In this document: positions 1 through 64,000 of the stretch, one piece after another
Numbering within the stretch: the stretch's first letter is position 1
How the letters are laid out: the number at the start of each line of letters is the position of its first letter
NCBI RefSeq assembly: GCF_001570725.1
Contig: NZ_BCNV01000001.1
Span: 1,116,001-1,180,000, forward strand
Reading direction: 5' to 3'
DNA: 64,000 nt
Source: Paenibacillus amylolyticus
GTDB taxonomy: Bacteria > Bacillota > Bacilli > Paenibacillales > Paenibacillaceae
Notes under the pieces: model-generated
Seen by the model: the letters and a program-made list of their open reading frames with translations, nothing else
What the model was told of the DNA's origin: nothing
Database searches by the model: none
Program-made: the position numbers and the translations under genes

Positions 1-65
1 AAGCTCGAATTGCAGTGCAGAATCAGTTGGTAGAGAGCATATCTAAGGAAATTAGCGGGAAGTGA
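1..65 (+). CDS. plsX: PlsX C-terminus (partial)
   Basis: The third reading frame is open from the window edge and ends in TGA at 63-65, giving a 20-residue tail that ends in EISGK. The stop overlaps the GTG start of fabH. In related Firmicutes the gene directly ahead of the fab cluster is plsX, the phosphate acyltransferase that makes acyl-phosphate for phospholipid synthesis. The identity rests mainly on gene order, because only the tail is visible. Confidence 0.55.
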   Translation, partial: ARIAVQNQLVESISKEISGK

Positions 66-1063
66 GTGACGACATGAATAATTTGCGCCCAGTAGGGATT
101 ATTGGTACAGGGAAATATGTGCCTGAGAAAATTTTGACGAATAGCGACCTGGAAAAAATGGTCGACACTAATGACGAGTGGATCGTCAGTCGTACAGGGA
201 TCAAAGAACGTCATATTGCTGCACCCGATCAGGCAACTTCCGATCTGGCGTATGAAGCGGCTATTAAAGCCCTTGAATCTGCAGGCATGACAGGCAGTGA
301 TCTTGATCTGATTATTGTTGCAACGATTACCCCGGATTCTTCGTTCCCATCGACAGCCTGCATCTTGCAGGACAAACTGGGTGCAAAAGGTGCGGCGGCA
401 TTCGATTTGTCGGCTGCTTGTTCCGGATTTGTATATGGTTTGGCGAGTGCTACGAGTTTCATCCAAAGCGGCATGTACAACAATGCACTTGTTATTGGTG
501 CGGACTGCTTGTCTCGTATTACGGATTATACAGACCGTAACACATGTGTCCTCTTTGGTGACGGAGCAGGCGCGGTGGTCGTTGGTGAAGTTCCGGAAGG
601 CCGTGGATTTAAAGCATTCGATCTTGGTGCCGAAGGTGCTGGCGGCAGTCTTCTTCAGATGGAAGGCGGCGGTTCTCGTTTGCCTGCTACTGTAGAGACC
701 GTTGAAAATAAAAAGCATTACATCTATATGAACGGTCGTGAAGTGTTCAAGTTTGCGGTACGTGTCATGGGAATGGCTACCATCGAAGTATTGCGCAAGG
801 CTGGTATGGAGCGCACGGATGTGGATCTGTTTGTTCCTCACCAAGCAAATATTCGGATCATCCAATCTGCGATGCAACGACTTGAACTTCCTGAAGAGAA
901 GGTTGTAGTCAACGTGGATAAGTATGCAAACACATCTGCTGCTTCCATTCCACTTGCTCTGGTAGAAGCTGCCGAGGAAGGTCGCATGAAAGCCGGAGAT
1001 ACTGTTCTGATGGTTGGATTCGGTGGCGGTTTGACATGGGGTGCATCCGTACTCGTTTGGTAA
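62..1063 (+). CDS. fabH: beta-ketoacyl-ACP synthase III
   Basis: FabH starts fatty acid synthesis by condensing a short acyl-CoA primer with malonyl-ACP in the cytoplasm. The 333-residue protein has the thiolase fold of the family and the full catalytic triad: Cys120 in DLSAACSG, His260 in VPHQAN and Asn290 in KYANTSAAS. The C-terminal GFGGGLTWGA loop is also typical. The GTG start at 62 overlaps the plsX stop and is preceded by AAGGA at 45-49; an ATG at 74 is an in-frame alternative. It is followed by fabD, so it belongs to the fab operon. In paenibacilli the FabH primer choice is expected to favour branched acyl groups, which is inferred from the taxon and not seen here. Confidence 0.96.
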   Translation: MSDDMNNLRPVGIIGTGKYVPEKILTNSDLEKMVDTNDEWIVSRTGIKERHIAAPDQATSDLAYEAAIKALESAGMTGSDLDLIIVATITPDSSFPSTACILQDKLGAKGAAAFDLSAACSGFVYGLASATSFIQSGMYNNALVIGADCLSRITDYTDRNTCVLFGDGAGAVVVGEVPEGRGFKAFDLGAEGAGGSLLQMEGGGSRLPATVETVENKKHYIYMNGREVFKFAVRVMGMATIEVLRKAGMERTDVDLFVPHQANIRIIQSAMQRLELPEEKVVVNVDKYANTSAASIPLALVEAAEEGRMKAGDTVLMVGFGGGLTWGASVLVW

Positions 1064-1088
1064 ACTAGAGAGCTGGGAGATGAATGAG

Positions 1089-2030
1089 ATGGGTAAAATA
1101 GCATTTGTATTTCCCGGACAGGGATCACAGGCTGTAGGCATGGCGAAGGACGCGTATGAGTCCGTGCCTGCGGCAACCGAGATTTTTCGTACAGCGGATG
1201 AAACATTGGGTTTCTCGCTGAGTAATCTTGTATTTGAAGGACCGGAGACCGAGTTGAAACAGACATCAAATACACAACCGGCTCTGTTGACAGCAAGTAT
1301 TGCCTTGCTTGAAGCTTTCAAAGAAAAAGGAATTCAGCCTGATTATACGGCTGGACACAGTCTGGGAGAATACAGTGCACTGGTGGCAGCTGGCGTTCTA
1401 TCGTTTGCTGATGCAGTGAGCATTGTACGGGCTCGTGGTCAGTATATGGAACAGGCAGTTCCGGGTGGACAAGGAGCTATGGCTGCTGTGTTGGGTGCGG
1501 ATCGGGAAGCGCTGGGGGTGCTTTGCCGTGACGTATCTGAAAGTGGTCATGCGGTTGAACTTGCCAACATTAATTGTCCAGGACAAATCGTTGTTTCTGG
1601 TGTAAAGGAAGGCGTAGCTGCAGTCGCGGAGCGAGTGAAAGAAGCTGGCGGTAAACGCGCCATTGCATTGGAAGTAAGCGGCCCGTTCCACTCTTCATTG
1701 ATGAAGGGTGCAGCTGAGAAGCTGGAAGAGAAACTGAAAACCGTCACGTTCTCACCGGCAACGGTTCCTGTAGTCGCTAATGTGACGGCAAGACCTGCAG
1801 AGAATGGACAAGTTCAGGATTTGTTAACAGCTCAGGTCTATTCTCCTGTATTATGGGAAGACAGTGTGACATGGCTTATTGAGCAAGGCGTGGATACGTT
1901 CATCGAGATTGGGTCAGGCAGTGTATTGACCGGTTTGATTAAAAAAACAGATAAAACCGTTAAACTCTACAATGTGAACAGTCTTGAAACGCTCGAAGCA
2001 ACGGCAAGTGAATTAGAAGGAGTTATATGA
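1089..2030 (+). CDS. fabD: malonyl-CoA:ACP transacylase
   Basis: FabD moves the malonyl group from CoA to ACP and supplies the extender for elongation. The protein opens with the family signature VFPGQGSQ and carries the nucleophile Ser91 in GHSLGEYSA and the partner His201 in SGPFHSS. The start was set at the ATG at 1089 because GGGAG at 1075-1079 lies 9 bases upstream; the ATG at 1080 would touch that site. This gives 313 residues, the normal length. It lies 25 bases after fabH and is followed by a 211-base gap holding a structured repeat before fabG. Confidence 0.96.
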   Translation: MGKIAFVFPGQGSQAVGMAKDAYESVPAATEIFRTADETLGFSLSNLVFEGPETELKQTSNTQPALLTASIALLEAFKEKGIQPDYTAGHSLGEYSALVAAGVLSFADAVSIVRARGQYMEQAVPGGQGAMAAVLGADREALGVLCRDVSESGHAVELANINCPGQIVVSGVKEGVAAVAERVKEAGGKRAIALEVSGPFHSSLMKGAAEKLEEKLKTVTFSPATVPVVANVTARPAENGQVQDLLTAQVYSPVLWEDSVTWLIEQGVDTFIEIGSGSVLTGLIKKTDKTVKLYNVNSLETLEATASELEGVI

Positions 2031-2035
2031 GTTAA

Positions 2036-2215
2036 ACTAAACTTTTTACACGAGAACGGAGAGGACAGAAAAAAACTGAAGAAGCGGAGCGTTCGCCTTT
2101 ATCACCGGATTTTCCCTTTAGAAAAGGGAATCAAAAAAATCTGGGGATAACAGCGATCGGAAGTTTATTCTGTCATCGGAGTGGCAAGTGTAAACATTCT
2201 TTGGTTGAACTGATA
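2036..2215 (+). repeat. dispersed intergenic hairpin element, copy A
   Basis: This is the first of three related noncoding elements (others at 5640-5870 and 14095-14315). The core is a hairpin: left arm 2099-2113, right arm 2136-2150, 15 pairs with one mismatch and one G-U, capped by CCCTTT/AAAGGG at 2114-2119 and 2123-2128. Outside the stem all three copies share GAAGCG on the left and GCGATCG on the right, which can extend the pairing. It fills most of the fabD-fabG gap and has no open frame or U-tract. Confidence 0.8.
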
Positions 2216-2241
2216 TAGATTTGGGGAAAGGAGGAATGATT

Positions 2242-2991
2242 ATGTCTAAACCATTAGAAGGTAAAAATGCACTCGTTACCGGGGCATCCCGGGGAATTGG
2301 GCGCAGTATTGCACTGGCACTGGCTGAGGCTGGAGCGAACGTGGCCGTGAATTATGCGGGCAGTCAAGCGGCAGCTGAGGAAGTGGCGGAAGCAATCCGT
2401 GCCAAAGGAGTCAAGGCGATTACACTTCAAGCCAATGTTGGCCTGATGGATGAAGCTGAACAAATGGTCAAAGCTACACTCGAAGCATGGGGCAACGTTG
2501 ATATTCTGGTGAACAATGCTGGGATTACCCGTGATAATTTGATCATGCGTATGAAAGAGGAAGAATTCGATCAGGTTATTGAAACCAATCTCAAAGGTGT
2601 GTTTAACTGCCTTAAGGCGGTTACACGTCCAATGATGAAACAACGGTCGGGAAGAATTATCAATATCTCCTCGGTTGTAGGTGTGCTTGGCAATGCTGGA
2701 CAAGCGAACTATGTTGCTGCCAAAGCAGGAGTCATTGGTTTGACGAAGGCATCCGCTCGTGAACTGGCTTCTCGCGGAATCACAGTCAACTGTGTTGCAC
2801 CAGGTTTCATTGAGACGGATATGACAAAAGAGTTGTCTCAGGAGCTGGTGGACGGTATGCTGAGTGGTATTCCGTTGTCCCGTTTGGGTCAGCCGGATGA
2901 AATCGCCGGTGTAGTCACGTTCCTGGCTTCACAGGCTTCATCTTATATGACAGGGCAGACGCTGCATGTCGATGGTGGCATGTACATGTAA
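2242..2991 (+). CDS. fabG: 3-oxoacyl-ACP reductase
   Basis: FabG is the NADPH-dependent short-chain dehydrogenase that reduces beta-ketoacyl-ACP in each elongation cycle. Visible motifs are the nucleotide-binding TGASRGIG (13-20), NNAG (91-94) and the catalytic Ser144, Tyr157, Lys161 in the usual YxxxK arrangement. The ATG at 2242 was chosen because GGAGG at 2230-2234 is 7 bases upstream; TTG 2221 and ATG 2236 are less well placed. The protein is 249 residues, standard for the family. It sits between the repeat element and acpP. Confidence 0.97.
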
Positions 2992-3054
2992 TTCTTCCCG
3001 GACTTGAACAATAGTCGGGGAACAGGCGCTGGACGATCCGAAATGCCGGAAAAA

Positions 3055-3071
3055 GGCCGGGTTCCCCGGCC
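3055..3071 (+). other. GC-rich hairpin between fabG and acpP
   Basis: GGCCGGG at 3055-3061 pairs perfectly with CCCGGCC at 3065-3071 over a 3-base loop. No run of T follows, so it is not a standard terminator. It may influence relative expression of fabG and the very abundant acpP, which is inference. Confidence 0.55.
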
Positions 3072-3143
3072 GGGAGCCGCATATGTCTTCTATGGCATTT
3101 TGCCTGCGATTCTCGTATAATACCAAAGAAGGAGGTGAACCGG

Positions 3144-3377
3144 ATGTCCGATGTATTGGAGCGTGTAAAACGCATCGTCGTCGACCGCTTGGGCGCAGAC
3201 GAAGCTGAAGTTACACTTGAAGCATCTTTCAAAGAAGATTTGGGTGCTGATTCTTTGGATGTAGTGGAATTGGTCATGGAATTGGAAGATGAATTTGATT
3301 TGGAAATCTCTGATGAAGATGCAGAAAAAATCACGACCGTAGGTGAAGTTGTAAACTACATACAATCTCATACCTAA
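3144..3377 (+). CDS. acpP: acyl carrier protein
   Basis: ACP carries the growing acyl chain on a 4'-phosphopantetheine arm. The 77-residue acidic protein has the modification site Ser37 in GADSLDVVE and the usual helical bundle length. The ATG at 3144 follows a near-perfect AAGGAGGTGA at 3129-3138, one of the strongest ribosome sites in the window, as expected for a highly made protein. It is flanked by hairpins on both sides (3055-3071 and 3387-3418), which may uncouple its level from fabG and fabF. Confidence 0.97.
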
Positions 3378-3386
3378 AGTCATTTT

Positions 3387-3418
3387 AGTCCCGCACATGT
3401 TTTCGAACAGGCGGGACT
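3387..3418 (+). terminator. hairpin after acpP, possible weak terminator
   Basis: AGTCCCGC (3387-3394) pairs perfectly with GCGGGACT (3411-3418) across a 16-base loop. The following bases are only moderately T-rich, so termination would be partial at best. It could set the acpP to fabF ratio. Confidence 0.45.
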
Positions 3419-3557
3419 TCTCATCATTCATTGGTTTTTCTCATTCCGCAAGCAGCTCTACTCAAGCAGGTCTTCTGATCTTGGTTGAATATATGCCTGT
3501 TTGCGGATATTCCCACAAAATACTTGCGTAATGCAGTCGATATAGAGGTGAGTCGGT

Positions 3558-4796
3558 TTGAAACAAAGAGTAGTAATTACCGGAATGGGCGTAATGACAT
3601 CGCTCGGAAAAGATTTGGAAACGTTCTGGGGCAGTTTAATGGCAGGAAAGTCCGGAATCTCTCAGATTGAGGCGTTTGATGTGAGTGAATATACGACACA
3701 GATTGCAGCCGAGATCAAGGATTTCAACCCGGAAGAATACATGGATCGCAAGGATGCTCGCAAAATGGACCGTTTTGTTCAGTTCGCTGTGGCAGCCGGC
3801 TTCAAAGCCGTTGAAGACAGTGGTCTGAAAATTAACGAGAACATTGATGCAGAGCGTTTCGGTGTATCCATCGGATCAGGTATTGGTGGATTGGGTACTT
3901 GGGAGGACCAACATAATGCATTGCTGCAAAAAGGTCCAAAACGTGTAAGTCCATTCTTCATTCCCATGATGATCTCGAACATGGCTTCAGGTCAAATGTC
4001 GATTTCTCTTGGTGCCAAAGGTCCGAACATTAACGTTGTTACCGCTTGTGCAACAGGTACACACTCCATCGGAGATTCCTTCAAGCTAATTGCCAATGGT
4101 GATGCAGATGCCATGATCTGTGGTGGTGCGGAAGCAACAATCAGACCAACAGGTCTTGCAGGGTTCTGTGCGATGCGCGCAATGTCTACACGTAATGATG
4201 ATCCTGCGAAATCAAGTCGTCCTTTTGATACAGAACGTGATGGTTTTGTTATGGGCGAAGGCGCGGGCGTTCTGATTCTGGAATCCCTGGAACATGCTCA
4301 AAAACGTGGTGCACGTATTTATGGTGAAGTGATTGGTTATGGTCTGACTGGCGATGCACATCACATGACAGAACCAGATCCGGACGGAGCAGCACGTTGC
4401 ATGAAGATGGCACTTCGCAATGCGGGCATTGAGCCTGAAGAAGTGGATTACATCAATGCACACGGAACTTCGACGCCTGTAGGCGACAGATCCGAAACAC
4501 TTGCGATCAAAAAGGCGTTTGGCGATCATGCGTACAAGCTCGCGGTGAGTTCCACTAAATCCATGACAGGCCACATGCTTGGCGCTGCTGGTGGTGTAGA
4601 AGCAGTCATCTGCGGATTGTCACTGACACATCAGACACTGGCTCCAACGATTAACCTGGAAAATCAGGACCCAGAATGTGATCTGGACTATGTACCAAAT
4701 GTTCCACGTCAAACTAAGGTCAATATTGCCATGTCCAATTCATTTGGATTCGGCGGTCACAATGCCACCATTATTCTCAAAAAATTTGAAGCATAA
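3558..4796 (+). CDS. fabF: beta-ketoacyl-ACP synthase II
   Basis: FabF elongates acyl-ACP with malonyl-ACP. The 412-residue protein has the nucleophile Cys164 in VTACATGTH and the two active-site histidines, His302 in NAHGTSTP and His339 in KSMTGHMLG, plus the glycine-rich end [10 protein letters not shown]. The TTG start at 3558 has AGAGGTGAG at 3544-3552, 5 bases upstream. In B. subtilis fabF is paired with fabHA away from this cluster; here both condensing enzymes lie inside the fab operon. Confidence 0.97.
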
Positions 4797-4809
4797 GGGG
4801 CTAGTTCGT

Positions 4810-5514
4810 TTGAGTGAAGATCTGAAGCAGTTACAACACAAACTTCAAATCAAATTTGACAACAGGCAGCTTTTAAAACAAGCGTTTACCCATGCTTCTT
4901 ATGTAAACGAACACCGGTTCAGTCAGCATCAGGACAATGAGCGTCTGGAGTTTCTGGGCGATGCCGTGCTGGAACTGACTGTATCGGAATACTTGTATCA
5001 TTTGTATCCTAACCGTCCGGAAGGTGAATTAACTAAGCTGCGGGCATCCATTGTCTGTGAGCCTTCCCTCGTCAAATTTGCTGAAGCGTTGGGTTTTGGG
5101 CAGTATGTACTTCTTGGTAAAGGTGAGGAACTAACTGGAGGCCGGACACGGCCGGCTTTGCTGGCAGATGTGTTTGAATCTTTCATTGGTGCATTGTATC
5201 TGGATCAGGGGCTTGCGCCTGTTCGGACATTTCTTGACCAGCATGTCTTCCCATTAATCGTTCTGGGCAGCAAGCTGCAAATGAGTGATTACAAAACGGA
5301 ACTGCAGGAACTTACTCAGCATCACAATATGGGAGCTTTGGAATACCGTATCGTTGAGGAACGGGGACCTGCCCATGAACGTGAGTTTGTCTCGGAGGTC
5401 CATATGGGTCAAGAACGGCTTGGCAGAGGTACAGGGCGTTCCAAAAAGGAAGCGGAACAACAGGCTGCATCTGCAGCACTTGATCGTTTGAAGCTTCCGG
5501 AAGCCGGAGCTTAA
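4810..5514 (+). CDS. rnc: ribonuclease III
   Basis: RNase III cuts double-stranded RNA, including rRNA precursors. The signature [14 protein letters not shown] lies in the N-terminal nuclease domain and a double-stranded RNA binding domain fills the last 70 residues (from DYKTELQEL, with the KKEAEQQAA helix). The TTG at 4810 was chosen: AAGGGG at 4795-4800 lies 9 bases upstream, it does not overlap fabF, and it gives 234 residues, the normal size. It is the last gene before the strong terminator at 5536. Confidence 0.96.
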
Positions 5515-5535
5515 CCGATAGCGCATAGACAAACG

Positions 5536-5608
5536 AAGAGCAAAGAGCAGCCCGCGGGTCCGCCCCGGCGGAAGTAATCGGCCGGACTGCTTTTTGCTCT
5601 TTTTTTTG
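5536..5608 (+). terminator. terminator after rnc
   Basis: A 15-base arm at 5536-5550 pairs with 5587-5601 with a single G-U pair, and the right arm runs into an uninterrupted T stretch to 5608. This is the clearest intrinsic terminator in the first 10 kb and closes the fab-rnc unit. Confidence 0.9.
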
Positions 5609-5639
5609 TAAAGAGGTTCAGGGGGAGTTAGCCTGATCG

Positions 5640-5870
5640 TTAACTAAATATGTTGAATCTTATTTTACACAAAATGAAGAGTGCAGAACCAATCTGAAGA
5701 AGCGAAGCTAAAAGCTTTCTGAAAGAAAGCTACATCGGAAGCATATGCTCCGCATTTATCAACGGATTTTTCCCTTGGATAAGGGAATAAAGAAAATCTG
5801 GGGATAAGAGCGATCGGAGTATGGTACTGCAATTGGAGTGATCATGTGTAATAGCAATGGTTCAATTCAT
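5640..5870 (+). repeat. dispersed intergenic hairpin element, copy B
   Basis: The core stem pairs 5756-5770 with 5793-5807, capped by TCCCTT/AAGGGA at 5771-5776 and 5781-5786, matching copies A and C. Compared with them, this copy carries an extra small hairpin (AGCTTTCT/AGAAAGCT around 5708-5731) and a different outer helix in which CATA and CTCC on the left can pair with GGAG and TATG on the right. It occupies the 411-base gap between the rnc terminator and smc, where I see no gene. Confidence 0.75.
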
Positions 5871-5925
5871 TTAGGCGCTGGAATGCAATACTTGAAATTT
5901 GCAAGAGGAGGTGACGAGAAACCCT

Positions 5926-8900
5926 ATGTTTTTAAAACGGATTGAATTGGGTGGATTCAAGTCATTCGCCGACAAAACGGAGATGGAATTCGTTCGTGGC
6001 ATTACGGCTGTTGTAGGTCCGAACGGAAGTGGTAAGAGTAATATATCGGACGGAATCCGCTGGGTTCTGGGGGAACAAAGTGCCAAGTCGCTGCGTGGTG
6101 GCAAGATGGAAGATATCATTTTTGCAGGCAGTGACGCACGGAAGGCTGTTAATTTCGGCGAAGTTTCGCTAACGCTCGATAACGAGGATCACGCACTTGC
6201 ATTGGATTTCGGTGAAGTGACGGTAACTCGTCGTGTACATCGCAGTGGAGATAGTGAGTATTTTATCAACAAACAATCTTGTCGTTTGAAGGATATCACG
6301 GAGTTGTTTATGGATACCGGCATTGGTAAAGAGGCCTACTCGATTATTGGACAGGGGCGAATCGAAGAGATTCTGAGTACCCGTTCAGAGGATCGCAGGG
6401 GCATTTTTGAAGAGGCTTCAGGTATCGTTAAATATAAATCCCGCAAGCGGGATGCTACGCGCAAACTGGATGAGACAGAGCAGAATTTGCTGCGGATTCA
6501 TGATCTCGTGACCGAGTTGGAAGATCAGATTGGACCGCTTAAGGAACAATCGGAGAAAGCCATCCACTATAAGGAACTTCGTTCACAGCTCAAATCGCAG
6601 GAGATCTCGATGTATGTGTACCAGATCGAACAGATTCATGCTTCCTGGAGTAAGGCGAACGAAAGGCTGCAATCGCTAAAACAGGAAGAGGTTGGACTGG
6701 CCGCCATTGTCTCTACGCATGATGCCAAGCTGGAAAATGATAGGAATGCGCTGCGTATCCTGGAAACAGAGACAGAGCAACTGCAATCCGCATTATTACA
6801 ATTCAGTGAAGCGACGGAGAAAAGTGAAGGGCTTGGGGAACTGCTCAAAGAACGCTCGCACCATCTTCAAACGAATCAGGAGCAGCTCAAAGTAACGCTT
6901 GCCGCCAGTGAAGAGAGACATTCCCAACGGGAAACCGAGCTCCTTGCACTGCGTGAGAAGTTTGGCAAGCTTGAGCATGAACTGAATGATGTGAGAAATC
7001 AGTTGTCGCAGGAAGAGGCCAAACTCATCGGTGTCACAGGTGGCATTAGCCAGCAGCAAGAGGAAAGCCTCAAAGGCAACTTGCTGGAGCTAATGAATCA
7101 GATGGCCCAGACACGAAATGAAATTCGTTACGTGGACCAGCAGAAAGAAACGCTGGAGCGCAGAATGAATCGCGCGGTTGAGGAATCGGGCAAATGGGAA
7201 GATCAGAAGGAAACACTGGAGAGTCGCAAAGCGGACATTGAGAAAAAAGTTGTTCGCTTGGGCAAAGAAATCAGTGATCTACGTGGTGGCTACATTACGG
7301 AAAGTGAACGACTCCAGTCGCTGCAGAAGCTGTTGGAAGAAAGTCGGGGCACAGTCCGTAAATGGGAACAGAAACGTGAAGCTCAGGTCTCCCGCCGCGA
7401 TACGATGAAAGAGATGCAGGATGATTTTGACGGATTTATGCTGGGTGTCAAGGAGGTTCTCAAGGCTTCACGCAAAGGCACACTAAACGGTGTTCATGGA
7501 GCTGTGGCTGAACTCGTTAAAGTTCCTGAGAAGATCGAACTTGCAGTAGAGACAGCGATGGGCGCATCTTTGCAACATGTGGTCATGGAAAATGAATCAG
7601 TTTCAAGACAGGCGATTGCTTTTCTGAAGCAACGTCAATTGGGCCGGGCAACGTTCCTGCCTCTGGATGTCATTCGTCCACGTGCCATTGGAGCGGCTGA
7701 ACGTTCCATGATCGAAGGCATGGAGGGCTTTGTGGGGATCGGTGCTGATCTCGTACAATTCGAATCCAAGTATGCTTCGATCATTGGTAGCCTGCTCGGT
7801 AATGTTATCATTGCCGAAACGCTGGAGGTCGCGAATAAAATTGCGGCTCGATGCCAGTATCGTTTCCGGGTCGTGACGCTTGAAGGCGACGTGGTTAATG
7901 CGGGTGGTTCCATGACCGGTGGTAGCCAGCATAAGAAAAATGTGAGTCTGCTCAGTCGTAAACGGCAGCTGGACCAGCTCGACCAGGATATTTTGGATAC
8001 CGAAAATCAGATCGTGAAGCTGCATCGCAGTGTGGATGATGTAAAAGTTCAACTGGAGCAGTGTCAGGACAAACTGGACGAACTTCGTCAGTCCGGTGAC
8101 GATACCCGAAATGCAGAACAGCAGGCTTCGATGGAAATGAAGCAGGTAGAGCATGAGCTTCGACATGTGCTTGAACAGGTTGCTGTTGCAGGTCAGGAGA
8201 AGAGCGGGTTCACCGAAGAGATCAAAGAGCTGGATACAGCTCGCATCGTTGCTGTGAAGAAGTTAGAGCAGCTTGAAGAGGAAGAAAAAGCAACGCATCG
8301 TGCCATTCATGCAGCTGAGTTTGCTCGGAAAGCCAATGAATCCGCGAAGGAGGAATTGCAGAGCCAACTCACCGAATTGAAAGTGCGCGAAGGTAAGCTC
8401 GATCAGGAGCGATTCTCCAATGGGGAACAATTGCGGCGTCTGGAGCGGGAAGTGGAGTCGCTGGTGAAAGATCTTCGTCAGAATCGCACGTTGCTGGCTT
8501 CGATGGAAGCAGATCTCAAGAAAACACAGACCGAGAGTGTCAAGCAGATTGAAGATCTGAACCAGTACAAGCTGAAAAAAGCGGAAGCTTCCCAGGAGTT
8601 GGACTTCAAACGTGCTGCCCGAAGTGAGTTGTCGAAGAAGCTTGAGCTTGCCGAGAGCGAAACGAAGGAACAGCGCATGCAGTTGAAAGCGGTGGAAGAG
8701 CAGATGCGACAGACGGAAATTTCCGTGAACCGGCTGGATGTTGAGTTGGAAAATATACTGCGGAAGCTGACGGATGAATACGAACTGGGCTATGAGCTCG
8801 CCAAAGAGCGTTATCCTGTACCGGAAGATGTGGAGCATACACAGGCAGAGGTACAGAAGCTCAAGCGCAGCATATCCGCCCTGGGTGAGGTTAACCTGGG

Positions 8901-9495
8901 AGCGATTGAGGAGTTCCAGCGGGTCAATGAGCGTTATGAGTTCCTGAGTGAACAGAAGAATGACCTGGTGGAAGCTAAAACAACGTTGTATCAGGTTATT
9001 CGGGAAATGGAAGACGAGATGGCGAAGCGATTCAAGATCACGTTTGATGCGATCCGCCGTGAGTTCGGTACCGTGTTTACTAAGCTGTTTGGCGGGGGAC
9101 GTGCTGACCTTGTTCTGATGGACCCGGAGCGCTTGCTTGAAACGGGAATAGATATTGTGGCCCAGCCACCAGGCAAGAAACTGCAAAACCTGCAACTGTT
9201 ATCTGGTGGGGAGCGGGCTTTGACGGCGATGGCTCTGTTATTTGCCATCCTGCATGTCAAACCTGTACCATTCTGCGTGCTGGATGAAGTTGAGGCAGCG
9301 TTGGACGAAGCCAACGTGGTACGTTTTGCCCAGTACTTGCGTGAGTTCTCCGAACAAACTCAGTTCATCGTTGTTACCCATCGTAAAGGTACAATGGAAG
9401 AAGCGGATGTATTGTACGGTGTTACCATGGAAGAGGGCGGCGTATCCAAGCTTGTTTCGGTTAAACTGGAAGATGAGGAAGCTGTAATTGCCTGA
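5926..9495 (+). CDS. smc: chromosome segregation ATPase SMC
   Basis: SMC works with ScpA and ScpB to compact and segregate the chromosome. The N-terminal ATPase half carries Walker A GPNGSGKSN at 31-39; long coiled coils flank a hinge at roughly 521-660; the C-terminal half has the ABC signature LSGGE near 1092 and Walker B CVLDEVEAALDE near 1118. The length of 1189 residues is full. The ATG at 5926 follows GGAGGTGA (5907-5914). Its place after rnc and before ftsY matches Bacillus. Copy B of the intergenic hairpin element lies directly upstream. Confidence 0.98.
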   Translation: MFLKRIELGGFKSFADKTEMEFVRGITAVVGPNGSGKSNISDGIRWVLGEQSAKSLRGGKMEDIIFAGSDARKAVNFGEVSLTLDNEDHALALDFGEVTVTRRVHRSGDSEYFINKQSCRLKDITELFMDTGIGKEAYSIIGQGRIEEILSTRSEDRRGIFEEASGIVKYKSRKRDATRKLDETEQNLLRIHDLVTELEDQIGPLKEQSEKAIHYKELRSQLKSQEISMYVYQIEQIHASWSKANERLQSLKQEEVGLAAIVSTHDAKLENDRNALRILETETEQLQSALLQFSEATEKSEGLGELLKERSHHLQTNQEQLKVTLAASEERHSQRETELLALREKFGKLEHELNDVRNQLSQEEAKLIGVTGGISQQQEESLKGNLLELMNQMAQTRNEIRYVDQQKETLERRMNRAVEESGKWEDQKETLESRKADIEKKVVRLGKEISDLRGGYITESERLQSLQKLLEESRGTVRKWEQKREAQVSRRDTMKEMQDDFDGFMLGVKEVLKASRKGTLNGVHGAVAELVKVPEKIELAVETAMGASLQHVVMENESVSRQAIAFLKQRQLGRATFLPLDVIRPRAIGAAERSMIEGMEGFVGIGADLVQFESKYASIIGSLLGNVIIAETLEVANKIAARCQYRFRVVTLEGDVVNAGGSMTGGSQHKKNVSLLSRKRQLDQLDQDILDTENQIVKLHRSVDDVKVQLEQCQDKLDELRQSGDDTRNAEQQASMEMKQVEHELRHVLEQVAVAGQEKSGFTEEIKELDTARIVAVKKLEQLEEEEKATHRAIHAAEFARKANESAKEELQSQLTELKVREGKLDQERFSNGEQLRRLEREVESLVKDLRQNRTLLASMEADLKKTQTESVKQIEDLNQYKLKKAEASQELDFKRAARSELSKKLELAESETKEQRMQLKAVEEQMRQTEISVNRLDVELENILRKLTDEYELGYELAKERYPVPEDVEHTQAEVQKLKRSISALGEVNLGAIEEFQRVNERYEFLSEQKNDLVEAKTTLYQVIREMEDEMAKRFKITFDAIRREFGTVFTKLFGGGRADLVLMDPERLLETGIDIVAQPPGKKLQNLQLLSGGERALTAMALLFAILHVKPVPFCVLDEVEAALDEANVVRFAQYLREFSEQTQFIVVTHRKGTMEEADVLYGVTMEEGGVSKLVSVKLEDEEAVIA

Positions 9496-9552
9496 TCTGA
9501 TCCAAACCTGCGAGACACATGAACTCATTGTAATCATTGAAAATCATTTAGA

Positions 9553-9581
9553 TTGAGCATTTTTGCAAATGCGCTTAGATT
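9553..9581 (+). promoter_or_regulatory. possible ftsY promoter
   Basis: TTGAGC (9553-9558), a 17-base spacer and TAGATT (9576-9581) match the vegetative promoter form at 4 of 6 bases in each box. It lies 22 bases ahead of the ftsY start, in the only gap between smc and ftsY. Weak evidence. Confidence 0.3.
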
Positions 9582-9603
9582 ATGTACACGATGGAGGGGC
9601 TTT

Positions 9604-10617
9604 ATGAGTTTTTTTAAGAAGCTGAGAGACAGCATTGCAAGCAAAACGGAGTCGGTCACCAAACAGTTCAAGGATGGATTGGAAAAGACACGTAAAGGGC
9701 TTGTGGAAAAAGTGTCGGATCTCGTTATCCGCCGCAAAAAAATTGATGAAGAGTTCTATGAAGAATTGGAAGAGATTCTGATTGGAGCAGACGTTGGCGT
9801 GAATACGGTCATGAACCTGATCGAAGACCTGCGCGTTGAGGTGAAAAAACGTAAAATTGAGGACGCGGCTGAACTGCAGCCTTTATTGTCCGAGAAACTG
9901 ACGGATCTTCTTCGTGGTGAACAGAATAACGAACTGAAAATGAACCCGGATGGTATTACCGTCATTCTGTTCGTTGGCGTTAACGGTGTTGGTAAAACAA
10001 CAACGATTGGCAAGCTGGCTCATCGCTTTAAACAGCAAGGTAAAAAAGTCATCATGGCAGCCGGAGATACGTTCCGTGCGGGAGCTATCGAACAGCTGGA
10101 AGTATGGGGACAACGTGCCGGTGTCGATGTGATCAAGCAGCAGTCCGGTTCTGATCCAGCAGCTGTTATGTATGATGCGGTACAGGCAGCAAAACAACGG
10201 GGCGCAGATGTTCTCCTCTGTGATACAGCAGGTCGTCTGCAAAATAAATCGAACCTGATGGACGAGCTTAACAAGATCTATCGTGTCATTCAGCGTGAAA
10301 TTCCGGAAGCTCCGCATGAAGTACTGATGGTACTCGATGCAACAACAGGTCAAAATGCCTTGAATCAGGCTAAACTTTTCGGTGAGAAAAGCGGCGTGAC
10401 TGGTCTGGTACTGACAAAACTGGATGGAACAGCTAAGGGTGGGATCGTTGTTGCGATCCGTCAGGAACTGGACCTGCCAGTGAAACTCGTGGGACTGGGT
10501 GAGAAGATTGACGATCTGCAGCCGTTCGATTCGGAGCAATTCGTGCATGCCTTGTTTGCCGGATTGATCCAGGAACAGTCACCTGAAGGTGCTGAAGAAG
10601 AGGAAGCTAATTCCTAG
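9604..10617 (+). CDS. ftsY: signal recognition particle receptor FtsY
   Basis: FtsY docks the SRP-ribosome complex at the membrane and hydrolyses GTP together with Ffh. The NG domain is clear: GVNGVGKTTTIGK near 124, DTAGR near 207 and TKLDGTAKGG near 272. The acidic N-terminal A domain is short, as in Gram-positives, and begins with an amphipathic helix MSFFKKLRD. The ATG at 9604 was chosen because GGAGGGG at 9593-9599 precedes it. Full length at 337 residues. Ffh is encoded 1.5 kb downstream. Confidence 0.97.
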   Translation: MSFFKKLRDSIASKTESVTKQFKDGLEKTRKGLVEKVSDLVIRRKKIDEEFYEELEEILIGADVGVNTVMNLIEDLRVEVKKRKIEDAAELQPLLSEKLTDLLRGEQNNELKMNPDGITVILFVGVNGVGKTTTIGKLAHRFKQQGKKVIMAAGDTFRAGAIEQLEVWGQRAGVDVIKQQSGSDPAAVMYDAVQAAKQRGADVLLCDTAGRLQNKSNLMDELNKIYRVIQREIPEAPHEVLMVLDATTGQNALNQAKLFGEKSGVTGLVLTKLDGTAKGGIVVAIRQELDLPVKLVGLGEKIDDLQPFDSEQFVHALFAGLIQEQSPEGAEEEEANS

Positions 10618-10651
10618 ATCTTAATAAATGGAATAAATGAGTAGCGTTAGC

Positions 10652-10714
10652 CGTATTGCCAGTGATATACGTGATAAGTGTCACGTGTAAAGTCACTGGC
10701 AATACGTGTATAAT
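10652..10714 (+). promoter_or_regulatory. long palindrome overlapping a TATAAT box
   Basis: A perfect 14-base inverted repeat (10652-10665 with 10693-10706) encloses a second one, ACGTGA/TCACGT (10669-10674 with 10681-10686). A TATAAT follows at 10709-10714, so the right arm covers the region between the -35 and -10 positions. There is no T-tract, arguing against a terminator for ftsY. Most simply it is an operator and promoter for the next gene. Confidence 0.5.
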
Positions 10715-10759
10715 GGGAATATAGAAGGCAATGCTGTAGGGTTAGAAAGGACGGTTGAA

Positions 10760-11407
10760 ATGGCCAATACTTATACCTATTCACGCCGTGAAGAAGTCGC
10801 CAATGCGGTGACACATGGAATCGGCGCTGCACTCAGTGTAGCTGCACTGGTGCTATTAATTGTATTTTCAAGTATCAAAGGCACGGCTTGGCATGTGGTC
10901 AGTTTCACGATCTACGGGATCACCATGCTGCTGCTCTATACGAGCTCAACACTCGTACATGCATGGAAAGATGGAAAAGTGAAAGATTTATTCGAGATTT
11001 TCGACCATTCATCCATTTATTTGTTCATTGCGGGATCATATACTCCGCTTTTGTTTATTGCAGTTCGCGGCACACTTGGATGGACCCTGTTTGGTATAAT
11101 CTGGGGAATCGCATTGTTCGGCGTGATTTTTAAGGCGTTCTTTACGAAAAAGTTTCTATTCATGTCTACCATTTTCTATATCGCGATGGGCTGGCTCATC
11201 GTTATTGCCTGGCAACCGCTTATGGCTGCCATTCCTACTGGCGGAATCGTGTTGCTGGTTGCTGGAGGTCTGATGTATACACTGGGGACGCTATTTTATG
11301 TGTGGCGTGGATTTCCTTATCACCATGCGATTTGGCATCTCTTTGTGCTAGCAGGCAGTATTCTTCATTTCTTCATGGTACTGCTGTACCTGACACCACT
11401 TCGCTAG
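10760..11407 (+). CDS. trhA: hemolysin III family membrane protein
   Basis: This is a PAQR/hemolysin III family protein of 215 residues with about seven membrane segments. Family features seen are the opening NAVTHGIGAAL, STLVHAW after the second helix, DHSSIYLFIAGSYTPL, and the C-terminal HHAIWHLFVL with conserved histidines thought to bind metal. The Bacillus homologue is YplQ, linked to membrane fluidity control; the hemolysin name is historical. The ATG at 10760 follows GAAAGGA. It interrupts the ftsY-ylxM neighbourhood and has its own palindromic control region and its own terminator, so it is probably a single-gene unit. Confidence 0.85.
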   Translation: MANTYTYSRREEVANAVTHGIGAALSVAALVLLIVFSSIKGTAWHVVSFTIYGITMLLLYTSSTLVHAWKDGKVKDLFEIFDHSSIYLFIAGSYTPLLFIAVRGTLGWTLFGIIWGIALFGVIFKAFFTKKFLFMSTIFYIAMGWLIVIAWQPLMAAIPTGGIVLLVAGGLMYTLGTLFYVWRGFPYHHAIWHLFVLAGSILHFFMVLLYLTPLR

Positions 11408-11416
11408 AACACCATA

Positions 11417-11458
11417 AACGGATGCATCTCCATTGGTTGAGACGCATTCGTTTTTCTT
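11417..11458 (+). terminator. terminator after trhA
   Basis: Arms 11417-11430 and 11439-11452 pair with one mismatch and one G-U, followed by TTTTT then CTTCT. It ends the single-gene trhA unit ahead of the ylxM promoter. Confidence 0.8.
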
Positions 11459-11584
11459 CTACATAGAGGTGGAGCGTGGAGGTACAGATCGGGATTGCTT
11501 GTTATGAAAAAGGGTAGAAACTACCTGTTTAGCAGCGAAATGGGACGTCATTAGAGCTGTTTTTATTGTGACAAGTATTTTTGC

Positions 11585-11613
11585 TTGACAACCTGATTTG
11601 TTTTAGGTATTAT
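11585..11613 (+). promoter_or_regulatory. vegetative promoter for ylxM-ffh
   Basis: A perfect TTGACA (11585-11590), a 17-base spacer and TATTAT (11608-11613). This is the best consensus promoter I find in the window and lies about 55 bases upstream of ylxM. Confidence 0.8.
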
Positions 11614-11668
11614 TAGGAACGTTGCAAGAGTGTAAAGTGTTTTTCCTTGACGAAGGGAGTGCCCCGAT

Positions 11669-12019
11669 GTGAGTCAAGAAAACCGGCTTGAGAAGACAAA
11701 CCGGATTAACTTGCTGTTTGCTTTTTATGAATTGTTACTTACCGAGAAACAGCAGACTTTTCTAAAGTATTACTTTCATGACGATTTTTCACTTGGTGAA
11801 ATTGCAGCCGAGTTTGAGATCAGCCGCCAGGCGGTATACGAGCATATCAAGCGTGCCGAACAAGTGCTGGAAAATTACGAAAGCAAGCTGGGCTTGCTGG
11901 AAAAGCATGAACGGCGTAATCGCAATCTTGAAGATTTGCAAAATGCATTGGAACGCGCAGGCGTCTCCATTGATAACAACAAACAAATACACGATATCGT
12001 TGCTCAGCTTAGTGAATGA
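11669..12019 (+). CDS. ylxM: YlxM family SRP-associated helix-turn-helix protein
   Basis: YlxM (UPF0122) is a small helix-turn-helix protein encoded next to ffh and reported to modulate SRP GTPase activity. The 116-residue protein has a sigma-70 region 4-like helix-turn-helix at about 35-70 (FSLGEIAAEFEISRQAVYEHI). The GTG start at 11669 follows AAGGGAG at 11653-11659. It lies 63 bases before ffh under the consensus promoter at 11585, so the two are most likely co-transcribed. Confidence 0.92.
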   Translation: MSQENRLEKTNRINLLFAFYELLLTEKQQTFLKYYFHDDFSLGEIAAEFEISRQAVYEHIKRAEQVLENYESKLGLLEKHERRNRNLEDLQNALERAGVSIDNNKQIHDIVAQLSE

Positions 12020-12082
12020 AACTTTGGTTGAGCGGAACGTATCGGTCTGGAAAACAGTATTAAAGCTTAAGGAGGTGGGATC

Positions 12083-13459
12083 ATGGCATTTGAAGGATTA
12101 ACGACCCGATTACAGAATGTGTTCAGCAAGCTGCGCGGCAAAGGCAAGGTGTCTGATGAGGATGTAGCCGAAGCTATGCGCGAGGTACGTCTGGCATTGC
12201 TCGAAGCGGATGTAAACTTCAAAGTGGTCAAGGAATTCATCGCCAAGGTGAAAGAGAAGGCTGTTGGCAAAGAAGTGATGGAGAGCTTCACGCCAGGAAT
12301 GGTCATCATCGACATCGTTAACAAGGAATTGACGGATTTGATGGGCGGAAGCCAAGCGAAACTGGCTAAAGCGAACAAACCGCCTACGGTGCTGATGATG
12401 GTTGGTTTGCAGGGTGCTGGTAAAACAACCACATCGGGTAAACTGGCTAAAATGCTGCAAAAGCAAAACAGCAGACCATTGCTTGTTGCAGGGGATATTT
12501 ATCGTCCGGCAGCGATCAAACAGTTGCAAGTACTCGGCGAGCAGATCAAAGCGCCGGTATTCACACTGGGAGATCAGACAAGCCCTGTTGAGATAGCACG
12601 TCAAGGTCTTCAACATGCCAAAGATAACGGTAATGACTATGTCATTATCGATACGGCTGGACGTCTGCATGTCGATGAAGAGCTGATGGAAGAGCTTCGC
12701 CAGATTCACAGCGTAGTGAATCCGGATGAAGTACTGCTTGTCGTAGACAGTATGACAGGTCAGGATGCGGTTAACGTAGCAGAACACTTTAATCAGCAAC
12801 TTAATCTGACCGGGGTTGTCTTGACGAAGCTGGATGGCGACACTCGTGGTGGTGCCGCACTTTCCGTCAAAGCAGTTACGGGTTGTCCAATCAAGTTTGC
12901 TTCCCTTGGAGAGAAACTTGACGCTTTGGAGCCGTTCCATCCGGAACGTATGGCTTCACGGATTCTCGGTATGGGTGATATGTTATCTCTGATTGAGAAA
13001 GCTCAATTAAACATTGATACCGATAAAGCCAAGGAAATGGAACGGAAGATGCGTAATGCAGAATTCACGTTTGAAGATTTCCTGGAGCAGATGGATCAAG
13101 TGAAAAAGTTGGGACCAATCGATCAGATCATGGATATGATTCCTGGCATGGGCAAGATGAAACAAGCCAAAGACTTGAAGGTTGATGATAAACAGATGGG
13201 CCGGATCGAAGCGATCGTCTACTCTATGACGACCGAAGAGAAACGAAACCCGGACATGATCAACCATAGCCGCCGGAAGCGTATTGCTACGGGTAGCGGA
13301 ACATCTCTGGCTGAAGTAAATCGTCTGATCAAGCAGTTTGATGAGATGCGCCGCATGATGAAACAGTTCTCGGATATGATGGGACCTAAAGGCGGTAAAA
13401 ATAAAGCTATGAAGCAGCTTAAAGGTATGGGTAAAGGAATGAAGTTTCCTTTCCGTTAA
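12083..13459 (+). CDS. ffh: signal recognition particle protein Ffh
   Basis: Ffh binds signal sequences and 4.5S/scRNA and targets ribosomes to FtsY. The N and G domains hold GLQGAGKTTTSGK near 108-120, DTAGR near 191 and TKLDGDTRGG near 248. From about 300 on, the methionine-rich M domain is visible, with the RNA-binding helix segment GSGTSLAEVNRLIKQF and the Met-rich tail. The length of 458 residues is normal. The ATG follows AAGGAGGTG. Confidence 0.98.
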   Translation: MAFEGLTTRLQNVFSKLRGKGKVSDEDVAEAMREVRLALLEADVNFKVVKEFIAKVKEKAVGKEVMESFTPGMVIIDIVNKELTDLMGGSQAKLAKANKPPTVLMMVGLQGAGKTTTSGKLAKMLQKQNSRPLLVAGDIYRPAAIKQLQVLGEQIKAPVFTLGDQTSPVEIARQGLQHAKDNGNDYVIIDTAGRLHVDEELMEELRQIHSVVNPDEVLLVVDSMTGQDAVNVAEHFNQQLNLTGVVLTKLDGDTRGGAALSVKAVTGCPIKFASLGEKLDALEPFHPERMASRILGMGDMLSLIEKAQLNIDTDKAKEMERKMRNAEFTFEDFLEQMDQVKKLGPIDQIMDMIPGMGKMKQAKDLKVDDKQMGRIEAIVYSMTTEEKRNPDMINHSRRKRIATGSGTSLAEVNRLIKQFDEMRRMMKQFSDMMGPKGGKNKAMKQLKGMGKGMKFPFR

Positions 13460-13511
13460 TTAAGCGAAGCTAAATCATATACAGATTTCATTGAAGGAGG
13501 TGAATTTTCAA

Positions 13512-13784
13512 ATGGCAGTTCGTATTCGTCTGAAACGTATGGGTGCTCACAAAGCTCCTTTCTACCGCGTAGTGGTATCGGATTCCCGTTCCCCACGTGA
13601 CGGTCGTTTTATCGAGGAGATCGGTTACTACAACCCGGTTGAACAACCGGCTGTTGTTAAGATCGATGAAGATAAAGCATTGGCATGGCTTCAAAACGGT
13701 GCACAAGCATCTGACACTGTCCGCAACTTGCTTAGCAAAGCGGGCGTGATGAAGAAGTTCCACGAGTCTAAATTATCTAAATAA
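13512..13784 (+). CDS. rpsP: ribosomal protein bS16
   Basis: Ribosomal protein S16, 90 residues, beginning [19 protein letters not shown] as in the family. The ATG at 13512 follows a strong AAGGAGGTGA at 13494-13503. It stands between ffh and the KH-domain gene, the standard Firmicute order. Confidence 0.98.
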
Positions 13785-13807
13785 AGTGCTGATTCGGAGG
13801 GTCATCT

Positions 13808-14038
13808 ATGGAAGAATTAGTAAGCATAATTGCTAAGGCTTTGGTCGATCATCCGGAAGATGTGACGGTTCGGACGGTTGAGAAAGACCGGCTTGTCGTT
13901 TATGAGTTAACTGTTCATCCCGACGATGTTGGGAAGGTAATTGGTAAACAGGGACGAATCGCAAAATCTCTTCGCACGGTCGTCACATCAGCAGCAGTTA
14001 AGATGGATAAACGGGTTACCGTTGATATCATATCTTAA
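13808..14038 (+). CDS. khpA: KH-domain RNA-binding protein
   Basis: A 76-residue single-KH protein (YlqC/KhpA family) that binds RNA together with KhpB/EloR and affects cell elongation in related bacteria. The GKVIGKQGRIAKSLR segment is the KH GxxG loop. The ATG has GGAGG 7 bases upstream. ylqD, which follows it in B. subtilis, is missing; a terminator and a repeat element stand there instead. Confidence 0.93.
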   Translation: MEELVSIIAKALVDHPEDVTVRTVEKDRLVVYELTVHPDDVGKVIGKQGRIAKSLRTVVTSAAVKMDKRVTVDIIS

Positions 14039-14047
14039 AGATATACG

Positions 14048-14081
14048 AAAGGGGGTTAGGATGCATGTCCTAGCCCCTTTT
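14048..14081 (+). terminator. possible terminator after khpA
   Basis: A stem of about 14 pairs (AAAGGGGGTTAGGA against TCCTAGCCCCTTTT) with two G-U pairs and a 6-base loop. The T-run is part of the stem base and the following bases are not T-rich, so strength is uncertain. Confidence 0.6.
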
Positions 14082-14094
14082 CGTGCATGCTGAA

Positions 14095-14315
14095 CTTAAT
14101 ATGTTGGATTAGATATTGAATTAAAATATTTTTGGGTATGAGTGACTTCGTAGCAGTGCAGGGGACGGGATCGATTCTGGAGAAGCGTTAGCGTTCGCCT
14201 TTATCACCTCATTTTCACCTTTTAAAGTAAGTTTGAAAAATGAGGGGGTAACAGCGATCGAAAGAACGAACCGTCGCCGGAACGATCATACGAGAGTCGA
14301 AGTAGCTGTTTAGTT
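14095..14315 (+). repeat. dispersed intergenic hairpin element, copy C
   Basis: The core stem pairs 14201-14215 with 14237-14251. At stem positions 9 and 10 the left arm reads TC where copies A and B read GG, and the right arm changes in step so pairing is kept (G-C becomes C-G and G-U becomes U-A). The flanks GCGTTCGCCTTTATC and ACAGCGATCG are near-identical to copy A. It fills the khpA-rimM gap, with no open frame. Confidence 0.8.
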
Positions 14316-14339
14316 TGATTTAATTTCATAGGAGGAAAT

Positions 14340-14852
14340 ATGGCAGAGTTTATGAATGTAGGTAAAATCGTCAATACGCATGGAATTCGCGGCGAGGTAA
14401 GAATCATGCCTTTAACTGATTTCCCGGAAGTGCGTTTCGCGAAAAATGCAGAGTTGTTTTTCTTTACACCAGATAATCATCCAGTCATGGTCAACGTGGA
14501 ATCTTCACGTTTGCATAAGAATATGTATATTCTTCGTCTGAAAGAGTATGGCAATATTAATGAAGTCGAGAAGTTTAAAGGCGGCATGGCCAAAGTGTTG
14601 AAAGAGAACCTGGCTGAACTGGAGGAAGGTGAATACTACTTCCATCAAATCGTTGGGTGTTCTGTCATCACTGAAGAGGGTGAAACGCTTGGAACCATCT
14701 CTGAAATTTTGACTCCAGGTGCCAATGATGTATGGGTTGTCAAAACGCCAGCAGGCAAAGAAGTACTGATTCCTGTTATTGATGATGTAGTACTTGATGT
14801 GGACATCGAACAGCAGCAAGTGAAGATTCATCTGATGGAAGGACTGCTGTAA
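14340..14852 (+). CDS. rimM: 16S rRNA processing protein RimM
   Basis: RimM helps mature the 30S head, binding S19. The 170-residue protein has the N-terminal RimM domain ([17 protein letters not shown]) and a C-terminal PRC-barrel (ending [15 protein letters not shown]). The ATG at 14340 follows AGGAGG. It ends 1 base before trmD, so translation is probably coupled. Confidence 0.97.
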
Positions 14853-14853
14853 C

Positions 14854-15621
14854 ATGAAAGTGGATGTATTAACATTATTCCCGGAGATGTTTGACGGCGT
14901 ATTCGGAGCAAGCATTTTGGGTAAAGCCCAAACGAAGGGGCTGGTGTCCCTCGGTGCAACCAACTTCCGTAATTATGCGACCAATAAGCACAATACGGTC
15001 GATGATGCTCCTTACGGTGGGGGTGGAGGCATGGTGCTGAAACCAGATCCGATCTTTGCTGCTGTTGAAGATGTGCTGGAGCAACGCGGAGAAGCCGCGG
15101 CAACGATGAAAGCTCCACGTATCATTTTAATGTGTCCGCAAGGTGAGACGTTTACACAGAAAAAAGCAGAAGAACTTGTACAGGAAGATCATCTGATTTT
15201 TATATGCGGACATTATGAAGGTTACGATGAGCGAATCCGCGAATTTCTCGTGACGGATGAACTATCCATTGGTGATTACGTACTCACGGGTGGGGAGTTG
15301 CCTGCTATGGTTGCGATTGACAGCATCGTACGTCTTATCCCCGGTGTGCTTGGCAATGAGACAAGCGCAGTAACCGATTCATTCAGCACCGGACTCCTGG
15401 AATATCCACATTACACACGCCCACCCGAGTTTAGGGGCATGAAAGTGCCGGATATGCTGTTGTCAGGACATCACCTGAACATTGAGGCGTGGCGTAGAGA
15501 ACAATCTTTGCTTCGTACGCTAGAGCGTAGACCAGAGATGTTGGAAACGGCCGACTTGACGGACAAAGAGCGAATTTGGTTGAAAAAGATACGCTCAAAC
15601 CGTGAAAATAACATTGAGTAA
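14854..15621 (+). CDS. trmD: tRNA (guanine37-N1)-methyltransferase
   Basis: TrmD methylates G37 next to the anticodon of a tRNA subset and prevents frameshifting. The 255-residue SPOUT enzyme shows the opening [11 protein letters not shown], the knot residues in [11 protein letters not shown] and YVLTGGELP, and the linker with the catalytic Asp in SAVTDSF. It lies immediately after rimM and is closed by the terminator at 15666. Confidence 0.98.
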
Positions 15622-15665
15622 TATGCATCGTATGAACACGTAAATATATCTTTTTTTAGAGTTCG

Positions 15666-15702
15666 AAAAGCTAACCTTGATACCACAGGTTGGCTTTTTT
15701 TA
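15666..15702 (+). terminator. terminator after trmD
   Basis: AAAGCTAACC (15667-15676) pairs with GGTTGGCTTT (15688-15697) with one G-U, followed by T to 15701. It ends the rimM-trmD unit, so rplS downstream has its own promoter. Confidence 0.85.
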
Positions 15703-15746
15703 TTTATATTGTAAGAAGAGAGCTGGATTTCGATTGGTCCATCCTA

Positions 15747-15766
15747 TAAAATATAGATATATTTTA
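15747..15766 (+). promoter_or_regulatory. AT-rich perfect palindrome upstream of the VOC gene
   Basis: TAAAATATA and TATATTTTA form a perfect 9+9 inverted repeat around GA. It lies 41 bases before the VOC gene start in the short gap after the trmD terminator. It may be an operator, but AT-rich palindromes arise easily by chance. Confidence 0.35.
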
Positions 15767-15806
15767 AAACTAAGTTTCATTAATTGAAACAGGAGGGGGT
15801 GTATGA

Positions 15807-16181
15807 ATGACTTACAATATTATTGGTCTTGATCATATTCAGCTCGCAGCACCAGAAGGTTGTGAGGCGGAGGCGCGTCATTTTTTCAATAATGTATTGG
15901 GATGGACCGAGATTCCCAAACCTGAAGCTCTAAGAAAACGGGGTGGTGTATGGTTCGATTGTGGCAGACACCAAGTGCATATTGGTGTACAAAAAGATTT
16001 CATTCCCGCTACAAAAGCTCATCCGGCCTTTCATGTACAACATTTGGATCAGTTGCGTGATCATCTAAATCATAACCATATTCATATTGTCGATGACGAA
16101 GCAAGGCTAGATGAAGGTGTACGACGATTCTATATAAATGATCCTTTTGGCAATCGTCTTGAGTTCTTAGAGTGGGTATGA
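15807..16181 (+). CDS. VOC superfamily (glyoxalase-like) protein
   Basis: A 124-residue protein of the vicinal oxygen chelate fold, which includes glyoxalases, dioxygenases and antibiotic-binding proteins. Visible features are the opening GLDHIQLAAPEGCEAEARHFF, an HVQHLDQL middle strand and the C-terminal DPFGNRLEFLEW, with His and Glu in the usual metal positions. The ATG follows AGGAGGGG at 15791-15798. Substrate unknown. It is the first gene of a three-gene block inserted between trmD and rplS. Confidence 0.8.
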   Translation: MTYNIIGLDHIQLAAPEGCEAEARHFFNNVLGWTEIPKPEALRKRGGVWFDCGRHQVHIGVQKDFIPATKAHPAFHVQHLDQLRDHLNHNHIHIVDDEARLDEGVRRFYINDPFGNRLEFLEWV

Positions 16182-16337
16182 ATCATTCGTTTAAAACGGT
16201 TCTTGTTGACGTGAGTACTTTCTTGCAGCTTTGAACATTTTTGCATGACCACATAATAGGGTTGTAAAAATAAGGGGTTTTCTTTATGGTGAACTCAGCT
16301 GGATTTGAATAACAAAGATACGCTGAGGAGGAAGGTT

Positions 16338-17579
16338 ATGAAACATCAGCCTTATGAAATCGCCAAAGTAGATATTAGCCAGGCCGGAGAACGGTGCAAA
16401 ATGCTTTTGGGAGATCTGAATGGGGACGGCAGACTTGAGATATTGCTGGTACAGGCAGATGGGGGCATAGACGATCGGTATGTTCCGCATCAGGTCTGCT
16501 GCTTGACTGCGTTTGATCTGGAAGGAACATTACTATGGCAGGTGGGAACACCTGATCCGAATGCAGGCGGTCCAGGCTCAGACTATCCCGCTCAGATCGC
16601 AGATTGGGATGGTGACGGAAATAATGAAATATTGTGTGTCATGGACAAACAATTTCTCGTGTTGAATGGCGAGACTGGAGAGATCAAAGAAACACATGAT
16701 CTGCCAGGTAATGAAGCACATGATTGCATTATTCTCGCCAACCTGACGGGTAAGCAGCAGAAAATGGACATTATACTGAAAGACCGCTATAAGACGTTAT
16801 GGGCACTCGACCATGAATTTAATTTGTTATGGAAGCATGAAGGGAATCCGGGGCATTTTCCATGGGTATATGATATTGATGGAGACGGTAAGGATGAAGT
16901 GATGGCCGGATATGACATGCTGGATCATGATGGGACGTTGTTATGGTCTTGTAAGAATCTGGATGATCATGCCGACTGTATTTGGTTTGGAGATGTTGAC
17001 GGTGATGGGCAAGTCGAGGTTGTTATTGGTGGCAGCGTCACGGTCATGATGGACCGCTATGGTAATGAGAAATGGCGTTATGAAGATTCGATTGAATCAC
17101 AGCATATTGCGCTGGGCCATTTTTGTACTGGAATGGAAGGGTTACAGATTGCAGGCTTGGACCGGATTATCCGGGGGGATGAGAACGGTAAGGATGGAAT
17201 GTTCATGCTGGATCGTGACGGAAAAGAAATATGGAAAGAAAATCGCACGACTCGTGGATGGTTAACGATTATAGAGCCTGTATGTAACTGGGATGAAGGT
17301 GGACTTGATTATATTTTGGCGTATCGCCGAGGTGGAGATGTGTTGCCTTCTTTGGTAGATGGAGACATGAAAACGGTTACTCAATTCCCGAAAGAGGGAT
17401 ATGTGGTGCATGCAGACCTGGTTCAGACGGGGAAAGAACAGATCATCATCTATGACGCACAAGAAGCAGTGATGTATTCCAGCTCTCCGATGACATTATC
17501 ACTTACTGATGCAAAAAGAGCCAAGCCACAGCTTAAAAGGCTGTATAGCTCGACTCTGTATCCCGGCGGTGAAGTTTAA
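16338..17579 (+). CDS. FG-GAP/VCBS-like beta-propeller protein
   Basis: A 413-residue protein with repeated calcium-loop-like motifs of the form D-x-D/N-G-D-G-x-x-E: GDLNGDGRLEIL, ADWDGDGNNEIL, YDIDGDGKDEVM and GDVDGDGQVEVV. Similar propellers occur in integrin-like proteins and in family 11 rhamnogalacturonan lyases, but no catalytic signature is evident and I cannot assign a reaction. There is no signal peptide, unusual for this fold class. The ATG at 16338 follows AGGAGGAAGG. It runs convergent to the deacetylase gene with only 9 bases between. Confidence 0.7.
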   Translation: MKHQPYEIAKVDISQAGERCKMLLGDLNGDGRLEILLVQADGGIDDRYVPHQVCCLTAFDLEGTLLWQVGTPDPNAGGPGSDYPAQIADWDGDGNNEILCVMDKQFLVLNGETGEIKETHDLPGNEAHDCIILANLTGKQQKMDIILKDRYKTLWALDHEFNLLWKHEGNPGHFPWVYDIDGDGKDEVMAGYDMLDHDGTLLWSCKNLDDHADCIWFGDVDGDGQVEVVIGGSVTVMMDRYGNEKWRYEDSIESQHIALGHFCTGMEGLQIAGLDRIIRGDENGKDGMFMLDRDGKEIWKENRTTRGWLTIIEPVCNWDEGGLDYILAYRRGGDVLPSLVDGDMKTVTQFPKEGYVVHADLVQTGKEQIIIYDAQEAVMYSSSPMTLSLTDAKRAKPQLKRLYSSTLYPGGEV

Positions 17580-17588
17580 ATCTAGGTT

Positions 17589-18554
17589 TCATTGGTCATT
17601 CCGCGATGCAGCTAATCCGTTCTGCGGACTGGATTCGGGCTGAAGCAAGGACGCCAGGTCAGTACCGGTCGTGACCGTCAAGCGAGGTAGCTTCATGGGA
17701 GGATCTCCTGGATGCACAAATCCAGACTTTACGGTAAAGGCCATACGATATCCATGTTGCTGTAACTTGTAGATCATCTGTGTACTGGTATAGCCAAAAG
17801 GATAGGCCAGATAAGGTGTGTCTATTCCGGTTTGCTTCATTTGCTGGATATCATCATCCAGAAGACTAGTGTCCAGACCGACAGGAACACTGTTGCCACA
17901 GCGGATAAATCCCTTGTGATGCAGGTTATAGGTATGGCTGTTGAATTCAAATACGTCAGTTGCCGCCTGCATCTCTGGCTTGGAGATGAAACTGTTAATG
18001 GCGGGATCAAATTCCGAAGGTTGCTCCTGAATTTTACTGCCTATGACAAACAGCGAGGCGTGGAAATTATATTTTTGAAGCACAGGGTAAGCTAACGTAT
18101 AATTGTTCTGGTAACCATCATCAAAGGTAATTACAATGGACTTTTGTGGTAAGGAGATCTTCCCGTTGACATATTGTTCGAGCTGATCCAGTGTAATCGT
18201 ACGGTAGCCTTCATCGTGCAGGTATTTCATATTTTGCTCGAAATCCTCCAGATTAATGATGGATTTATTACCTGTTTCGTGATTGTTCAGTTTGGGCTCT
18301 ATGTAATGATACATCAGTACAGGCACTTCTGTAGCGGTACCTTGTTCAATCTTGAAGGCAGAACGATCCAGCGTAGGTTGGCTAGAGAAGTCAGTATGTG
18401 ATAGCTGGAATGCTTTGCCTTTGACCATATCCCAGGAGGTACAGGCTTTGTGTGACATGGCATTCGTCGGATGAGTTACGGCATATGCATACAGTGTAAT
18501 GGAGCATGTGAGCATGGCGAGTACAGCAAGCGTGATCTTTTTCCAATATTTCAT
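17589..18554 (-). CDS. membrane-anchored polysaccharide deacetylase
   Basis: A NodB-fold carbohydrate esterase acting outside the membrane on a cell-surface polymer such as peptidoglycan or exopolysaccharide. An N-terminal signal or anchor (KKITLAVLAMLTCSITLYAYA) precedes the domain. Motifs seen are PVLMYHYIEP, the catalytic and metal ITFDDGYQNN, the metal-binding SHTYNLH and LAYPFGYT. The start at 18554 was chosen since AAAGGAG precedes it on the - strand; an ATG at 18584 is possible. About 321 residues. It may be a PgaB- or PdaA-type enzyme; the substrate cannot be read from the sequence. Confidence 0.85.
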   Translation of the reverse strand: MKYWKKITLAVLAMLTCSITLYAYAVTHPTNAMSHKACTSWDMVKGKAFQLSHTDFSSQPTLDRSAFKIEQGTATEVPVLMYHYIEPKLNNHETGNKSIINLEDFEQNMKYLHDEGYRTITLDQLEQYVNGKISLPQKSIVITFDDGYQNNYTLAYPVLQKYNFHASLFVIGSKIQEQPSEFDPAINSFISKPEMQAATDVFEFNSHTYNLHHKGFIRCGNSVPVGLDTSLLDDDIQQMKQTGIDTPYLAYPFGYTSTQMIYKLQQHGYRMAFTVKSGFVHPGDPPMKLPRLTVTTGTDLASLLQPESSPQNGLAASRNDQ

Positions 18555-18770
18555 GAGTCTTTGGGTTCTCCTTTGAAGTGTCATTAAGTTATATCATAGA
18601 CGATATTTCTGTACGGGAGGTTACATTATTTTTTCCTGTATCAGGTTGGCATGCCGAAGAGAGTGTTCATAAACTGTCATGTGGGAGAATGTATTTAAGA
18701 ATGAAGTCTACATGTGATGGATGAGTTTCAAAGCGGCAGATTGAACAATAGGCATTTTGTTTAATTTGTC

Positions 18771-18799
18771 TTGTGTTTTGATATGCTGCGTGATACAAT
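18771..18799 (+). promoter_or_regulatory. rplS promoter
   Basis: TTGTGT (18771-18776), a 17-base spacer and TACAAT (18794-18799). The start point would fall near 18806, just before the leader hairpin. Confidence 0.55.
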
Positions 18800-18810
18800 A
18801 AGTCTGTTAT

Positions 18811-18883
18811 GTGGAATACGGCGGTCCTCTATGGATAATGAAGGAGACAAGGTGATCTCTGGAAGAAGTATGAACGCCTGTAC
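18811..18883 (+). ncRNA. probable ribosomal protein L19 leader
   Basis: A compact structured 5' leader. TACGGCG (18817-18823) pairs with CGCCTGTA (18875-18882) with one bulged U, closing an inner helix GTCCTCT/AGGAGAC (18824-18830 with 18841-18848). It lies directly upstream of the rplS ribosome site. Firmicutes are known to have an autoregulatory L19 leader at this position; I match it by place and shape, not by database search. Confidence 0.6.
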
Positions 18884-18901
18884 GGAAGGAGGGAGTCATA
18901 G

Positions 18902-19243
18902 ATGAATATCGTTCAAGCGATTACACAAGAACAACTTCGTAAGGATATTCCGAGTTTTCGTCCTGGTGACACTTTGAAAGTGCACGTTAAGGTAATCGAG
19001 GGAACTCGTGAGCGTATCCAATTGTTCGAAGGTGTTGTGATTAAACGCCGTGGTGGTGGAATCAGTGAGACTTTTACAGTTCGTAAAATTTCTTACGGTG
19101 TAGGTGTGGAAAGAGCTTTCCCGCTTCATTCCCCTAAAATCGATAGAATCGAAGTGGCTCGCCGTGGTAAAGTGCGTCGTGCGAAGCTTTATTATCTTCG
19201 TGAACTACGCGGTAAAGCAGCGAGAATTAAAGAAATTCGTTAA
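18902..19243 (+). CDS. rplS: ribosomal protein bL19
   Basis: Ribosomal protein L19, at the 30S-50S interface; 113 residues with the family core [19 protein letters not shown] and [15 protein letters not shown] strong GGAAGGAGGGAG precedes the ATG. Separated from trmD by the accessory block, it has its own promoter, leader and terminator. Confidence 0.98.
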
Positions 19244-19257
19244 TATAACGGATACCG

Positions 19258-19290
19258 GGAAGGGCTTGGAGACAAGCCCTTTTCGTTTTT
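19258..19290 (+). terminator. terminator after rplS
   Basis: AAGGGCTTG (19260-19268) and CAAGCCCTT (19273-19281) pair perfectly around GAGA, followed by TTCGTTTTT. Confidence 0.88.
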
Positions 19291-19394
19291 GTCCGGGAAA
19301 AGTTGAACCGGAGGTACACTTCCGAGTAAAATGGTATGGCAACACATGCAGGGAATAGTCCGGGAGGCTTGTAAAATCAGTTATTGAAGTGTGT

Positions 19395-19430
19395 GTTCAA
19401 AAGACCGGTTTCAGTACCGACTTTTTGAAC
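19395..19430 (+). other. 15-base inverted repeat upstream of lepB
   Basis: Arms 19395-19409 and 19416-19430 match as inverted repeats except at two positions. No T-tract follows. The rest of the 357-base rplS-lepB gap holds only the rplS terminator and a small TTACAT/ATGTAA palindrome (19488-19504); I see no gene there. Confidence 0.5.
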
Positions 19431-19600
19431 AACCTCTTGAAGGCATTTGAATTGTGGATTAAATGTACTGTAATGCTTGGTGAAAGATTACATAACTGAT
19501 GTAAATGTTTTGTATCCATCCATTGAGTTATTGGAACGATGCAGAATGCTGGATGTGTGTACTGCTATAAACATGTACTGTGAAGAGAGGAAGATCTTGA

Positions 19601-20221
19601 ATGGAACAAGAAGTTCAACATGACCGGGGAAATCCTGCCGAAGAAAAAGACAGTCGATCCAAAAAAGCTAAAAATGAAATTGTTGAATGGCTTAAAGCCA
19701 TCGTTATCGCATTAGTTCTCGTCATTCTGATTCGGTGGTTGCTCTTCAAACCGTTTGTTGTGGACGGACCGTCCATGCAGCCTAACTTTGAAACGGGTGA
19801 ACGGGTGATCGTCAACGAAATCTTATATGATATCAGAGAACCGAAGCGCGGTGAGGTTATCGTCTTCCACGTACCAACCGAAGGTCGAGATTTCATTAAA
19901 CGTGTTATTGCTGTAGAAGGTGATACGGTGGAGGTTCAGGACGATACCGTGATGGTTAACGGTAAAAAGGTTGATGAAACGTATATTCAAGGAGCCATTG
20001 ATGCTGCTGAAGCGAATGGTGGAACATATAATGTGAAGGATTTCCCGAATGAGCAGTTCCCTGATGGCAAAGTGCCGGCAGGTCATGTGTTTGTTATGGG
20101 AGACAACCGTCCAAATAGTACAGACAGCCGTATGATCGGTTATGTTTCGTTGGAAGATATTATTGGTCGTGCAGATGTGATTTTCTGGCCGATCGGTGAG
20201 ATTAAGTGGATCAACCACTGA
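19601..20221 (+). CDS. lepB: type I signal peptidase
   Basis: Membrane serine protease that cleaves signal peptides outside the membrane. One N-terminal membrane segment at about 31-48, nucleophile Ser58 in VDGPSMQPN, general base Lys100 in RDFIKRVIAVEGD and the box E motif GDNRPNSTDSR near the end. At 206 residues it fits the Gram-positive Sip type with a single anchor. The charged Asp/Glu/Lys-rich N-terminus is cytoplasmic. It precedes rbgA, a frequent Firmicute pairing. Confidence 0.96.
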   Translation: MEQEVQHDRGNPAEEKDSRSKKAKNEIVEWLKAIVIALVLVILIRWLLFKPFVVDGPSMQPNFETGERVIVNEILYDIREPKRGEVIVFHVPTEGRDFIKRVIAVEGDTVEVQDDTVMVNGKKVDETYIQGAIDAAEANGGTYNVKDFPNEQFPDGKVPAGHVFVMGDNRPNSTDSRMIGYVSLEDIIGRADVIFWPIGEIKWINH

Positions 20222-20251
20222 AATTGAAGCAAATAATGAGGTGAAGACAAG

Positions 20252-21115
20252 GTGACGATACAATGGTTTCCAGGTCATATGACTCGAGCCAGACGCCAGA
20301 TTCAGGATAAGTTAAAGCTCATCGACGTGGTCATCGAACTATTGGATGCCCGTCTGCCTGTCTCCAGCCGTAATCCGATGATTGACGAAATATTGCTGGA
20401 CAAACCCCGGATGATTTTGTTGAACAAATCGGATTTGGCAGATGCTAAAGTGACGCAAGAGTGGATCGAATATTTCAAAAAAGAAGGAATTACCGCCTTT
20501 CCTGTGGATGCCTCGACAGGCACCAATGTTAAAGACATTCCAGTACAGGCGAAGCTTCTTCTGAAAGAAAAAATTGATCGTCAAATTGCCAAAGGAATTA
20601 ACCCTCGTGCGGTTCGTGGATTGATTGTGGGTATTCCGAATGTTGGTAAATCAACCCTGATTAACCGACTGGCTGGACGGAGTATTGCGTTAACAGGAGA
20701 TCGTCCTGGTGTCACGAAGGGGCAACAGTGGATCAAGGTAGGCAAAGAAATGGAGCTATTGGATACTCCAGGTATTCTTTGGCCCAAGTTCGAAGATCAG
20801 AATGTAGGTTATCGTCTTGCCGTAACAGGTGCGATCAAAGAGGAAATTCTGAATGCAGAGGATATCGCCTTTTTTGGAATCAGCTACCTGATGCGTTATT
20901 ACTGGGACGCTCTGGAAGAGAGATACGGACTTCAGGAGTTTTCCAAGGATGCAGATGATTCAGACAGTGTTATTGCGATTATGGAACAAGTGGGTCGTGT
21001 CCGTGGTTGTGTTGTAAGCGGTGGACGTATTGATCTGGAAAAGGCATCGCGAGCATTTCTGCGAGAACTGCGAGCGGGTAAAATGGGACGTTTCTCCATG
21101 GAAGCTCCTTATTAA
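20252..21115 (+). CDS. rbgA: ribosome biogenesis GTPase RbgA (YlqF)
   Basis: RbgA is an essential GTPase that acts late in 50S assembly. The GTPase motifs are circularly permuted as expected: the G4 motif LNKSDLAD near 57 comes before the P-loop GIPNVGKST near 127 and DTPG near 170. The opening [12 protein letters not shown] is diagnostic. GTG start with TGAGGTG upstream; 287 residues. Closed by a terminator at 21185. Confidence 0.97.
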
Positions 21116-21184
21116 AAAATGGACTCTACACGATGAAGATCACCATCCTCATCTGTTCATTTCATATATACACGTGCCGAAAGA

Positions 21185-21226
21185 AGCGGCCGTTACCGGA
21201 TTACCGGGAGCGGTCGTTTTTTTTTG
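21185..21226 (+). terminator. terminator after rbgA
   Basis: A two-part stem (AAGCGGCCG with CGGTCGTTT, then CCGG with CCGG) followed by nine T. Strong by its T-tract. Confidence 0.82.
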
Positions 21227-21578
21227 TATCAAAACTCGGAAGTAGAAACGGAAATGGCGTTAAAAACGATAAAAATGGAAGAGGATTGAAGAAGAGTACG
21301 CTTAATGGAATTGCCTGACCTATATATCAGGTGTGTCAAAATCGTGCTATGATAAATGGTGGTGCAATTTAGATTAGACGAGGTCTGATATATTCAATTT
21401 AAACCATCAAATACCGATAAATGAAGACATCACTATCTTTATTGTTGTAAACCTCAAGGAAAAGTTTTGCTAAGAGATACAGGTTGTACAGAACAAAGAC
21501 AGAGAATCTACGTCTATATTATAAAAAGTTGTAAGTGATACGCATGCAGAAGAAGCGTGGGTAGAGGAGATGAGTGTT
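21227..21578 (+). other. noncoding gap before rnhB
   Basis: About 350 bases with no convincing gene. It holds a short CCTGA/TCAGG palindrome (21316-21330) and several AT-rich stretches, but no promoter with both boxes at good spacing. Confidence 0.5.
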
Positions 21579-22280
21579 ATGGGTGAAAATAATGAAGAGA
21601 TCGGGTTGAATCTACTGGATACCCCGGTTGGACCGAGGAAGAAAAAAGAAGCCAGTGAACCTCGAGATCTATTGCTCTACGAGCGGGAGTATTGGGAGAG
21701 TGGATTTGAACGTATAGCTGGTATTGATGAGGTAGGACGGGGATGCTTGTTTGGGGATGTTGTCGCAGCGGCGGTTATTTTACCGAAGGATCTCATTCTG
21801 GAAGGTGTGAATGACTCCAAGAAATTGACGGAGAAAAAACGTGATGCACTATATGACGTCATTATGGAAAAGGCGCTGGCGGTAGGAATCGGGTATGCGG
21901 ATGCAGAAACGATTGACCGCCTTAATATCAAGCAGGCTGCGAGACTCGCGATGAAACGTGCTGTTGAAGCATTGGGAGAACTTCCAGATTATATGCTGGT
22001 GGATGCCGAGAAGGTGGATCTGAATGTACCTCAACTGTCCATTATTAAAGGTGACGCCAATAGTCAATCGATCGCAGCGGCATCTATCATCGCCAAGGTA
22101 ACGCGAGATCGGCTGTGTAAGGAAGAATGGGATACGTTATATCCGGAATATGGTTTGTCGATACATAAAGGATATGCAACAAAAGTTCATCGGGAGCAAA
22201 TTATGGCGTTGGGGGCAACCCCGATGCATCGGCGCAGTTTTCTGGGCAATCTGCTTGGAGAGCAGCAATCGTTGTTTTAA
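21579..22280 (+). CDS. rnhB: ribonuclease HII
   Basis: RNase HII removes RNA from RNA-DNA hybrids and misinserted ribonucleotides. The active-site motif IDEVGRG near 49-55 and the second acidic site in MLVDAEK are clear, as is GDANSQSIAAASIIAKV. The ATG at 21579 was preferred because GAGGAG at 21564-21569 lies 9 bases upstream; an ATG at 21570 abuts that site. 233 residues. It leads a run of overlapping genes down to yraN. Confidence 0.95.
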   Translation: MGENNEEIGLNLLDTPVGPRKKKEASEPRDLLLYEREYWESGFERIAGIDEVGRGCLFGDVVAAAVILPKDLILEGVNDSKKLTEKKRDALYDVIMEKALAVGIGYADAETIDRLNIKQAARLAMKRAVEALGELPDYMLVDAEKVDLNVPQLSIIKGDANSQSIAAASIIAKVTRDRLCKEEWDTLYPEYGLSIHKGYATKVHREQIMALGATPMHRRSFLGNLLGEQQSLF

Positions 22281-22310
22281 CAGAGGCTTGAAGGAAGGAG
22301 GGGGAGAGAT

Positions 22311-24368
22311 TTGAATATCGGTTCCATGATTAAGGGGTTAATGGGAGATAGTAAGCCCGGCAATGCCAAACCGCTTGAATTAAAGGAAGGTCAGGTGGTT
22401 CGTGGCTCCGTCGTTAGTGTATCCGATGATGGGGGAGAAGCGGTTCTGCAGATTCAAGGTGTGCAGGTGCGCGCCAAGTTGGAGACTCCACTCCGTCCGG
22501 GTGAGACCACGTTGCTTCAAGTACAGCCTCCAGGTGAAAATGGCATAACGGTAATGAAACCTATGGCGGGAACACTTGCTGAGCTGCCACAAGCTTCGCT
22601 GAACAACCTGCTTAAGGATGTAGGACTGCCGGATACGAAAGGAAATCGGGAACTGTTACTTGCCATGCAGCGTAGCGGATTGCCGCTAACGAAGGATAAT
22701 GTGGCTATGGTCCAAAATATGATGACAGCCAAACCTGCACAGGTACCTGTGGAAGAATGGGTGCAGGCGACGGGAATTGCTTTTCAGCGTGGTCTCCCGG
22801 TTACGGCGGAAACGGTAAAAGGATTACATCAGACGGTGTTTGGCCCCCCTCTGCATCAGTTGTTAAGCGGGTTGGCTGATCAGTTGGAAACGATGTTGAC
22901 TCAAACAACAGGTAAACCGGCATTGCCTGGAGAACAATCGGCTGCCATGAAACCAACTGTTGTGGCTGGTGTGCCTGTATTGCCGAATGCAGCGCAGATG
23001 GAAGAAGGGTTGGCTACATCAGGTAATGGCCGTCAGGTAGCTGGAACAGGAACTCCTGTTTTGTCGACGCAACAAGGACAAGCGGCATTGGCAGGAGCTA
23101 TATCTATGACGGATGGCGGGGCAGAGGATGCAGCTAATGCGGTGAAAGGAAACCTGCAGACCGGCGGAGGAGCAGGAAATGCTGAAGCCGCGACGAAGGC
23201 AATTGCCGGCAATATTGAAACGGCTGGCAAAGGAGGCGGAGGTATTCCGTCTGGAACCGGAATACCTGGAGAGGGCCCGCGCGGGGCTGACGCGGGCCAA
23301 GCTGGGAGCCGCCCGGGTATACCAGGGGCGGCAGCAGAATCTGTGGCTGGCCGTGTAAATGCAGGCCAGTCTGAAGCAGGCGCGGCCGGTCGGACTGACG
23401 GCCGCGCTGAAACGCCTGCTGCTGCGGGGACTCCGTCCGCAGCAGGCCAGGCGGCGCCAGCAGCGCCTACGGCAGCGCAGCTGGCGCCCAAGCTGCTGGC
23501 GCTGCTGGACGCCCTGCGCAGCGCGTCCACTGCCGCACCGGCACAGCCTGGTGCGGCAGCACGGGCCGCCCCTGCATCGCAGGGCGGCCAGGCGGCTGCG
23601 GCTGCCGGAGGCGTGCCGCAGCCGTTGCCAGCCGGCGCTGATGCGCCGCCGGCTGGCGGTGGTGCCGCAGCACCTGCGGGAGCTGCGGCAGTGCCCGCGC
23701 CTGTCACCCACGGGGGGGACCCGTGGGTGGGGCGCGTGCTGAAGCTGCTCGGTGCGGAGCACGAGCAGCAGGCCGTTCACGGCGCGGCAGCGCAGCCGCG
23801 CGTGGGGGATGCGGCGAGTCCGGCAAATGCGGACACGCTGAAGGGTCTGCTGCTGCAGCTTGCCAGCAGCGACGGTGCACCGGCGGCGCTCAAGGATGCC
23901 GCCGGACAAGCGGTGCAATATCTGACAGGTCAGCAGTTATTGCTGACGACAGATCGCAGCGCTACATTTGCACAGATGCATTGGTTTATTCCGATTACCG
24001 GACCAGATGGGGAAGAAACAGCTTCCGTTCAAATTCAATCTCGTCGTGGACCTCGCGGAGAATTGGATGCGTCCAACTGTCGTCTATGGTTCGATCTGGA
24101 TATGAAAAGTCTTGGGCCTACACTGGTAGATGTACATGTGGTTAACAATATTGTCAGTCTGCGTGTATTGAATGATCGCGAAGGGATGGGACCACTCCTG
24201 GAGAGTGGACGAGACGTAATCCATCAGGCATTGGATAAGCTGGGCTATCAATTGCTAACTTTCAAGACGGAACCGTGGCCTGCGGGCCAGGAGCCGGGCG
24301 CGGAGCGGAAAATGACGGCCTCGGACTATAGTCCTGAACGTTACAAAGGGGTGGACTTGAAAGTATGA
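22311..24368 (+). CDS. FliK-like protein with extreme Ala/Gly/Pro linker (YlqG position)
   Basis: A 685-residue protein in the place of B. subtilis ylqG. Residues 1-90 contain a small beta-rich domain, 90-200 are helical, about 320-520 are a low-complexity Ala/Gly/Pro/Gln linker, and the last 130 residues (MHWFIPITGPDGEETASVQI onward) resemble the C-terminal hook-length-control domain of FliK. The linker DNA (about 23270-23900) is extremely GC-rich compared with its flanks. TTG start after AAGGAGGGGGAG. It overlaps the FlhB-C-like gene by ATGA, suggesting the pair acts together. Role unknown; the FliK relation is inference from fold pattern and partner. Confidence 0.65.
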   Translation: MNIGSMIKGLMGDSKPGNAKPLELKEGQVVRGSVVSVSDDGGEAVLQIQGVQVRAKLETPLRPGETTLLQVQPPGENGITVMKPMAGTLAELPQASLNNLLKDVGLPDTKGNRELLLAMQRSGLPLTKDNVAMVQNMMTAKPAQVPVEEWVQATGIAFQRGLPVTAETVKGLHQTVFGPPLHQLLSGLADQLETMLTQTTGKPALPGEQSAAMKPTVVAGVPVLPNAAQMEEGLATSGNGRQVAGTGTPVLSTQQGQAALAGAISMTDGGAEDAANAVKGNLQTGGGAGNAEAATKAIAGNIETAGKGGGGIPSGTGIPGEGPRGADAGQAGSRPGIPGAAAESVAGRVNAGQSEAGAAGRTDGRAETPAAAGTPSAAGQAAPAAPTAAQLAPKLLALLDALRSASTAAPAQPGAAARAAPASQGGQAAAAAGGVPQPLPAGADAPPAGGGAAAPAGAAAVPAPVTHGGDPWVGRVLKLLGAEHEQQAVHGAAAQPRVGDAASPANADTLKGLLLQLASSDGAPAALKDAAGQAVQYLTGQQLLLTTDRSATFAQMHWFIPITGPDGEETASVQIQSRRGPRGELDASNCRLWFDLDMKSLGPTLVDVHVVNNIVSLRVLNDREGMGPLLESGRDVIHQALDKLGYQLLTFKTEPWPAGQEPGAERKMTASDYSPERYKGVDLKV

Positions 24369-24676
24369 AGGATGAGTCGCCGCAACCGGATCTGCTCTCC
24401 AAAAAAGCGGTTGCCCTAAAATATGTTCCTGGAGAGAGCGAAGCGCCCGTTGTTGTAGCCAAGGGCCGCGGCAAAGTGGCAGAAGCCATTCTGGACAAAG
24501 CCAAGGAAAACGGGGTGGCTGTTCAGGAGGATGCAGCACTCGTGGAAGTGCTCTCCAAATTGGATCTGGATGAACAAATTCCGGCAGAATTATATCAATT
24601 GGTAGCAGAGGTTCTAACGTATGTCTATCGTGCAGATCGACTGGCTTCAGGACGTGAGGAAGACGAGTCATGGTAG
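24365..24676 (+). CDS. ylqH: stand-alone FlhB C-terminal-like protein (YlqH family)
   Basis: A 103-residue protein matching the cytoplasmic part of FlhB after the cleavage site: AVALKYVPGESEAPVVVAKG, then AEAILDKAKENGVAVQEDAALVEVLSKLDLDEQIPAELYQLVAEVLTYVYR in pattern. It has no membrane part and no NPTH motif. The full FlhB is encoded separately at 57575. Such free FlhB-C proteins occur in several flagellated bacteria and in H. pylori can stand in for the cleaved FlhB tail. Start overlaps the upstream gene (ATGA), end overlaps yraN. Confidence 0.85.
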   Translation: MKDESPQPDLLSKKAVALKYVPGESEAPVVVAKGRGKVAEAILDKAKENGVAVQEDAALVEVLSKLDLDEQIPAELYQLVAEVLTYVYRADRLASGREEDESW

Positions 24677-25068
24677 AACATAGATCAGGCAAGGAGTCGG
24701 AACTGAGGCTTACACGACAGCAGAAGGGACGATTAGGCGAAGAAGCTGCTTGTCACTGGTTGCGAGAGAACGACTATCGAATCATTAGACAGAACTGGCG
24801 TTGCCGTAGCGGTGAGATTGATATCATTGCTTCCAGTGAGGGCCTGATTGTCTTTGTAGAAGTAAGAAGCAGAAGTGGAGCCGCTCAGTATGGTACACCT
24901 CAGGAATCGGTCGATATGCGTAAAATGCAGCAGGTGCGTTCAACCGCATCCGTTTATTTGCAAATGACAGGAGAGATAGACCATCAGATCCGCTTTGATG
25001 TAATTGCGGTAATGCTTGACCGAGCAGGAGAGACGGTCTCTGTGAATCATATTATTAATGCTTTTTGA
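24670..25068 (+). CDS. yraN: YraN family (UPF0102) endonuclease-like protein
   Basis: A 132-residue protein with the UPF0102 core GRLGEEAACHWL, NWRCRSGEIDIIA and VFVEVRSRSG, arranged like the E...D...ExK site of restriction-endonuclease folds, though the last element here reads EVR. Biochemical function is not established. It overlaps the FlhB-C-like gene by 7 bases and is followed by noncoding DNA. Confidence 0.9.
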   Translation: MVEHRSGKESELRLTRQQKGRLGEEAACHWLRENDYRIIRQNWRCRSGEIDIIASSEGLIVFVEVRSRSGAAQYGTPQESVDMRKMQQVRSTASVYLQMTGEIDHQIRFDVIAVMLDRAGETVSVNHIINAF

Positions 25069-25099
25069 GCATTACACTCAAAGTCGTTGTCGTAATTAA

Positions 25100-25119
25100 A
25101 GATACGTAATGTATCATTT
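25100..25119 (+). promoter_or_regulatory. operator-like repeat, copy 1
   Basis: AGATACGTAATGTATCATTT contains the palindrome GATAC-N5-GTATC. The same 20-base block, with two changes inside the spacer, recurs at 25321-25340. Confidence 0.5.
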
Positions 25120-25166
25120 TAATGTGGATCCATAGGTTATTTCAAAGTACAAGTTTAATTATGTGT

Positions 25167-25172
25167 TATAAT
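25167..25172 (+). promoter_or_regulatory. possible extended -10 promoter
   Basis: TGTTATAAT carries a perfect -10 box with the TGn extension but no good -35. Only about 30-40 bases separate a start here from the terminator hairpin at 25209. Confidence 0.3.
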
Positions 25173-25208
25173 TGCATTTGTTTTAGTTTTGAAATTAGTT
25201 ATTATGCT

Positions 25209-25250
25209 AAAGCCGTAGTTCCTCTTCATACAGGAGCTGCGGCTTTTTTT
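25209..25250 (+). terminator. terminator after yraN
   Basis: A 15-pair stem (25209-25223 with 25232-25246, two G-U pairs) followed by a run of T to 25250. Strong intrinsic terminator. Confidence 0.88.
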
Positions 25251-25320
25251 GATTTAACTATGAAATCACAAAACAGAGGATAGAGCAGGATGATAAAAAC
25301 ATTGTATTTCAGAAATTTAT

Positions 25321-25340
25321 AGATACAAAATGTATCATTT
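25321..25340 (+). promoter_or_regulatory. operator-like repeat, copy 2
   Basis: AGATACAAAATGTATCATTT, the second copy of the 25100 block. A weak -10 (TACAAA, 25324-25329) lies inside it, with TTGTAT at 25302-25307 at a 16-base spacing, so a protein bound here would block that promoter. It is 47 bases ahead of the small peptide gene. Confidence 0.5.
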
Positions 25341-25387
25341 GTAATAAAATAAGAAAGTTGAAATTTAAAGAGAGGTTGGTGGGATGT

Positions 25388-25549
25388 ATGAAAGAGCTTC
25401 AGAATACTTCGAACAACACAGTAAAACAAGTATGGGAGTGCCCTCGGATGGAAGTGCTGGATATCAGTGAGACCATGAACGGTGGACAGGGGATTTGGCA
25501 ATATGTTTGGGACGGAGAATTCTGGAAGCTTGAACTTATGGTCAGTTAA
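25388..25549 (+). CDS. small peptide with lasso-precursor-like leader
   Basis: A 53-residue open frame. Residues 14-30 resemble the leader of paeninodin-type lasso peptide precursors: W-x-x-P (WECP) in place of Y-x-x-P, then MEVLDISETM with Thr at the second-last leader position. The presumed core begins NGGQGIWQYVWDGEF; it lacks an Asp or Glu at core positions 7-9 needed for a standard ring. No B, C, D processing genes or transporter lie nearby. The ATG at 25388 has GAGAGG about 11 bases upstream; a TTG at 25358 would add ten residues. It could also be an unrelated small protein. Confidence 0.5.
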   Translation: MKELQNTSNNTVKQVWECPRMEVLDISETMNGGQGIWQYVWDGEFWKLELMVS

Positions 25550-25610
25550 TTAAAGAGGCTAAAGAGGAATGTTTGATCCATAAAAATAAATAGTGAGGTG
25601 TAGTGAGATA

Positions 25611-26804
25611 ATGCATAAAAGTATCAAACGGATAATTCGACTAAGTACACTATCTTTATGTTTCATTTTGTTTGGAATCATGTATTCCGGAGTTTCTTAT
25701 GCAGCCGATCCGTCTAGCCAGGCAAGTGTATCAGGAAAAGTGATTGATCGTCAGGGATTACCTGTCAAGGACGCTACTGTCAAGTATTGGCTTAATTATC
25801 GTGGGGATACGTCAGAGAAAAGCGTGAAGACGGATGGGAATGGACGGTATCGTATTATAGAGTCCGTTGAAGACAATACGGACATTACTTTTGTAGTTGA
25901 AGCAGAGGGTTATGTGACGTACAGACACTATGGCTCCTACGGATTGTCCGGTGGAGAACAAATACAGTTAGATTTTCGTATTTATGAACCTTCCACGATT
26001 GTGGGAACAGTCAAAGATCAGGCAGGCAGACCTGTTCCAGATGCGCGCATAAAAGTAACAAGTGTCTTGGATCGTATAGTGAAAACTGATCAGCAAGGTC
26101 GATATGCGGTTACAGGAATTGATTACGCCTATAATCCGAACACTGCAATATGGGTAGATGCCGATGATTATATGTTATATGAACAGGATCGCTTGGGTGT
26201 ACGTGAGGGGGGAACCTTAAGATTGGATGTTGTTTTGACTGAAGCAGCACACGTACGAGGAAAGGTTGTTGATGAAGCGGGTAATCCGATAAGTGGGGCT
26301 AAAGTTAATGCCGGAGGTTCGGCAACAACAGATACTAAAGGCAATTATTTTATTAAGCGCGTGCCAACAGGAATCAGAACAATAACGGGAGAGGCAACCG
26401 GATACTTAAAATCGAGCCAAAGTGTTACCCTCGTACAAGGAGATCATAATACGTTTAATATCGTACTTAAGAAAGATGCAGACATTACGCCGCCTGTAAC
26501 CAAATACAGATTAGTTCCTATAACAGATACAGTTAATGGGAAGCTATACATCAAAGGATTTACATTCAGACTACAGGCAACAGACGAAGTCAAAGGTTCG
26601 GGCGTAAAAACAACGCAATATCGAATCAATGGGGGAGAATGGAAGAACTATGAAGGACCCGTCAAGTTTTATGCCCCTGATGTCAAGGTGGTAGAGTACT
26701 ATAGTACAGATGTTGCAGGTAACCAGGAGAAGTACAACAAAATGGATTTTGTTAATGGCACATTTGAAGGGAATGGCACGTTTGAAGGGGAGAGTTACGA
26801 TTGA
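25611..26804 (+). CDS. exported carboxypeptidase-regulatory-like repeat protein
   Basis: A 397-residue secreted protein. A signal peptide (IIRLSTLSLCFILFGIMYS, cut near YAADPS) precedes three carboxypeptidase-regulatory-like beta domains, each with the G-x-V-x-D-x-x-G-x-P-V/I-x-x-A pattern (starting near VSGKVIDRQG, VGTVKDQAGRP and RGKVVDEAGNP). The C-terminal part (PPVTKYRL to DVAGNQE) resembles the OmpL47-type beta domain. It ends in a short GTFEGNGTFEGE repeat. No enzyme motif; probably a surface or binding protein. The gene lies 61 bases after the small peptide gene and may share its transcript. Confidence 0.75.
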   Translation: MHKSIKRIIRLSTLSLCFILFGIMYSGVSYAADPSSQASVSGKVIDRQGLPVKDATVKYWLNYRGDTSEKSVKTDGNGRYRIIESVEDNTDITFVVEAEGYVTYRHYGSYGLSGGEQIQLDFRIYEPSTIVGTVKDQAGRPVPDARIKVTSVLDRIVKTDQQGRYAVTGIDYAYNPNTAIWVDADDYMLYEQDRLGVREGGTLRLDVVLTEAAHVRGKVVDEAGNPISGAKVNAGGSATTDTKGNYFIKRVPTGIRTITGEATGYLKSSQSVTLVQGDHNTFNIVLKKDADITPPVTKYRLVPITDTVNGKLYIKGFTFRLQATDEVKGSGVKTTQYRINGGEWKNYEGPVKFYAPDVKVVEYYSTDVAGNQEKYNKMDFVNGTFEGNGTFEGESYD

Positions 26805-26844
26805 TTACTCGTTGATATGATATGTGAATGTATAACATGAGAAT

Positions 26845-26908
26845 AAAAGACGGCTCTGACTTGATGATCCCTCGTGGTGAATCAAGATTCAACAGTCGTC
26901 TTTTCTGT
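26845..26908 (+). terminator. terminator after the exported repeat protein
   Basis: AAAAGACGGCT (26845-26855) pairs with AGTCGTCTTTT (26894-26904) with one G-U, with further pairing inside. The T-run is short. Confidence 0.7.
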
Positions 26909-26945
26909 TCCTAATGACCTTACGGTAATGACCTCTGCCATCCCT

Positions 26946-26975
26946 TTGAATCTCATGAACAGAAGGGTGTATAAT
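26946..26975 (+). promoter_or_regulatory. nitroreductase promoter
   Basis: TTGAAT (26946-26951), an 18-base spacer and a perfect TATAAT (26970-26975). It is followed by an untranslated leader of roughly 100 bases. Confidence 0.6.
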
Positions 26976-27087
26976 CAAGAATGTAATCTGGCGTTTTAAT
27001 CTTTTGATTTGTCATAAACGAATTGTACCAGACCGTAAACCATCGTTACGGTTACAGATCATAATTATAAACAGGGAGGTACGGCCG

Positions 27088-27639
27088 ATGAGTAAAGCTA
27101 CCAAAACAACAAATGAAGTCAGAAATGCGATTCAAAACCGTCGCACGGTGAAAAAGTTTAAGAAAGAAGCTGTCCCTACACAGCAAATCATAGAGTTGCT
27201 GGATACGGCAGTTTGGGCTCCTAATCATAAATTGCGTGAACCTTGGAGATTTTTGTTGTTTACCGGAAATGGGCGCAAAAAGCTGGCTGAGGCCATCGAT
27301 GCAGAAATGGGAGAAGACAACAAATTCTCAGCCAATATTACGCAAGTCCCAGCCGTTATGCTTGTTGTACTGGAGGAAGATCCAAGACAGAATATTTGGG
27401 ATGAAGACTTCGCTGCGGTCAGTGCGTTAGTTCAGAACTTTATGCTTGCAGCCTGGAGTGAAGACATTGGTACGTTCTGGGTGACCAAGCCATTCCTGTA
27501 CGCTCCCAAATTCCGCAAACCTCTTGGCATAGAGGCGGGTGAGAAGATTATAGGTATGATCTATATGGGATATCCTGATGTTATTCCTTCTGCCAAAGAA
27601 CGTACACCAGCCAAGGACAAACTGACTCTTTTTGAATAA
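27088..27639 (+). CDS. nitroreductase family flavoprotein
   Basis: A 183-residue FMN-dependent oxidoreductase of the small nitroreductase group (YdjA-like). The opening AIQNRRTVKKFKKEAVP holds the FMN phosphate-binding Arg residues and APNHKLREPWRF is typical; the C-terminal GMIYMGYPD matches the family. Electron acceptor in the cell is not known. The ATG at 27088 follows GGGAGGT. It has its own promoter and terminator. Confidence 0.88.
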   Translation: MSKATKTTNEVRNAIQNRRTVKKFKKEAVPTQQIIELLDTAVWAPNHKLREPWRFLLFTGNGRKKLAEAIDAEMGEDNKFSANITQVPAVMLVVLEEDPRQNIWDEDFAAVSALVQNFMLAAWSEDIGTFWVTKPFLYAPKFRKPLGIEAGEKIIGMIYMGYPDVIPSAKERTPAKDKLTLFE

Positions 27640-27702
27640 TGAACTATTGTAATACGTAGCTACAGCCAAGTCCCTATCAGTTCTAGAAAATTAACGTACA
27701 AG

Positions 27703-27741
27703 TCCCTTTCTTCATGAAAAAATAGGGCTTGTACGTTTTTT
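27703..27741 (+). terminator. terminator between convergent nitroreductase and comM
   Basis: AACGTACAAGTCCCT (27703-27717) pairs with AGGGCTTGTACGTT (27724-27737) with one bulge, followed by T on the + strand. It could serve both converging genes. Confidence 0.85.
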
Positions 27742-27870
27742 GTCATGTTGGTATATCCGCATTGTAGCCCTGCATAAGAAATCCTTCTCGATCTTCCTCC
27801 GTTGTCTACAGGTTCATGCCCATTTCACTGTTTTTGGGTAAAACGTTCTGTTCTTTCCTCCATACGCTTC

Positions 27871-29481
27871 TCAAAATAAATTAAGATCGAGTTGACGATA
27901 CTGTATGGCTTCAGCCACATGAGCCGTCATAATTTCACCATCATGGTCCAGATCGGCAATCGTCTGTGCCATCTTGATAATGCGATCATGTGCACGCATG
28001 CTCAAGTTCAACGTTTGCAGCGTTTGCTCTAACAGTTGCTCTGCTTCTTGGGGGAGATGGATCGTTCGTCGCAAAAGCGTACCCGAAAGCTGACTATTCC
28101 AACGAACCGAACTTTGTGCATAACGTGTAGCCTGAATTTGATGAGCGTGGATCACTTTTGCCTGCATTTCTTCAGAGGAAGGGGAAGCAGCTGATTTACG
28201 CCACTCGCCTGGTGGAGGAACCTCGACCTGAAGATCGATACGATCCAGCAATGGTCCTGAAATTTTGGCTCGGTACGCGGCGACACGAGCCGGACTGCAT
28301 ATACAGCGCTGCTCCTCCGAATGAGCGGACAAATATCCGCAGGGACAGGGGTTCATGGAACATGCGAGCATAAACTGGGCGGGAAATGTGAATGCTGCAC
28401 GCGCCCGGCTAATCGTTACTGTGCGATCCTCTAACGGCTGCCTTAGTACCTCCAGCACTTGGCGCTGGAATTCAGGTAATTCATCCAGAAACAATATACC
28501 CCGGTGGGCTAGGCTCACTTCACCCGGTTTCGGGATACCACCGCCTCCAATCAGGCCGGAGGTGGATATCGTGTGATGTGGGGAGCGAAAAGGTCTGTCT
28601 GCAATCAGGCCTTGAGGCGTTTCTTTCAACTTGCCTGCGGCACTTAATACTTTGGTGACTTCCAATGCTTCATCTTCTGACAACGGAGGAAGGATGGAAG
28701 GCAGACGTTTGATTAACATCGTTTTGCCCGTGCCTGGCGGTCCAACGAGCAATATGTTATGCATGCCTGCTGCAGCAATCATAAGCGCGCGTTTTACATG
28801 ATGCTGCCCCAGAACATCGCTATAGTCATCTGCGTATAATGACGTTTGTCTAGGCCTTCTGTCGGCCACCCTTTGAGTCTTATCTGTTATAGGAGTAGCG
28901 AGGTGAGAATAATTTTTTAACACGACCGGTCCAGCATTGGCTTTAATTGGCACTCCAACCGAACTCGCAGATTGATCTAAGTTTTCCGGGGTGATATCTT
29001 GCAAATGGCGAATGCCAAACACTTGAATACCTCGAATCAACGACGCTTCCTCCACGTTATCCAAAGGGAGGAGCACGGACGTAAAGCCCTGTCGTTTGGC
29101 CAGATCCACCATGGATAAAATGCCGGGCACGGACCTGATCGAACCGTCCAATGCCAGTTCGCCAACCACTAATGTCCGTTCCTGTGGAGGGAGTACTAGC
29201 TGACCGCTTGTCATAAGTAAACCAATAGCAATGGCAAGATCAAAGGAAGATCCTTCCTTGCGCAGATCAGCGGGGGCCAGATTGATTGTAATCCGCTGTA
29301 ACGGATACTGATATCCACAGTTTTTAATTGCTGCACGAACACGTTCAACGGCCTCACGAATGGCTGAATCTGGTAACCCGATGATGGACGTCTGTGGCAG
29401 ACCATTGGATAAATCGGTTTCCACCTCGATCAGAACGCCATCAATTCCGTACAAACACGCACTGTGCAATTTTCCGTACAT
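27871..29481 (-). CDS. comM: ComM/YifB family AAA+ ATPase
   Basis: A 536-residue magnesium-chelatase-like AAA+ protein. In Haemophilus and Vibrio, ComM helps branch migration during natural transformation. An N-terminal Lon-protease-like domain (GLPDSAIREAVERVRAAI) precedes Walker A GPPGTGKT near 245, the Walker B FLDELPEF, a cysteine cluster CSMNPCPCG...CIC and the C-terminal helical domain. The start at 29481 has GTGAGGTG upstream on the - strand; an upstream ATG at 29523 lacks one. DprA, another transformation protein, is encoded 3.5 kb away. Confidence 0.92.
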   Translation of the reverse strand: MYGKLHSACLYGIDGVLIEVETDLSNGLPQTSIIGLPDSAIREAVERVRAAIKNCGYQYPLQRITINLAPADLRKEGSSFDLAIAIGLLMTSGQLVLPPQERTLVVGELALDGSIRSVPGILSMVDLAKRQGFTSVLLPLDNVEEASLIRGIQVFGIRHLQDITPENLDQSASSVGVPIKANAGPVVLKNYSHLATPITDKTQRVADRRPRQTSLYADDYSDVLGQHHVKRALMIAAAGMHNILLVGPPGTGKTMLIKRLPSILPPLSEDEALEVTKVLSAAGKLKETPQGLIADRPFRSPHHTISTSGLIGGGGIPKPGEVSLAHRGILFLDELPEFQRQVLEVLRQPLEDRTVTISRARAAFTFPAQFMLACSMNPCPCGYLSAHSEEQRCICSPARVAAYRAKISGPLLDRIDLQVEVPPPGEWRKSAASPSSEEMQAKVIHAHQIQATRYAQSSVRWNSQLSGTLLRRTIHLPQEAEQLLEQTLQTLNLSMRAHDRIIKMAQTIADLDHDGEIMTAHVAEAIQYRQLDLNLF

Positions 29482-29961
29482 AACAAAGAAACACCTCACT
29501 CGATTCTTGACTCCGCATAACACGGGCCAGTCTACGAATTAAGGTGCTTCCTCAGCTTCTACTAAGCATTTTATATAAAAGGAATCATGGAGTCAACCTG
29601 TCATTATCATCGCTGTAGTCATCATTCCTGATCCCTGGATTTTGTTTCTGGATAGAAATTTTTAGATAGCATTGGTGAAAATGCTTTAAGTATGAACGTG
29701 CATTATAGTTATCAAATTCGGCTCTAGAAAGGGTGAATCTGTTCGAGGGGCTCTTCTATCATTGTTGTTAAATCATGAGTATGGACTGTGGGTCATCTAT
29801 CCATATTTATATTTTACACAATCTAATTTAACATAATTAAATTGAAAGGTAAAATCATTTGTGCTCAATTATTCTGTTTTTTTTCTAATTTGTGATAAGA
29901 TAGATTTATAGTTCCTTTGTAATAAGGAATAGAATGCACAATAGGCAGGTGAGAAAGACAT
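29482..29961. other. divergent noncoding region between comM and ohrR
   Basis: About 480 bases, markedly AT-rich toward its right end. It must hold the comM promoter on the - strand and the ohrR promoter on the + strand. I see no open frame; the only clear signal is the palindrome at 29818. Confidence 0.5.
29818..29845 (+). promoter_or_regulatory. possible OhrR operator
   Basis: AATTTAA-CATAA-TTAAATT is a perfect inverted repeat (29825-29831 with 29837-29843) inside ACAATCTAATTTAACATAAT and the following TAAATTGA. It resembles the AATTAAATT-rich half-sites bound by Bacillus OhrR. It lies 117 bases ahead of the regulator gene, suggesting autoregulation. Confidence 0.4.
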
Positions 29962-30417
29962 ATGCAGACGGACAGTTTGAAGCTGGATAACCAATTATGC
30001 TTTGCCATATATGCTTGTTCACGTGAGATTACGAAGATGTACCAGCCTTATCTGGAGGTGCTCGGCGTAACGTATTCCCAGTACTTGGTGTTGATGGTAT
30101 TGTGGGAACGTGAGGAATGTACGGTTAAGGAGATCGGGGAGGCGCTATATCTCGACTCGGGAACGTTGACACCACTTCTCAAACGTTTGCAGTCGGCAGG
30201 ACTTATTAATCGCGAACGCTCGGCTCAGGATGAACGAAAAGTATTAATTACACTAACCGGCTCCGGCCGTGAGCTTCGAAATAAGGCATTGTCCATACCT
30301 GCATCCATTCAGGGAGACGCGTGTTTGAACAGCACGGAGTTTGAAGCTTTGCTGGGTCAGTTCAAAGGATTACTGGAAAAAGTCCACGAAACCAACATGA
30401 ACGCAACCAAAAAATAA
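29962..30417 (+). CDS. ohrR: OhrR-like MarR family peroxide-sensing regulator
   Basis: A 151-residue winged-helix repressor. The N-terminus LDNQLCFAIYACSREITKMY carries Cys13 in the context of the reactive cysteine of OhrR, which is oxidised by organic hydroperoxides. The wing and recognition helix lie at about 55-95 (CTVKEIGEALYLDSGTLTPLLKRL). OhrR usually sits next to ohr, its target; none is present here, the neighbours being comM and sucC. The target gene must lie elsewhere. Confidence 0.85.
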   Translation: MQTDSLKLDNQLCFAIYACSREITKMYQPYLEVLGVTYSQYLVLMVLWEREECTVKEIGEALYLDSGTLTPLLKRLQSAGLINRERSAQDERKVLITLTGSGRELRNKALSIPASIQGDACLNSTEFEALLGQFKGLLEKVHETNMNATKK

Positions 30418-30437
30418 AATGTAACTTTGTATCGAGG

Positions 30438-30465
30438 AAACCTTGGCTTTTAGCCGGGGTTTTTT
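30438..30465 (+). terminator. terminator after ohrR
   Basis: AAACCTTGGCT (30438-30448) pairs with AGCCGGGGTTT (30452-30462) with two G-U pairs around a 3-base loop, followed by TTTTT. Confidence 0.85.
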
Positions 30466-30541
30466 CCATATATACCCAAACATTCACAATATGGGATCAT
30501 ACTCATATCAAAATACTGTCTATTAAGCATTACTTTTTTAA

Positions 30542-30560
30542 GGAAAGCGTTTTAAAAACG
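30542..30560 (+). promoter_or_regulatory. cre-like and palindromic site upstream of sucC
   Basis: GGAAAGCGTTTTAA (30542-30555) matches the catabolite-responsive cre consensus at 12 of 14 positions by eye. It overlaps a perfect palindrome CGTTTT-A-AAAACG (30548-30560). A TACAAT -10-like box lies at 30564-30569. CcpA control of sucCD is a reasonable inference. Confidence 0.4.
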
Positions 30561-30660
30561 TGTTACAATGAATTGGGTTTAAGTGAAAATAGTCAACATT
30601 TGTCTTTTGTTAGTCTACCAACCCGCCTTGTTGCAGTCACGTTGATAGGAGGATTCGAGA

Positions 30661-31821
30661 ATGAATATCCATGAATATCAAGGAAAAGAAGTACTGAAAC
30701 AGTATGGAGTCACCGTTCCAAACGGAAAGGTTGCTTATACAGTCGATGAAGCGGTTGCGGCCGCAGAGGCATTGGGCAGTCCGGTGACTGTTGTTAAAGC
30801 GCAAATTCACGCAGGTGGCCGGGGTAAAGCCGGCGGTGTAAAAGTGGCGAAGAGCACGGATGAAGTTCGTGCCTATGCTTCCGAAATTCTGGGTAAAGTA
30901 TTGGTGACACACCAGACTGGACCAGAAGGTAAAGAAGTAAAACGTCTTTTGATTGAAGAAGGATGCGATATCCGCAAAGAGTATTATGTGGGTGTTGTTG
31001 TGGACCGTGCCACAGGCCGTGTAGTTATGATGGCTTCCGAAGAAGGCGGTACTGAGATTGAAGAAGTAGCTGAAGCTACACCTGAGAAAATTTTCAAAGA
31101 AATCATTGATCCAGCTATTGGATTGCAAGTGTTCCAGGCGCGTAAACTGGCTTACAGCATCCAGATTCCGAATGAACTGGTGAACAAAGCCGTTAAGTTC
31201 ATGCTCGCGTTGTACACAGCTTTTGTCGAAAAAGATTGCTCTATTGCCGAGATCAATCCTCTCGTTGTTACCGGAGATGGAAACGTTATCGCGCTGGATG
31301 CGAAATTAAACTTTGACTCCAACGCCCTGTTCCGTCACAAAGATATTTTGGAACTGCGTGACCTGGATGAAGAGGATGAAAAAGAAATCGAAGCTTCCAA
31401 ATACGACCTCAGCTACATAGCACTTGATGGCAACATCGGCTGTATGGTCAATGGTGCGGGACTTGCGATGGCGACGATGGACATTATTAAATACTACGGT
31501 GGAGACCCCGCCAACTTCCTTGACGTTGGGGGCGGTGCAACAACGGAGAAGGTGACTGAAGCATTTAAGATCATTTTGTCCGATGCCAAAGTAGCTGGAA
31601 TCTTTGTTAACATCTTCGGTGGCATCATGCGCTGTGATGTTATCGCCAATGGTGTTGTTGAAGCGGCGAAGCAACTTGGCCTGACCAAACCGCTGGTTGT
31701 TCGTCTTGAAGGAACTAACGTGGAGCTTGGCAAACGTATTCTGGGCGAATCTGGCCTGAATATTGTTCCTGCCGATTCCATGGCCGATGGTGCACAGAAA
31801 ATTGTTGCCCTCGTAAAATAA
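30661..31821 (+). CDS. sucC: succinyl-CoA synthetase beta subunit
   Basis: The ATP-grasp subunit of the TCA-cycle enzyme that makes ATP or GTP from succinyl-CoA. The opening [17 protein letters not shown] and the grasp motif [17 protein letters not shown] are diagnostic; the C-terminal ligase half carries [10 protein letters not shown] and the CoA-side EGTN. 386 residues, full length. AGGAGG precedes the ATG. sucD follows after 63 bases. Confidence 0.98.
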
Positions 31822-31884
31822 GTTCATTCCTTAGTACCGGAGCTGTCCGGGAATTGAAAAATAACCGTAAGGATGTGAAGCAAC

Positions 31885-32814
31885 GTGAGTATTTTGATCG
31901 ATAAAAATACAAAAGTCATTACGCAAGGCATTACGGGTTCAACGGGAATGTTCCACACGAAGGGCGCATTGGACTACGGAACCCAGATGGTAGGCGGAGT
32001 TACACCGGGTAAAGGCGGAACGAATGTGGATATCACGCTGGAAGACGGTACAGTAGCCAGTCTGCCGGTGTTCAACACTGTGCAGGAAGCGAAGGAAGCT
32101 ACAGGCGCAACAGCGAGCGTCATTTACGTTCCTCCGGCATTTGCGGCAGATTCCATTATGGAAGCTGTTGACGCAGAGCTGGACCTTGTGATCTGTATTA
32201 CAGAAGGTATTCCGGTTCTTGACATGATCAAAGTTGACCGCTTCATGGAAGGTAAAAATACCGTCCTGATCGGACCGAACTGTCCAGGTGTTATTACACC
32301 GGGCGAATGTAAAATCGGTATCATGCCTGGTTATATCCACATGGCAGGCCACGTTGGCGTTGTTTCCCGTAGCGGAACACTCACGTATGAAGCCGTTCAT
32401 CAACTGACGACGCGTGGCATCGGACAATCTTCTGCTGTAGGAATCGGGGGAGACCCTGTAAAAGGCTCTGAGTTCATTGATATCCTGAAACGGTTCAATG
32501 AAGATCCACAGACTCATGCGGTCATCATGATTGGTGAGATTGGTGGTACAGCTGAAGAGGATGCGGCAGATTGGGTACGTGAAAACATGACCAAACCGGT
32601 TGTTGGCTTTATCGGTGGCGTAACAGCGCCTCCAGGCAAACGGATGGGTCATGCTGGCGCTATTATCTCTGGTGGTAAAGGTACAGCCAAAGAGAAGATT
32701 GCGAAGCTGGAATCTTGCGGTATCAAAGTAGCACCAACGCCTGCTGAGATGGGCTCAACTTTGGTGAGTGTACTTGAGGAACGCGGTATTTTGAATTTGT
32801 GCACGACACATTAA
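31885..32814 (+). CDS. sucD: succinyl-CoA synthetase alpha subunit
   Basis: The CoA-binding subunit with the phosphorylated His256 in [10 protein letters not shown] and the Rossmann CoA site [12 protein letters not shown]. 309 residues, slightly longer than the usual 300 because of a short C-terminal tail. GTG start with AAGGATGTG upstream. Forms the heterotetramer with SucC; a terminator follows. Confidence 0.98.
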
Positions 32815-32894
32815 TTCTTTTTCGTTATAATAGAAGAAACGGCTCGGAAATGATTTATTTCTGCTAGACCGACTATTATGGATACGGAAAAGGT

Positions 32895-32937
32895 AAGCAA
32901 CCTTTTGTCCTTAAACAGGGCGAAGGGTTGCTTTTTT
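32895..32937 (+). terminator. terminator after sucD
   Basis: A 16-base arm from 32895 pairs with 32917-32932 with several G-U pairs, ending in TTTTTT. Confidence 0.82.
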
Positions 32938-33058
32938 GCGTTTTTTTACGGGAAAAGGGAGAGAAGTTACTCCTCATCTGCGTAAACGCTTGCATTCCGT
33001 GATCACATAACACACAATATGAGGGAAGATTCTCTTCCCGCTTCGGGAGGTTTGTGGT

Positions 33059-34189
33059 ATGGAAGAACGATGGATCTTGTTTGGGTTGCATGAGATGGAG
33101 GGTATTGGCAAGAAAACAATCTCAAAACTGATGCTGGGACAACATCAATGGTCCGATCTTTTGGATTATGAGGAAGGTGACTGGACTAGTGCAGGCTTGC
33201 GCAAAGATCAGGCTGCCCGTTTGGCTAGTCAATTGAATATCGACTGGATTGAGCGTAAAAGAGAACGCGTTTACAATAAAGGGATAGAGGTTATTACTTA
33301 TCTGGATCAGAATTATCCTATATTAATGAAGGAAACCGTTCAGCCTCCCTGGGTAATGTATGGTCGAGGGGATATAAGTTTGCTACACAACCCATCCATT
33401 GCGATGGTCGGAACTCGTATGCCAACCGTGTATGGCCGCAAAGTTGGTGAGAAGCTGGCAGAACAATTATGCAATGCAGGACTAACGATCGTAAGCGGGC
33501 TTGCCCGCGGTATTGATAGCGTATGTCATGAGGCCGTATTACGTGCTAAAGGAAAAACGATTGCCGTATTCGGAACCGGAATTGATAATATATATCCACC
33601 CGAAAATACAAGTCTTGCCGAGCGAATCGCGGAGACGGGGCTGCTTTTGTCGGAATATCCACCAGGTACGAGAGCGCGTCAAGGATTATTTCCGGAACGG
33701 AATCGAATCATTGCCGGTCTGACGCTGGGGACATTGGTCGTTGAGGCTGACATTCGCAGTGGTTCACTCATCACAGCAGATGCTGCTCTTGAAGCAGGTA
33801 GGGATGTATTTGCAGTTCCTGGACCCATCACATCGCCAAAGAGTCGGGGCGCTCACAATCTTATTCGTCAAGGGGCCAAATTGGTCACATGTGCAGCAGA
33901 TGTTTTGGAAGAGTATCGTTTGGACTTGCCAAATGCAGAACAACTTCCTTACAATAGAGGACGTTCGGCAGAAACACCTGAGCCTTCCGGGCAAGGAATA
34001 TTCGCTGAGGTTAAGCTCTCTCCAGATGAACAACGTGTGATTTATCTGTTAGAACAGGAGGAGCAATCGTTGGATCAACTGGTTGAACAGCTAGGTTGGG
34101 ATTTTGGACATTTGCATTCAGTTCTGTTATCTTTAATCATAAAAAAGCAGATTAGCCAATTACCAGGCACCAAATATGCGAGGGTATGA
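33059..34189 (+). CDS. dprA: DNA processing protein DprA
   Basis: DprA loads RecA on incoming single-stranded DNA during transformation. The central extended Rossmann domain is clear: MVGTRMPTVYG, SGLARGIDSVCHEAVL, GTGIDNIYPPEN, FPERNRIIAGL and EADIRSGSLITADAALE. An N-terminal SAM-like helical region and a C-terminal winged helix flank it. 376 residues. GGGAGGT precedes the ATG. topA follows, as in Bacillus. Confidence 0.97.
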   Translation: MEERWILFGLHEMEGIGKKTISKLMLGQHQWSDLLDYEEGDWTSAGLRKDQAARLASQLNIDWIERKRERVYNKGIEVITYLDQNYPILMKETVQPPWVMYGRGDISLLHNPSIAMVGTRMPTVYGRKVGEKLAEQLCNAGLTIVSGLARGIDSVCHEAVLRAKGKTIAVFGTGIDNIYPPENTSLAERIAETGLLLSEYPPGTRARQGLFPERNRIIAGLTLGTLVVEADIRSGSLITADAALEAGRDVFAVPGPITSPKSRGAHNLIRQGAKLVTCAADVLEEYRLDLPNAEQLPYNRGRSAETPEPSGQGIFAEVKLSPDEQRVIYLLEQEEQSLDQLVEQLGWDFGHLHSVLLSLIIKKQISQLPGTKYARV

Positions 34190-34306
34190 CGATGCTACAA
34201 CCTATGTAGCGTGTGGAAATATATAATTAGCTGAAGTTATTAACCTATGCATAAGCTTACAGAAACAGTTACATGACAGTTTCATGACTGAGAGGAGGAT
34301 GAACCT

Positions 34307-36406
34307 ATGGCGGATGCACTCGTAATCGTGGAGTCGCCCTCAAAGGCGAAGACGATAGGCAAATATTTAGGCAGCAAGTTCATCGTGAAAGCTTCGATGG
34401 GACATGTTCGCGATTTGCCAAAGAGTCAGATCGGCGTTGAGGTGGAGAATGATTTTAATCCGAAATATATTACGATCCGCGGCAAAGGTTCAATTTTGAA
34501 AGAACTGAAGGATGCACGAAAGAAAGTGAAAAAAGTGTATCTCGCAGCTGACCCGGATCGCGAAGGCGAGGCTATTGCATGGCATTTGGCCCATGCCCTT
34601 GAACTGGACGATACGGCAGATTGCCGGGTTGTATTTAATGAAATTACAAAACAGGCGGTCAAAGATGCGTTCAAAACGCCACGTAAAATCAATATGGATT
34701 TGGTTAACGCGCAGCAGGCAAGACGTATTCTGGACCGGCTCGTTGGATATAAAATTAGTCCATTATTATGGAAAAAAGTTAAAAAAGGTTTGTCCGCAGG
34801 CCGGGTTCAGTCCGTGGCTGTTAAAATCATTTTAGATCGTGAAAATGAAATTGATGATTTTGAGCCGGAAGAATATTGGAGCATTACCGCCAAACTGACA
34901 GCAGACGGCAATCCGTTTGAAGCCAAGTTTCATAAACTGAACGGGGCCAAAACAGAGCTGGGCAGTGAAGCGGAAGTGCAAGCCATCCTGAAACAGATCG
35001 AAGGTGCAGACTTTACGATCAAGGAAGTCAAAGAGAAGGAACGGAGTCGGAACCCTTCCGCCCCGTTTACCACGAGTTCTTTGCAACAGGAAGCGGCGCG
35101 TAAATTGAATTTCAGAGCTTCCAAGACGATGTCGGTCGCCCAACAACTATATGAAGGTGTAGACCTTGGAAAAGAAGGCACAGTAGGTCTCATCACGTAT
35201 ATGCGTACGGACTCCACACGGATTGCGGCATCTGCACAAGAAGAAGCCAAAGAATATATCGTTGGTAAGTATGGGGAGCCATTTGCACCAGAAACACCAC
35301 GAAATTATTCCAAAAAAGCAGCTAATGCTCAGGATGCGCATGAAGCGATTCGTCCAACTTCCATTCTGCGTGATCCCGATTCAATCAAGTCATTTATGAG
35401 TCGTGATCAGTTCCGGTTGTATAAACTGGTTTGGGAACGTTTTGTAGCGAGCCAGATGTCTTCGGCTATCCTGGATACACTCTCTGTAGATATTGCTGCG
35501 GGGGATACGATTTTCCGTGCAGCAGGTTCGAAGGTGCGATTCCAAGGTTTCATGAAGGTGTATGTTGAAGGAAATGACGATGGTACAACCGAAGAGGATC
35601 GTCTGCTGCCTCCGTTGAAAAGTGGAGATGTGCTTGAGAAGCAGGAGATTGAGCCAAAACAGCATTTTACACAACCACCACCACGATATACGGAGGCCAG
35701 GTTGGTTAAGACGCTTGAGGAATTGGGAATAGGGCGTCCGAGTACATATGCGCCAACACTGGAGACCATTCAGAAGCGCGGATATGTTGCAATAGAAGAA
35801 AAGAAATTCATGCCAACGGAGCTTGGCGAACTGGTCATCGAACAGATGGAAGAGTTTTTCCCGGAAATCCTGAATGTAGAGTTTACCGCGAACATGGAAG
35901 GTGATCTTGACCATGTGGAGGAAGGTTCCGAGGATTGGGTCAAAGTACTCGCAGAATTCTACGAATCTTTCGAGAAACGGCTTGAGTTTGCGGAAGAAGA
36001 AATGAAAGAAATCGAGATCGAAGACGAAGTATCGGATGAGATCTGTGAGAAGTGCGGCAAACCACTTGTTTATAAACTCGGACGTTTTGGCAAGTTTCTT
36101 GCTTGCTCTGGCTTCCCTGATTGCCGGAATACCAAACCGATTATCAAAGACATTGGCGTAACTTGTCCGAAGTGTAAGGAAGGCCATGTTGTTGAGCGTC
36201 GCAGTAAAAAGGGACGTATTTTCTACGGTTGTGACAAGTATCCTGAATGTGATTTTGTCTCATGGGACAGACCTTCAGCCAAACCGTGTCCAAGTTGTGG
36301 ATCGCTAATGATTGAAAAGCGAAACAAAAAGGGAGCCCGATTGCAGTGTACATCATGTGATCATCAGGAGCCGGTGGATGAACCGGATGACGAATCAGCG
36401 GATTAG
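34307..36406 (+). CDS. topA: DNA topoisomerase I
   Basis: Type IA topoisomerase that relaxes negative supercoils. The Toprim domain is at the N-terminus ([18 protein letters not shown]; acidic ADPDREGEA), the catalytic Tyr298 sits in [12 protein letters not shown], and the C-terminus carries three zinc-ribbon modules: CEKCGKP...CSGFPDC, CPKCKEG...CDKYPEC and CPSCGSL...CTSCD. 699 residues, full length. GAGAGGAGG precedes the ATG. Confidence 0.98.
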
Positions 36407-36421
36407 TATATATGGGGGTAA

Positions 36422-37765
36422 ATGATTTTGAAGAATGAACAACAAGTAACCGTAATTGGTGCCGGGCTGGCAGGAACAGAAGCTGCCTGGCAGATCGCAA
36501 GTCGCGGCGTGCGCGTGAAATTATACGAGATGAGACCTGTGGTGAAAACGCCAGCTCATCATACAGATAAATTTGCAGAACTGGTGTGCAGTAACTCGCT
36601 GCGTGCGAATGGATTGACGAATGCAGTTGGCGTGTTGAAAGAAGAAATGAGAATGCTTAACTCTCTCGTATTGTCTGCGGCAGACAAGCATGCCGTTCCA
36701 GCAGGTGGAGCACTTGCTGTGGACCGGGATGGCTTCTCAGGTGAGATTACGTCTACATTGCATCAGCATCCACTCATCGAAGTGGTGAATGAAGAATTAA
36801 CTTCCCTGCCGGAAGATGGCATCGTTGTTGTTGCAACGGGTCCCCTGACTTCACCGGCACTGTCTGAGCAAATCAAGGCACTTATGGGTGAGGAATATTT
36901 CTACTTCTATGATGCAGCAGCACCGATCATTGAAAAAGATTCAATTGATATGAACAAGGTGTACCTGGCCTCCCGTTATGATAAGGGTGAAGCGGCATAT
37001 CTGAACTGTCCGATGACAGAAGAAGAGTTTGATGTCTTCTATGAAGCTCTCATTACTGCTGAGGTCGCTCAATTGAAAGAGTTTGAGAAAGAAATCTACT
37101 TTGAAGGCTGCATGCCAATCGAAGTGATGATGAAACGCGGAAAACAGACGGCTCTGTTTGGTCCTATGAAACCAGTAGGTCTGGTTAACCCGCACACGGG
37201 AGAACTACCACATGCGGTTGTACAGCTTAGACAGGATAATGCAGCGGGAACGTTGTATAACCTGGTGGGCTTCCAGACACATTTGAAATGGGGAGAACAA
37301 AAACGTGTCTTCTCTCTCATACCTGGGCTTGAAAATGCAGAGTTTGTCCGTTATGGTGTAATGCACCGTAATACATTTATTAATTCTCCTAAACTGCTTC
37401 TTCCGACGTATCAGTTTAAAGAGCGTCCAAACCTGTTCTTTGCAGGTCAGATGACAGGTGTAGAAGGATATGTGGAATCTGCTGCATCAGGGCTTATTGC
37501 CGGCATGAACGCAGCCAAAGCAGCTCTTGGACAGGAACTCGTAGTATTACCGGTAGAAACAACACTTGGCAGTATGGCTCAGTATATTACAACAGCTGAC
37601 TTCAAGCACTTCCAGCCAATGAATGCAAACTTTGGTTTGTTGCCGAAGCTGGAAACGAAAATCCGTAACAAAAAGGAAAAAAATGAAGCTCTTGCACAGC
37701 GTGCCCTGGATGGTATCATCAGTTTTGCTGCGGCAGAAGGTCTAACCGTTCCGGAACGCGTATAA
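36422..37765 (+). CDS. trmFO: folate-dependent tRNA-U54 methyltransferase
   Basis: TrmFO makes ribothymidine at position 54 of tRNA using methylenetetrahydrofolate and FAD. FAD-binding [12 protein letters not shown] lies at the N-terminus; [15 protein letters not shown] and [15 protein letters not shown] are family blocks. 447 residues. The ATG at 36422 is only 2 bases from GGGGGT (36414-36419); a TTG at 36428 (two codons on) has better spacing and may be the true start. codV, next in B. subtilis, is absent here: hslV starts 26 bases later. Confidence 0.96.
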
Positions 37766-37791
37766 ATTATTCGTGGGAGGAGGCTGATATC

Positions 37792-38334
37792 ATGGATATG
37801 TCATTTCATGCTACAACGATCTGTGCTGTTCGTCATAATGGTAAAGCAGCAATCGCTGGTGATGGTCAGGTGACCATGGGCCAAAGCGTTGTGATGAAGA
37901 ACACAGCCAAGAAGGTAAGACGATTGTACCGCGGACAGGTTGTTGCCGGGTTTGCCGGTTCTGTGGCGGATGCCATCACCCTGTTTGAGAAGTTCGAAGG
38001 CAAGCTGGAGGAGCACCATGGTAACCTGCAGCGTGCTGCCGTAGAGCTTGCCAAGGATTGGCGTCAGGATCGAATTTTGCGTAAGCTTGAGGCATTGTTG
38101 ATTGTAATGGACAAAACAGGCATGCTGCTCATCTCAGGCGGCGGCGAAATTATTGAGCCCGATGATGACGTTATTGCTATCGGATCAGGCGGGAACTTTG
38201 CCTTATCTGCTGCGCGTGCGTTGAAACGTCATGCTGTGAACCTGGAAGCGAAGGACATTGCGCGCGAATCGCTTCAGATTGCCTCTGAGCTTTGTGTGTA
38301 CACGAACAGTAATATTATTGTAGAAGAGTTATAA
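37792..38334 (+). CDS. hslV: HslV/ClpQ proteasome-like protease subunit
   Basis: The peptidase ring of the HslUV complex. 180 residues with the family core [22 protein letters not shown] and [15 protein letters not shown]. In most bacteria the mature protein begins at Thr of TTI; here MDMSFHA precedes it, as in B. subtilis ClpQ (CodW), reported to use an N-terminal Ser. GGGAGGAGG (37775-37783) favours the ATG at 37792; an ATG at 37798 would give a mature N-terminus SFHATTI. hslU follows after 116 bases. Confidence 0.95.
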
Positions 38335-38337
38335 GCC

Positions 38338-38401
38338 AAAGAAATCTCCCGTAGTGGAGCATGATTCTGTAATCTGCTCCAGGACGTCTAGGGGATTCTT
38401 T
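38338..38401 (+). other. long hairpin between hslV and hslU
   Basis: AAAGAAATCTCC (38338-38349) pairs with GGGGATTCTTT (38391-38401) with one bulged A and one G-U; inside, GGAGC (38356-38360) pairs with GCTCC (38376-38380). No T-run follows, so it is not a plain terminator. Confidence 0.5.
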
Positions 38402-38450
38402 GTCCTTGTGAGGTAAAATAAATTCAGCATACTGGTAGGAGGGAAGCAAT

Positions 38451-39851
38451 ATGAATACTCAAGCGCTAACACCGAGACAGATTGTTGCAGAGCTTGACAA
38501 GTATATTGTAGGTCAAAAGAAAGCCAAAAAATCGGTAGCGGTAGCGCTTCGTAATCGTTATCGGCGTAGCCTTTTGCCTGAGCACACTCAGGACGACATT
38601 GTACCTAAAAATATCCTGATGATTGGACCTACCGGTGTGGGTAAAACGGAAATCGCCCGTCGCCTTGCTAAACTGGTAGGTGCGCCATTTGTAAAAGTGG
38701 AAGCTACCAAGTTCACCGAAGTGGGTTACGTTGGACGTGACGTTGAATCAATGGTGCGTGATCTGATTGAAACATCACTGCGGATGGTGAAGCTGGAGCG
38801 GACTGAAAAAGTGAAGGACAAGGCTGAGGAAGCTGCCAATGAACGAATTGTACATATTTTGGCTCCCTCACAGTCCAAGTCCAAGAATCAGCGTAATCCC
38901 TTTGAGATGATCTTTGGCAATAATGGTAACAACGTTCAGGAGCAGGATGAGCCAGAACCGGATACGGGAGTTGCGGAGCGTCGACGCAAGATCAAGTTTG
39001 ATCTGTTGTCCGGCAAGTTGGAGGATGACATCATTGAAATTGATGTAGAGGACACTGCTCCTAACATGATGGACATGTTTGCTGGTCAGGGTAATGATCA
39101 GATGGGCATGAACATGCAGGAGATGTTTGGCAGCCTGTTGCCTCGTCGTACGAAAAAACGTAAGCTCGCCATTAAAGAAGCGCGCAAAGTGTTGATCCAG
39201 GAAGAAGCAGGCAAATTGATTGATATGGATGATGTTACTCAGGAGTCCATTCGCCGGGCAGAACAGACAGGTATCATTTTCATTGATGAAATCGACAAGG
39301 TTGCCAGTCAAGGACGCGGTAGCGGTCCAGATGTATCTCGTGAGGGTGTTCAACGGGACATTCTGCCTATCGTCGAAGGTTCAACGGTAATGACGAAGTA
39401 TGGCCCTGTCAAAACGGATTATATTCTGTTTATGGCAGCTGGCGCATTCCACGTCGCTAAACCCTCTGATCTGATTCCCGAGCTTCAGGGACGCTTCCCG
39501 ATTCGTGTGGAACTGAGCAGTCTTACACTGGAGGAGTTTGTATCCATTCTGACTGAGCCGCAAAATGCATTGACCAAGCAGTATGTTGATTTGCTGCGCA
39601 CCGAAAATATTGAGATTGAGTTCTCGGATGATGCCATTCGTGAAATTGCCAAATTGGCCGAATCCGTCAATCAAAATACAGAGAATATAGGTGCCCGCCG
39701 CTTGCACACGATCTTGGAAAAGCTTTTGGAGGATTTATCCTTTGAGGCACCGGAGCTTACCCTGGAACGTATGGTGATTACTCCAGAGTATGTACGTGAG
39801 AAATTGAATGATATTGCACTTGATCGTGACTTAAGTCAGTATATCCTGTAA
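38451..39851 (+). CDS. hslU: HslU/ClpY ATPase subunit
   Basis: The AAA+ unfoldase of HslUV. Walker [15 protein letters not shown] near 60-68, pore segment in [11 protein letters not shown], Walker [12 protein letters not shown] near 277, and the C-terminal tail ending DLSQYIL, which in this family inserts into HslV. The I domain is at about 110-240, with a Gln/Asn-rich loop. 466 residues, full length. AGGAGGGAAG precedes the ATG. In Bacillus codY follows; here there is about 1 kb of noncoding DNA. Confidence 0.97.
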
Positions 39852-40614
39852 CACAGGTTTAGCAATGTAGTTGTTAAAATGATTGTATCAATGAACGGCA
39901 TGCACTGGAGAGAGATCACTTACGAGATCGGCGAAGGTTATCATTCCTTTATCGAATCGCAAGATCTTCTTACCGGAGGCATGTCGTTTATTTTTGTTTA
40001 TATCTACAATATTACGATGCTATAACCGATAAAAGATGTGGGGTTGTTATAAGGATCGACAAAACCTAGGACTTGTGCCGCATGTATACCATGTTAAACC
40101 CTATCGGAGTGGTGGTTATTGCCTGTTTTTATATCCAGTGATTCCCATTACAAGAAGTTTCCTTATTCCAAGTCTGGTTATCGGTTTAGTTGCAAGAGTG
40201 GTAAATTTTGCGTAAATGCGCAAAAATAGAAATTGTAGAAAAGGTTGAAGCAAGCAATTGTTTTCTAGACATTAAAATATAAAGACCCTGCTTAATTGTT
40301 AAGAAAGTGTTGGGATGAAAAGACGTGAAATCTTAATTCGTGAAAGATAACTTGTCAATTGATTAATATACAGCTTAGTATGTATACCTACCATATAGTC
40401 TCTAAACCCTTAGTGTAACGGTAAAAAATTCTAACATTATCGAGTATGAAATATTCGGAAATCTACATAATTACGGGCGTTATACAGTCATGTCGAGACG
40501 CTAAAGGTTTTTTTTATTTTAAGAATGTTTAAGAACAATCAGGGAGAGTATTAACATACTTTTGATTTGGGCCTGAACATTTACGAAAAAATTCATAATT
40601 TGCAGAAAATACAC

Positions 40615-40651
40615 AAAAAGGCCCGTCTTTCAGAAAAGATAGGGCTTTTTT
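40615..40651 (+). terminator. terminator upstream of fla/che
   Basis: AAAAAG-CCC-TCTTT against AAAGA-GGG-CTTTTT with small bulges, followed by T. It would stop transcription coming from hslVU and implies a promoter for flgB in the 180 bases that follow, or conditional readthrough. Confidence 0.75.
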
Positions 40652-40779
40652 CTTATTGTAATATATCCCAAACTCGAAGAAACTTATGTTATACGACAAC
40701 ATCAGAGTTAATTCTACTTAAGTCCTAGAAAACCGTGTAAAAGCGAATGTTTTTGTCGAAAAAACATAAGAATTTTCAA

Positions 40780-40802
40780 GGAAAAAGATTCAATCTTTTT
40801 CC
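40780..40802 (+). promoter_or_regulatory. perfect hairpin just upstream of flgB
   Basis: GGAAAAAGATT and AATCTTTTTCC are perfect inverted repeats with one base between. It ends 27 bases before the flgB start. It could be an operator, an attenuator or a 5' mRNA stabiliser for the flagellar operon. Confidence 0.5.
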
Positions 40803-40829
40803 ATAACTTCTAAAGAGAGGAGGGAGATT

Positions 40830-41237
40830 GTGAATCTTTTAAACGATATTAGCTTTAAAAGATTGCAAGGTGCACTCGATGCGTCCAACATCAGACAACG
40901 AACGATTGCTGACAACATCGCGAATGCCGATACCCCGTATTTCAAGCGCTCAGACGTTTCTTTTGAAGAGATGTTGCAGGGGCAAATGAATGGAGATATG
41001 CCTGTTCTTAAAGGTAAAGTAACTGATGCAAGGCATTTTGTCATAGGTCCTTCCTCTTCCGTTCCAACGCCAGTAGTTAATATGGACCAGTCAACGTCCA
41101 TGAATAACAACGAAAATAATGTCGATATAGACAGAGAAATGAGTCTTCTGGCGGAGAATCAGTTGCGTTACAACGCTTATATCCAGCAAGTGAATGAACA
41201 AATTAAAATCATGCGCGTTGGCGTGGAAGGGAGATAA
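40830..41237 (+). CDS. flgB: flagellar rod protein FlgB
   Basis: Proximal rod protein, exported by the flagellar type III system, 135 residues. The rod motif LDASNIRQRTIADNIANADTP in pattern (residues 13-33) is typical; the C-terminal half has MSLLAENQLRYNAYIQQVNEQIKIMR. GTG start after GAGAGGAGGGAG. First gene of the fla/che operon. Confidence 0.96.
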   Translation: MNLLNDISFKRLQGALDASNIRQRTIADNIANADTPYFKRSDVSFEEMLQGQMNGDMPVLKGKVTDARHFVIGPSSSVPTPVVNMDQSTSMNNNENNVDIDREMSLLAENQLRYNAYIQQVNEQIKIMRVGVEGR

Positions 41238-41243
41238 CCTAAA

Positions 41244-41693
41244 TTGAACATTAGTAATAGTTTTAGTATCAGTGCATCAGCGCTGACGGCTCAACGCTTG
41301 CGGATGGACGTTATATCTTCCAACATTGCGAACGCAGAGACGACGCGCGCGAGCGTATCCAATGGTGAGGCGGTTCCTTACAAACGAAAAATGGTGGTGC
41401 TTGAACCAAATAAAACGTCTTTTGGTACCATGTTACAAAATCAGATGCGAGGCAACGGTTCGGGAGATGGCGTCAGAGTCACTGAGATTCGCGAAGATCA
41501 GTCACCACTCAAGCCGGTCTACGATCCTTCTCATCCAGATGCCAACGCAGAAGGATATGTATTTATGCCTAACGTGGATATTGCGAAAGAAATGGTCGAC
41601 ATGATCTCAGCTTCGCGTTCCTATGAGGCAAACGTAACAGCATTGAATTCAACTAAAGCGATGATTACTAAAGCTTTGGAGATTGGAAGATAA
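41244..41693 (+). CDS. flgC: flagellar rod protein FlgC
   Basis: Proximal rod protein, 149 residues. ALTAQRLRMDVISSNIANAETT is the N-terminal rod motif and VDMISASRSYEANVTALNSTKAM the C-terminal one. TTG start; GGGAGA lies about 11 bases upstream at the end of flgB, so translation is probably coupled. Confidence 0.96.
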   Translation: MNISNSFSISASALTAQRLRMDVISSNIANAETTRASVSNGEAVPYKRKMVVLEPNKTSFGTMLQNQMRGNGSGDGVRVTEIREDQSPLKPVYDPSHPDANAEGYVFMPNVDIAKEMVDMISASRSYEANVTALNSTKAMITKALEIGR

Positions 41694-41752
41694 TCTGCTT
41701 TGAACTGAAAACAAGAAATATATAAACCAGTCATGAAGGGGAGGGACCATTA

Positions 41753-42064
41753 ATGATTCAGAACAACATGTTTAGCACACAGGGGATACAGCCGCTACAG
41801 ATGAAGAGCGCAACCGAAAGCAAGCCTTCTACACCAGCCGAAACCATTCAGAGCTTCGGTACATACTTACAGAACGCATTAGGCTCTGTCGCTGCACGGG
41901 AGACTCAATCGCATGAAATGTCGAATCAATTTTTAGTAGGGAATGCGAATGTGGATCAAGTGATGATCGCTTCAGAACAGGCCCTGTTAAGCCTACAACT
42001 CACCACTCAAGTCCGAAACAAAGTGGTCGAAGCATACCAGGAAATTATGCGAACGCAATTATAA
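41753..42064 (+). CDS. fliE: flagellar hook-basal body protein FliE
   Basis: FliE joins the MS ring to the rod. 103 residues; the C-terminal block ANVDQVMIASEQALLSLQLTTQVRNKVVEAYQEIM in pattern is the family signature. AAGGGGAGG precedes the ATG. A 136-base gap with no evident signal follows before fliF. Confidence 0.95.
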   Translation: MIQNNMFSTQGIQPLQMKSATESKPSTPAETIQSFGTYLQNALGSVAARETQSHEMSNQFLVGNANVDQVMIASEQALLSLQLTTQVRNKVVEAYQEIMRTQL

Positions 42065-42200
42065 AATAATCTACTTGCGCTCAGGCAATAGCGCTGATCA
42101 TTACAACAAGCAGCTGCGATGCTGCTCCTGATCGTAGACCTATGGAACGGCTAGGGCTGCGTAAGGACAGACTAAGCAAAGTTTCGGATGGGGTGACAGA

Positions 42201-43784
42201 GTGAATGAGAGAATCGCCCAGTACAGGGATAAGGCATCCCAGTATTGGAATAGTTTTAGCAAAAAGCAAAAAGTATTATTTATATCCACCTTCCTGTTTC
42301 TGATTTTGGCTGCAGTTGTACTCACGATGCAATTGTCCAAGACCGAATATGAAGTTGCGTTCACAGACTTGAATGCAAGTGATTCAGCAGGCGTTATCAG
42401 TTATTTAGATTCATCTAGTATTCCATACAAACTAAGTTCGGATGGCAAGACGATATCCGTGCCAAGCACGAGTGTTGCGATTGCAAAAGTGAATGTCGGA
42501 TCTCAAGGGATTATTCAGAATGGTTCATTGGGATATAAGTCATTCGAGGAATCATCATCCCCGATCGGGATGACGGATAAAGAGTTTGATGTAAAGTACA
42601 ACAATGCTTTAAACGGAGAAGTTGAACAGTTGCTTCAGCGGATGCAAGGGATACAGGATGCCAAAGTGCTGGTCAATATGCCGAAAGATAATATCTTTGC
42701 TGGTTTAGAAGAACAGGATAAAGCATCAGCGTCGGTAGCTCTCCAATTTAAACCGGGTTATCACCCAAATCAGGCAGCGGTAGATGGATACTTTAACTTG
42801 GTTAAAACCGCAATTCCTAATCTGCCTATTGAGAACATTACGATTACCAATACGGATGAAGCAGAATTGATTCCAACTGCCCGAGGTGGTAGTGGCGGGT
42901 TGTCTTCTGAAGTTCAAGAAAACATGGCATTACAGAAAAAGTTTGAAAACGATGTTCGTAATAACGTGAAGCAATTTCTTTCTCAAATTGTAGGCGAAGA
43001 CAAGGTCAATGTTTTGGTAGCCTCCAAGCTTAATTTTGACAAAGAAACACGTAAAGAAAATCTGGTCACACCCGTTGACGTAGAGAACATGAAAGGCATC
43101 GAGATCAGTGTGCAGGAGATTCAGAAGAGCTACACTGGTGCAAGCAACCCAACAGGTGGTGTTGCTGGTACAGGGCAAGAGGAAGTTCCGGGTTATCCAT
43201 CAGCTGATGGAGCAGGGAATTCCACCTCGGAAGAATCATCAAGCACTATAAACTACGATGTTAATCGCATTGCCAAGGATATTATTTCCAGTCCTTACAC
43301 TGTAAAAGATTTAACCATTAACGTTGCAGTTGAACCACCAAATGGAGAAACAGAATTACAGGGGCCAGTTCAGGACGCAATTGAGAACATTTTGGTTAAC
43401 ATTGTTCGCGCTTCATTGGCAGACTCAGGTACCGTAATAAGTGACGCCGATCTGACAAAGAAAGTTTCAGTCATGTCACAAGGGTTCCAGACTGCCTCCG
43501 CAGACAATACGGGCTTCCAGCTATCCTCAACGATGATGTGGGGCGGAGGCGCACTCATAGCAGCATTGATCGCAGCGGTTGTTATTTTGTTAGTACGCCG
43601 TCGCCGCAAACAAAACGAAGAAGAAGAAGAAGAGATTCCTCTTCCAATAGCAACAGAGTTCCCGTCCATTACGCTGGACAGTGTAACGAACGAAAGTCAG
43701 GTGCGCAAACAATTGGAGAGTTTGGCCAAGAAAAAGCCAGACGAATTCGTCAATCTGCTGCGTACATGGCTGGCTGACGAATAG
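42201..43784 (+). CDS. fliF: flagellar MS-ring protein FliF
   Basis: FliF forms the membrane ring on which the switch and export gate assemble. Two membrane segments: near 27-46 (VLFISTFLFLILAAVVL) and near 450-468 (GGALIAALIAAVVILLV), with a periplasmic ring-building part between (YscJ-like domain, KVLVNMPKDNIF) and a cytoplasmic tail that binds FliG. 527 residues. GTG start after GGGGTG. Confidence 0.97.
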   Translation: MNERIAQYRDKASQYWNSFSKKQKVLFISTFLFLILAAVVLTMQLSKTEYEVAFTDLNASDSAGVISYLDSSSIPYKLSSDGKTISVPSTSVAIAKVNVGSQGIIQNGSLGYKSFEESSSPIGMTDKEFDVKYNNALNGEVEQLLQRMQGIQDAKVLVNMPKDNIFAGLEEQDKASASVALQFKPGYHPNQAAVDGYFNLVKTAIPNLPIENITITNTDEAELIPTARGGSGGLSSEVQENMALQKKFENDVRNNVKQFLSQIVGEDKVNVLVASKLNFDKETRKENLVTPVDVENMKGIEISVQEIQKSYTGASNPTGGVAGTGQEEVPGYPSADGAGNSTSEESSSTINYDVNRIAKDIISSPYTVKDLTINVAVEPPNGETELQGPVQDAIENILVNIVRASLADSGTVISDADLTKKVSVMSQGFQTASADNTGFQLSSTMMWGGGALIAALIAAVVILLVRRRRKQNEEEEEEIPLPIATEFPSITLDSVTNESQVRKQLESLAKKKPDEFVNLLRTWLADE

Positions 43785-43795
43785 AGGTGAACGCA

Positions 43796-44812
43796 GTGGC
43801 AAAGGCAAGCAGTCAAGGGCTGACTGGCAGACAAAAAGCAGCAATATTGTTGATTACATTAGGTCCGGAAGTTTCGGCACAGATATTCAAACATCTGCGG
43901 GATGAGGAAATCGAGCAACTCACGTTGGAGATTGCCAACGTTCGCAAAGTTGATTCTTCCGAAAAGGACATGATCATGGCCGAGTTTCACCAGATCTGTC
44001 TGGCGCAGGAATATATCTCTCAGGGCGGTATCAATTATGCGAGAGAAATCCTGGAGAAAGCTTTGGGTTCTTCCAAAGCACTTGAAGTTATTAATCGTTT
44101 AACAGCTACATTGCAGGTCAGACCGTTTGATTTTGCACGCAAAGCGGATCCCAATCAGATTTTGAACTTTATTCAGAATGAAAGTCCGCAAACAATCGCG
44201 CTGGTTCTGTCTTATCTCCAGTTCGAACAGGCTGCAGCGATTCTGTCATCTTTGCCTCAAGAGAAGCAGGCAGATGTCGCTCGCCGCGTTGCAGTTATGG
44301 ATAGTACTTCGCCAGAAGTTATCTCTCAAGTGGAGCGGGTTCTGGAACAAAAGCTATCTTCTACCGTAACGCAGGATTACACGAATGCGGGTGGTATCGA
44401 ATCGATCGTTCAGATTTTGAACGGAGTGGATCGTGGTACAGAGCGTACCATTTTGGATTCACTCGAAATTCAGGATCCAGAGCTTGCTGAGGAGATCAAA
44501 AAACGCATGTTTGTATTCGAAGATATCGTCAATGTGGATGATCGTTCGATTCAGCGTATTATTCGGGATATCGACAACGCAGATCTACAACTCGCACTCA
44601 AAGTGGCAAGCGAAGAAGTTCGGGATGCCGTGTTCCGGAATATGTCGAAACGGATGTCCGAGACATTCAAAGAAGAGATGGAGTTCATGGGACCTGTGCG
44701 GTTGCGTGATGTTGAGGAAGCTCAAACACGCATTGTAGGAACGATACGCAGATTGGAAGAAGCCGGTGAGATCATTATCGCACGCGGTGGAGGAGATGAT
44801 ATCATTGTCTAA
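43796..44812 (+). CDS. fliG: flagellar switch protein FliG
   Basis: FliG is the torque-bearing switch protein that contacts the stator. The protein begins MAKASSQGLTGRQKAAILL; the C-terminal torque domain lies in the last 110 residues (MFVFEDIVNVDDRSIQRIIRD). The GTG at 43796 was chosen because AGAGGTGA (43783-43790) lies 5 bases upstream; a GTG at 43787 sits within that site. This gives 338 residues, the usual Bacillus length. Confidence 0.97.
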   Translation: MAKASSQGLTGRQKAAILLITLGPEVSAQIFKHLRDEEIEQLTLEIANVRKVDSSEKDMIMAEFHQICLAQEYISQGGINYAREILEKALGSSKALEVINRLTATLQVRPFDFARKADPNQILNFIQNESPQTIALVLSYLQFEQAAAILSSLPQEKQADVARRVAVMDSTSPEVISQVERVLEQKLSSTVTQDYTNAGGIESIVQILNGVDRGTERTILDSLEIQDPELAEEIKKRMFVFEDIVNVDDRSIQRIIRDIDNADLQLALKVASEEVRDAVFRNMSKRMSETFKEEMEFMGPVRLRDVEEAQTRIVGTIRRLEEAGEIIIARGGGDDIIV

Positions 44813-45668
44813 TTTGATTAAATCTTTCCAGTATGTACCTGTTGATGACCGCAAAAGACTTGAAAATCATCATCATTATGTTGGTACTGAGGAGTCTGAA
44901 ACGGAGTTAAATGGTGAAAGTGCTGAAGGTTCTGAAGCAGAAACGCTTCAAGCACGCGTGGACGAAGAAACACAACGTCTTACCGCAGAGATGCTGGAAG
45001 ATGCCAAGGAGTTTGCAGAAAAGCAAGTACGTGAAGCTTCAGAAGAGGCAGAGCGCATGCTTCAAGAAGCCCGTGAACAGATCGATACCTGGTGGCAGGA
45101 ACAAAGACAACAGGATGAACATCTGACCGAAGCACTTCGTTCACAAGGTTTCCAACAGGGTTTTGAAGAAGGCAAAGTACAGGCTGAACTGGATCTCCAG
45201 GTGCAGATCGAAAAGATGATGAAGGAAGCTCAGGAAGTGCTTCAGGAGGCTTATGTAGCAAAAGATCAGATTATTCAGGAAGCCGAACCATTTCTTGTTG
45301 ATCTCGCTTGCGGGATTGCTGAGAAAGTCATTGATAAACAACTTACCATTGAACCCGATCACACCTTGGAACTGATTCGTCAGAGTTTGTCACGTAAACG
45401 GGAACAGGGTTTGATCACACTGTGTGTGGCTCCTGATCAATTTACATTTGTACAGGCAGCTCGCGAAGAATTGTCTCTGTCCATTGACTCTCAGGCAGAA
45501 TTGCAGATTTTGCCTGATTCGACGGTCAAAGATAAGGGATGTGTCATCCGTTCTTCGTTCGGAAGTGTAGATGCGAGAATTGACACACAGCTTGCTGAGA
45601 TAAAAAAAGAACTGGTCCGCATAGCACTTGAGGATGAGGAGCGAAAAAATCAACATGAAGGTTCTTAG
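44805..45668 (+). CDS. fliH: flagellar export ATPase regulator FliH
   Basis: FliH forms a stalk with FliI and inhibits it. Residues 40-160 are Glu/Gln-rich coiled coil; the C-terminal half (VDLACGIAEKVIDKQL onward) resembles the V-ATPase E subunit. The TTG at 44805 is preferred, 9 bases after GGAGGAG (44789-44795); an ATG at 44796 lies too close. It overlaps the end of fliG and the start of fliI. 287 residues. Confidence 0.93.
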   Translation: MSNLIKSFQYVPVDDRKRLENHHHYVGTEESETELNGESAEGSEAETLQARVDEETQRLTAEMLEDAKEFAEKQVREASEEAERMLQEAREQIDTWWQEQRQQDEHLTEALRSQGFQQGFEEGKVQAELDLQVQIEKMMKEAQEVLQEAYVAKDQIIQEAEPFLVDLACGIAEKVIDKQLTIEPDHTLELIRQSLSRKREQGLITLCVAPDQFTFVQAAREELSLSIDSQAELQILPDSTVKDKGCVIRSSFGSVDARIDTQLAEIKKELVRIALEDEERKNQHEGS

Positions 45669-46974
45669 TTCACAGCGATATATGGAACATTTGCGGCAAT
45701 TTGATCCCGTGCGCATTAACGGTAAGGTTACTCAGGTCATTGGTCTTATGGTTGAGTCCGAAGGGCCGGATGCAAGTATCGGTGATGTATGTTATATCTA
45801 CCCTGGTAAGTCGGCCAAGCCTCTCCAGGCTGAAGTCGTTGGGTTTCGAGATAACAAAGTGCTGCTTATGCCACTGGGTGAACTGCAATCCATAGGTCCT
45901 GGTTGCGATGTAGTGGGTACGGGTAAACCACTCGGTGTTCAGGTAGGCTCTGAATTGCTCGGTAAAGTCCTGGACGGACTAGGACAACCGCTAGACGGTT
46001 CCCTTCTGCCATCCAGAATGCCGATGTACTCTACATCCAATACACCTGTCAATCCAATGGATCGTCCACGTGTACTTGAAACGATGGGTGTTGGTGTAAG
46101 AGCTATCGATGGATTGTTGACCGTAGGTAAGGGACAGCGTGTAGGTATTTTTGCCGGTTCAGGTGTTGGTAAGAGTACATTAATGGGCATGATCGCCCGT
46201 AATACAGCGGCGGATGTCAATGTTATCGCGCTTGTAGGTGAGCGTGGACGTGAGGTTCGCGACTTTATTGAACGGGATCTGGGTCCGGAAGGACTGGAAC
46301 GCTCCGTAGTCATTGTTGCAACATCAGATCAACCTGCCCTGATTCGGATCAAGGGAGCGGTTATTGCAACCACCATTGCAGAGTATTTCCGGGACCGTGG
46401 AATGAACGTGATGCTGATGATGGACTCGGTTACCCGATATGCGATGGCTCAAAGGGAAGTTGGTTTGGCCGTAGGTGAACCTCCGGCAATGAGAGGATAT
46501 ACTCCATCGGTATTTGCAAGTTTGCCCAAACTGCTTGAACGGGCGGGTACAGGGCCTACGGGCTCGATTACAGCCTTTTACACTGTTCTGGTTGATGGGG
46601 ATGACATGAACGAACCGATCGCGGATGCGGTGAGGGGTATCTTGGATGGCCACATTGTCTTAAACCGGTCCATTGCGAATAAAGGTCATTTTCCTGCGAT
46701 CGATGTGTTGGCCAGCATAAGTCGTGTCATGAAGGATATTGCCCCGGAAGAGCAGTTGGAAGCCGTCAATAATATGAAACGTTTGATGGCTGTCTACAAA
46801 GAGTCAGAAGATTTGATCAATATTGGAGCTTACCAGCGGGGATCAAATGCAGCGATAGATGAATCGATAGATCAGATTGATAGCATATGGAACTTTACAA
46901 AGCAGAAAGTCGACGAGAAAGTCACCTTAAGTGAAGTGCAGGAACGTTTGATTCTTGAATTTGCAAGGAGATGA
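45655..46974 (+). CDS. fliI: flagellum-specific ATPase FliI
   Basis: F1-beta-like ATPase that energises flagellar export. Walker A GSGVGKST near 167-173, Walker B MLMMDSVTRYAMAQRE and the segment GEPPAMRGYTPSVF are typical. The ATG at 45655 gives 439 residues, close to B. subtilis; GAGGAG (45636-45641) is upstream. It overlaps fliH by 14 bases. Confidence 0.97.
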   Translation: MKVLSSQRYMEHLRQFDPVRINGKVTQVIGLMVESEGPDASIGDVCYIYPGKSAKPLQAEVVGFRDNKVLLMPLGELQSIGPGCDVVGTGKPLGVQVGSELLGKVLDGLGQPLDGSLLPSRMPMYSTSNTPVNPMDRPRVLETMGVGVRAIDGLLTVGKGQRVGIFAGSGVGKSTLMGMIARNTAADVNVIALVGERGREVRDFIERDLGPEGLERSVVIVATSDQPALIRIKGAVIATTIAEYFRDRGMNVMLMMDSVTRYAMAQREVGLAVGEPPAMRGYTPSVFASLPKLLERAGTGPTGSITAFYTVLVDGDDMNEPIADAVRGILDGHIVLNRSIANKGHFPAIDVLASISRVMKDIAPEEQLEAVNNMKRLMAVYKESEDLINIGAYQRGSNAAIDESIDQIDSIWNFTKQKVDEKVTLSEVQERLILEFARR

Positions 46975-46985
46975 ATGGGTAAACG

Positions 46986-47438
46986 ATGAAATTTCGATAT
47001 CATTTCCAGAAAGTTGTTGACCTGAAGAGTAATGAGAAAACACAGGCAGAGTGGATGTTATCCACAGCGATCGGTAAACTTCAGACGGAGGAAGAACATC
47101 TGATACAACTTCTTAATGATAGAAGTAATCTGGTCGGCATTATCCAATCTGCTACGGAAAATACAGCGTCTGTGAACAGTCTGCAGGAGATGCAGCGTTA
47201 TGTACATCACCTTGACGAGTGCATTTCACGCAAAAACAGTGATGTTAAACATGCTCAGGTCAATGTGCAACGGAATCAGACCTTTCTAAACGGTAAGATG
47301 ATTGACGAAAAAGTATGGCTTGGAGCGAGAGACAAGGCGAAAATCAAATTTCAGCAGGAGATGCTCCTCCGGGAACAGAACGATCTGGACGAGATGGCTA
47401 CTGTACGCTTCGCTGCCAAAGCCGGACGCGCGAATTGA
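46986..47438 (+). CDS. fliJ: flagellar export chaperone FliJ
   Basis: A 150-residue, mostly coiled-coil protein that links FliI to the gate protein FlhA. The opening MKFRYHFQKVVDLKSNEKTQ and the end LREQNDLDEMATVRFA fit FliJ. AAGGAGATG lies before the ATG at the end of fliI. Confidence 0.93.
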   Translation: MKFRYHFQKVVDLKSNEKTQAEWMLSTAIGKLQTEEEHLIQLLNDRSNLVGIIQSATENTASVNSLQEMQRYVHHLDECISRKNSDVKHAQVNVQRNQTFLNGKMIDEKVWLGARDKAKIKFQQEMLLREQNDLDEMATVRFAAKAGRAN

Positions 47439-47481
47439 TGTGAGCCGGACGCGAAGTTGTCTCGCGAAGGAGGAATGAACG

Positions 47482-48423
47482 ATGGCTGTTAAAGATGATA
47501 GCGACATGGAAAAAGAGTCGGGAGGCGGTTGGGAAAAATTTCTCATGATTTCAATCCCGATTGTATTCACCGTAGTATTGCTAGGCGTATTGCTTACGCT
47601 TTTTAATGTAGATATTCGTAACAATTTATTTGAATTTGCCAACAAGATTCCGGTAGTTAAGGAATGGGTACCTGATCCTGTGCTGGACCCTGAGAAAGAG
47701 AAGCTGGAGAAGAGCGAGCAGCAAGTTGAAAGTGCTGAAGCGACAATCGAAAAGCTGAAGTCCCAAGTAACCGCCAAAGAAACAGAGCTCAAAGCAGCAC
47801 AGGAAGCGACAACAACTGAAGCGAAGAAAGCGACGGACCTTCAGAAGAAGTTGGATGATGCAGAAAAAGCTGCTGAAACCGCTACGGCGGCAACACCGGA
47901 AACGGAATCCGATTATCAGAAACAAATCAAAGATTTGGCTAAAATGTATGCTGACATGAGCCCAAGCAAAGCCGCACCGATCTTGCAAAATATGACGAAT
48001 GAGGAAATGGTGCTTTTGTTGAATGCCATGCAATCATCTGCTCGGACCAAGGTGCTTGAAAAGATGGACCCGAAAACAGCCGCCGATGTCACCATGATGA
48101 TGAAGGATGCCAAACCGTCCGGAGATCTGGCACTGGATGCACTGCAATCCAGATTGAAGAAAGAAACCGAAGCAACATCAACTGCAGCAACAACGACGAG
48201 CAAAAACCTGGATAAAAACCAGCTGAGTCAAACATTTGCTTCCATGTCTGCTTCAAGTGGTGCCAAGCTTCTATTGGAAACATACAAGTTAAGTCCTGAT
48301 AAAACATTGACGATCCTGAATTCAGTAGACGATGCGACACGTTCTCAATTGCTTGAAAACATGTCTTCTGAGGATTCGGTAGAAACTGCAAAGATTTTGA
48401 ACAGATTAATGGGCAACAAGTAG
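47482..48423 (+). CDS. ylxF: MotE/YlxF-like flagellar coiled-coil protein
   Basis: A 313-residue membrane protein in the ylxF position between fliJ and fliK. One N-terminal membrane segment (FLMISIPIVFTVVLLGVLLTL), a coiled coil at about 70-145, then a MgtE-N-like helical domain (YADMSPSKAAPILQNMTNEEM) and a second, similar C-terminal segment. Family members help flagellar assembly or stator function in other bacteria; the exact role here is not known. AAGGAGG precedes the ATG. Confidence 0.82.
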   Translation: MAVKDDSDMEKESGGGWEKFLMISIPIVFTVVLLGVLLTLFNVDIRNNLFEFANKIPVVKEWVPDPVLDPEKEKLEKSEQQVESAEATIEKLKSQVTAKETELKAAQEATTTEAKKATDLQKKLDDAEKAAETATAATPETESDYQKQIKDLAKMYADMSPSKAAPILQNMTNEEMVLLLNAMQSSARTKVLEKMDPKTAADVTMMMKDAKPSGDLALDALQSRLKKETEATSTAATTTSKNLDKNQLSQTFASMSASSGAKLLLETYKLSPDKTLTILNSVDDATRSQLLENMSSEDSVETAKILNRLMGNK

Positions 48424-48463
48424 ATCTGATTAAACTGATGGAACCGAGAGGAGGTGAAAATAA

Positions 48464-49855
48464 ATGTCGATCGTATATCAAATGACATCCACAGCATCTG
48501 CAAAAACCGCAGGAACTGGTCAGACGACTGGAGCACAATCAAAAGGTTCAGCTGCAGGTGCTGTTAGTGGTGAATTTCTGCAAACTCTTGCACAGTCATT
48601 ATCCGGAGGATCTACAGAAGGTGATAGCTCAAGCGCTACTGGAAGCTTAACAGCTAATCCATTGGTATTTTCCTTTGCCTCAAGTGAAGACGGGGAAGCG
48701 ACCTCAATCACAGATATACTGAATTCGTTGTTCGCGGATTTGGAATCTCTTGACGAAGCTTTGGAAAATGATCCAACGCTACTTGCAGGCTTACAGACTC
48801 TAATTCAACAGATGTATACACAACTAAATGATGCTTCTGGTACTAATGCAGAAGGTTCTGACGAGTCTTCCGATGGAGCTGGCAGTGCCAATACAGTACC
48901 TGCAATTGAACTCTCGCAGCATCCGTCAGCAGTACGTTTTGTTTTGCAGGATATGCTTACACAATTAGTAGCTGCGATGAATGAACCAGAGAGTACTGTT
49001 GCGAAGAACGCTCCCGAATTCAAGCATCTGCTACAATCTCTGCAGAGTCAGCTTCAAGAGACTGGAGTGGATACCACTAGCAACAAAGGATGGACTGAAC
49101 TGAAATCCATACTGGATACATTGGCTGCAGTTAAGGATCAGGCTGTACAAGTCGCTCCAACGACTTCACTTCAAGCGACCAAACAGAATTCAGTCGTACC
49201 ACAAGTTCTTGTTGCGGCAGCGGCTAATGCTGGAATTCAGGTGAAAGGTGACACGGAGGCGACATCTGCTTCAAATGCAGGTGCAGAAGTGGATCACTCA
49301 ACCATCATTACTGCAGGAGAGCTATCGTTGCGTACATCAGGTACAACAGCAGGAAAACCGGCTGAACCTGTAATGCAAACATCACAGTTTGCCAAAGAAA
49401 TGACACAGTTTGTTGTCAGCAAGTTGGATATTGTACAGCAAAAGGGATTTTCTGAGGCGACCATCTCACTTCGTCCTGAGCATCTAGGGAAGCTGGATGT
49501 ACAGATTACTTTGCAAAACGGGCAATTGGTTGCACGGTTTATGACAGAACATACGATGGCCAAAGACATGCTTGAACAACAAATGATGCAGCTCCGTTCT
49601 TCACTTCAAGCTCAGGGAATTCAAGTAGAACGACTTGAGGTTACGCAGAACAGCTCAATCGGATCACAGATGTATCAGGATGGAGGCCGTCAGCCGGGAA
49701 GTAACTCTCAGCAACAGCGTCGTTCACGTGAGCGTGAGGAACAATCGGATGATGCTATAGCTACAGCAGGTATTCAAGAAGAATTGCGTAATTGGCGTAG
49801 CGAGCAAGTCGAAGGAAATGAATTACAAAGAGATACGTTTAGTGCAAAGGCTTAA
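48464..49855 (+). CDS. fliK: flagellar hook-length control protein FliK
   Basis: Secreted ruler that switches export from hook to filament subunits. The N-terminal 330 residues are Ser/Thr/Ala/Gln-rich and low in structure; the C-terminal domain (EATISLRPEHLGKLDVQITL and LRSSLQAQGIQVERLEV) is the hook-length-control domain acting on FlhB. 463 residues. GAGGAGGTGAAAAT precedes the ATG. Compare the second FliK-like protein at 22311. Confidence 0.94.
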   Translation: MSIVYQMTSTASAKTAGTGQTTGAQSKGSAAGAVSGEFLQTLAQSLSGGSTEGDSSSATGSLTANPLVFSFASSEDGEATSITDILNSLFADLESLDEALENDPTLLAGLQTLIQQMYTQLNDASGTNAEGSDESSDGAGSANTVPAIELSQHPSAVRFVLQDMLTQLVAAMNEPESTVAKNAPEFKHLLQSLQSQLQETGVDTTSNKGWTELKSILDTLAAVKDQAVQVAPTTSLQATKQNSVVPQVLVAAAANAGIQVKGDTEATSASNAGAEVDHSTIITAGELSLRTSGTTAGKPAEPVMQTSQFAKEMTQFVVSKLDIVQQKGFSEATISLRPEHLGKLDVQITLQNGQLVARFMTEHTMAKDMLEQQMMQLRSSLQAQGIQVERLEVTQNSSIGSQMYQDGGRQPGSNSQQQRRSREREEQSDDAIATAGIQEELRNWRSEQVEGNELQRDTFSAKA

Positions 49856-49874
49856 ACAGAAATGAGGTGAGCAA

Positions 49875-50432
49875 ATGGCTAATGAAATTGTTTCAACCAA
49901 TAATACCTGGCCGAACTATTCGGCAGCTAATAAAGCAACCACAAGCGCTGCAACAAAAGAATTGGGCAAAGATCAGTTTCTAAAAATCCTGATTACCCAG
50001 CTGCAAAACCAAGACCCGATGCAGCCGATGGAGGATAAGGAATTTATCGCTCAAATGGCACAGTTCAGCTCAGTGGAACAATTGGTCAATATCTCGACTC
50101 AACTTAAAACGTTGAATCAGTCACTCGGTGCTGTATCTGGCATGATTGGTATGGAGGTAAGTTGGCTTTCTTCTAATAAAGCGGATAACGGAACTCTTCG
50201 TCAGGGTATTGTGGATTCCATCATTGTAAGAGATAGCGTTCAATACGCGAAAGTGGGCAATGACGAGATTAAGCTAGATGAGATTATTCAGGTGAATTAT
50301 CCAAAACAGGCAGAAGAGAATCAAACTCCGGTAGAGAACGTTCAGAATGTAACTCCTGAATCGAACGAGAGCCAGGAAGCTGAATCAGCTGCTGAAACGG
50401 GTGATACAGAAGATAGCGGTAAGACGATATGA
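49875..50432 (+). CDS. flgD: flagellar hook cap protein FlgD
   Basis: Scaffold for hook assembly. The N-terminal block LGKDQFLKILITQLQNQDPMQPM in pattern and FIAQMAQFSSVEQLVNIS is diagnostic. The C-terminal beta part is short, as in the Bacillus type, and ends in a Glu/Ser-rich tail. 185 residues. It overlaps the next gene by ATGA. Confidence 0.95.
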   Translation: MANEIVSTNNTWPNYSAANKATTSAATKELGKDQFLKILITQLQNQDPMQPMEDKEFIAQMAQFSSVEQLVNISTQLKTLNQSLGAVSGMIGMEVSWLSSNKADNGTLRQGIVDSIIVRDSVQYAKVGNDEIKLDEIIQVNYPKQAEENQTPVENVQNVTPESNESQEAESAAETGDTEDSGKTI

Positions 50433-50812
50433 GTGATCGGATAATGGTTGGACAATTATATGCAGGCCCGATTACTCCGAATATGCTTCAAAGACCCAAA
50501 ACGGGAGAAGCCTCGGCTGTACCCGAAAAGCCTTTTGCGAAGGTTCTGGAAGATAATCTTCTAAAGTTAAGCAATCATGCTGCCAAGCGATTGGAACAGC
50601 GTGGTATTGAACTCAAAACGGAGCAAATGGAACAGATTGGATCTGCGCTGGACAAAGCTGCTGCCAAGGGAGCCAAAGAGTCATTGATTTTGATGCAGGA
50701 TATGGCTTTTATCGTCAATGTCAAAAATCGTACAGTGGTTACCGCTATGGATAGTGAAAGTATGAAGGATAATGTGTTCACTCAAATTGATAGTGCCGTA
50801 ATCATTTCTTGA
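50429..50812 (+). CDS. flagellar operon protein, TIGR02530 family
   Basis: A 127-residue protein of a small family found between flgD and the hook gene in many Firmicutes. Recognised by HAAKRLEQRGIELKTEQM and FIVNVKNRTVVTAMD. Molecular role is not established; position suggests hook assembly. It starts inside the flgD stop (ATGA) and is followed by a strong hairpin (50813-50837). Confidence 0.88.
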   Translation: MSDRIMVGQLYAGPITPNMLQRPKTGEASAVPEKPFAKVLEDNLLKLSNHAAKRLEQRGIELKTEQMEQIGSALDKAAAKGAKESLILMQDMAFIVNVKNRTVVTAMDSESMKDNVFTQIDSAVIIS

Positions 50813-50837
50813 CCGGCTGGCCCTTCTCGGGAGCCGG
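50813..50837 (+). other. strong hairpin upstream of flgE
   Basis: CCGGCT (50813-50818) pairs with AGCCGG (50832-50837) and inside CCC (50821-50823) with GGG (50829-50831). No T-run follows. It starts right after the stop codon of the preceding gene. Confidence 0.6.
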
Positions 50838-50894
50838 AATGCCGCTGACCGACTGATGCGGTAACCAAATGAAGACTGGGAGGATTTTAAAAAA

Positions 50895-51710
50895 ATGTTG
50901 AAATCAATGTACTCAGGCGTTTCCGGGATGCGGGGTTTTCAAACCAAACTCGACGTAATTGGTAACAATATTGCGAACGTAAACACGGTTGGCTTCAAAG
51001 GCAGTCGGGTTATGTTCAAGGATATTATGAGCCAAACTACGGCAGGGGTTACTGCACCTGGCGATGCATCTGGTGGTGTTAATGCGAAACAAATCGGTCT
51101 TGGTGTAACAGTAGGTTCAATTGATACGCTACATCTGGCAGGTAGTCCCATGACAACGAATAATCCAACAGATCTTCGGATTAACGGAGATGGATTCTTC
51201 CTTGTCCGTTTGAGTGAAGATCAAGAAGTACCTTACCTGACTCGTGCGGGGGATTTCCATGTGGATGCTGCGCGTAACCTTTTGACATCGGATGGATTGT
51301 TTGTTCTGGATAACGGTGGTGGAAATATTACTATTCCAGACGACGTTGTTTCCTTCACCATTGGTCAGGATGGAACGATTAACCAGACCATGGCAGACGG
51401 AACCATCGAAGCGGGTCCGCAGATTGGAATAGGTAAAGTTGTGAATCCGGAAGGTCTTGAGAAAATTGGGGGCAACTTGTACCGTATGACAGCGAACGCG
51501 AATCCGGATGGGGCACTTGAACCATTGACAGCGAACAGTGCTGAGGACGGAACAGGAGCAATCATTGCTGGACAGCTCGAAATGTCTAATGTGGATCTGA
51601 CTGGAGAGTTTACTGAAATGATCGTAGCTCAGCGTGGATTCCAGGCGAACTCACGGATCATTACAACGTCGGATGAAATACTTCAGGAAGTTGTTAACCT
51701 GAAACGTTAA
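50895..51710 (+). CDS. flgE: flagellar hook protein FlgE (FlgG-like)
   Basis: Hook subunit of the short Bacillus type. The opening MLKSMYSGVSGMRGFQTKLD and VIGNNIANVNTVGFK are the rod/hook N-terminal motif; the end FQANSRIITTSDEILQEVVNLKR is the C-terminal motif. At 271 residues it is close to B. subtilis FlgE (formerly called FlgG), so FlgG is a possible alternate name. GGGAGG lies 9-10 bases before the ATG. Hairpins stand on both sides of the gene. Confidence 0.92.
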   Translation: MLKSMYSGVSGMRGFQTKLDVIGNNIANVNTVGFKGSRVMFKDIMSQTTAGVTAPGDASGGVNAKQIGLGVTVGSIDTLHLAGSPMTTNNPTDLRINGDGFFLVRLSEDQEVPYLTRAGDFHVDAARNLLTSDGLFVLDNGGGNITIPDDVVSFTIGQDGTINQTMADGTIEAGPQIGIGKVVNPEGLEKIGGNLYRMTANANPDGALEPLTANSAEDGTGAIIAGQLEMSNVDLTGEFTEMIVAQRGFQANSRIITTSDEILQEVVNLKR

Positions 51711-51734
51711 TAGCTGATTGGTGATTTTTAAAAT

Positions 51735-51757
51735 GTGGAGGAGCTTGCTCCTCCCAC
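51735..51757 (+). other. strong hairpin downstream of flgE
   Basis: GTGGAGGAGC (51735-51744) pairs with GCTCCTCCCAC (51747-51757) with one bulged C. The following sequence is not T-rich, so it is more like an mRNA-stabilising or processing hairpin than a terminator. Confidence 0.6.
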
Positions 51758-51777
51758 TCTGATCGAGGGGGCTTAGC

Positions 51778-51999
51778 ATGATTTCGGTTACGCGGTTAAA
51801 TGGTTCTCCCATGTGGTTAAATGCGCTGATGGTTGAGATTGTGGAAGAGACGCCGGACACGTATATTACTCTGGTAACTGGAAAGAGACTGATTGTGCTT
51901 GAGAAAGCCGATGAAGTTATTTCCAAAATTAAAGATTACAACCGTGAAATCGGGGTTCAGGCAGCCACTATCAAAGTGCAGCAAACGGAGGAATCCTGA
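51778..51999 (+). CDS. swrD: FlbD/SwrD family flagellar protein
   Basis: A 73-residue FlbD-family protein. In B. subtilis SwrD raises flagellar motor power for swarming. The core MISVTRLNGSPMWLNALMVEIVEETPDT and ITLVTGKRLIVLE match in pattern. GAGGGGG lies before the ATG. Its stop shares a base with the fliL start. Confidence 0.92.
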   Translation: MISVTRLNGSPMWLNALMVEIVEETPDTYITLVTGKRLIVLEKADEVISKIKDYNREIGVQAATIKVQQTEES

Positions 52000-52460
52000 T
52001 GAAAAAGATGATGCCCTGGCTTGCAACGATGTTGCTGGCAATAACACTCATTGTGGTGGTTGTGTTTGTATTTATGCAAGGACAGAATGGGACTAAGAAT
52101 GACACACATACTGCTGCAGCTTCTGAAGCCAAAAAAATGACTGCGGATGAGATTGTAGAAGTTTCCTCAGAGCTTGGAGAAATTAAAACCAACTTGGCTG
52201 ATACAGATCATGTTGTAGTTGTCAGCTTCTCCTTCAAGTTGTCAGACAAAACAGCCAAAGAAGATTTTGAGAAAATTAAAGAAATTACAGTGAAGCCTAT
52301 TATCATTCAGACATTTGCGGATACAAAGTCTGAGGAGCTGGCTACAGCGAAGGGCCGAGTACAATTTAATGAGAGATTGACTGGACTCATTAATGAAGCT
52401 TTACCTGAAGGTAAGTTGAGCAGCACTAGTTTTTCAGCTTTTGTGATGGCGCCGATGTAA
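51999..52460 (+). CDS. fliL: flagellar basal body-associated protein FliL
   Basis: Single-pass membrane protein near the stator. Membrane segment at about 5-28 (PWLATMLLAITLIVVVVFVF), then a stomatin-like outer domain. 153 residues. Overlaps swrD by one base, with GGAGG at the end of swrD as ribosome site. Confidence 0.94.
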   Translation: MKKMMPWLATMLLAITLIVVVVFVFMQGQNGTKNDTHTAAASEAKKMTADEIVEVSSELGEIKTNLADTDHVVVVSFSFKLSDKTAKEDFEKIKEITVKPIIIQTFADTKSEELATAKGRVQFNERLTGLINEALPEGKLSSTSFSAFVMAPM

Positions 52461-52500
52461 ATGAACAGAACACGCTGTAGACCTGTAAGGGGGTGAGAAC

Positions 52501-53499
52501 ATGGTGGATGTATTATCACAAAATGAGATTGATGCCCTATTAGCAGCCCTTTCTTCTGGTGAAATGGACGCAGAAGAATTGAAGAAGGAAGAAACTCAGA
52601 AGAAAATTAGATCGTACGATTTTAAGCGGGCAGTGCGTTTTTCCAAAGACCATATTCGAAGCTTGACTCGTATTCACGAAAACTTTGCACGCTTTCTCAC
52701 CACTTATTTTTCAGCCCAACTGCGGACGTTCGTTCAAATCAATGTCGTTCAAGTCGAACAGTTGCCTTATGATGAGTTTATCCGTTCTATTCCTAAGATG
52801 ACGATATTGAACATTTTTGAAGCGGAGCCACTACAGGGACGAATGGTGATGGAAGTCCATCCGAACGTGGGATATGCGATGTTGGATCGCCTGCTTGGTG
52901 GAACCGGAAGCGCTCCGACCAAGATCGCATCGATGACGGAGATTGAGACGACCATCATGGAGCGGATATTCAGCCGTGCATTTGAAAGTTTGCAGGAAGC
53001 ATGGAAGACCGTGTTGGATATTTCCCCAAGGATGGAAGCGCTGGAGACCAACCCGCAATTTATGCAGATTGTATCTCCCAATGAGACCATTGCTCTGATC
53101 TCACTCAGTACCAAAATTGGTGACACGACAGGCATGATCAATCTATGTATTCCGCATGTCGTTCTTGAACCTATTATGTCACGGTTGTCAACTCATCAGT
53201 GGTTTGTTTCGGAGAAGAAAACGAGAGCTCCGGAAGAATATGAAGCTTTAAAAGAACGTGTGAACAAAGCCAAATTACCCGTCGTTGCGGAGTTGGGAGA
53301 ATCCAAAATTTCAATTGCAGAATTTTTGGGTCTGTCCGTTGGTGATGTTATTACGTTGAACAAACCAGTTGATGAGGGACTTTCCATTAAAGTGGGTGAC
53401 AAACTGAAATACATGGGCAGCCCGGGAACAATCAAGGACCGTGTGGCTGTGCAAATAGACGAGATTGTCACCGAAGGAGTTGAAGAATTTGACGAGTAA
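52501..53499 (+). CDS. fliM: flagellar switch protein FliM
   Basis: Switch component that binds phosphorylated CheY. The N-terminal LSQNEIDALLAAL is the CheY-binding peptide; the middle CheC-like domain carries GSAPTKIASMTEIE and the C-terminal SpoA domain ends near GSPGTIKDRVAVQI. 332 residues. GGGGGTGAG precedes the ATG. Confidence 0.97.
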   Translation: MVDVLSQNEIDALLAALSSGEMDAEELKKEETQKKIRSYDFKRAVRFSKDHIRSLTRIHENFARFLTTYFSAQLRTFVQINVVQVEQLPYDEFIRSIPKMTILNIFEAEPLQGRMVMEVHPNVGYAMLDRLLGGTGSAPTKIASMTEIETTIMERIFSRAFESLQEAWKTVLDISPRMEALETNPQFMQIVSPNETIALISLSTKIGDTTGMINLCIPHVVLEPIMSRLSTHQWFVSEKKTRAPEEYEALKERVNKAKLPVVAELGESKISIAEFLGLSVGDVITLNKPVDEGLSIKVGDKLKYMGSPGTIKDRVAVQIDEIVTEGVEEFDE

Positions 53500-54763
53500 G
53501 GATTATTTATCCCAAGAAGAAATCGATGCTTTGCTCAGGCAATCGGAATCGATAAATAGCTCGGAACCTGCTGAGAAGACGGTTGATGATTTTTTGACCG
53601 AGCTGGAGCAGGATGCCTTGGGGGAGATTGGTAACATTACATTTGGTAGCGCGGCAACAGCTTTGTCCACGCTATTGGGCCTAAAAGTAGATATTACAAC
53701 ACCTAAGGTTTCCATCATTAGTCGAACGCAGTTTGAAGAAGCTTTTCCTAAGCCGCATGTTGCTGTTCATGTGAATTACGTGGATGGTTTCGAAGGCATT
53801 AACTCGCTTGTCATCAAGAAGAGAGATGCTCAAGTCATCGCCGATTTGATGCTGGGTGGCGAAGGAAATCCAATTGACGAAGAACTGAATGAAATCCATA
53901 TTAGTGCTGTACAGGAAGCGATGAACCAGATGATGGGCTCCTCTGCTACTTCTATGTCCACGATCTTTAACCGTTTTGTGAATATTTCCCCACCGGGAAT
54001 CGATATTCTCAATTTGGAGAGTGGTGAGGGCGTAAGTAACCTTCCAGAAGATGAGACGCTGATTCAAGTTTCATTTCGTCTCTTAATCGGAGATCTGATC
54101 GATTCCAATCTGATGCAGTTGCTTCCAGTACATTTTGCCAAAAACATGGTAGACATGCTGATTGGAGGCGCTCAGGAGTCAACTGCAAGCGCACCGGTGG
54201 CAGCGACACCTGAACCTGCACCAGCAGCTGTACCAGCAACGCCACCACCAGTTGCGGAGCAACCACCCGTTCAGCACCAACAGGCTCCACAGGCTCCACA
54301 ACAGCCTGCTCAGGACTACAACGGGTATGGACAAGCTCCAATGGGTATGCCGCAAGGAATGCCGCCACAGCAGCCGTATGGCATGCCACCGCAGCAACCT
54401 TATGGTGCACCTCAACATTACGGTGGAATGCCAAATAGGAATGTTAACGTACAGCCAGTTCAATTCGCCAATTTGCAAAATGGGGCGTATGGTCAGGTAG
54501 ACGAAAACAATTTGAATTTATTGATGGACATTCCCCTTAAAGTCACCGTAGAATTAGGAAGGACCCAGAAGCAAATTAAAGATATTTTGGAACTGTCACA
54601 GGGTTCGATTGTCGAACTGGATAAGTTAGCCGGTGAACCTGTCGATATTTTGGTGAATAACAAACTGATCGCCAAGGGAGAAGTTGTCGTTATTGACGAA
54701 AACTTTGGTGTTCGTGTTATAGATATCGTTAGCCAATGGGACCGAATTCAGAAATTACAATAA
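53489..54763 (+). CDS. fliY: flagellar switch phosphatase FliY
   Basis: FliY is the Gram-positive switch protein that dephosphorylates CheY-P and replaces FliN. N-terminal YLSQEEIDALL peptide, CheC-type phosphatase domain (EIGNITFGSAATALSTLL, with the E...N signature repeated at VQEAMNQMMGSSATSM), a long Pro/Gln-rich linker (about 230-325, with repeated PPQQPYG units), and a C-terminal FliN/SpoA domain. The TTG at 53489 is 9 bases after AAGGAG (53474-53479). It overlaps fliM by 11 bases. 424 residues. Confidence 0.94.
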   Translation: MTSKDYLSQEEIDALLRQSESINSSEPAEKTVDDFLTELEQDALGEIGNITFGSAATALSTLLGLKVDITTPKVSIISRTQFEEAFPKPHVAVHVNYVDGFEGINSLVIKKRDAQVIADLMLGGEGNPIDEELNEIHISAVQEAMNQMMGSSATSMSTIFNRFVNISPPGIDILNLESGEGVSNLPEDETLIQVSFRLLIGDLIDSNLMQLLPVHFAKNMVDMLIGGAQESTASAPVAATPEPAPAAVPATPPPVAEQPPVQHQQAPQAPQQPAQDYNGYGQAPMGMPQGMPPQQPYGMPPQQPYGAPQHYGGMPNRNVNVQPVQFANLQNGAYGQVDENNLNLLMDIPLKVTVELGRTQKQIKDILELSQGSIVELDKLAGEPVDILVNNKLIAKGEVVVIDENFGVRVIDIVSQWDRIQKLQ

Positions 54764-54791
54764 GCACAATTTAGGGAGGACTTGAATCAAG

Positions 54792-55157
54792 ATGGCAAAC
54801 CGAATTTTAGTCGTAGACGACGCTGCATTTATGAGAATGATGATCCGGGACATTTTGTCCAAAAATGGGTATGAGGTTGTTGGTGAGGCACAGGATGGCT
54901 CACAAGCAATTGAGAAATTTAAAGAGCTTCGTCCGGATCTGATCACAATGGATATCACGATGCCTGAGATGGATGGCATTGCAGCTTTGAAAGAAATCAA
55001 AAAGATCGATGCTAATGCAAAAGTGATTATGTGCTCTGCGATGGGTCAACAAGCGATGGTAATCGATGCTATTCAAGCAGGTGCTAAAGACTTTATCGTT
55101 AAACCTTTCCAATCTGACCGGGTTATCGAAGCAATTAGCAAGACACTGGGCGTTTAA
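54792..55157 (+). CDS. cheY: chemotaxis response regulator CheY
   Basis: Receiver protein of 121 residues that carries the signal from CheA to the switch. Asp9 and Asp10 in VVDDAAFMR, phospho-acceptor Asp54 in TMDITMPEMDG, and Lys at FIVKPF are present. GGGAGG precedes the ATG. In the fla/che operon between fliY and fliO, as in Bacillus. Confidence 0.97.
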   Translation: MANRILVVDDAAFMRMMIRDILSKNGYEVVGEAQDGSQAIEKFKELRPDLITMDITMPEMDGIAALKEIKKIDANAKVIMCSAMGQQAMVIDAIQAGAKDFIVKPFQSDRVIEAISKTLGV

Positions 55158-55162
55158 GAGAC

Positions 55163-55705
55163 ATGATGATGGCTCAGGGTGATATTCCAGGAGGAGCTGG
55201 CGCGGGAACCAATTATTATTTACAGCTTGTATGGGTGATTGTTGTCCTGGCCGTCATCCTGGCCCTTATTGTCTATCTGATCCGGTTTTTAAACAAACGG
55301 AATCAGCAGTGGTTACGTCATGGCACGATTCGTACCCTGGGCGGGGTCGGACTGGGGCAAAACAAGTCGTTGCAAATTATGGAGATTGGTGGAAGTGTGT
55401 ATCTGCTTGGTGTAGGTGAAGACATCCAGTTGATAGATAAGGTTACGGATTTGGAAGAGGCGCAAAGAATCATTGATTCATTCGAGCGAGATGCTGCTGC
55501 ACAACAAGGTAATCTCTCGCCTCTCATCGCCAAGCTCACAAAACGCTTCCGTAAAGATGAACCGCCGCGGGAAATGGAACTGGAGGACACAACTTCTTTT
55601 CACGAAATGTTTGAATCCAAACTTCGGCAGATGCCTAACCGTAAAGAGAAGATGGAGAAGCTCCTGGATAAAGACAATACTACAGATCGGTCGAGGGATT
55701 CATGA
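55163..55705 (+). CDS. fliO: flagellar biosynthesis protein FliO (FliZ)
   Basis: Helps assemble the FliP ring of the export gate. 180 residues with one membrane segment (LVWVIVVLAVILALIVYLI, about 22-41) then a FliO cytoplasmic domain (GTIRTLGGVGLGQNKSLQIMEI). Three consecutive ATG codons at 55163, 55166 and 55169 could start it. No separate signal peptide, unlike B. subtilis FliZ. Overlaps fliP by ATGA. Confidence 0.88.
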   Translation: MMMAQGDIPGGAGAGTNYYLQLVWVIVVLAVILALIVYLIRFLNKRNQQWLRHGTIRTLGGVGLGQNKSLQIMEIGGSVYLLGVGEDIQLIDKVTDLEEAQRIIDSFERDAAAQQGNLSPLIAKLTKRFRKDEPPREMELEDTTSFHEMFESKLRQMPNRKEKMEKLLDKDNTTDRSRDS

Positions 55706-56457
55706 AGAAAAAGATTTGGTTAGCGTGTTGTTTGATGGGACTTATCAGTCTGGCATCTGTCACGGTTGCCTTTGCTGAACCTATTCCGAATATTGATATT
55801 CAAATCGGAAACGGTGATGGAGGGACACCAAGCACGAGTTCACTGTCCATTATTCTATTAATTACGGTGCTTAGCATTGCACCAGCAATGCTTGTACTGA
55901 TGACCAGTTTTACTCGAATTGTGATTGTGCTCGGTTTCGTACGTACATCTTTGGGTACACAACAAATGCCACCCAATCAGGTGCTGGTAGGTTTGGCACT
56001 ATTTCTGACACTTTTCATTATGTCGCCGACGTTGTCTTCCATAAATCAGGTAGCGCTTCAGCCCTATCTTCAGGGAGAACTTACGCAAACCGAGGCGCTG
56101 GAAAAAGCAGCGGATCCCATAAAGAAATTTATGTTTACTCACACCAGAGAAAAGGATCTGTTGCTGTTTATGAAGTACAATCAGACTGAACAGCCAAATA
56201 CCTACCAGGATATTCCGATTACTGTCATGGTGCCGGCATATGTAATCAGTGAGTTGAAGACAGCATTCCAGATGGGGTTTATGATTTTCATTCCGTTTCT
56301 GGTGATAGACATTGTTGTCGCGAGTACACTCATGGCGATGGGAATGATGATGCTTCCGCCGGTCATGATCTCATTACCTTTCAAAATACTACTCTTTGTC
56401 CTTGTGGACGGGTGGTATCTGGTAGTCAAGTCACTGTTGCTGAGTTTTAACACTTGA
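55702..56457 (+). CDS. fliP: flagellar export gate protein FliP
   Basis: Core export-gate protein, 251 residues. A cleavable signal peptide (IWLACCLMGLISLASVTVAFA) precedes the four membrane segments. Conserved TSFTRIVIVLGFVRTSLGTQQ in pattern and PPVMISLPFKILLFVLVDGW are seen. Confidence 0.97.
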   Translation: MKKKIWLACCLMGLISLASVTVAFAEPIPNIDIQIGNGDGGTPSTSSLSIILLITVLSIAPAMLVLMTSFTRIVIVLGFVRTSLGTQQMPPNQVLVGLALFLTLFIMSPTLSSINQVALQPYLQGELTQTEALEKAADPIKKFMFTHTREKDLLLFMKYNQTEQPNTYQDIPITVMVPAYVISELKTAFQMGFMIFIPFLVIDIVVASTLMAMGMMMLPPVMISLPFKILLFVLVDGWYLVVKSLLLSFNT

Positions 56458-56482
56458 TCCGGAAAGTTAAAGGAGGACGGTC

Positions 56483-56752
56483 ATGACTTCGGAATTTATT
56501 ATCGGTCTGGCCGGGAAAGCGGTATACACGTCATTGCTGGCCAGTGCACCCATGCTTATACTAGCTCTGGTTGTAGGACTTGCAATCAGTATTTTTCAAG
56601 CGACAACTCAAATTCAGGAACAAACATTAGCTTTTGTACCCAAGATTGTTGCCGTACTTCTGGCAGTACTTTTGTTTGGACCCTGGATCTTGAATATATT
56701 AATCGATTTTACGTACAACATTCTCGATAATTTATACAGATACATAGGGTAG
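56483..56752 (+). CDS. fliQ: flagellar export gate protein FliQ
   Basis: 89 residues, two membrane helices, with the conserved ISIFQATTQIQEQTLAFVPK. AAAGGAGG precedes the ATG. Forms the gate with FliP and FliR. Confidence 0.97.
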   Translation: MTSEFIIGLAGKAVYTSLLASAPMLILALVVGLAISIFQATTQIQEQTLAFVPKIVAVLLAVLLFGPWILNILIDFTYNILDNLYRYIG

Positions 56753-56762
56753 GCTTTAGCAG

Positions 56763-57551
56763 ATGGAGACATTATTGCAAAGTTTCCCTGTCGCTCTGCT
56801 TATGTTTTGTCGAATCACATCATTTTTTGTAACTGCGCCGGTCTTTTCAGCTCGAAATGTGCCGACTTCAGTTAAAATTGGTATCTCTGCATTTGTTACA
56901 TTGTCTGTCTATCTGATTTATGGAATAGATCAGACCGTACCGACAGACATGAGTTATGTTTTGCTGATCATCAGAGAGATTCTAATTGGCCTGCTTTTAG
57001 GTTTTGTGGCGTATCTGTTAATGACGGCTGTACAGACTGCAGGAACTTTTATCGATCTTCAGATCGGTTTTGGTATGGCTAATGTATTTGATCCAATGAC
57101 AGGCGCTTCAGCACCACTTACGGGTAACTTGAAGTATGCATTTGCTATGCTTCTGTTTCTGACGATGAATGGCCACCATTATTTACTGGATGCGATAGTC
57201 TACAGTTACAGGTGGGTTCCGTTATCAAATATATTTTTCCTACGGTTGGCGGACGGAAGTATTGCTGAATTTTTGATTCGGACATTAGGTCAATCATTCA
57301 TGTTGGCTTTTCAGATGTCGGCTCCAATTGTAGTGGCGCTGTTTTTGACAGATGTAGGTTTGGGTTTTTTGGCCAAAACTGCTCCTCAATTTAATGTATT
57401 TGCAGTCGGATTGCCACTTAAGTTACTTGTTGGTCTTGCTATTTTGCTTTTGCTGGTTCCCAGTTTCTCCTTTATATTTAGTCAATTGTTCGAAGCGATA
57501 TTTAGATCCATGGAAAAATTGCTTGGAACCATTGGCCAAAGGCCGGGCTGA
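56763..57551 (+). CDS. fliR: flagellar export gate protein FliR
   Basis: 262 residues, about six membrane helices; FVTAPVFSARNVPTSVKIG and DLQIGFGMANVFDP are typical. It begins 10 bases after fliQ. FliR completes the FliPQR gate. Confidence 0.96.
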   Translation: METLLQSFPVALLMFCRITSFFVTAPVFSARNVPTSVKIGISAFVTLSVYLIYGIDQTVPTDMSYVLLIIREILIGLLLGFVAYLLMTAVQTAGTFIDLQIGFGMANVFDPMTGASAPLTGNLKYAFAMLLFLTMNGHHYLLDAIVYSYRWVPLSNIFFLRLADGSIAEFLIRTLGQSFMLAFQMSAPIVVALFLTDVGLGFLAKTAPQFNVFAVGLPLKLLVGLAILLLLVPSFSFIFSQLFEAIFRSMEKLLGTIGQRPG

Positions 57552-57574
57552 GTGAAACGGAGGATAAGACTCGG

Positions 57575-58657
57575 ATGAAACTTCAACTCGACCTCCAGTT
57601 GTTTTCAGGGGAGAAGACGGAGAAAGCTACCCCTAAAAAGAGACAGGATGCACGTAAAAAAGGACAGGTTGTCAAAAGCATGGAGATATCTGGTGCTTCG
57701 ATTCTCCTGTTCTCGTTTTTGATCTTGACAGTCTTTGGTGATTTTTACAAGGAACGTACAGTTCGATTGTTTACAGATATTTTTATCAACCGGCTGAACA
57801 TGAAAATCACCGATGAAAATGTAATGATGCTTATGATGCGCTATGGCATTGAAGTGATGTTACTGCTTGCTCCGGTATTGTTGGGTGCGGTTCTAGTTGC
57901 CTTAATCGTTAACTACATGCAGGTTGGTTTTCTACTTGTAGGCGAAGGGTTGAAGCCGAAACTGGAGAAGTTGGATCCGATTAAAGGATTCAAAAATATT
58001 TTCTCTATGCGTTCTGTGGTCGAATTTGCTAAGTCCATTTTGAAAATGTCCATCATCGGCTATCTTGTTTACAGCACAATTATAAGCTACCAATCCGATA
58101 TAGCCTCACTTTCTCACTTTTCTTTAGATGCTATTTTACACTTTGCTGCATCCATCACGTTAAGTTTGGGTGTTAAGATTGCTGTTGCACTTATGGTACT
58201 TGCAATATTCGATTACATTTACCAAAAGTATGATAATGAGAAAAAACTCCGTATGTCCAAGCAAGACATCAAAGACGAGTACAAGAAAATGGAAGGCGAT
58301 CCGCTGATCAAAGGTAAAATAAGGGAACGTCAGCGTCGTATGGCTATGCAGCGTATGATGCAGGAAGTACCGAATGCGGATGTAATCATCACGAACCCGA
58401 CTCACTTTGCGGTTGCGCTAAAGTACGAAGGTTCCGAAATGGAGGCACCGCAGATTATTGCCAAAGGTCAGGATTATGTCGCCTTGCGTATTAAGGAAAT
58501 TGCCAAAGAGCACGGTGTTATTACGATGGAAAACAAGCCGCTGGCACGGGCATTGTTCCAGAGAGCCGAGATTGGTGATGCCATACCGGCCGATTTGTTT
58601 CAAGCGGTAGCTGAAGTGCTGGCTTATGTATATAAACTAAAGGGCAGAACGAAATAA
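57575..58657 (+). CDS. flhB: flagellar export specificity protein FlhB
   Basis: Export switch protein. Four membrane helices, then a cytoplasmic domain with the self-cleaving Asn274-Pro275-Thr276-His277. The start EKTEKATPKKRQDARKKGQV is diagnostic. 360 residues. A short free homologue of its C-terminal part is encoded at 24365. Confidence 0.97.
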   Translation: MKLQLDLQLFSGEKTEKATPKKRQDARKKGQVVKSMEISGASILLFSFLILTVFGDFYKERTVRLFTDIFINRLNMKITDENVMMLMMRYGIEVMLLLAPVLLGAVLVALIVNYMQVGFLLVGEGLKPKLEKLDPIKGFKNIFSMRSVVEFAKSILKMSIIGYLVYSTIISYQSDIASLSHFSLDAILHFAASITLSLGVKIAVALMVLAIFDYIYQKYDNEKKLRMSKQDIKDEYKKMEGDPLIKGKIRERQRRMAMQRMMQEVPNADVIITNPTHFAVALKYEGSEMEAPQIIAKGQDYVALRIKEIAKEHGVITMENKPLARALFQRAEIGDAIPADLFQAVAEVLAYVYKLKGRTK

Positions 58658-58682
58658 AAGGGGATCGGAGGCCGTACATTCA

Positions 58683-60716
58683 TTGAAAACAAAAGATTTA
58701 GCTGTCCTTGCGGGTATTATCGGCATTGTGTTGATGATGATTCTCCCGATCCCAATCTGGTTATTGGATATGTTGCTCGTCGTCAATATTTCAATTGCAC
58801 TGATGATACTCCTTGTTGCAATGAACAGCAAAGAAGCGTTGCAGTTTTCCATTTTTCCAGCTTTGTTGCTAATCACCACACTATTCCGCTTGGCTCTGAA
58901 CATTTCGACAACCAAGCTAATTCTTGGTGAAGGGGATGCTGGAGCCGTTGTTGCTACCTTTGGTAGTTGGATTGCAGGAGGGCAAATTGCGATTGGATTT
59001 ATCGTGTTTTTGATCTTGGTTGTCGTTCAGTTTATCGTTATTACCAAGGGTTCGGAGCGTGTAGCTGAAGTTGCTGCTCGATTTACCCTCGATGCGATGC
59101 CTGGTAAACAAATGAGTATCGATGCAGATCTGAATGCGGGTCTGATCAACGAGCAACAAGCTCGTGAACGTCGTTCCAAAATTGAACGTGAAGCCGATTT
59201 TTATGGAGCAATGGATGGAGCAAGTAAGTTCGTAAAAGGAGATGCCATTGCAAGTATTATCATCCTCCTGATCAATCTGATTGGTGGATTCATCATCGGG
59301 ATGACTGTGCATGGTCTTGATTTTGCTGAGTCACTTGCCACGTATTCCGTTTTAACTATAGGAGATGGATTGGTTAGCCAGATTCCTGCTCTTCTTATTT
59401 CAACGGCAGCAGGTCTCATCGTTACAAGAGCATCATCCGAAGGAAACTTGGCAGAGGATATTACGGGGCAACTGTTTACATATCCAATACTCATTTATAT
59501 TGTAGCTTTCGTTATTGCCATGCTGGGTTTCTTCACACCTATTCATGTTATTACTACGCTTCCGTTGGCAGGCGTGCTGGCATTTGCCGCATGGCGCATG
59601 CAGAATAATTTGAATTTGAAACAGGAAGCGGAAGAACAGCTGGAAGAAGAACAGCAGATTGAAGAGGTCAGAAGTCCTGAAAGTGTAATTAACCTGCTCC
59701 AGGTTGACCCTATTGAGTTTGAATTTGGTTATGGTTTAATCCCGCTGGCTGATAATCAGCAGGGTGGGGACTTATTGGATCGGATCATTATGATTCGGAG
59801 GCAGTGTGCTCTTGAACTGGGATTGGTTGTTCCGGTCATACGGATACGAGATAATATCCAGCTCAGACCTAATGAGTATGTTATCAAAATCAAGGGTAAC
59901 GTAGTAGGCGGCGGAGAACTGTTGTTGAATCACTACCTTGCCATGAGTCCAGGCTATGATGAGGAGTCCGTGACAGGTATTGAAACGACAGAGCCTGCTT
60001 TTGGACTACCGGCACTGTGGATTGACGAAGTAACCAAAGACAGAGCGGAACTTGCAGGGTATACGGTCGTAGATCCGCCATCCGTTGTGGCGACACATCT
60101 GACGGAACTGATTAAGAAACATGCGCATGAGTTACTTGGAAGACAAGAGACGAAAGCACTTGTGGATAATCTGAGAGAGAACTATTCTGCACTGGTGGAT
60201 GAACTGATTCCTTCTCTACTTTCCATTGGTGATGTGCAGAAAGTGCTTGCCAAGTTATTGCGTGAGAAAATATCTATTCGTGATATGGTTACCATCTTCG
60301 AGACACTGGCTGACTATGGTACGTATACGAAGGATCCTGATGTTCTGACTGAATACGTTAGACAATCCCTCTCACGTCAGATTACTCAGCAGTTTTCACA
60401 GAAAGGTGAGACACTTCGAGTGATCACGGTTGGACCTGGTCTTGAGAAGAAAATTGCTGAAAGTGTGCAACAATCGGATCAAGGTAGCTATCTTGCTTTA
60501 GACCCTGTATCTACACAAAGTGTGTATCAGAAGCTGAGTGAACAAGTGAACCGTTTGATTCAATCAGGTCAACAACCAGTTGTATTAACTTCTCCAACTA
60601 TTCGGATGTACCTGCGTCAGGTTATTGAACGTACTATGCAGGACATTCCTGTACTTTCCTACAGCGAATTGGAGCCGAATGTTGAAATTCAAAGTATCGG
60701 GGTGGTGAACTTATGA
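58683..60716 (+). CDS. flhA: flagellar export gate protein FlhA
   Basis: Large gate protein, 677 residues: about eight membrane helices in the first 320 residues with the FHIPEP-type loop (RFTLDAMPGKQMSIDADLNAG), then a four-subdomain cytoplasmic ring (from VDPIEFEFGYGLIPLAD). TTG start with GGAGG 11 bases upstream. Overlaps flhF by ATGA. Confidence 0.97.
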   Translation: MKTKDLAVLAGIIGIVLMMILPIPIWLLDMLLVVNISIALMILLVAMNSKEALQFSIFPALLLITTLFRLALNISTTKLILGEGDAGAVVATFGSWIAGGQIAIGFIVFLILVVVQFIVITKGSERVAEVAARFTLDAMPGKQMSIDADLNAGLINEQQARERRSKIEREADFYGAMDGASKFVKGDAIASIIILLINLIGGFIIGMTVHGLDFAESLATYSVLTIGDGLVSQIPALLISTAAGLIVTRASSEGNLAEDITGQLFTYPILIYIVAFVIAMLGFFTPIHVITTLPLAGVLAFAAWRMQNNLNLKQEAEEQLEEEQQIEEVRSPESVINLLQVDPIEFEFGYGLIPLADNQQGGDLLDRIIMIRRQCALELGLVVPVIRIRDNIQLRPNEYVIKIKGNVVGGGELLLNHYLAMSPGYDEESVTGIETTEPAFGLPALWIDEVTKDRAELAGYTVVDPPSVVATHLTELIKKHAHELLGRQETKALVDNLRENYSALVDELIPSLLSIGDVQKVLAKLLREKISIRDMVTIFETLADYGTYTKDPDVLTEYVRQSLSRQITQQFSQKGETLRVITVGPGLEKKIAESVQQSDQGSYLALDPVSTQSVYQKLSEQVNRLIQSGQQPVVLTSPTIRMYLRQVIERTMQDIPVLSYSELEPNVEIQSIGVVNL

Positions 60717-62065
60717 GAGTAAAACAATACGTTGTTGAGACCATGCCCGAAGCTATGCTTCAAATTCGCAAAGACCTGGGAAGTGATGCCGTCATTCTGT
60801 CCACTAAAGAGATCAAGGTGGGCGGTGTGATGGGAATGTTCCGCAAAAAAAGGATCGAAGTTGTAGCTGCAGTGGATAAGGAAGAAAACAAGCAAACGAC
60901 GAAGCCAGTACAAAATCAATTCACACCTGTACCTCGTGCATTTGTACCTGAGGCCTACCGGCAAACAGCTCGTTCGTTTGTTGCGGCTTCGGATGAGTCG
61001 GCTACAACGAATATAGCTGATCAAAGTGCACAGGAAACATCTGTGGCTGCGTCGTCTATGATTGAATCGAGTAAGCTCGGTTCAATCATAGACAGCGGCT
61101 CAGGTTCTTCGAGCACGGATCATAAACCGCGACCGCAAGGGGCGGATTTTTCGGGTTCAACAACTGCGACGAAGCAAACTGTCTCAGACCTGCAGCAGGA
61201 CAAGTTGATGACTGAATTGCAGGATCTTAAACAGATGGTGACCAAGCTTTCAAAGCAAGGTACTTCTGCGGATGCTGTGCCAGAGGAAATGCATACGATC
61301 CGAGAACGTTTGACAGAACAAGAGGTTTGGCCTGAAGTGTGGGAATCCTGGTTTGATTCAATACAAGCAAAATGGTCTGAGGATGAATTGAAGGAACAGG
61401 ATGTAGAACAAGCTGTAAAACTTGAGGTCATGCACTTCTTGGAAGAACGTATTGACGAAGGCATTCTTCCTACCACTCGAATCGTCTATGTAGCTGGACC
61501 AACCGGTGTAGGGAAAACCACGACAATTGCGAAATTGGCGGCTGAACAAATGTTCAAAAAACAACGTAAAGTTGGATTCATTACATCTGATACGTATCGG
61601 ATCTCGGCGGTAGAACAGCTTAGAACGTATGCATCTATACTGAATGTTCCACTTGAGGTGGTACAATCGCCCGGTGATACACAACGTGCAATTTCTCGAT
61701 TAGAGCATTGTGACCTGATCTTTATGGACACAGCAGGTAGAAACTACAGAAATGAATTACTTGTCTCGGAACTGCAAAGTTTGCTTGCTCCTGTCGAGAA
61801 TAGTGAAACCTTTTTGGTCATGAGCATGACTTCCAAAAGTGCGGATATGGTTCAGATCACAGAACATTTCAGTAAATATGGCCTGGATAAGGTGATTTTC
61901 ACCAAAATGGATGAGACTGGGAGCTGCGGTCCGCTATTTAACCTGTTGCATCGTTTTCCACTCAAGCTTGCGTATGTGGCAAACGGACAAAATGTTCCAG
62001 ACGATTTGTTGAAGCCGGATGCAGATTCGTTGTCTAAACAGTTGCTGGGAGAATGGACACAATGA
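60713..62065 (+). CDS. flhF: SRP-like GTPase FlhF
   Basis: Controls where flagella form. The N-terminal basic domain (MRVKQYVVETMPEAMLQIRK) and a variable Ser/Thr/Gln-rich linker (about 70-170) precede the NG domain with [16 protein letters not shown] near 262, DTAGR near 343 and TKMDETGSCG. 450 residues. It overlaps flhA and flhG. Confidence 0.96.
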   Translation: MRVKQYVVETMPEAMLQIRKDLGSDAVILSTKEIKVGGVMGMFRKKRIEVVAAVDKEENKQTTKPVQNQFTPVPRAFVPEAYRQTARSFVAASDESATTNIADQSAQETSVAASSMIESSKLGSIIDSGSGSSSTDHKPRPQGADFSGSTTATKQTVSDLQQDKLMTELQDLKQMVTKLSKQGTSADAVPEEMHTIRERLTEQEVWPEVWESWFDSIQAKWSEDELKEQDVEQAVKLEVMHFLEERIDEGILPTTRIVYVAGPTGVGKTTTIAKLAAEQMFKKQRKVGFITSDTYRISAVEQLRTYASILNVPLEVVQSPGDTQRAISRLEHCDLIFMDTAGRNYRNELLVSELQSLLAPVENSETFLVMSMTSKSADMVQITEHFSKYGLDKVIFTKMDETGSCGPLFNLLHRFPLKLAYVANGQNVPDDLLKPDADSLSKQLLGEWTQ

Positions 62066-62949
62066 AGGATCAAGCAGCTTCACTTCGAAGTATGGTCTCG
62101 GCGCCATTGGAAATGGAAGGCATTGAGCGAGATATCCGTTCCTCTAAAATCATTACTGTAGCTAGTGGTAAGGGAGGTGTTGGGAAATCCAATTTCACAC
62201 TGAACTTTGCGCTGGCATTACAGGCTTTAGGGAAAAAGGTACTGGTGTTTGATGCTGATATTGGAATGGCTAATATCGATGTTCTTATGGGTACGTCTTC
62301 ATCCTATAATCTTTACCACCTGTTGTACCGACAAAAATCCATAAGGGAGATCATACAACTGGGTGCCAGCGGCTTGCCTTACATTGCTGGAGGATCAGGT
62401 ATGAAAGAACTATTTTCATTGTCTGACCGTGATCTGGAGTTCTTCGCCAGTCAAGTGGAGGATATTGCTCAGGAAATGGACTATGTCATTTTCGATACAG
62501 GGGCAGGTCTTTCCAGAGAGAATATGACGTTTATCGATGCTGCCGATGAATGCCTGATTATAACCACACCTGAACCGACTTCAATAACCGATGCTTATGC
62601 TTTAGTCAAAGTTATGCACGGTCAGGAAAATGCTACACCCTTTCGGATGATCGTTAACCGGGTGGAAGACGAACGGGAAGCGGAACGGGTGGCAGATAAA
62701 ATAGCTGGAGTGGCAAGGCGGTTTTTGCAGACGGATATTCCGCTACTTGGGTATATTTCTGAAGACGCACAGGTAGTCAAGGCAGTTAAAAGGCAAATGC
62801 CTTACAGTCTGGCGTATCCCAATGCCAAAGCCTCCAAGGATATAGAGAAACTTGCTCTTCGTTATTTGGCTGTACCTGCAACTCCGGAGTCCGGAACCTT
62901 GACAGGAATCAGGGGATTTATGAATAAGTGGCTTAAACGAACAACATGA
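62062..62949 (+). CDS. flhG: MinD-like ATPase FlhG (YlxH)
   Basis: Partner of FlhF that sets flagellar number. 295 residues. The N-terminal stretch before the P-loop (MKDQAASLRSMVS) is the FlhF-activating helix; the deviant Walker A GKGGVGKS lies at 36-43 and the C-terminus has a membrane-binding type helix. The ATG at 62062 was chosen because GGGAG (62047-62051) is 10 bases upstream; ATG 62053 is too close. It overlaps flhF by 4 bases. Confidence 0.95.
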   Translation: MKDQAASLRSMVSAPLEMEGIERDIRSSKIITVASGKGGVGKSNFTLNFALALQALGKKVLVFDADIGMANIDVLMGTSSSYNLYHLLYRQKSIREIIQLGASGLPYIAGGSGMKELFSLSDRDLEFFASQVEDIAQEMDYVIFDTGAGLSRENMTFIDAADECLIITTPEPTSITDAYALVKVMHGQENATPFRMIVNRVEDEREAERVADKIAGVARRFLQTDIPLLGYISEDAQVVKAVKRQMPYSLAYPNAKASKDIEKLALRYLAVPATPESGTLTGIRGFMNKWLKRTT

Positions 62950-62981
62950 TTTCTGAATAAAGGAAACAGGGGTGACACAAC

Positions 62982-64000
62982 ATGGCGGTGTATCAAGTAT
63001 TGGTTGTCGATGATTCCGCTTTTATGCGTAAGATTGTTACAGATTTAATTGAAGCGGATTCGGAATTTAAGGTAACGGCAACGGCATCAAATGGTAGAGA
63101 AGCTATTCAAAAATCGCTAGAATTGAAACCGGATATTATCACAATGGACGTTGAGATGCCCGAAATGAATGGGTTGGACGCATTAAAATCAATTATGAAG
63201 GAATCCTTCGTTCCTGTGATTATGTTATCTGGTATCAATGAACAAGGCATGAAAGAAACCATTATGGCGCTTGAAGCAGGGGCATTTGACTTCATTCGCA
63301 AACCATCCATTGTACATGACCAGGATATCGCTCAAGTTGGTAAAGCCTTGGTTGAGCGCATGCGTGCTGCGATGAATGAGATCAAACGAAAAGCTGATCG
63401 TGATTTATCCATGAAAAACAGAGACATGTTGCGAGGAACGGTTGCTCCCCCAACTCAGCCAGTGCAGAAAGAAATGCCAGCTAGGGATCGAGTGGAGCCT
63501 GTGAAAAAAACGATCGAACCTGCTCAGACGGACCAACGCTCTATACGAGAGCGGGCTGAAGTCTTTCAGGCTAAATCAAAGACACCCATTGCGCCATTAT
63601 CACCTTCGAAACCAGGCCGCGTAGAGAATAAAACAGAGCCCTTGCCGAAGTCAGAGCGTAATTCGGGGACAAATGCAGAAAAAGCAGTGAGGTCAGCTAA
63701 TCCAGTACAGACTCCTAAGGAAATTCGACTACCTAATGCAGCTCGGGTGGCAGCTGATCAAATAGCAGCAACTTCTGCCTCTGCAAAAACCAAGGATTTA
63801 GCCAAATCTAATCCTGTTCCAAAAGGTGCAGGTGGCCCGGAAGGGTCGTTCAACAAGCTTGTGGCGATAGGTTGTTCTACGGGTGGCCCTAGGGCTCTCA
63901 AGACATTGCTCGAGCAGTTGCCTGCTGATTTGCCAGCACCGGTCATTATTGTGCAGCATATGCCGCCCAATTTCACCCGTTCTCTGGCTCAACGATTGAA
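62982..64000 (+). CDS. cheB: chemotaxis methylesterase CheB (partial, cut by window edge)
   Basis: CheB removes methyl groups from receptors and deamidates them. The receiver domain (1-125) has Asp10, Asp11 and phospho-acceptor Asp56. The esterase domain starts near 292 (KLVAIGCSTGGP, catalytic Ser299; IIVQHMPPNFT follows). The frame is open to the window edge at 64000. The linker, about 135-290 and rich in Lys, Pro, Ala, Thr, is roughly 130 residues longer than usual (Ser164 in E. coli). GGGGTGA precedes the ATG. Confidence 0.95.
   Translation, partial: MAVYQVLVVDDSAFMRKIVTDLIEADSEFKVTATASNGREAIQKSLELKPDIITMDVEMPEMNGLDALKSIMKESFVPVIMLSGINEQGMKETIMALEAGAFDFIRKPSIVHDQDIAQVGKALVERMRAAMNEIKRKADRDLSMKNRDMLRGTVAPPTQPVQKEMPARDRVEPVKKTIEPAQTDQRSIRERAEVFQAKSKTPIAPLSPSKPGRVENKTEPLPKSERNSGTNAEKAVRSANPVQTPKEIRLPNAARVAADQIAATSASAKTKDLAKSNPVPKGAGGPEGSFNKLVAIGCSTGGPRALKTLLEQLPADLPAPVIIVQHMPPNFTRSLAQRL

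Follow-up and report, generated by a model that had tools for sequence, protein, structure and literature searches.

The window analysed here, a stretch of 64,000 nucleotides from the Paenibacillus amylolyticus contig NZ_BCNV01000001.1, carries much the same long hairpin in front of three genes, fabG, smc and rimM. Its presence there raises the question of whether such hairpins are mobile repeats, cis-acting RNAs or protein-binding DNA structures. An earlier note, made from the sequence, had offered these as separate options. They prove not to be exclusive, since the element is at once mobile, structured and biased toward the sense strand of neighbouring genes, and a role as RNA is the probable consequence.

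Anatomy of the element

All three hairpins (copies A, B and C) lie where the earlier note had placed them, with cores at 2099–2150, 5756–5807 and 14201–14251. The compensatory changes that it had read in the long stem of copy C are also present in the sequence, with CCGG facing CTGG in copy A and CCTC facing GAGG in copy C. The proposed pairing of CGTTCGC with GCGATCG was found as well; however, this helix is not a separate outer one but the base of the long stem, interrupted by one T-T or G-T mismatch. Outside this base lie two features that had not been described: another stem, whose covariation is strong, and a mini-hairpin of the form GC-GNA-GC. When the copies were aligned with their flanks, the hairpin proved to occupy the middle of a longer element of ~190–230 bp (Table 1).

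The ends of copy A have 2 and 3 mismatches to TATATAAGTTGAACTAA, and this copy is the best-scoring match of the covariance model in its own genome (155.3 bits). Its left end (2024–2030, TATATGA) supplies the stop codon of fabD; thus, the insertion rewrote the end of the FabD protein compared with relatives that have no element at this position. On the sense strand, the sequence 3' of the hairpin contains no T-run of the kind that would mark an intrinsic terminator. Elsewhere in the window (23428–23528) there is a GC-rich inverted repeat of 37 nt, 70% complementary, with 27 nt between its arms.

Table 1. Coordinates of the three copies and associated features in the window
Feature	Position	Strand	Remarks
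Copy A, whole element, 194 bp, short form	2024..2217	+	between fabD and fabG
Copy A, left terminal inverted repeat	2024..2040	+	
Copy A, right terminal inverted repeat	2201..2217	-	
Copy A, structured core (outer stem, mini-hairpin, long stem)	2054..2187	+	model match C1:1118054-1118187; pair counts of alignment A1
Copy B, whole element, 229 bp including both TA copies	5645..5873	+	long form, with the extra hairpin module; lies before smc
TA target duplication at site B, left copy	5645..5646	.	
TA target duplication at site B, right copy	5872..5873	.	
Copy B, extra hairpin module in left arm, approximate borders	5709..5750	+	in the window and L316, not in L314 or L325
Copy C, whole element, older, ends decayed, approximate borders	14098..14328	+	before rimM
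Copy C, structured core	14155..14288	+	model match C1:1130154-1130288, 116.6 bits
fabG, 3' of copy A	2242..2991	+	NCBIfam FabG
smc, 3' of copy B	5926..9495	+	NCBIfam TIGR02168
rimM, 3' of copy C	14340..14852	+	NCBIfam TIGR02273

Conservation of the fold

The fold was assessed in two alignments. Alignment A1 comprises 42 of 87 sequences found by anchors (some of the 87 being spurious), nearly all of them short forms from the same genus, and alignment A4, made with MAFFT, comprises 46 hand-picked copies, all from genomes of other genera. The consensus fold was poor when copies were aligned with long flanks and was mended by trimming to the core. A1 supports 38 pairs, with 92.5% of cells paired and double-sided changes at 21 pairs, and A4 supports 39 pairs, with 94.2% of cells paired and double-sided changes at 35 of the 39. 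The number of double-sided cells was 110 in A1, compared to 26.6 in shuffles and 14–23 when the alignment was slid, and 348 in A4, compared to 85.2 and 59–113 respectively. Selection on structure, which the earlier note had suspected from three copies and proposed to examine for covariation, is therefore strongly supported as the reason that the fold is kept.

The stem sequences are wholly replaced among copies, and the blocks GGAGAAGCGnAGCGkTCGCCTTTG and CAACAGCGATCGGA are largely constant. The first of these blocks contains the mini-hairpin, of the form GC-GNA-GC or GC-GNNA-GC, whose outer pair is G-C in 42 of the 46 rows of A4 and A-U in 4; the loop pattern is unmatched in 14 of 42 rows of A1 and 4 of 46 rows of A4. 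Cells with G-U outnumber those with A-C by 78:10 in A1 and 91:25 in A4 (17 vs 3 and 21 vs 5 when counted by pair), in counts that ignore kinship and thus are not exact probabilities. This excess points to a constraint on the single-stranded sense strand.

Copy number and taxonomic distribution

With the 81-nt core (2085–2165) as a probe, blastn returned at least 40 long matches in the same genome (40 of 192 candidates scored), and covariance model R1 found at least 150 copies there, all with E≤1.6e-8; copy B is not among the 150 scored copies and was found by another search. These numbers place the hairpins far beyond chance. The earlier note had held few further copies to be a point against its reading and had suggested a covariance search of Paenibacillus genomes, which thus yielded many.

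In a sample of the order, with up to 16 copies scored per genome, R1 matched 147 of 198 genomes, representing 27 of 43 genera. Under stricter filters, matches were obtained in 12 of 151 genomes of a class sample and 5 of 299 genomes of a phylum sample, all from the host's own family. Thirty genomes, picked for having R1 matches, carry from 1 to 95 copies apiece. Two plasmid records also match, both from Paenibacillus cellulosilyticus. A phage origin was rejected, as no match was found among 50,697 phage records. The exact core pattern is present in 27 IMG/VR contigs (L461–L487), many of which measure ~13–29 kb and may represent prophages flanked by host DNA. Closely spaced pairs of copies, a few hundred bases apart, were seen on opposite or mixed strands in L206, L211, L214, L240 and L241, and in direct order in L218, L232 and L233.

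Ends and partner transposons

Within its own genus, the element has the inverted ends CTATATAAGTTGAACTAA...TTAGTTCAACTTATATAG. With up to 2 mismatches, the end motif occurs 62 + 64 times in the P. amylolyticus genome, compared to 1 + 2 times in the control. Both ends were found (≤3 mismatches) in 30 copies, of which 26 measure 190–196 bp and 4, representing the long form with the extra hairpin module, measure 230–233 bp. The bases flanking these 30 copies are C and G in 13, C in 19 and G in 21. Allowing one mismatch, ends of this IS630 type were detected in 33 relatives out of 59 and in 4 genera out of 17, with almost all cases belonging to the same genus.

The connection to IS630 comes from G058, a genome of another genus in the order, where identical ends surround a 1,176-bp stretch with two open reading frames, in an element that begins at the contig end. 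The second frame matches DDE_3 and the NCBIfam IS630 model (149.3 bits, cut-off 100); the first contains helix-turn-helix domains and reaches 93.3 bits with NCBIfam IS630, just below the cut-off of 100. Among 75 genomes of the genus Paenibacillus, relatives were found in 18, and the P. amylolyticus genome has no IS630 match at E≤1e-10. Among 30 transposase loci fetched from the genus, seven (L117, L118, L119, L121, L127, L135 and L136) have both ends with summed mismatches ≤4 and span 1,128–1,171 bp, and three (L129, L139 and L143) have weaker end pairs. At L110 (37–1082) the IS630 transposase is divided between two frames that overlap, possibly a sign of programmed frameshifting. IS630 elements characteristically duplicate TA at CTAG targets.

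In other genera the same core lies, as read from the sequence, under other inverted ends: copies in G130 end in GAGGCCACTGAAAAA, those in G136 have ends of the GGCTCAAAAC type, and those in G164, G153 and others have ends of the AAAGTCCGGTGAATA type, with IS630-like ends kept in L242 and L214. That genome contains 41 + 32 instances of the G130 ends, compared to 0 in the control. In G203, from the same genus as G130, exact copies of the G130-type 15-bp ends enclose a 1,677-bp element, which encodes an IS1182-family transposase (NF033551, 5.3e-112) and has a 9-bp direct repeat outside it. No insertion sequence was found for the AAAGTCCGGTGAATA-type ends, which show only short spacings among the places listed (9 genomes, 1 mismatch). 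The element has terminal inverted repeats in common with IS630 and IS1182 and differs from both in having no transposase gene, and its core has no obvious likeness to the sequences of either family. The ends shared with an IS1182-family element indicate that transposons of more than one kind have probably carried the core.

Empty and filled sites among relatives

Scanning with SMC as the query identified 80 named loci (L314–L393), four of them at 99% SMC identity (Paenibacillus sp. LS1, P. polymyxa ISL-58 according to the record title, P. xylanexedens and Paenibacillus sp. SZ31). L336, L390 and L315 are titled Neobacillus mesonae, Bacillus sp. and P. polymyxa; their SMC proteins are 74–99% identical to that of the window, and these names are probably wrong. 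Comparisons of empty and filled sites were judged by eye.

Site B is the one place where a target duplication could be resolved together with an empty site. The empty site reads GTTAACTAGGCGCTG in L324, and L317 and L318 have AACTAGGCGCTG in common. The window reads GTTAAC-TA-element-TA-GGCGCTG, such that TA is doubled inside CTAG. In L315, a pair of ends alone remains at this site, and the covariance model finds it filled in L314, L316 and L325. Given the inverted ends shared with IS630 and the empty site with its doubled TA, the element in Paenibacillus is a miniature inverted-repeat transposable element (MITE), and mobility of the IS630-ended form is established at one clean site. The MITE-like option of the earlier note is thereby borne out, through the same terminal repeats and target duplication that it had counted against its own reading.

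At site A, the model finds the element in L314, L315, L316 and L325; the closest relatives are thus filled, the others are without the full element, and remnants were recognized by eye in L320, L323, L374 and L388. Site C gives a model match in 16 of the 80 loci. The inner hairpin at this site has been deleted in L318, L325, L328 and L349, and L324 has no element there (both by eye), which indicates that single copies are dispensable. Such decay of old insertions suggests that what maintains the fold is the success of spreading copies and not a need at each gene.

Close relatives differ in whether the element at a given site contains the extra inner hairpin module, which is thus gained or lost in place, similar to the boxB modules of BOX. 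Site A has the long form in L314, L315 and L316 and the short form in the window and L325, and site B has the long form in the window and L316 and the short form in L314 and L325. In L315 the extra module at site A is now a near-perfect palindrome.

Placement relative to genes

Genes beside the copies were called with our own codon-score finder of open reading frames, whose starts may lie too far upstream. For the P. amylolyticus genome, placement was scored in 105 copies from fetched loci, a subset of all copies, after dropping duplicates and copies less than 500 bp from a locus end; for the sets beyond it, duplicates and copies less than 400 bp from a locus end were dropped. In gaps between genes of the same direction, 69 copies are sense and 9 are antisense (p 1.4e-12); the remaining copies lie in divergent gaps (15), in convergent gaps (9) or have one side uncalled (3). 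The distance from the end of the core to the next sense start is 30–100 nt for 45 of the 69 tandem copies (median 59) and for 11 of the 15 divergent copies, and the upstream stop lies between 6 and 1,139 nt away. Among 20 copies in which both ends have at most 2 mismatches, 11 are sense and 2 antisense.

The same bias is seen elsewhere in the genus (41:7 sense to antisense, 64 copies) and in further sets of 40 (21:5), 17 (10:1) and 24 copies (16:5), all of which hold orthologous copies and are therefore not fully independent; the set of 40, from other genera, can include L200, L202 and L203 of the same genus. The upstream stop is 14–18 nt away in 10 of 17 values of the 16:5 set, some of them orthologous. 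With so tight an upstream distance in other genera, the common feature is sense placement at gene boundaries, and not always a position in a 5' leader.

The genes 3' of ten scanned copies (fabG, rimM, thymidylate synthase, enolase, argG, carA, cbiD, msrA, manganese pyrophosphatase and a PcrA-like helicase), and smc in addition, are mixed and have no common function. A promoter in the right end was dropped as an explanation because other genera carry other ends.

Proposed role and competing explanations

With moderate confidence, we interpret the element as a non-autonomous, transposon-borne cassette for a structured RNA, which lies mostly sense at gene boundaries, is transcribed within mRNAs and acts in cis. 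An IS630-family transposase, supplied in trans, would move it into CTAG targets and double the TA, and the core would have spread under the ends of more than one kind of transposon, IS630 and, in one genus, IS1182. As the copies lie at gene boundaries and are mostly sense (in their own genus mostly shortly before a start codon), the core is most likely transcribed within mRNAs, and its usual sense orientation with neighbouring genes suggests that it probably acts as a piece of the mRNA too. There it would fold, under selection on the sense strand, into a branched hairpin of outer stem, GC-GNA-GC mini-hairpin and long stem. Such a structure, next to the ribosome binding site, may mark an mRNA boundary or shield it, perhaps from decay in the 5'-to-3' direction; alternatively, the core may serve as a cut site or a protein site on the mRNA. 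The function of the core as RNA is inferred.

The fold might instead aid the mobility or replication of a purely selfish MITE, with the sense bias arising from the loss of antisense insertions that harm expression. This is an unlikely account but one to be taken seriously, as it fits the MITE anatomy, the decay at old sites and the downstream genes without common function. DDE transposases, however, require only the ends of an element, and here the core is kept under different ends; the G-U excess represents a strand-specific constraint, and copies with fresh ends are already 11 sense to 2 antisense, although 13 copies are few. A strand-specific constraint could also act on DNA, if a protein reads the sense strand as single-stranded DNA or as a cruciform, as for REP sequences and integron sites. 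The sequence d(GCGAAGC), of the GC-GNA-GC type, is especially stable as DNA, a mini-hairpin of GC-GNA-GC or GC-GNNA-GC form is present in most rows, and G-T pairs are tolerated in single-stranded DNA too, which also weighs against the RNA reading. We nevertheless consider a DNA-level signal improbable, because placement relative to transcription is not expected of a signal based on replication or cruciforms.

The paired changes themselves could in principle come from template switching that perfects quasi-palindromes, and not from selection. Such correction is known to act on long near-palindromes, and the module at site A of L315 became a near-perfect palindrome. The fixed unpaired blocks and the fixed mismatch in the long stem would have been erased by correction, yet they persist across genera, and an excess of G-U over A-C is not expected from it, making this origin very improbable. 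A riboswitch, leader or other cis-regulatory RNA that is fixed and immobile would agree with the conserved fold and the position before start codons; it is scarcely credible for an element with at least 150 copies, unrelated downstream genes, empty sites and no Rfam match, and was rejected because of the copy number, the empty sites and the lack of relation among the genes.

The definition of a bacterial MITE usually rests on its ends, the interior being regarded as filler. In the present element the conserved part is the interior, whose fold survives wholesale replacement of the stems across an order and which is found, sense-oriented at gene boundaries, with ends from two transposon families that are unrelated. 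Should the structured-RNA cassette be the correct interpretation, mobile DNA would have spread an element for post-transcriptional control over the whole genome. This is directly testable, as culturable Paenibacillus offer many natural copies for which the empty sites are known. A broader version is conceivable, which we hold only tentatively and judge less likely than not to be true: a transposable regulatory RNA, spread through the Paenibacillales on unrelated transposon ends (at least those of IS630 and IS1182) and read by a host factor, would form an order-wide post-transcriptional network in which up to 150 or more mRNA boundaries in a genome carry one and the same control element in sense orientation.

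Relation to known families and repeats

The view of the earlier note that no named family fits the hairpin holds for Rfam 15 and for the literature searched, at the level of titles and the first part of abstracts. Rfam 15 gave 0 gathering matches in the window, 0 matches at E≤1 in five loci and only sub-threshold matches in 19 loci, and a known Rfam RNA family was rejected on these grounds. At L208 (1869–1995), outside the element, there is a weak match to Rfam BsrG (34.6 bits, gathering score 55). Among the papers listed on Paenibacillus MITEs, REPs and repeats, none deals with this element, judged by title or start of abstract, and PMC4666352 and PMC3733652 do not mention Paenibacillus.

RUP, of Streptococcus pneumoniae, is an IS630-type element. 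Together with BOX from the same species it resembles the present element, by description, in being high-copy, intergenic and mobile with predicted RNA folds; both differ from it in sequence and host order, again by description, and in the present element one sense-biased core is found under unrelated transposon ends. According to the excerpted text of PMC3049150, one S. pneumoniae genome contains 125 BOX and 110 RUP copies, and BOX is modular, can provide upstream genes with their stop codons and has been proposed to depend for its movement on an insertion sequence with similar ends.

The interspersed repeats bcr1–bcr18 of the Bacillus cereus group, in the portion of PMC3446304 consulted, are in some cases MITE-like and often lie in untranslated regions or operon gaps, with conserved folds for bcr10 and bcr18. 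They are described there as specific to that group and are set apart from the present core by that description; in the samples of the class and the phylum, R1 matched nothing beyond the family of its host. Correia and ERIC elements are MITE-like, and their transcribed copies can alter mRNA, for example through RNase III or in an orientation-specific manner (excerpts of PMC10969869 and PMC3049150). Their hosts are Gram-negative; the likeness is one of description, and the effect of the present element on RNA is putative. REP and BIME sequences are likewise extragenic hairpins present in many copies, some of which are paired with an inverted neighbour, but REPs measure 20–40 bp (PMC3733652, in part), in contrast to ~190 bp with transposon ends for the element described here.
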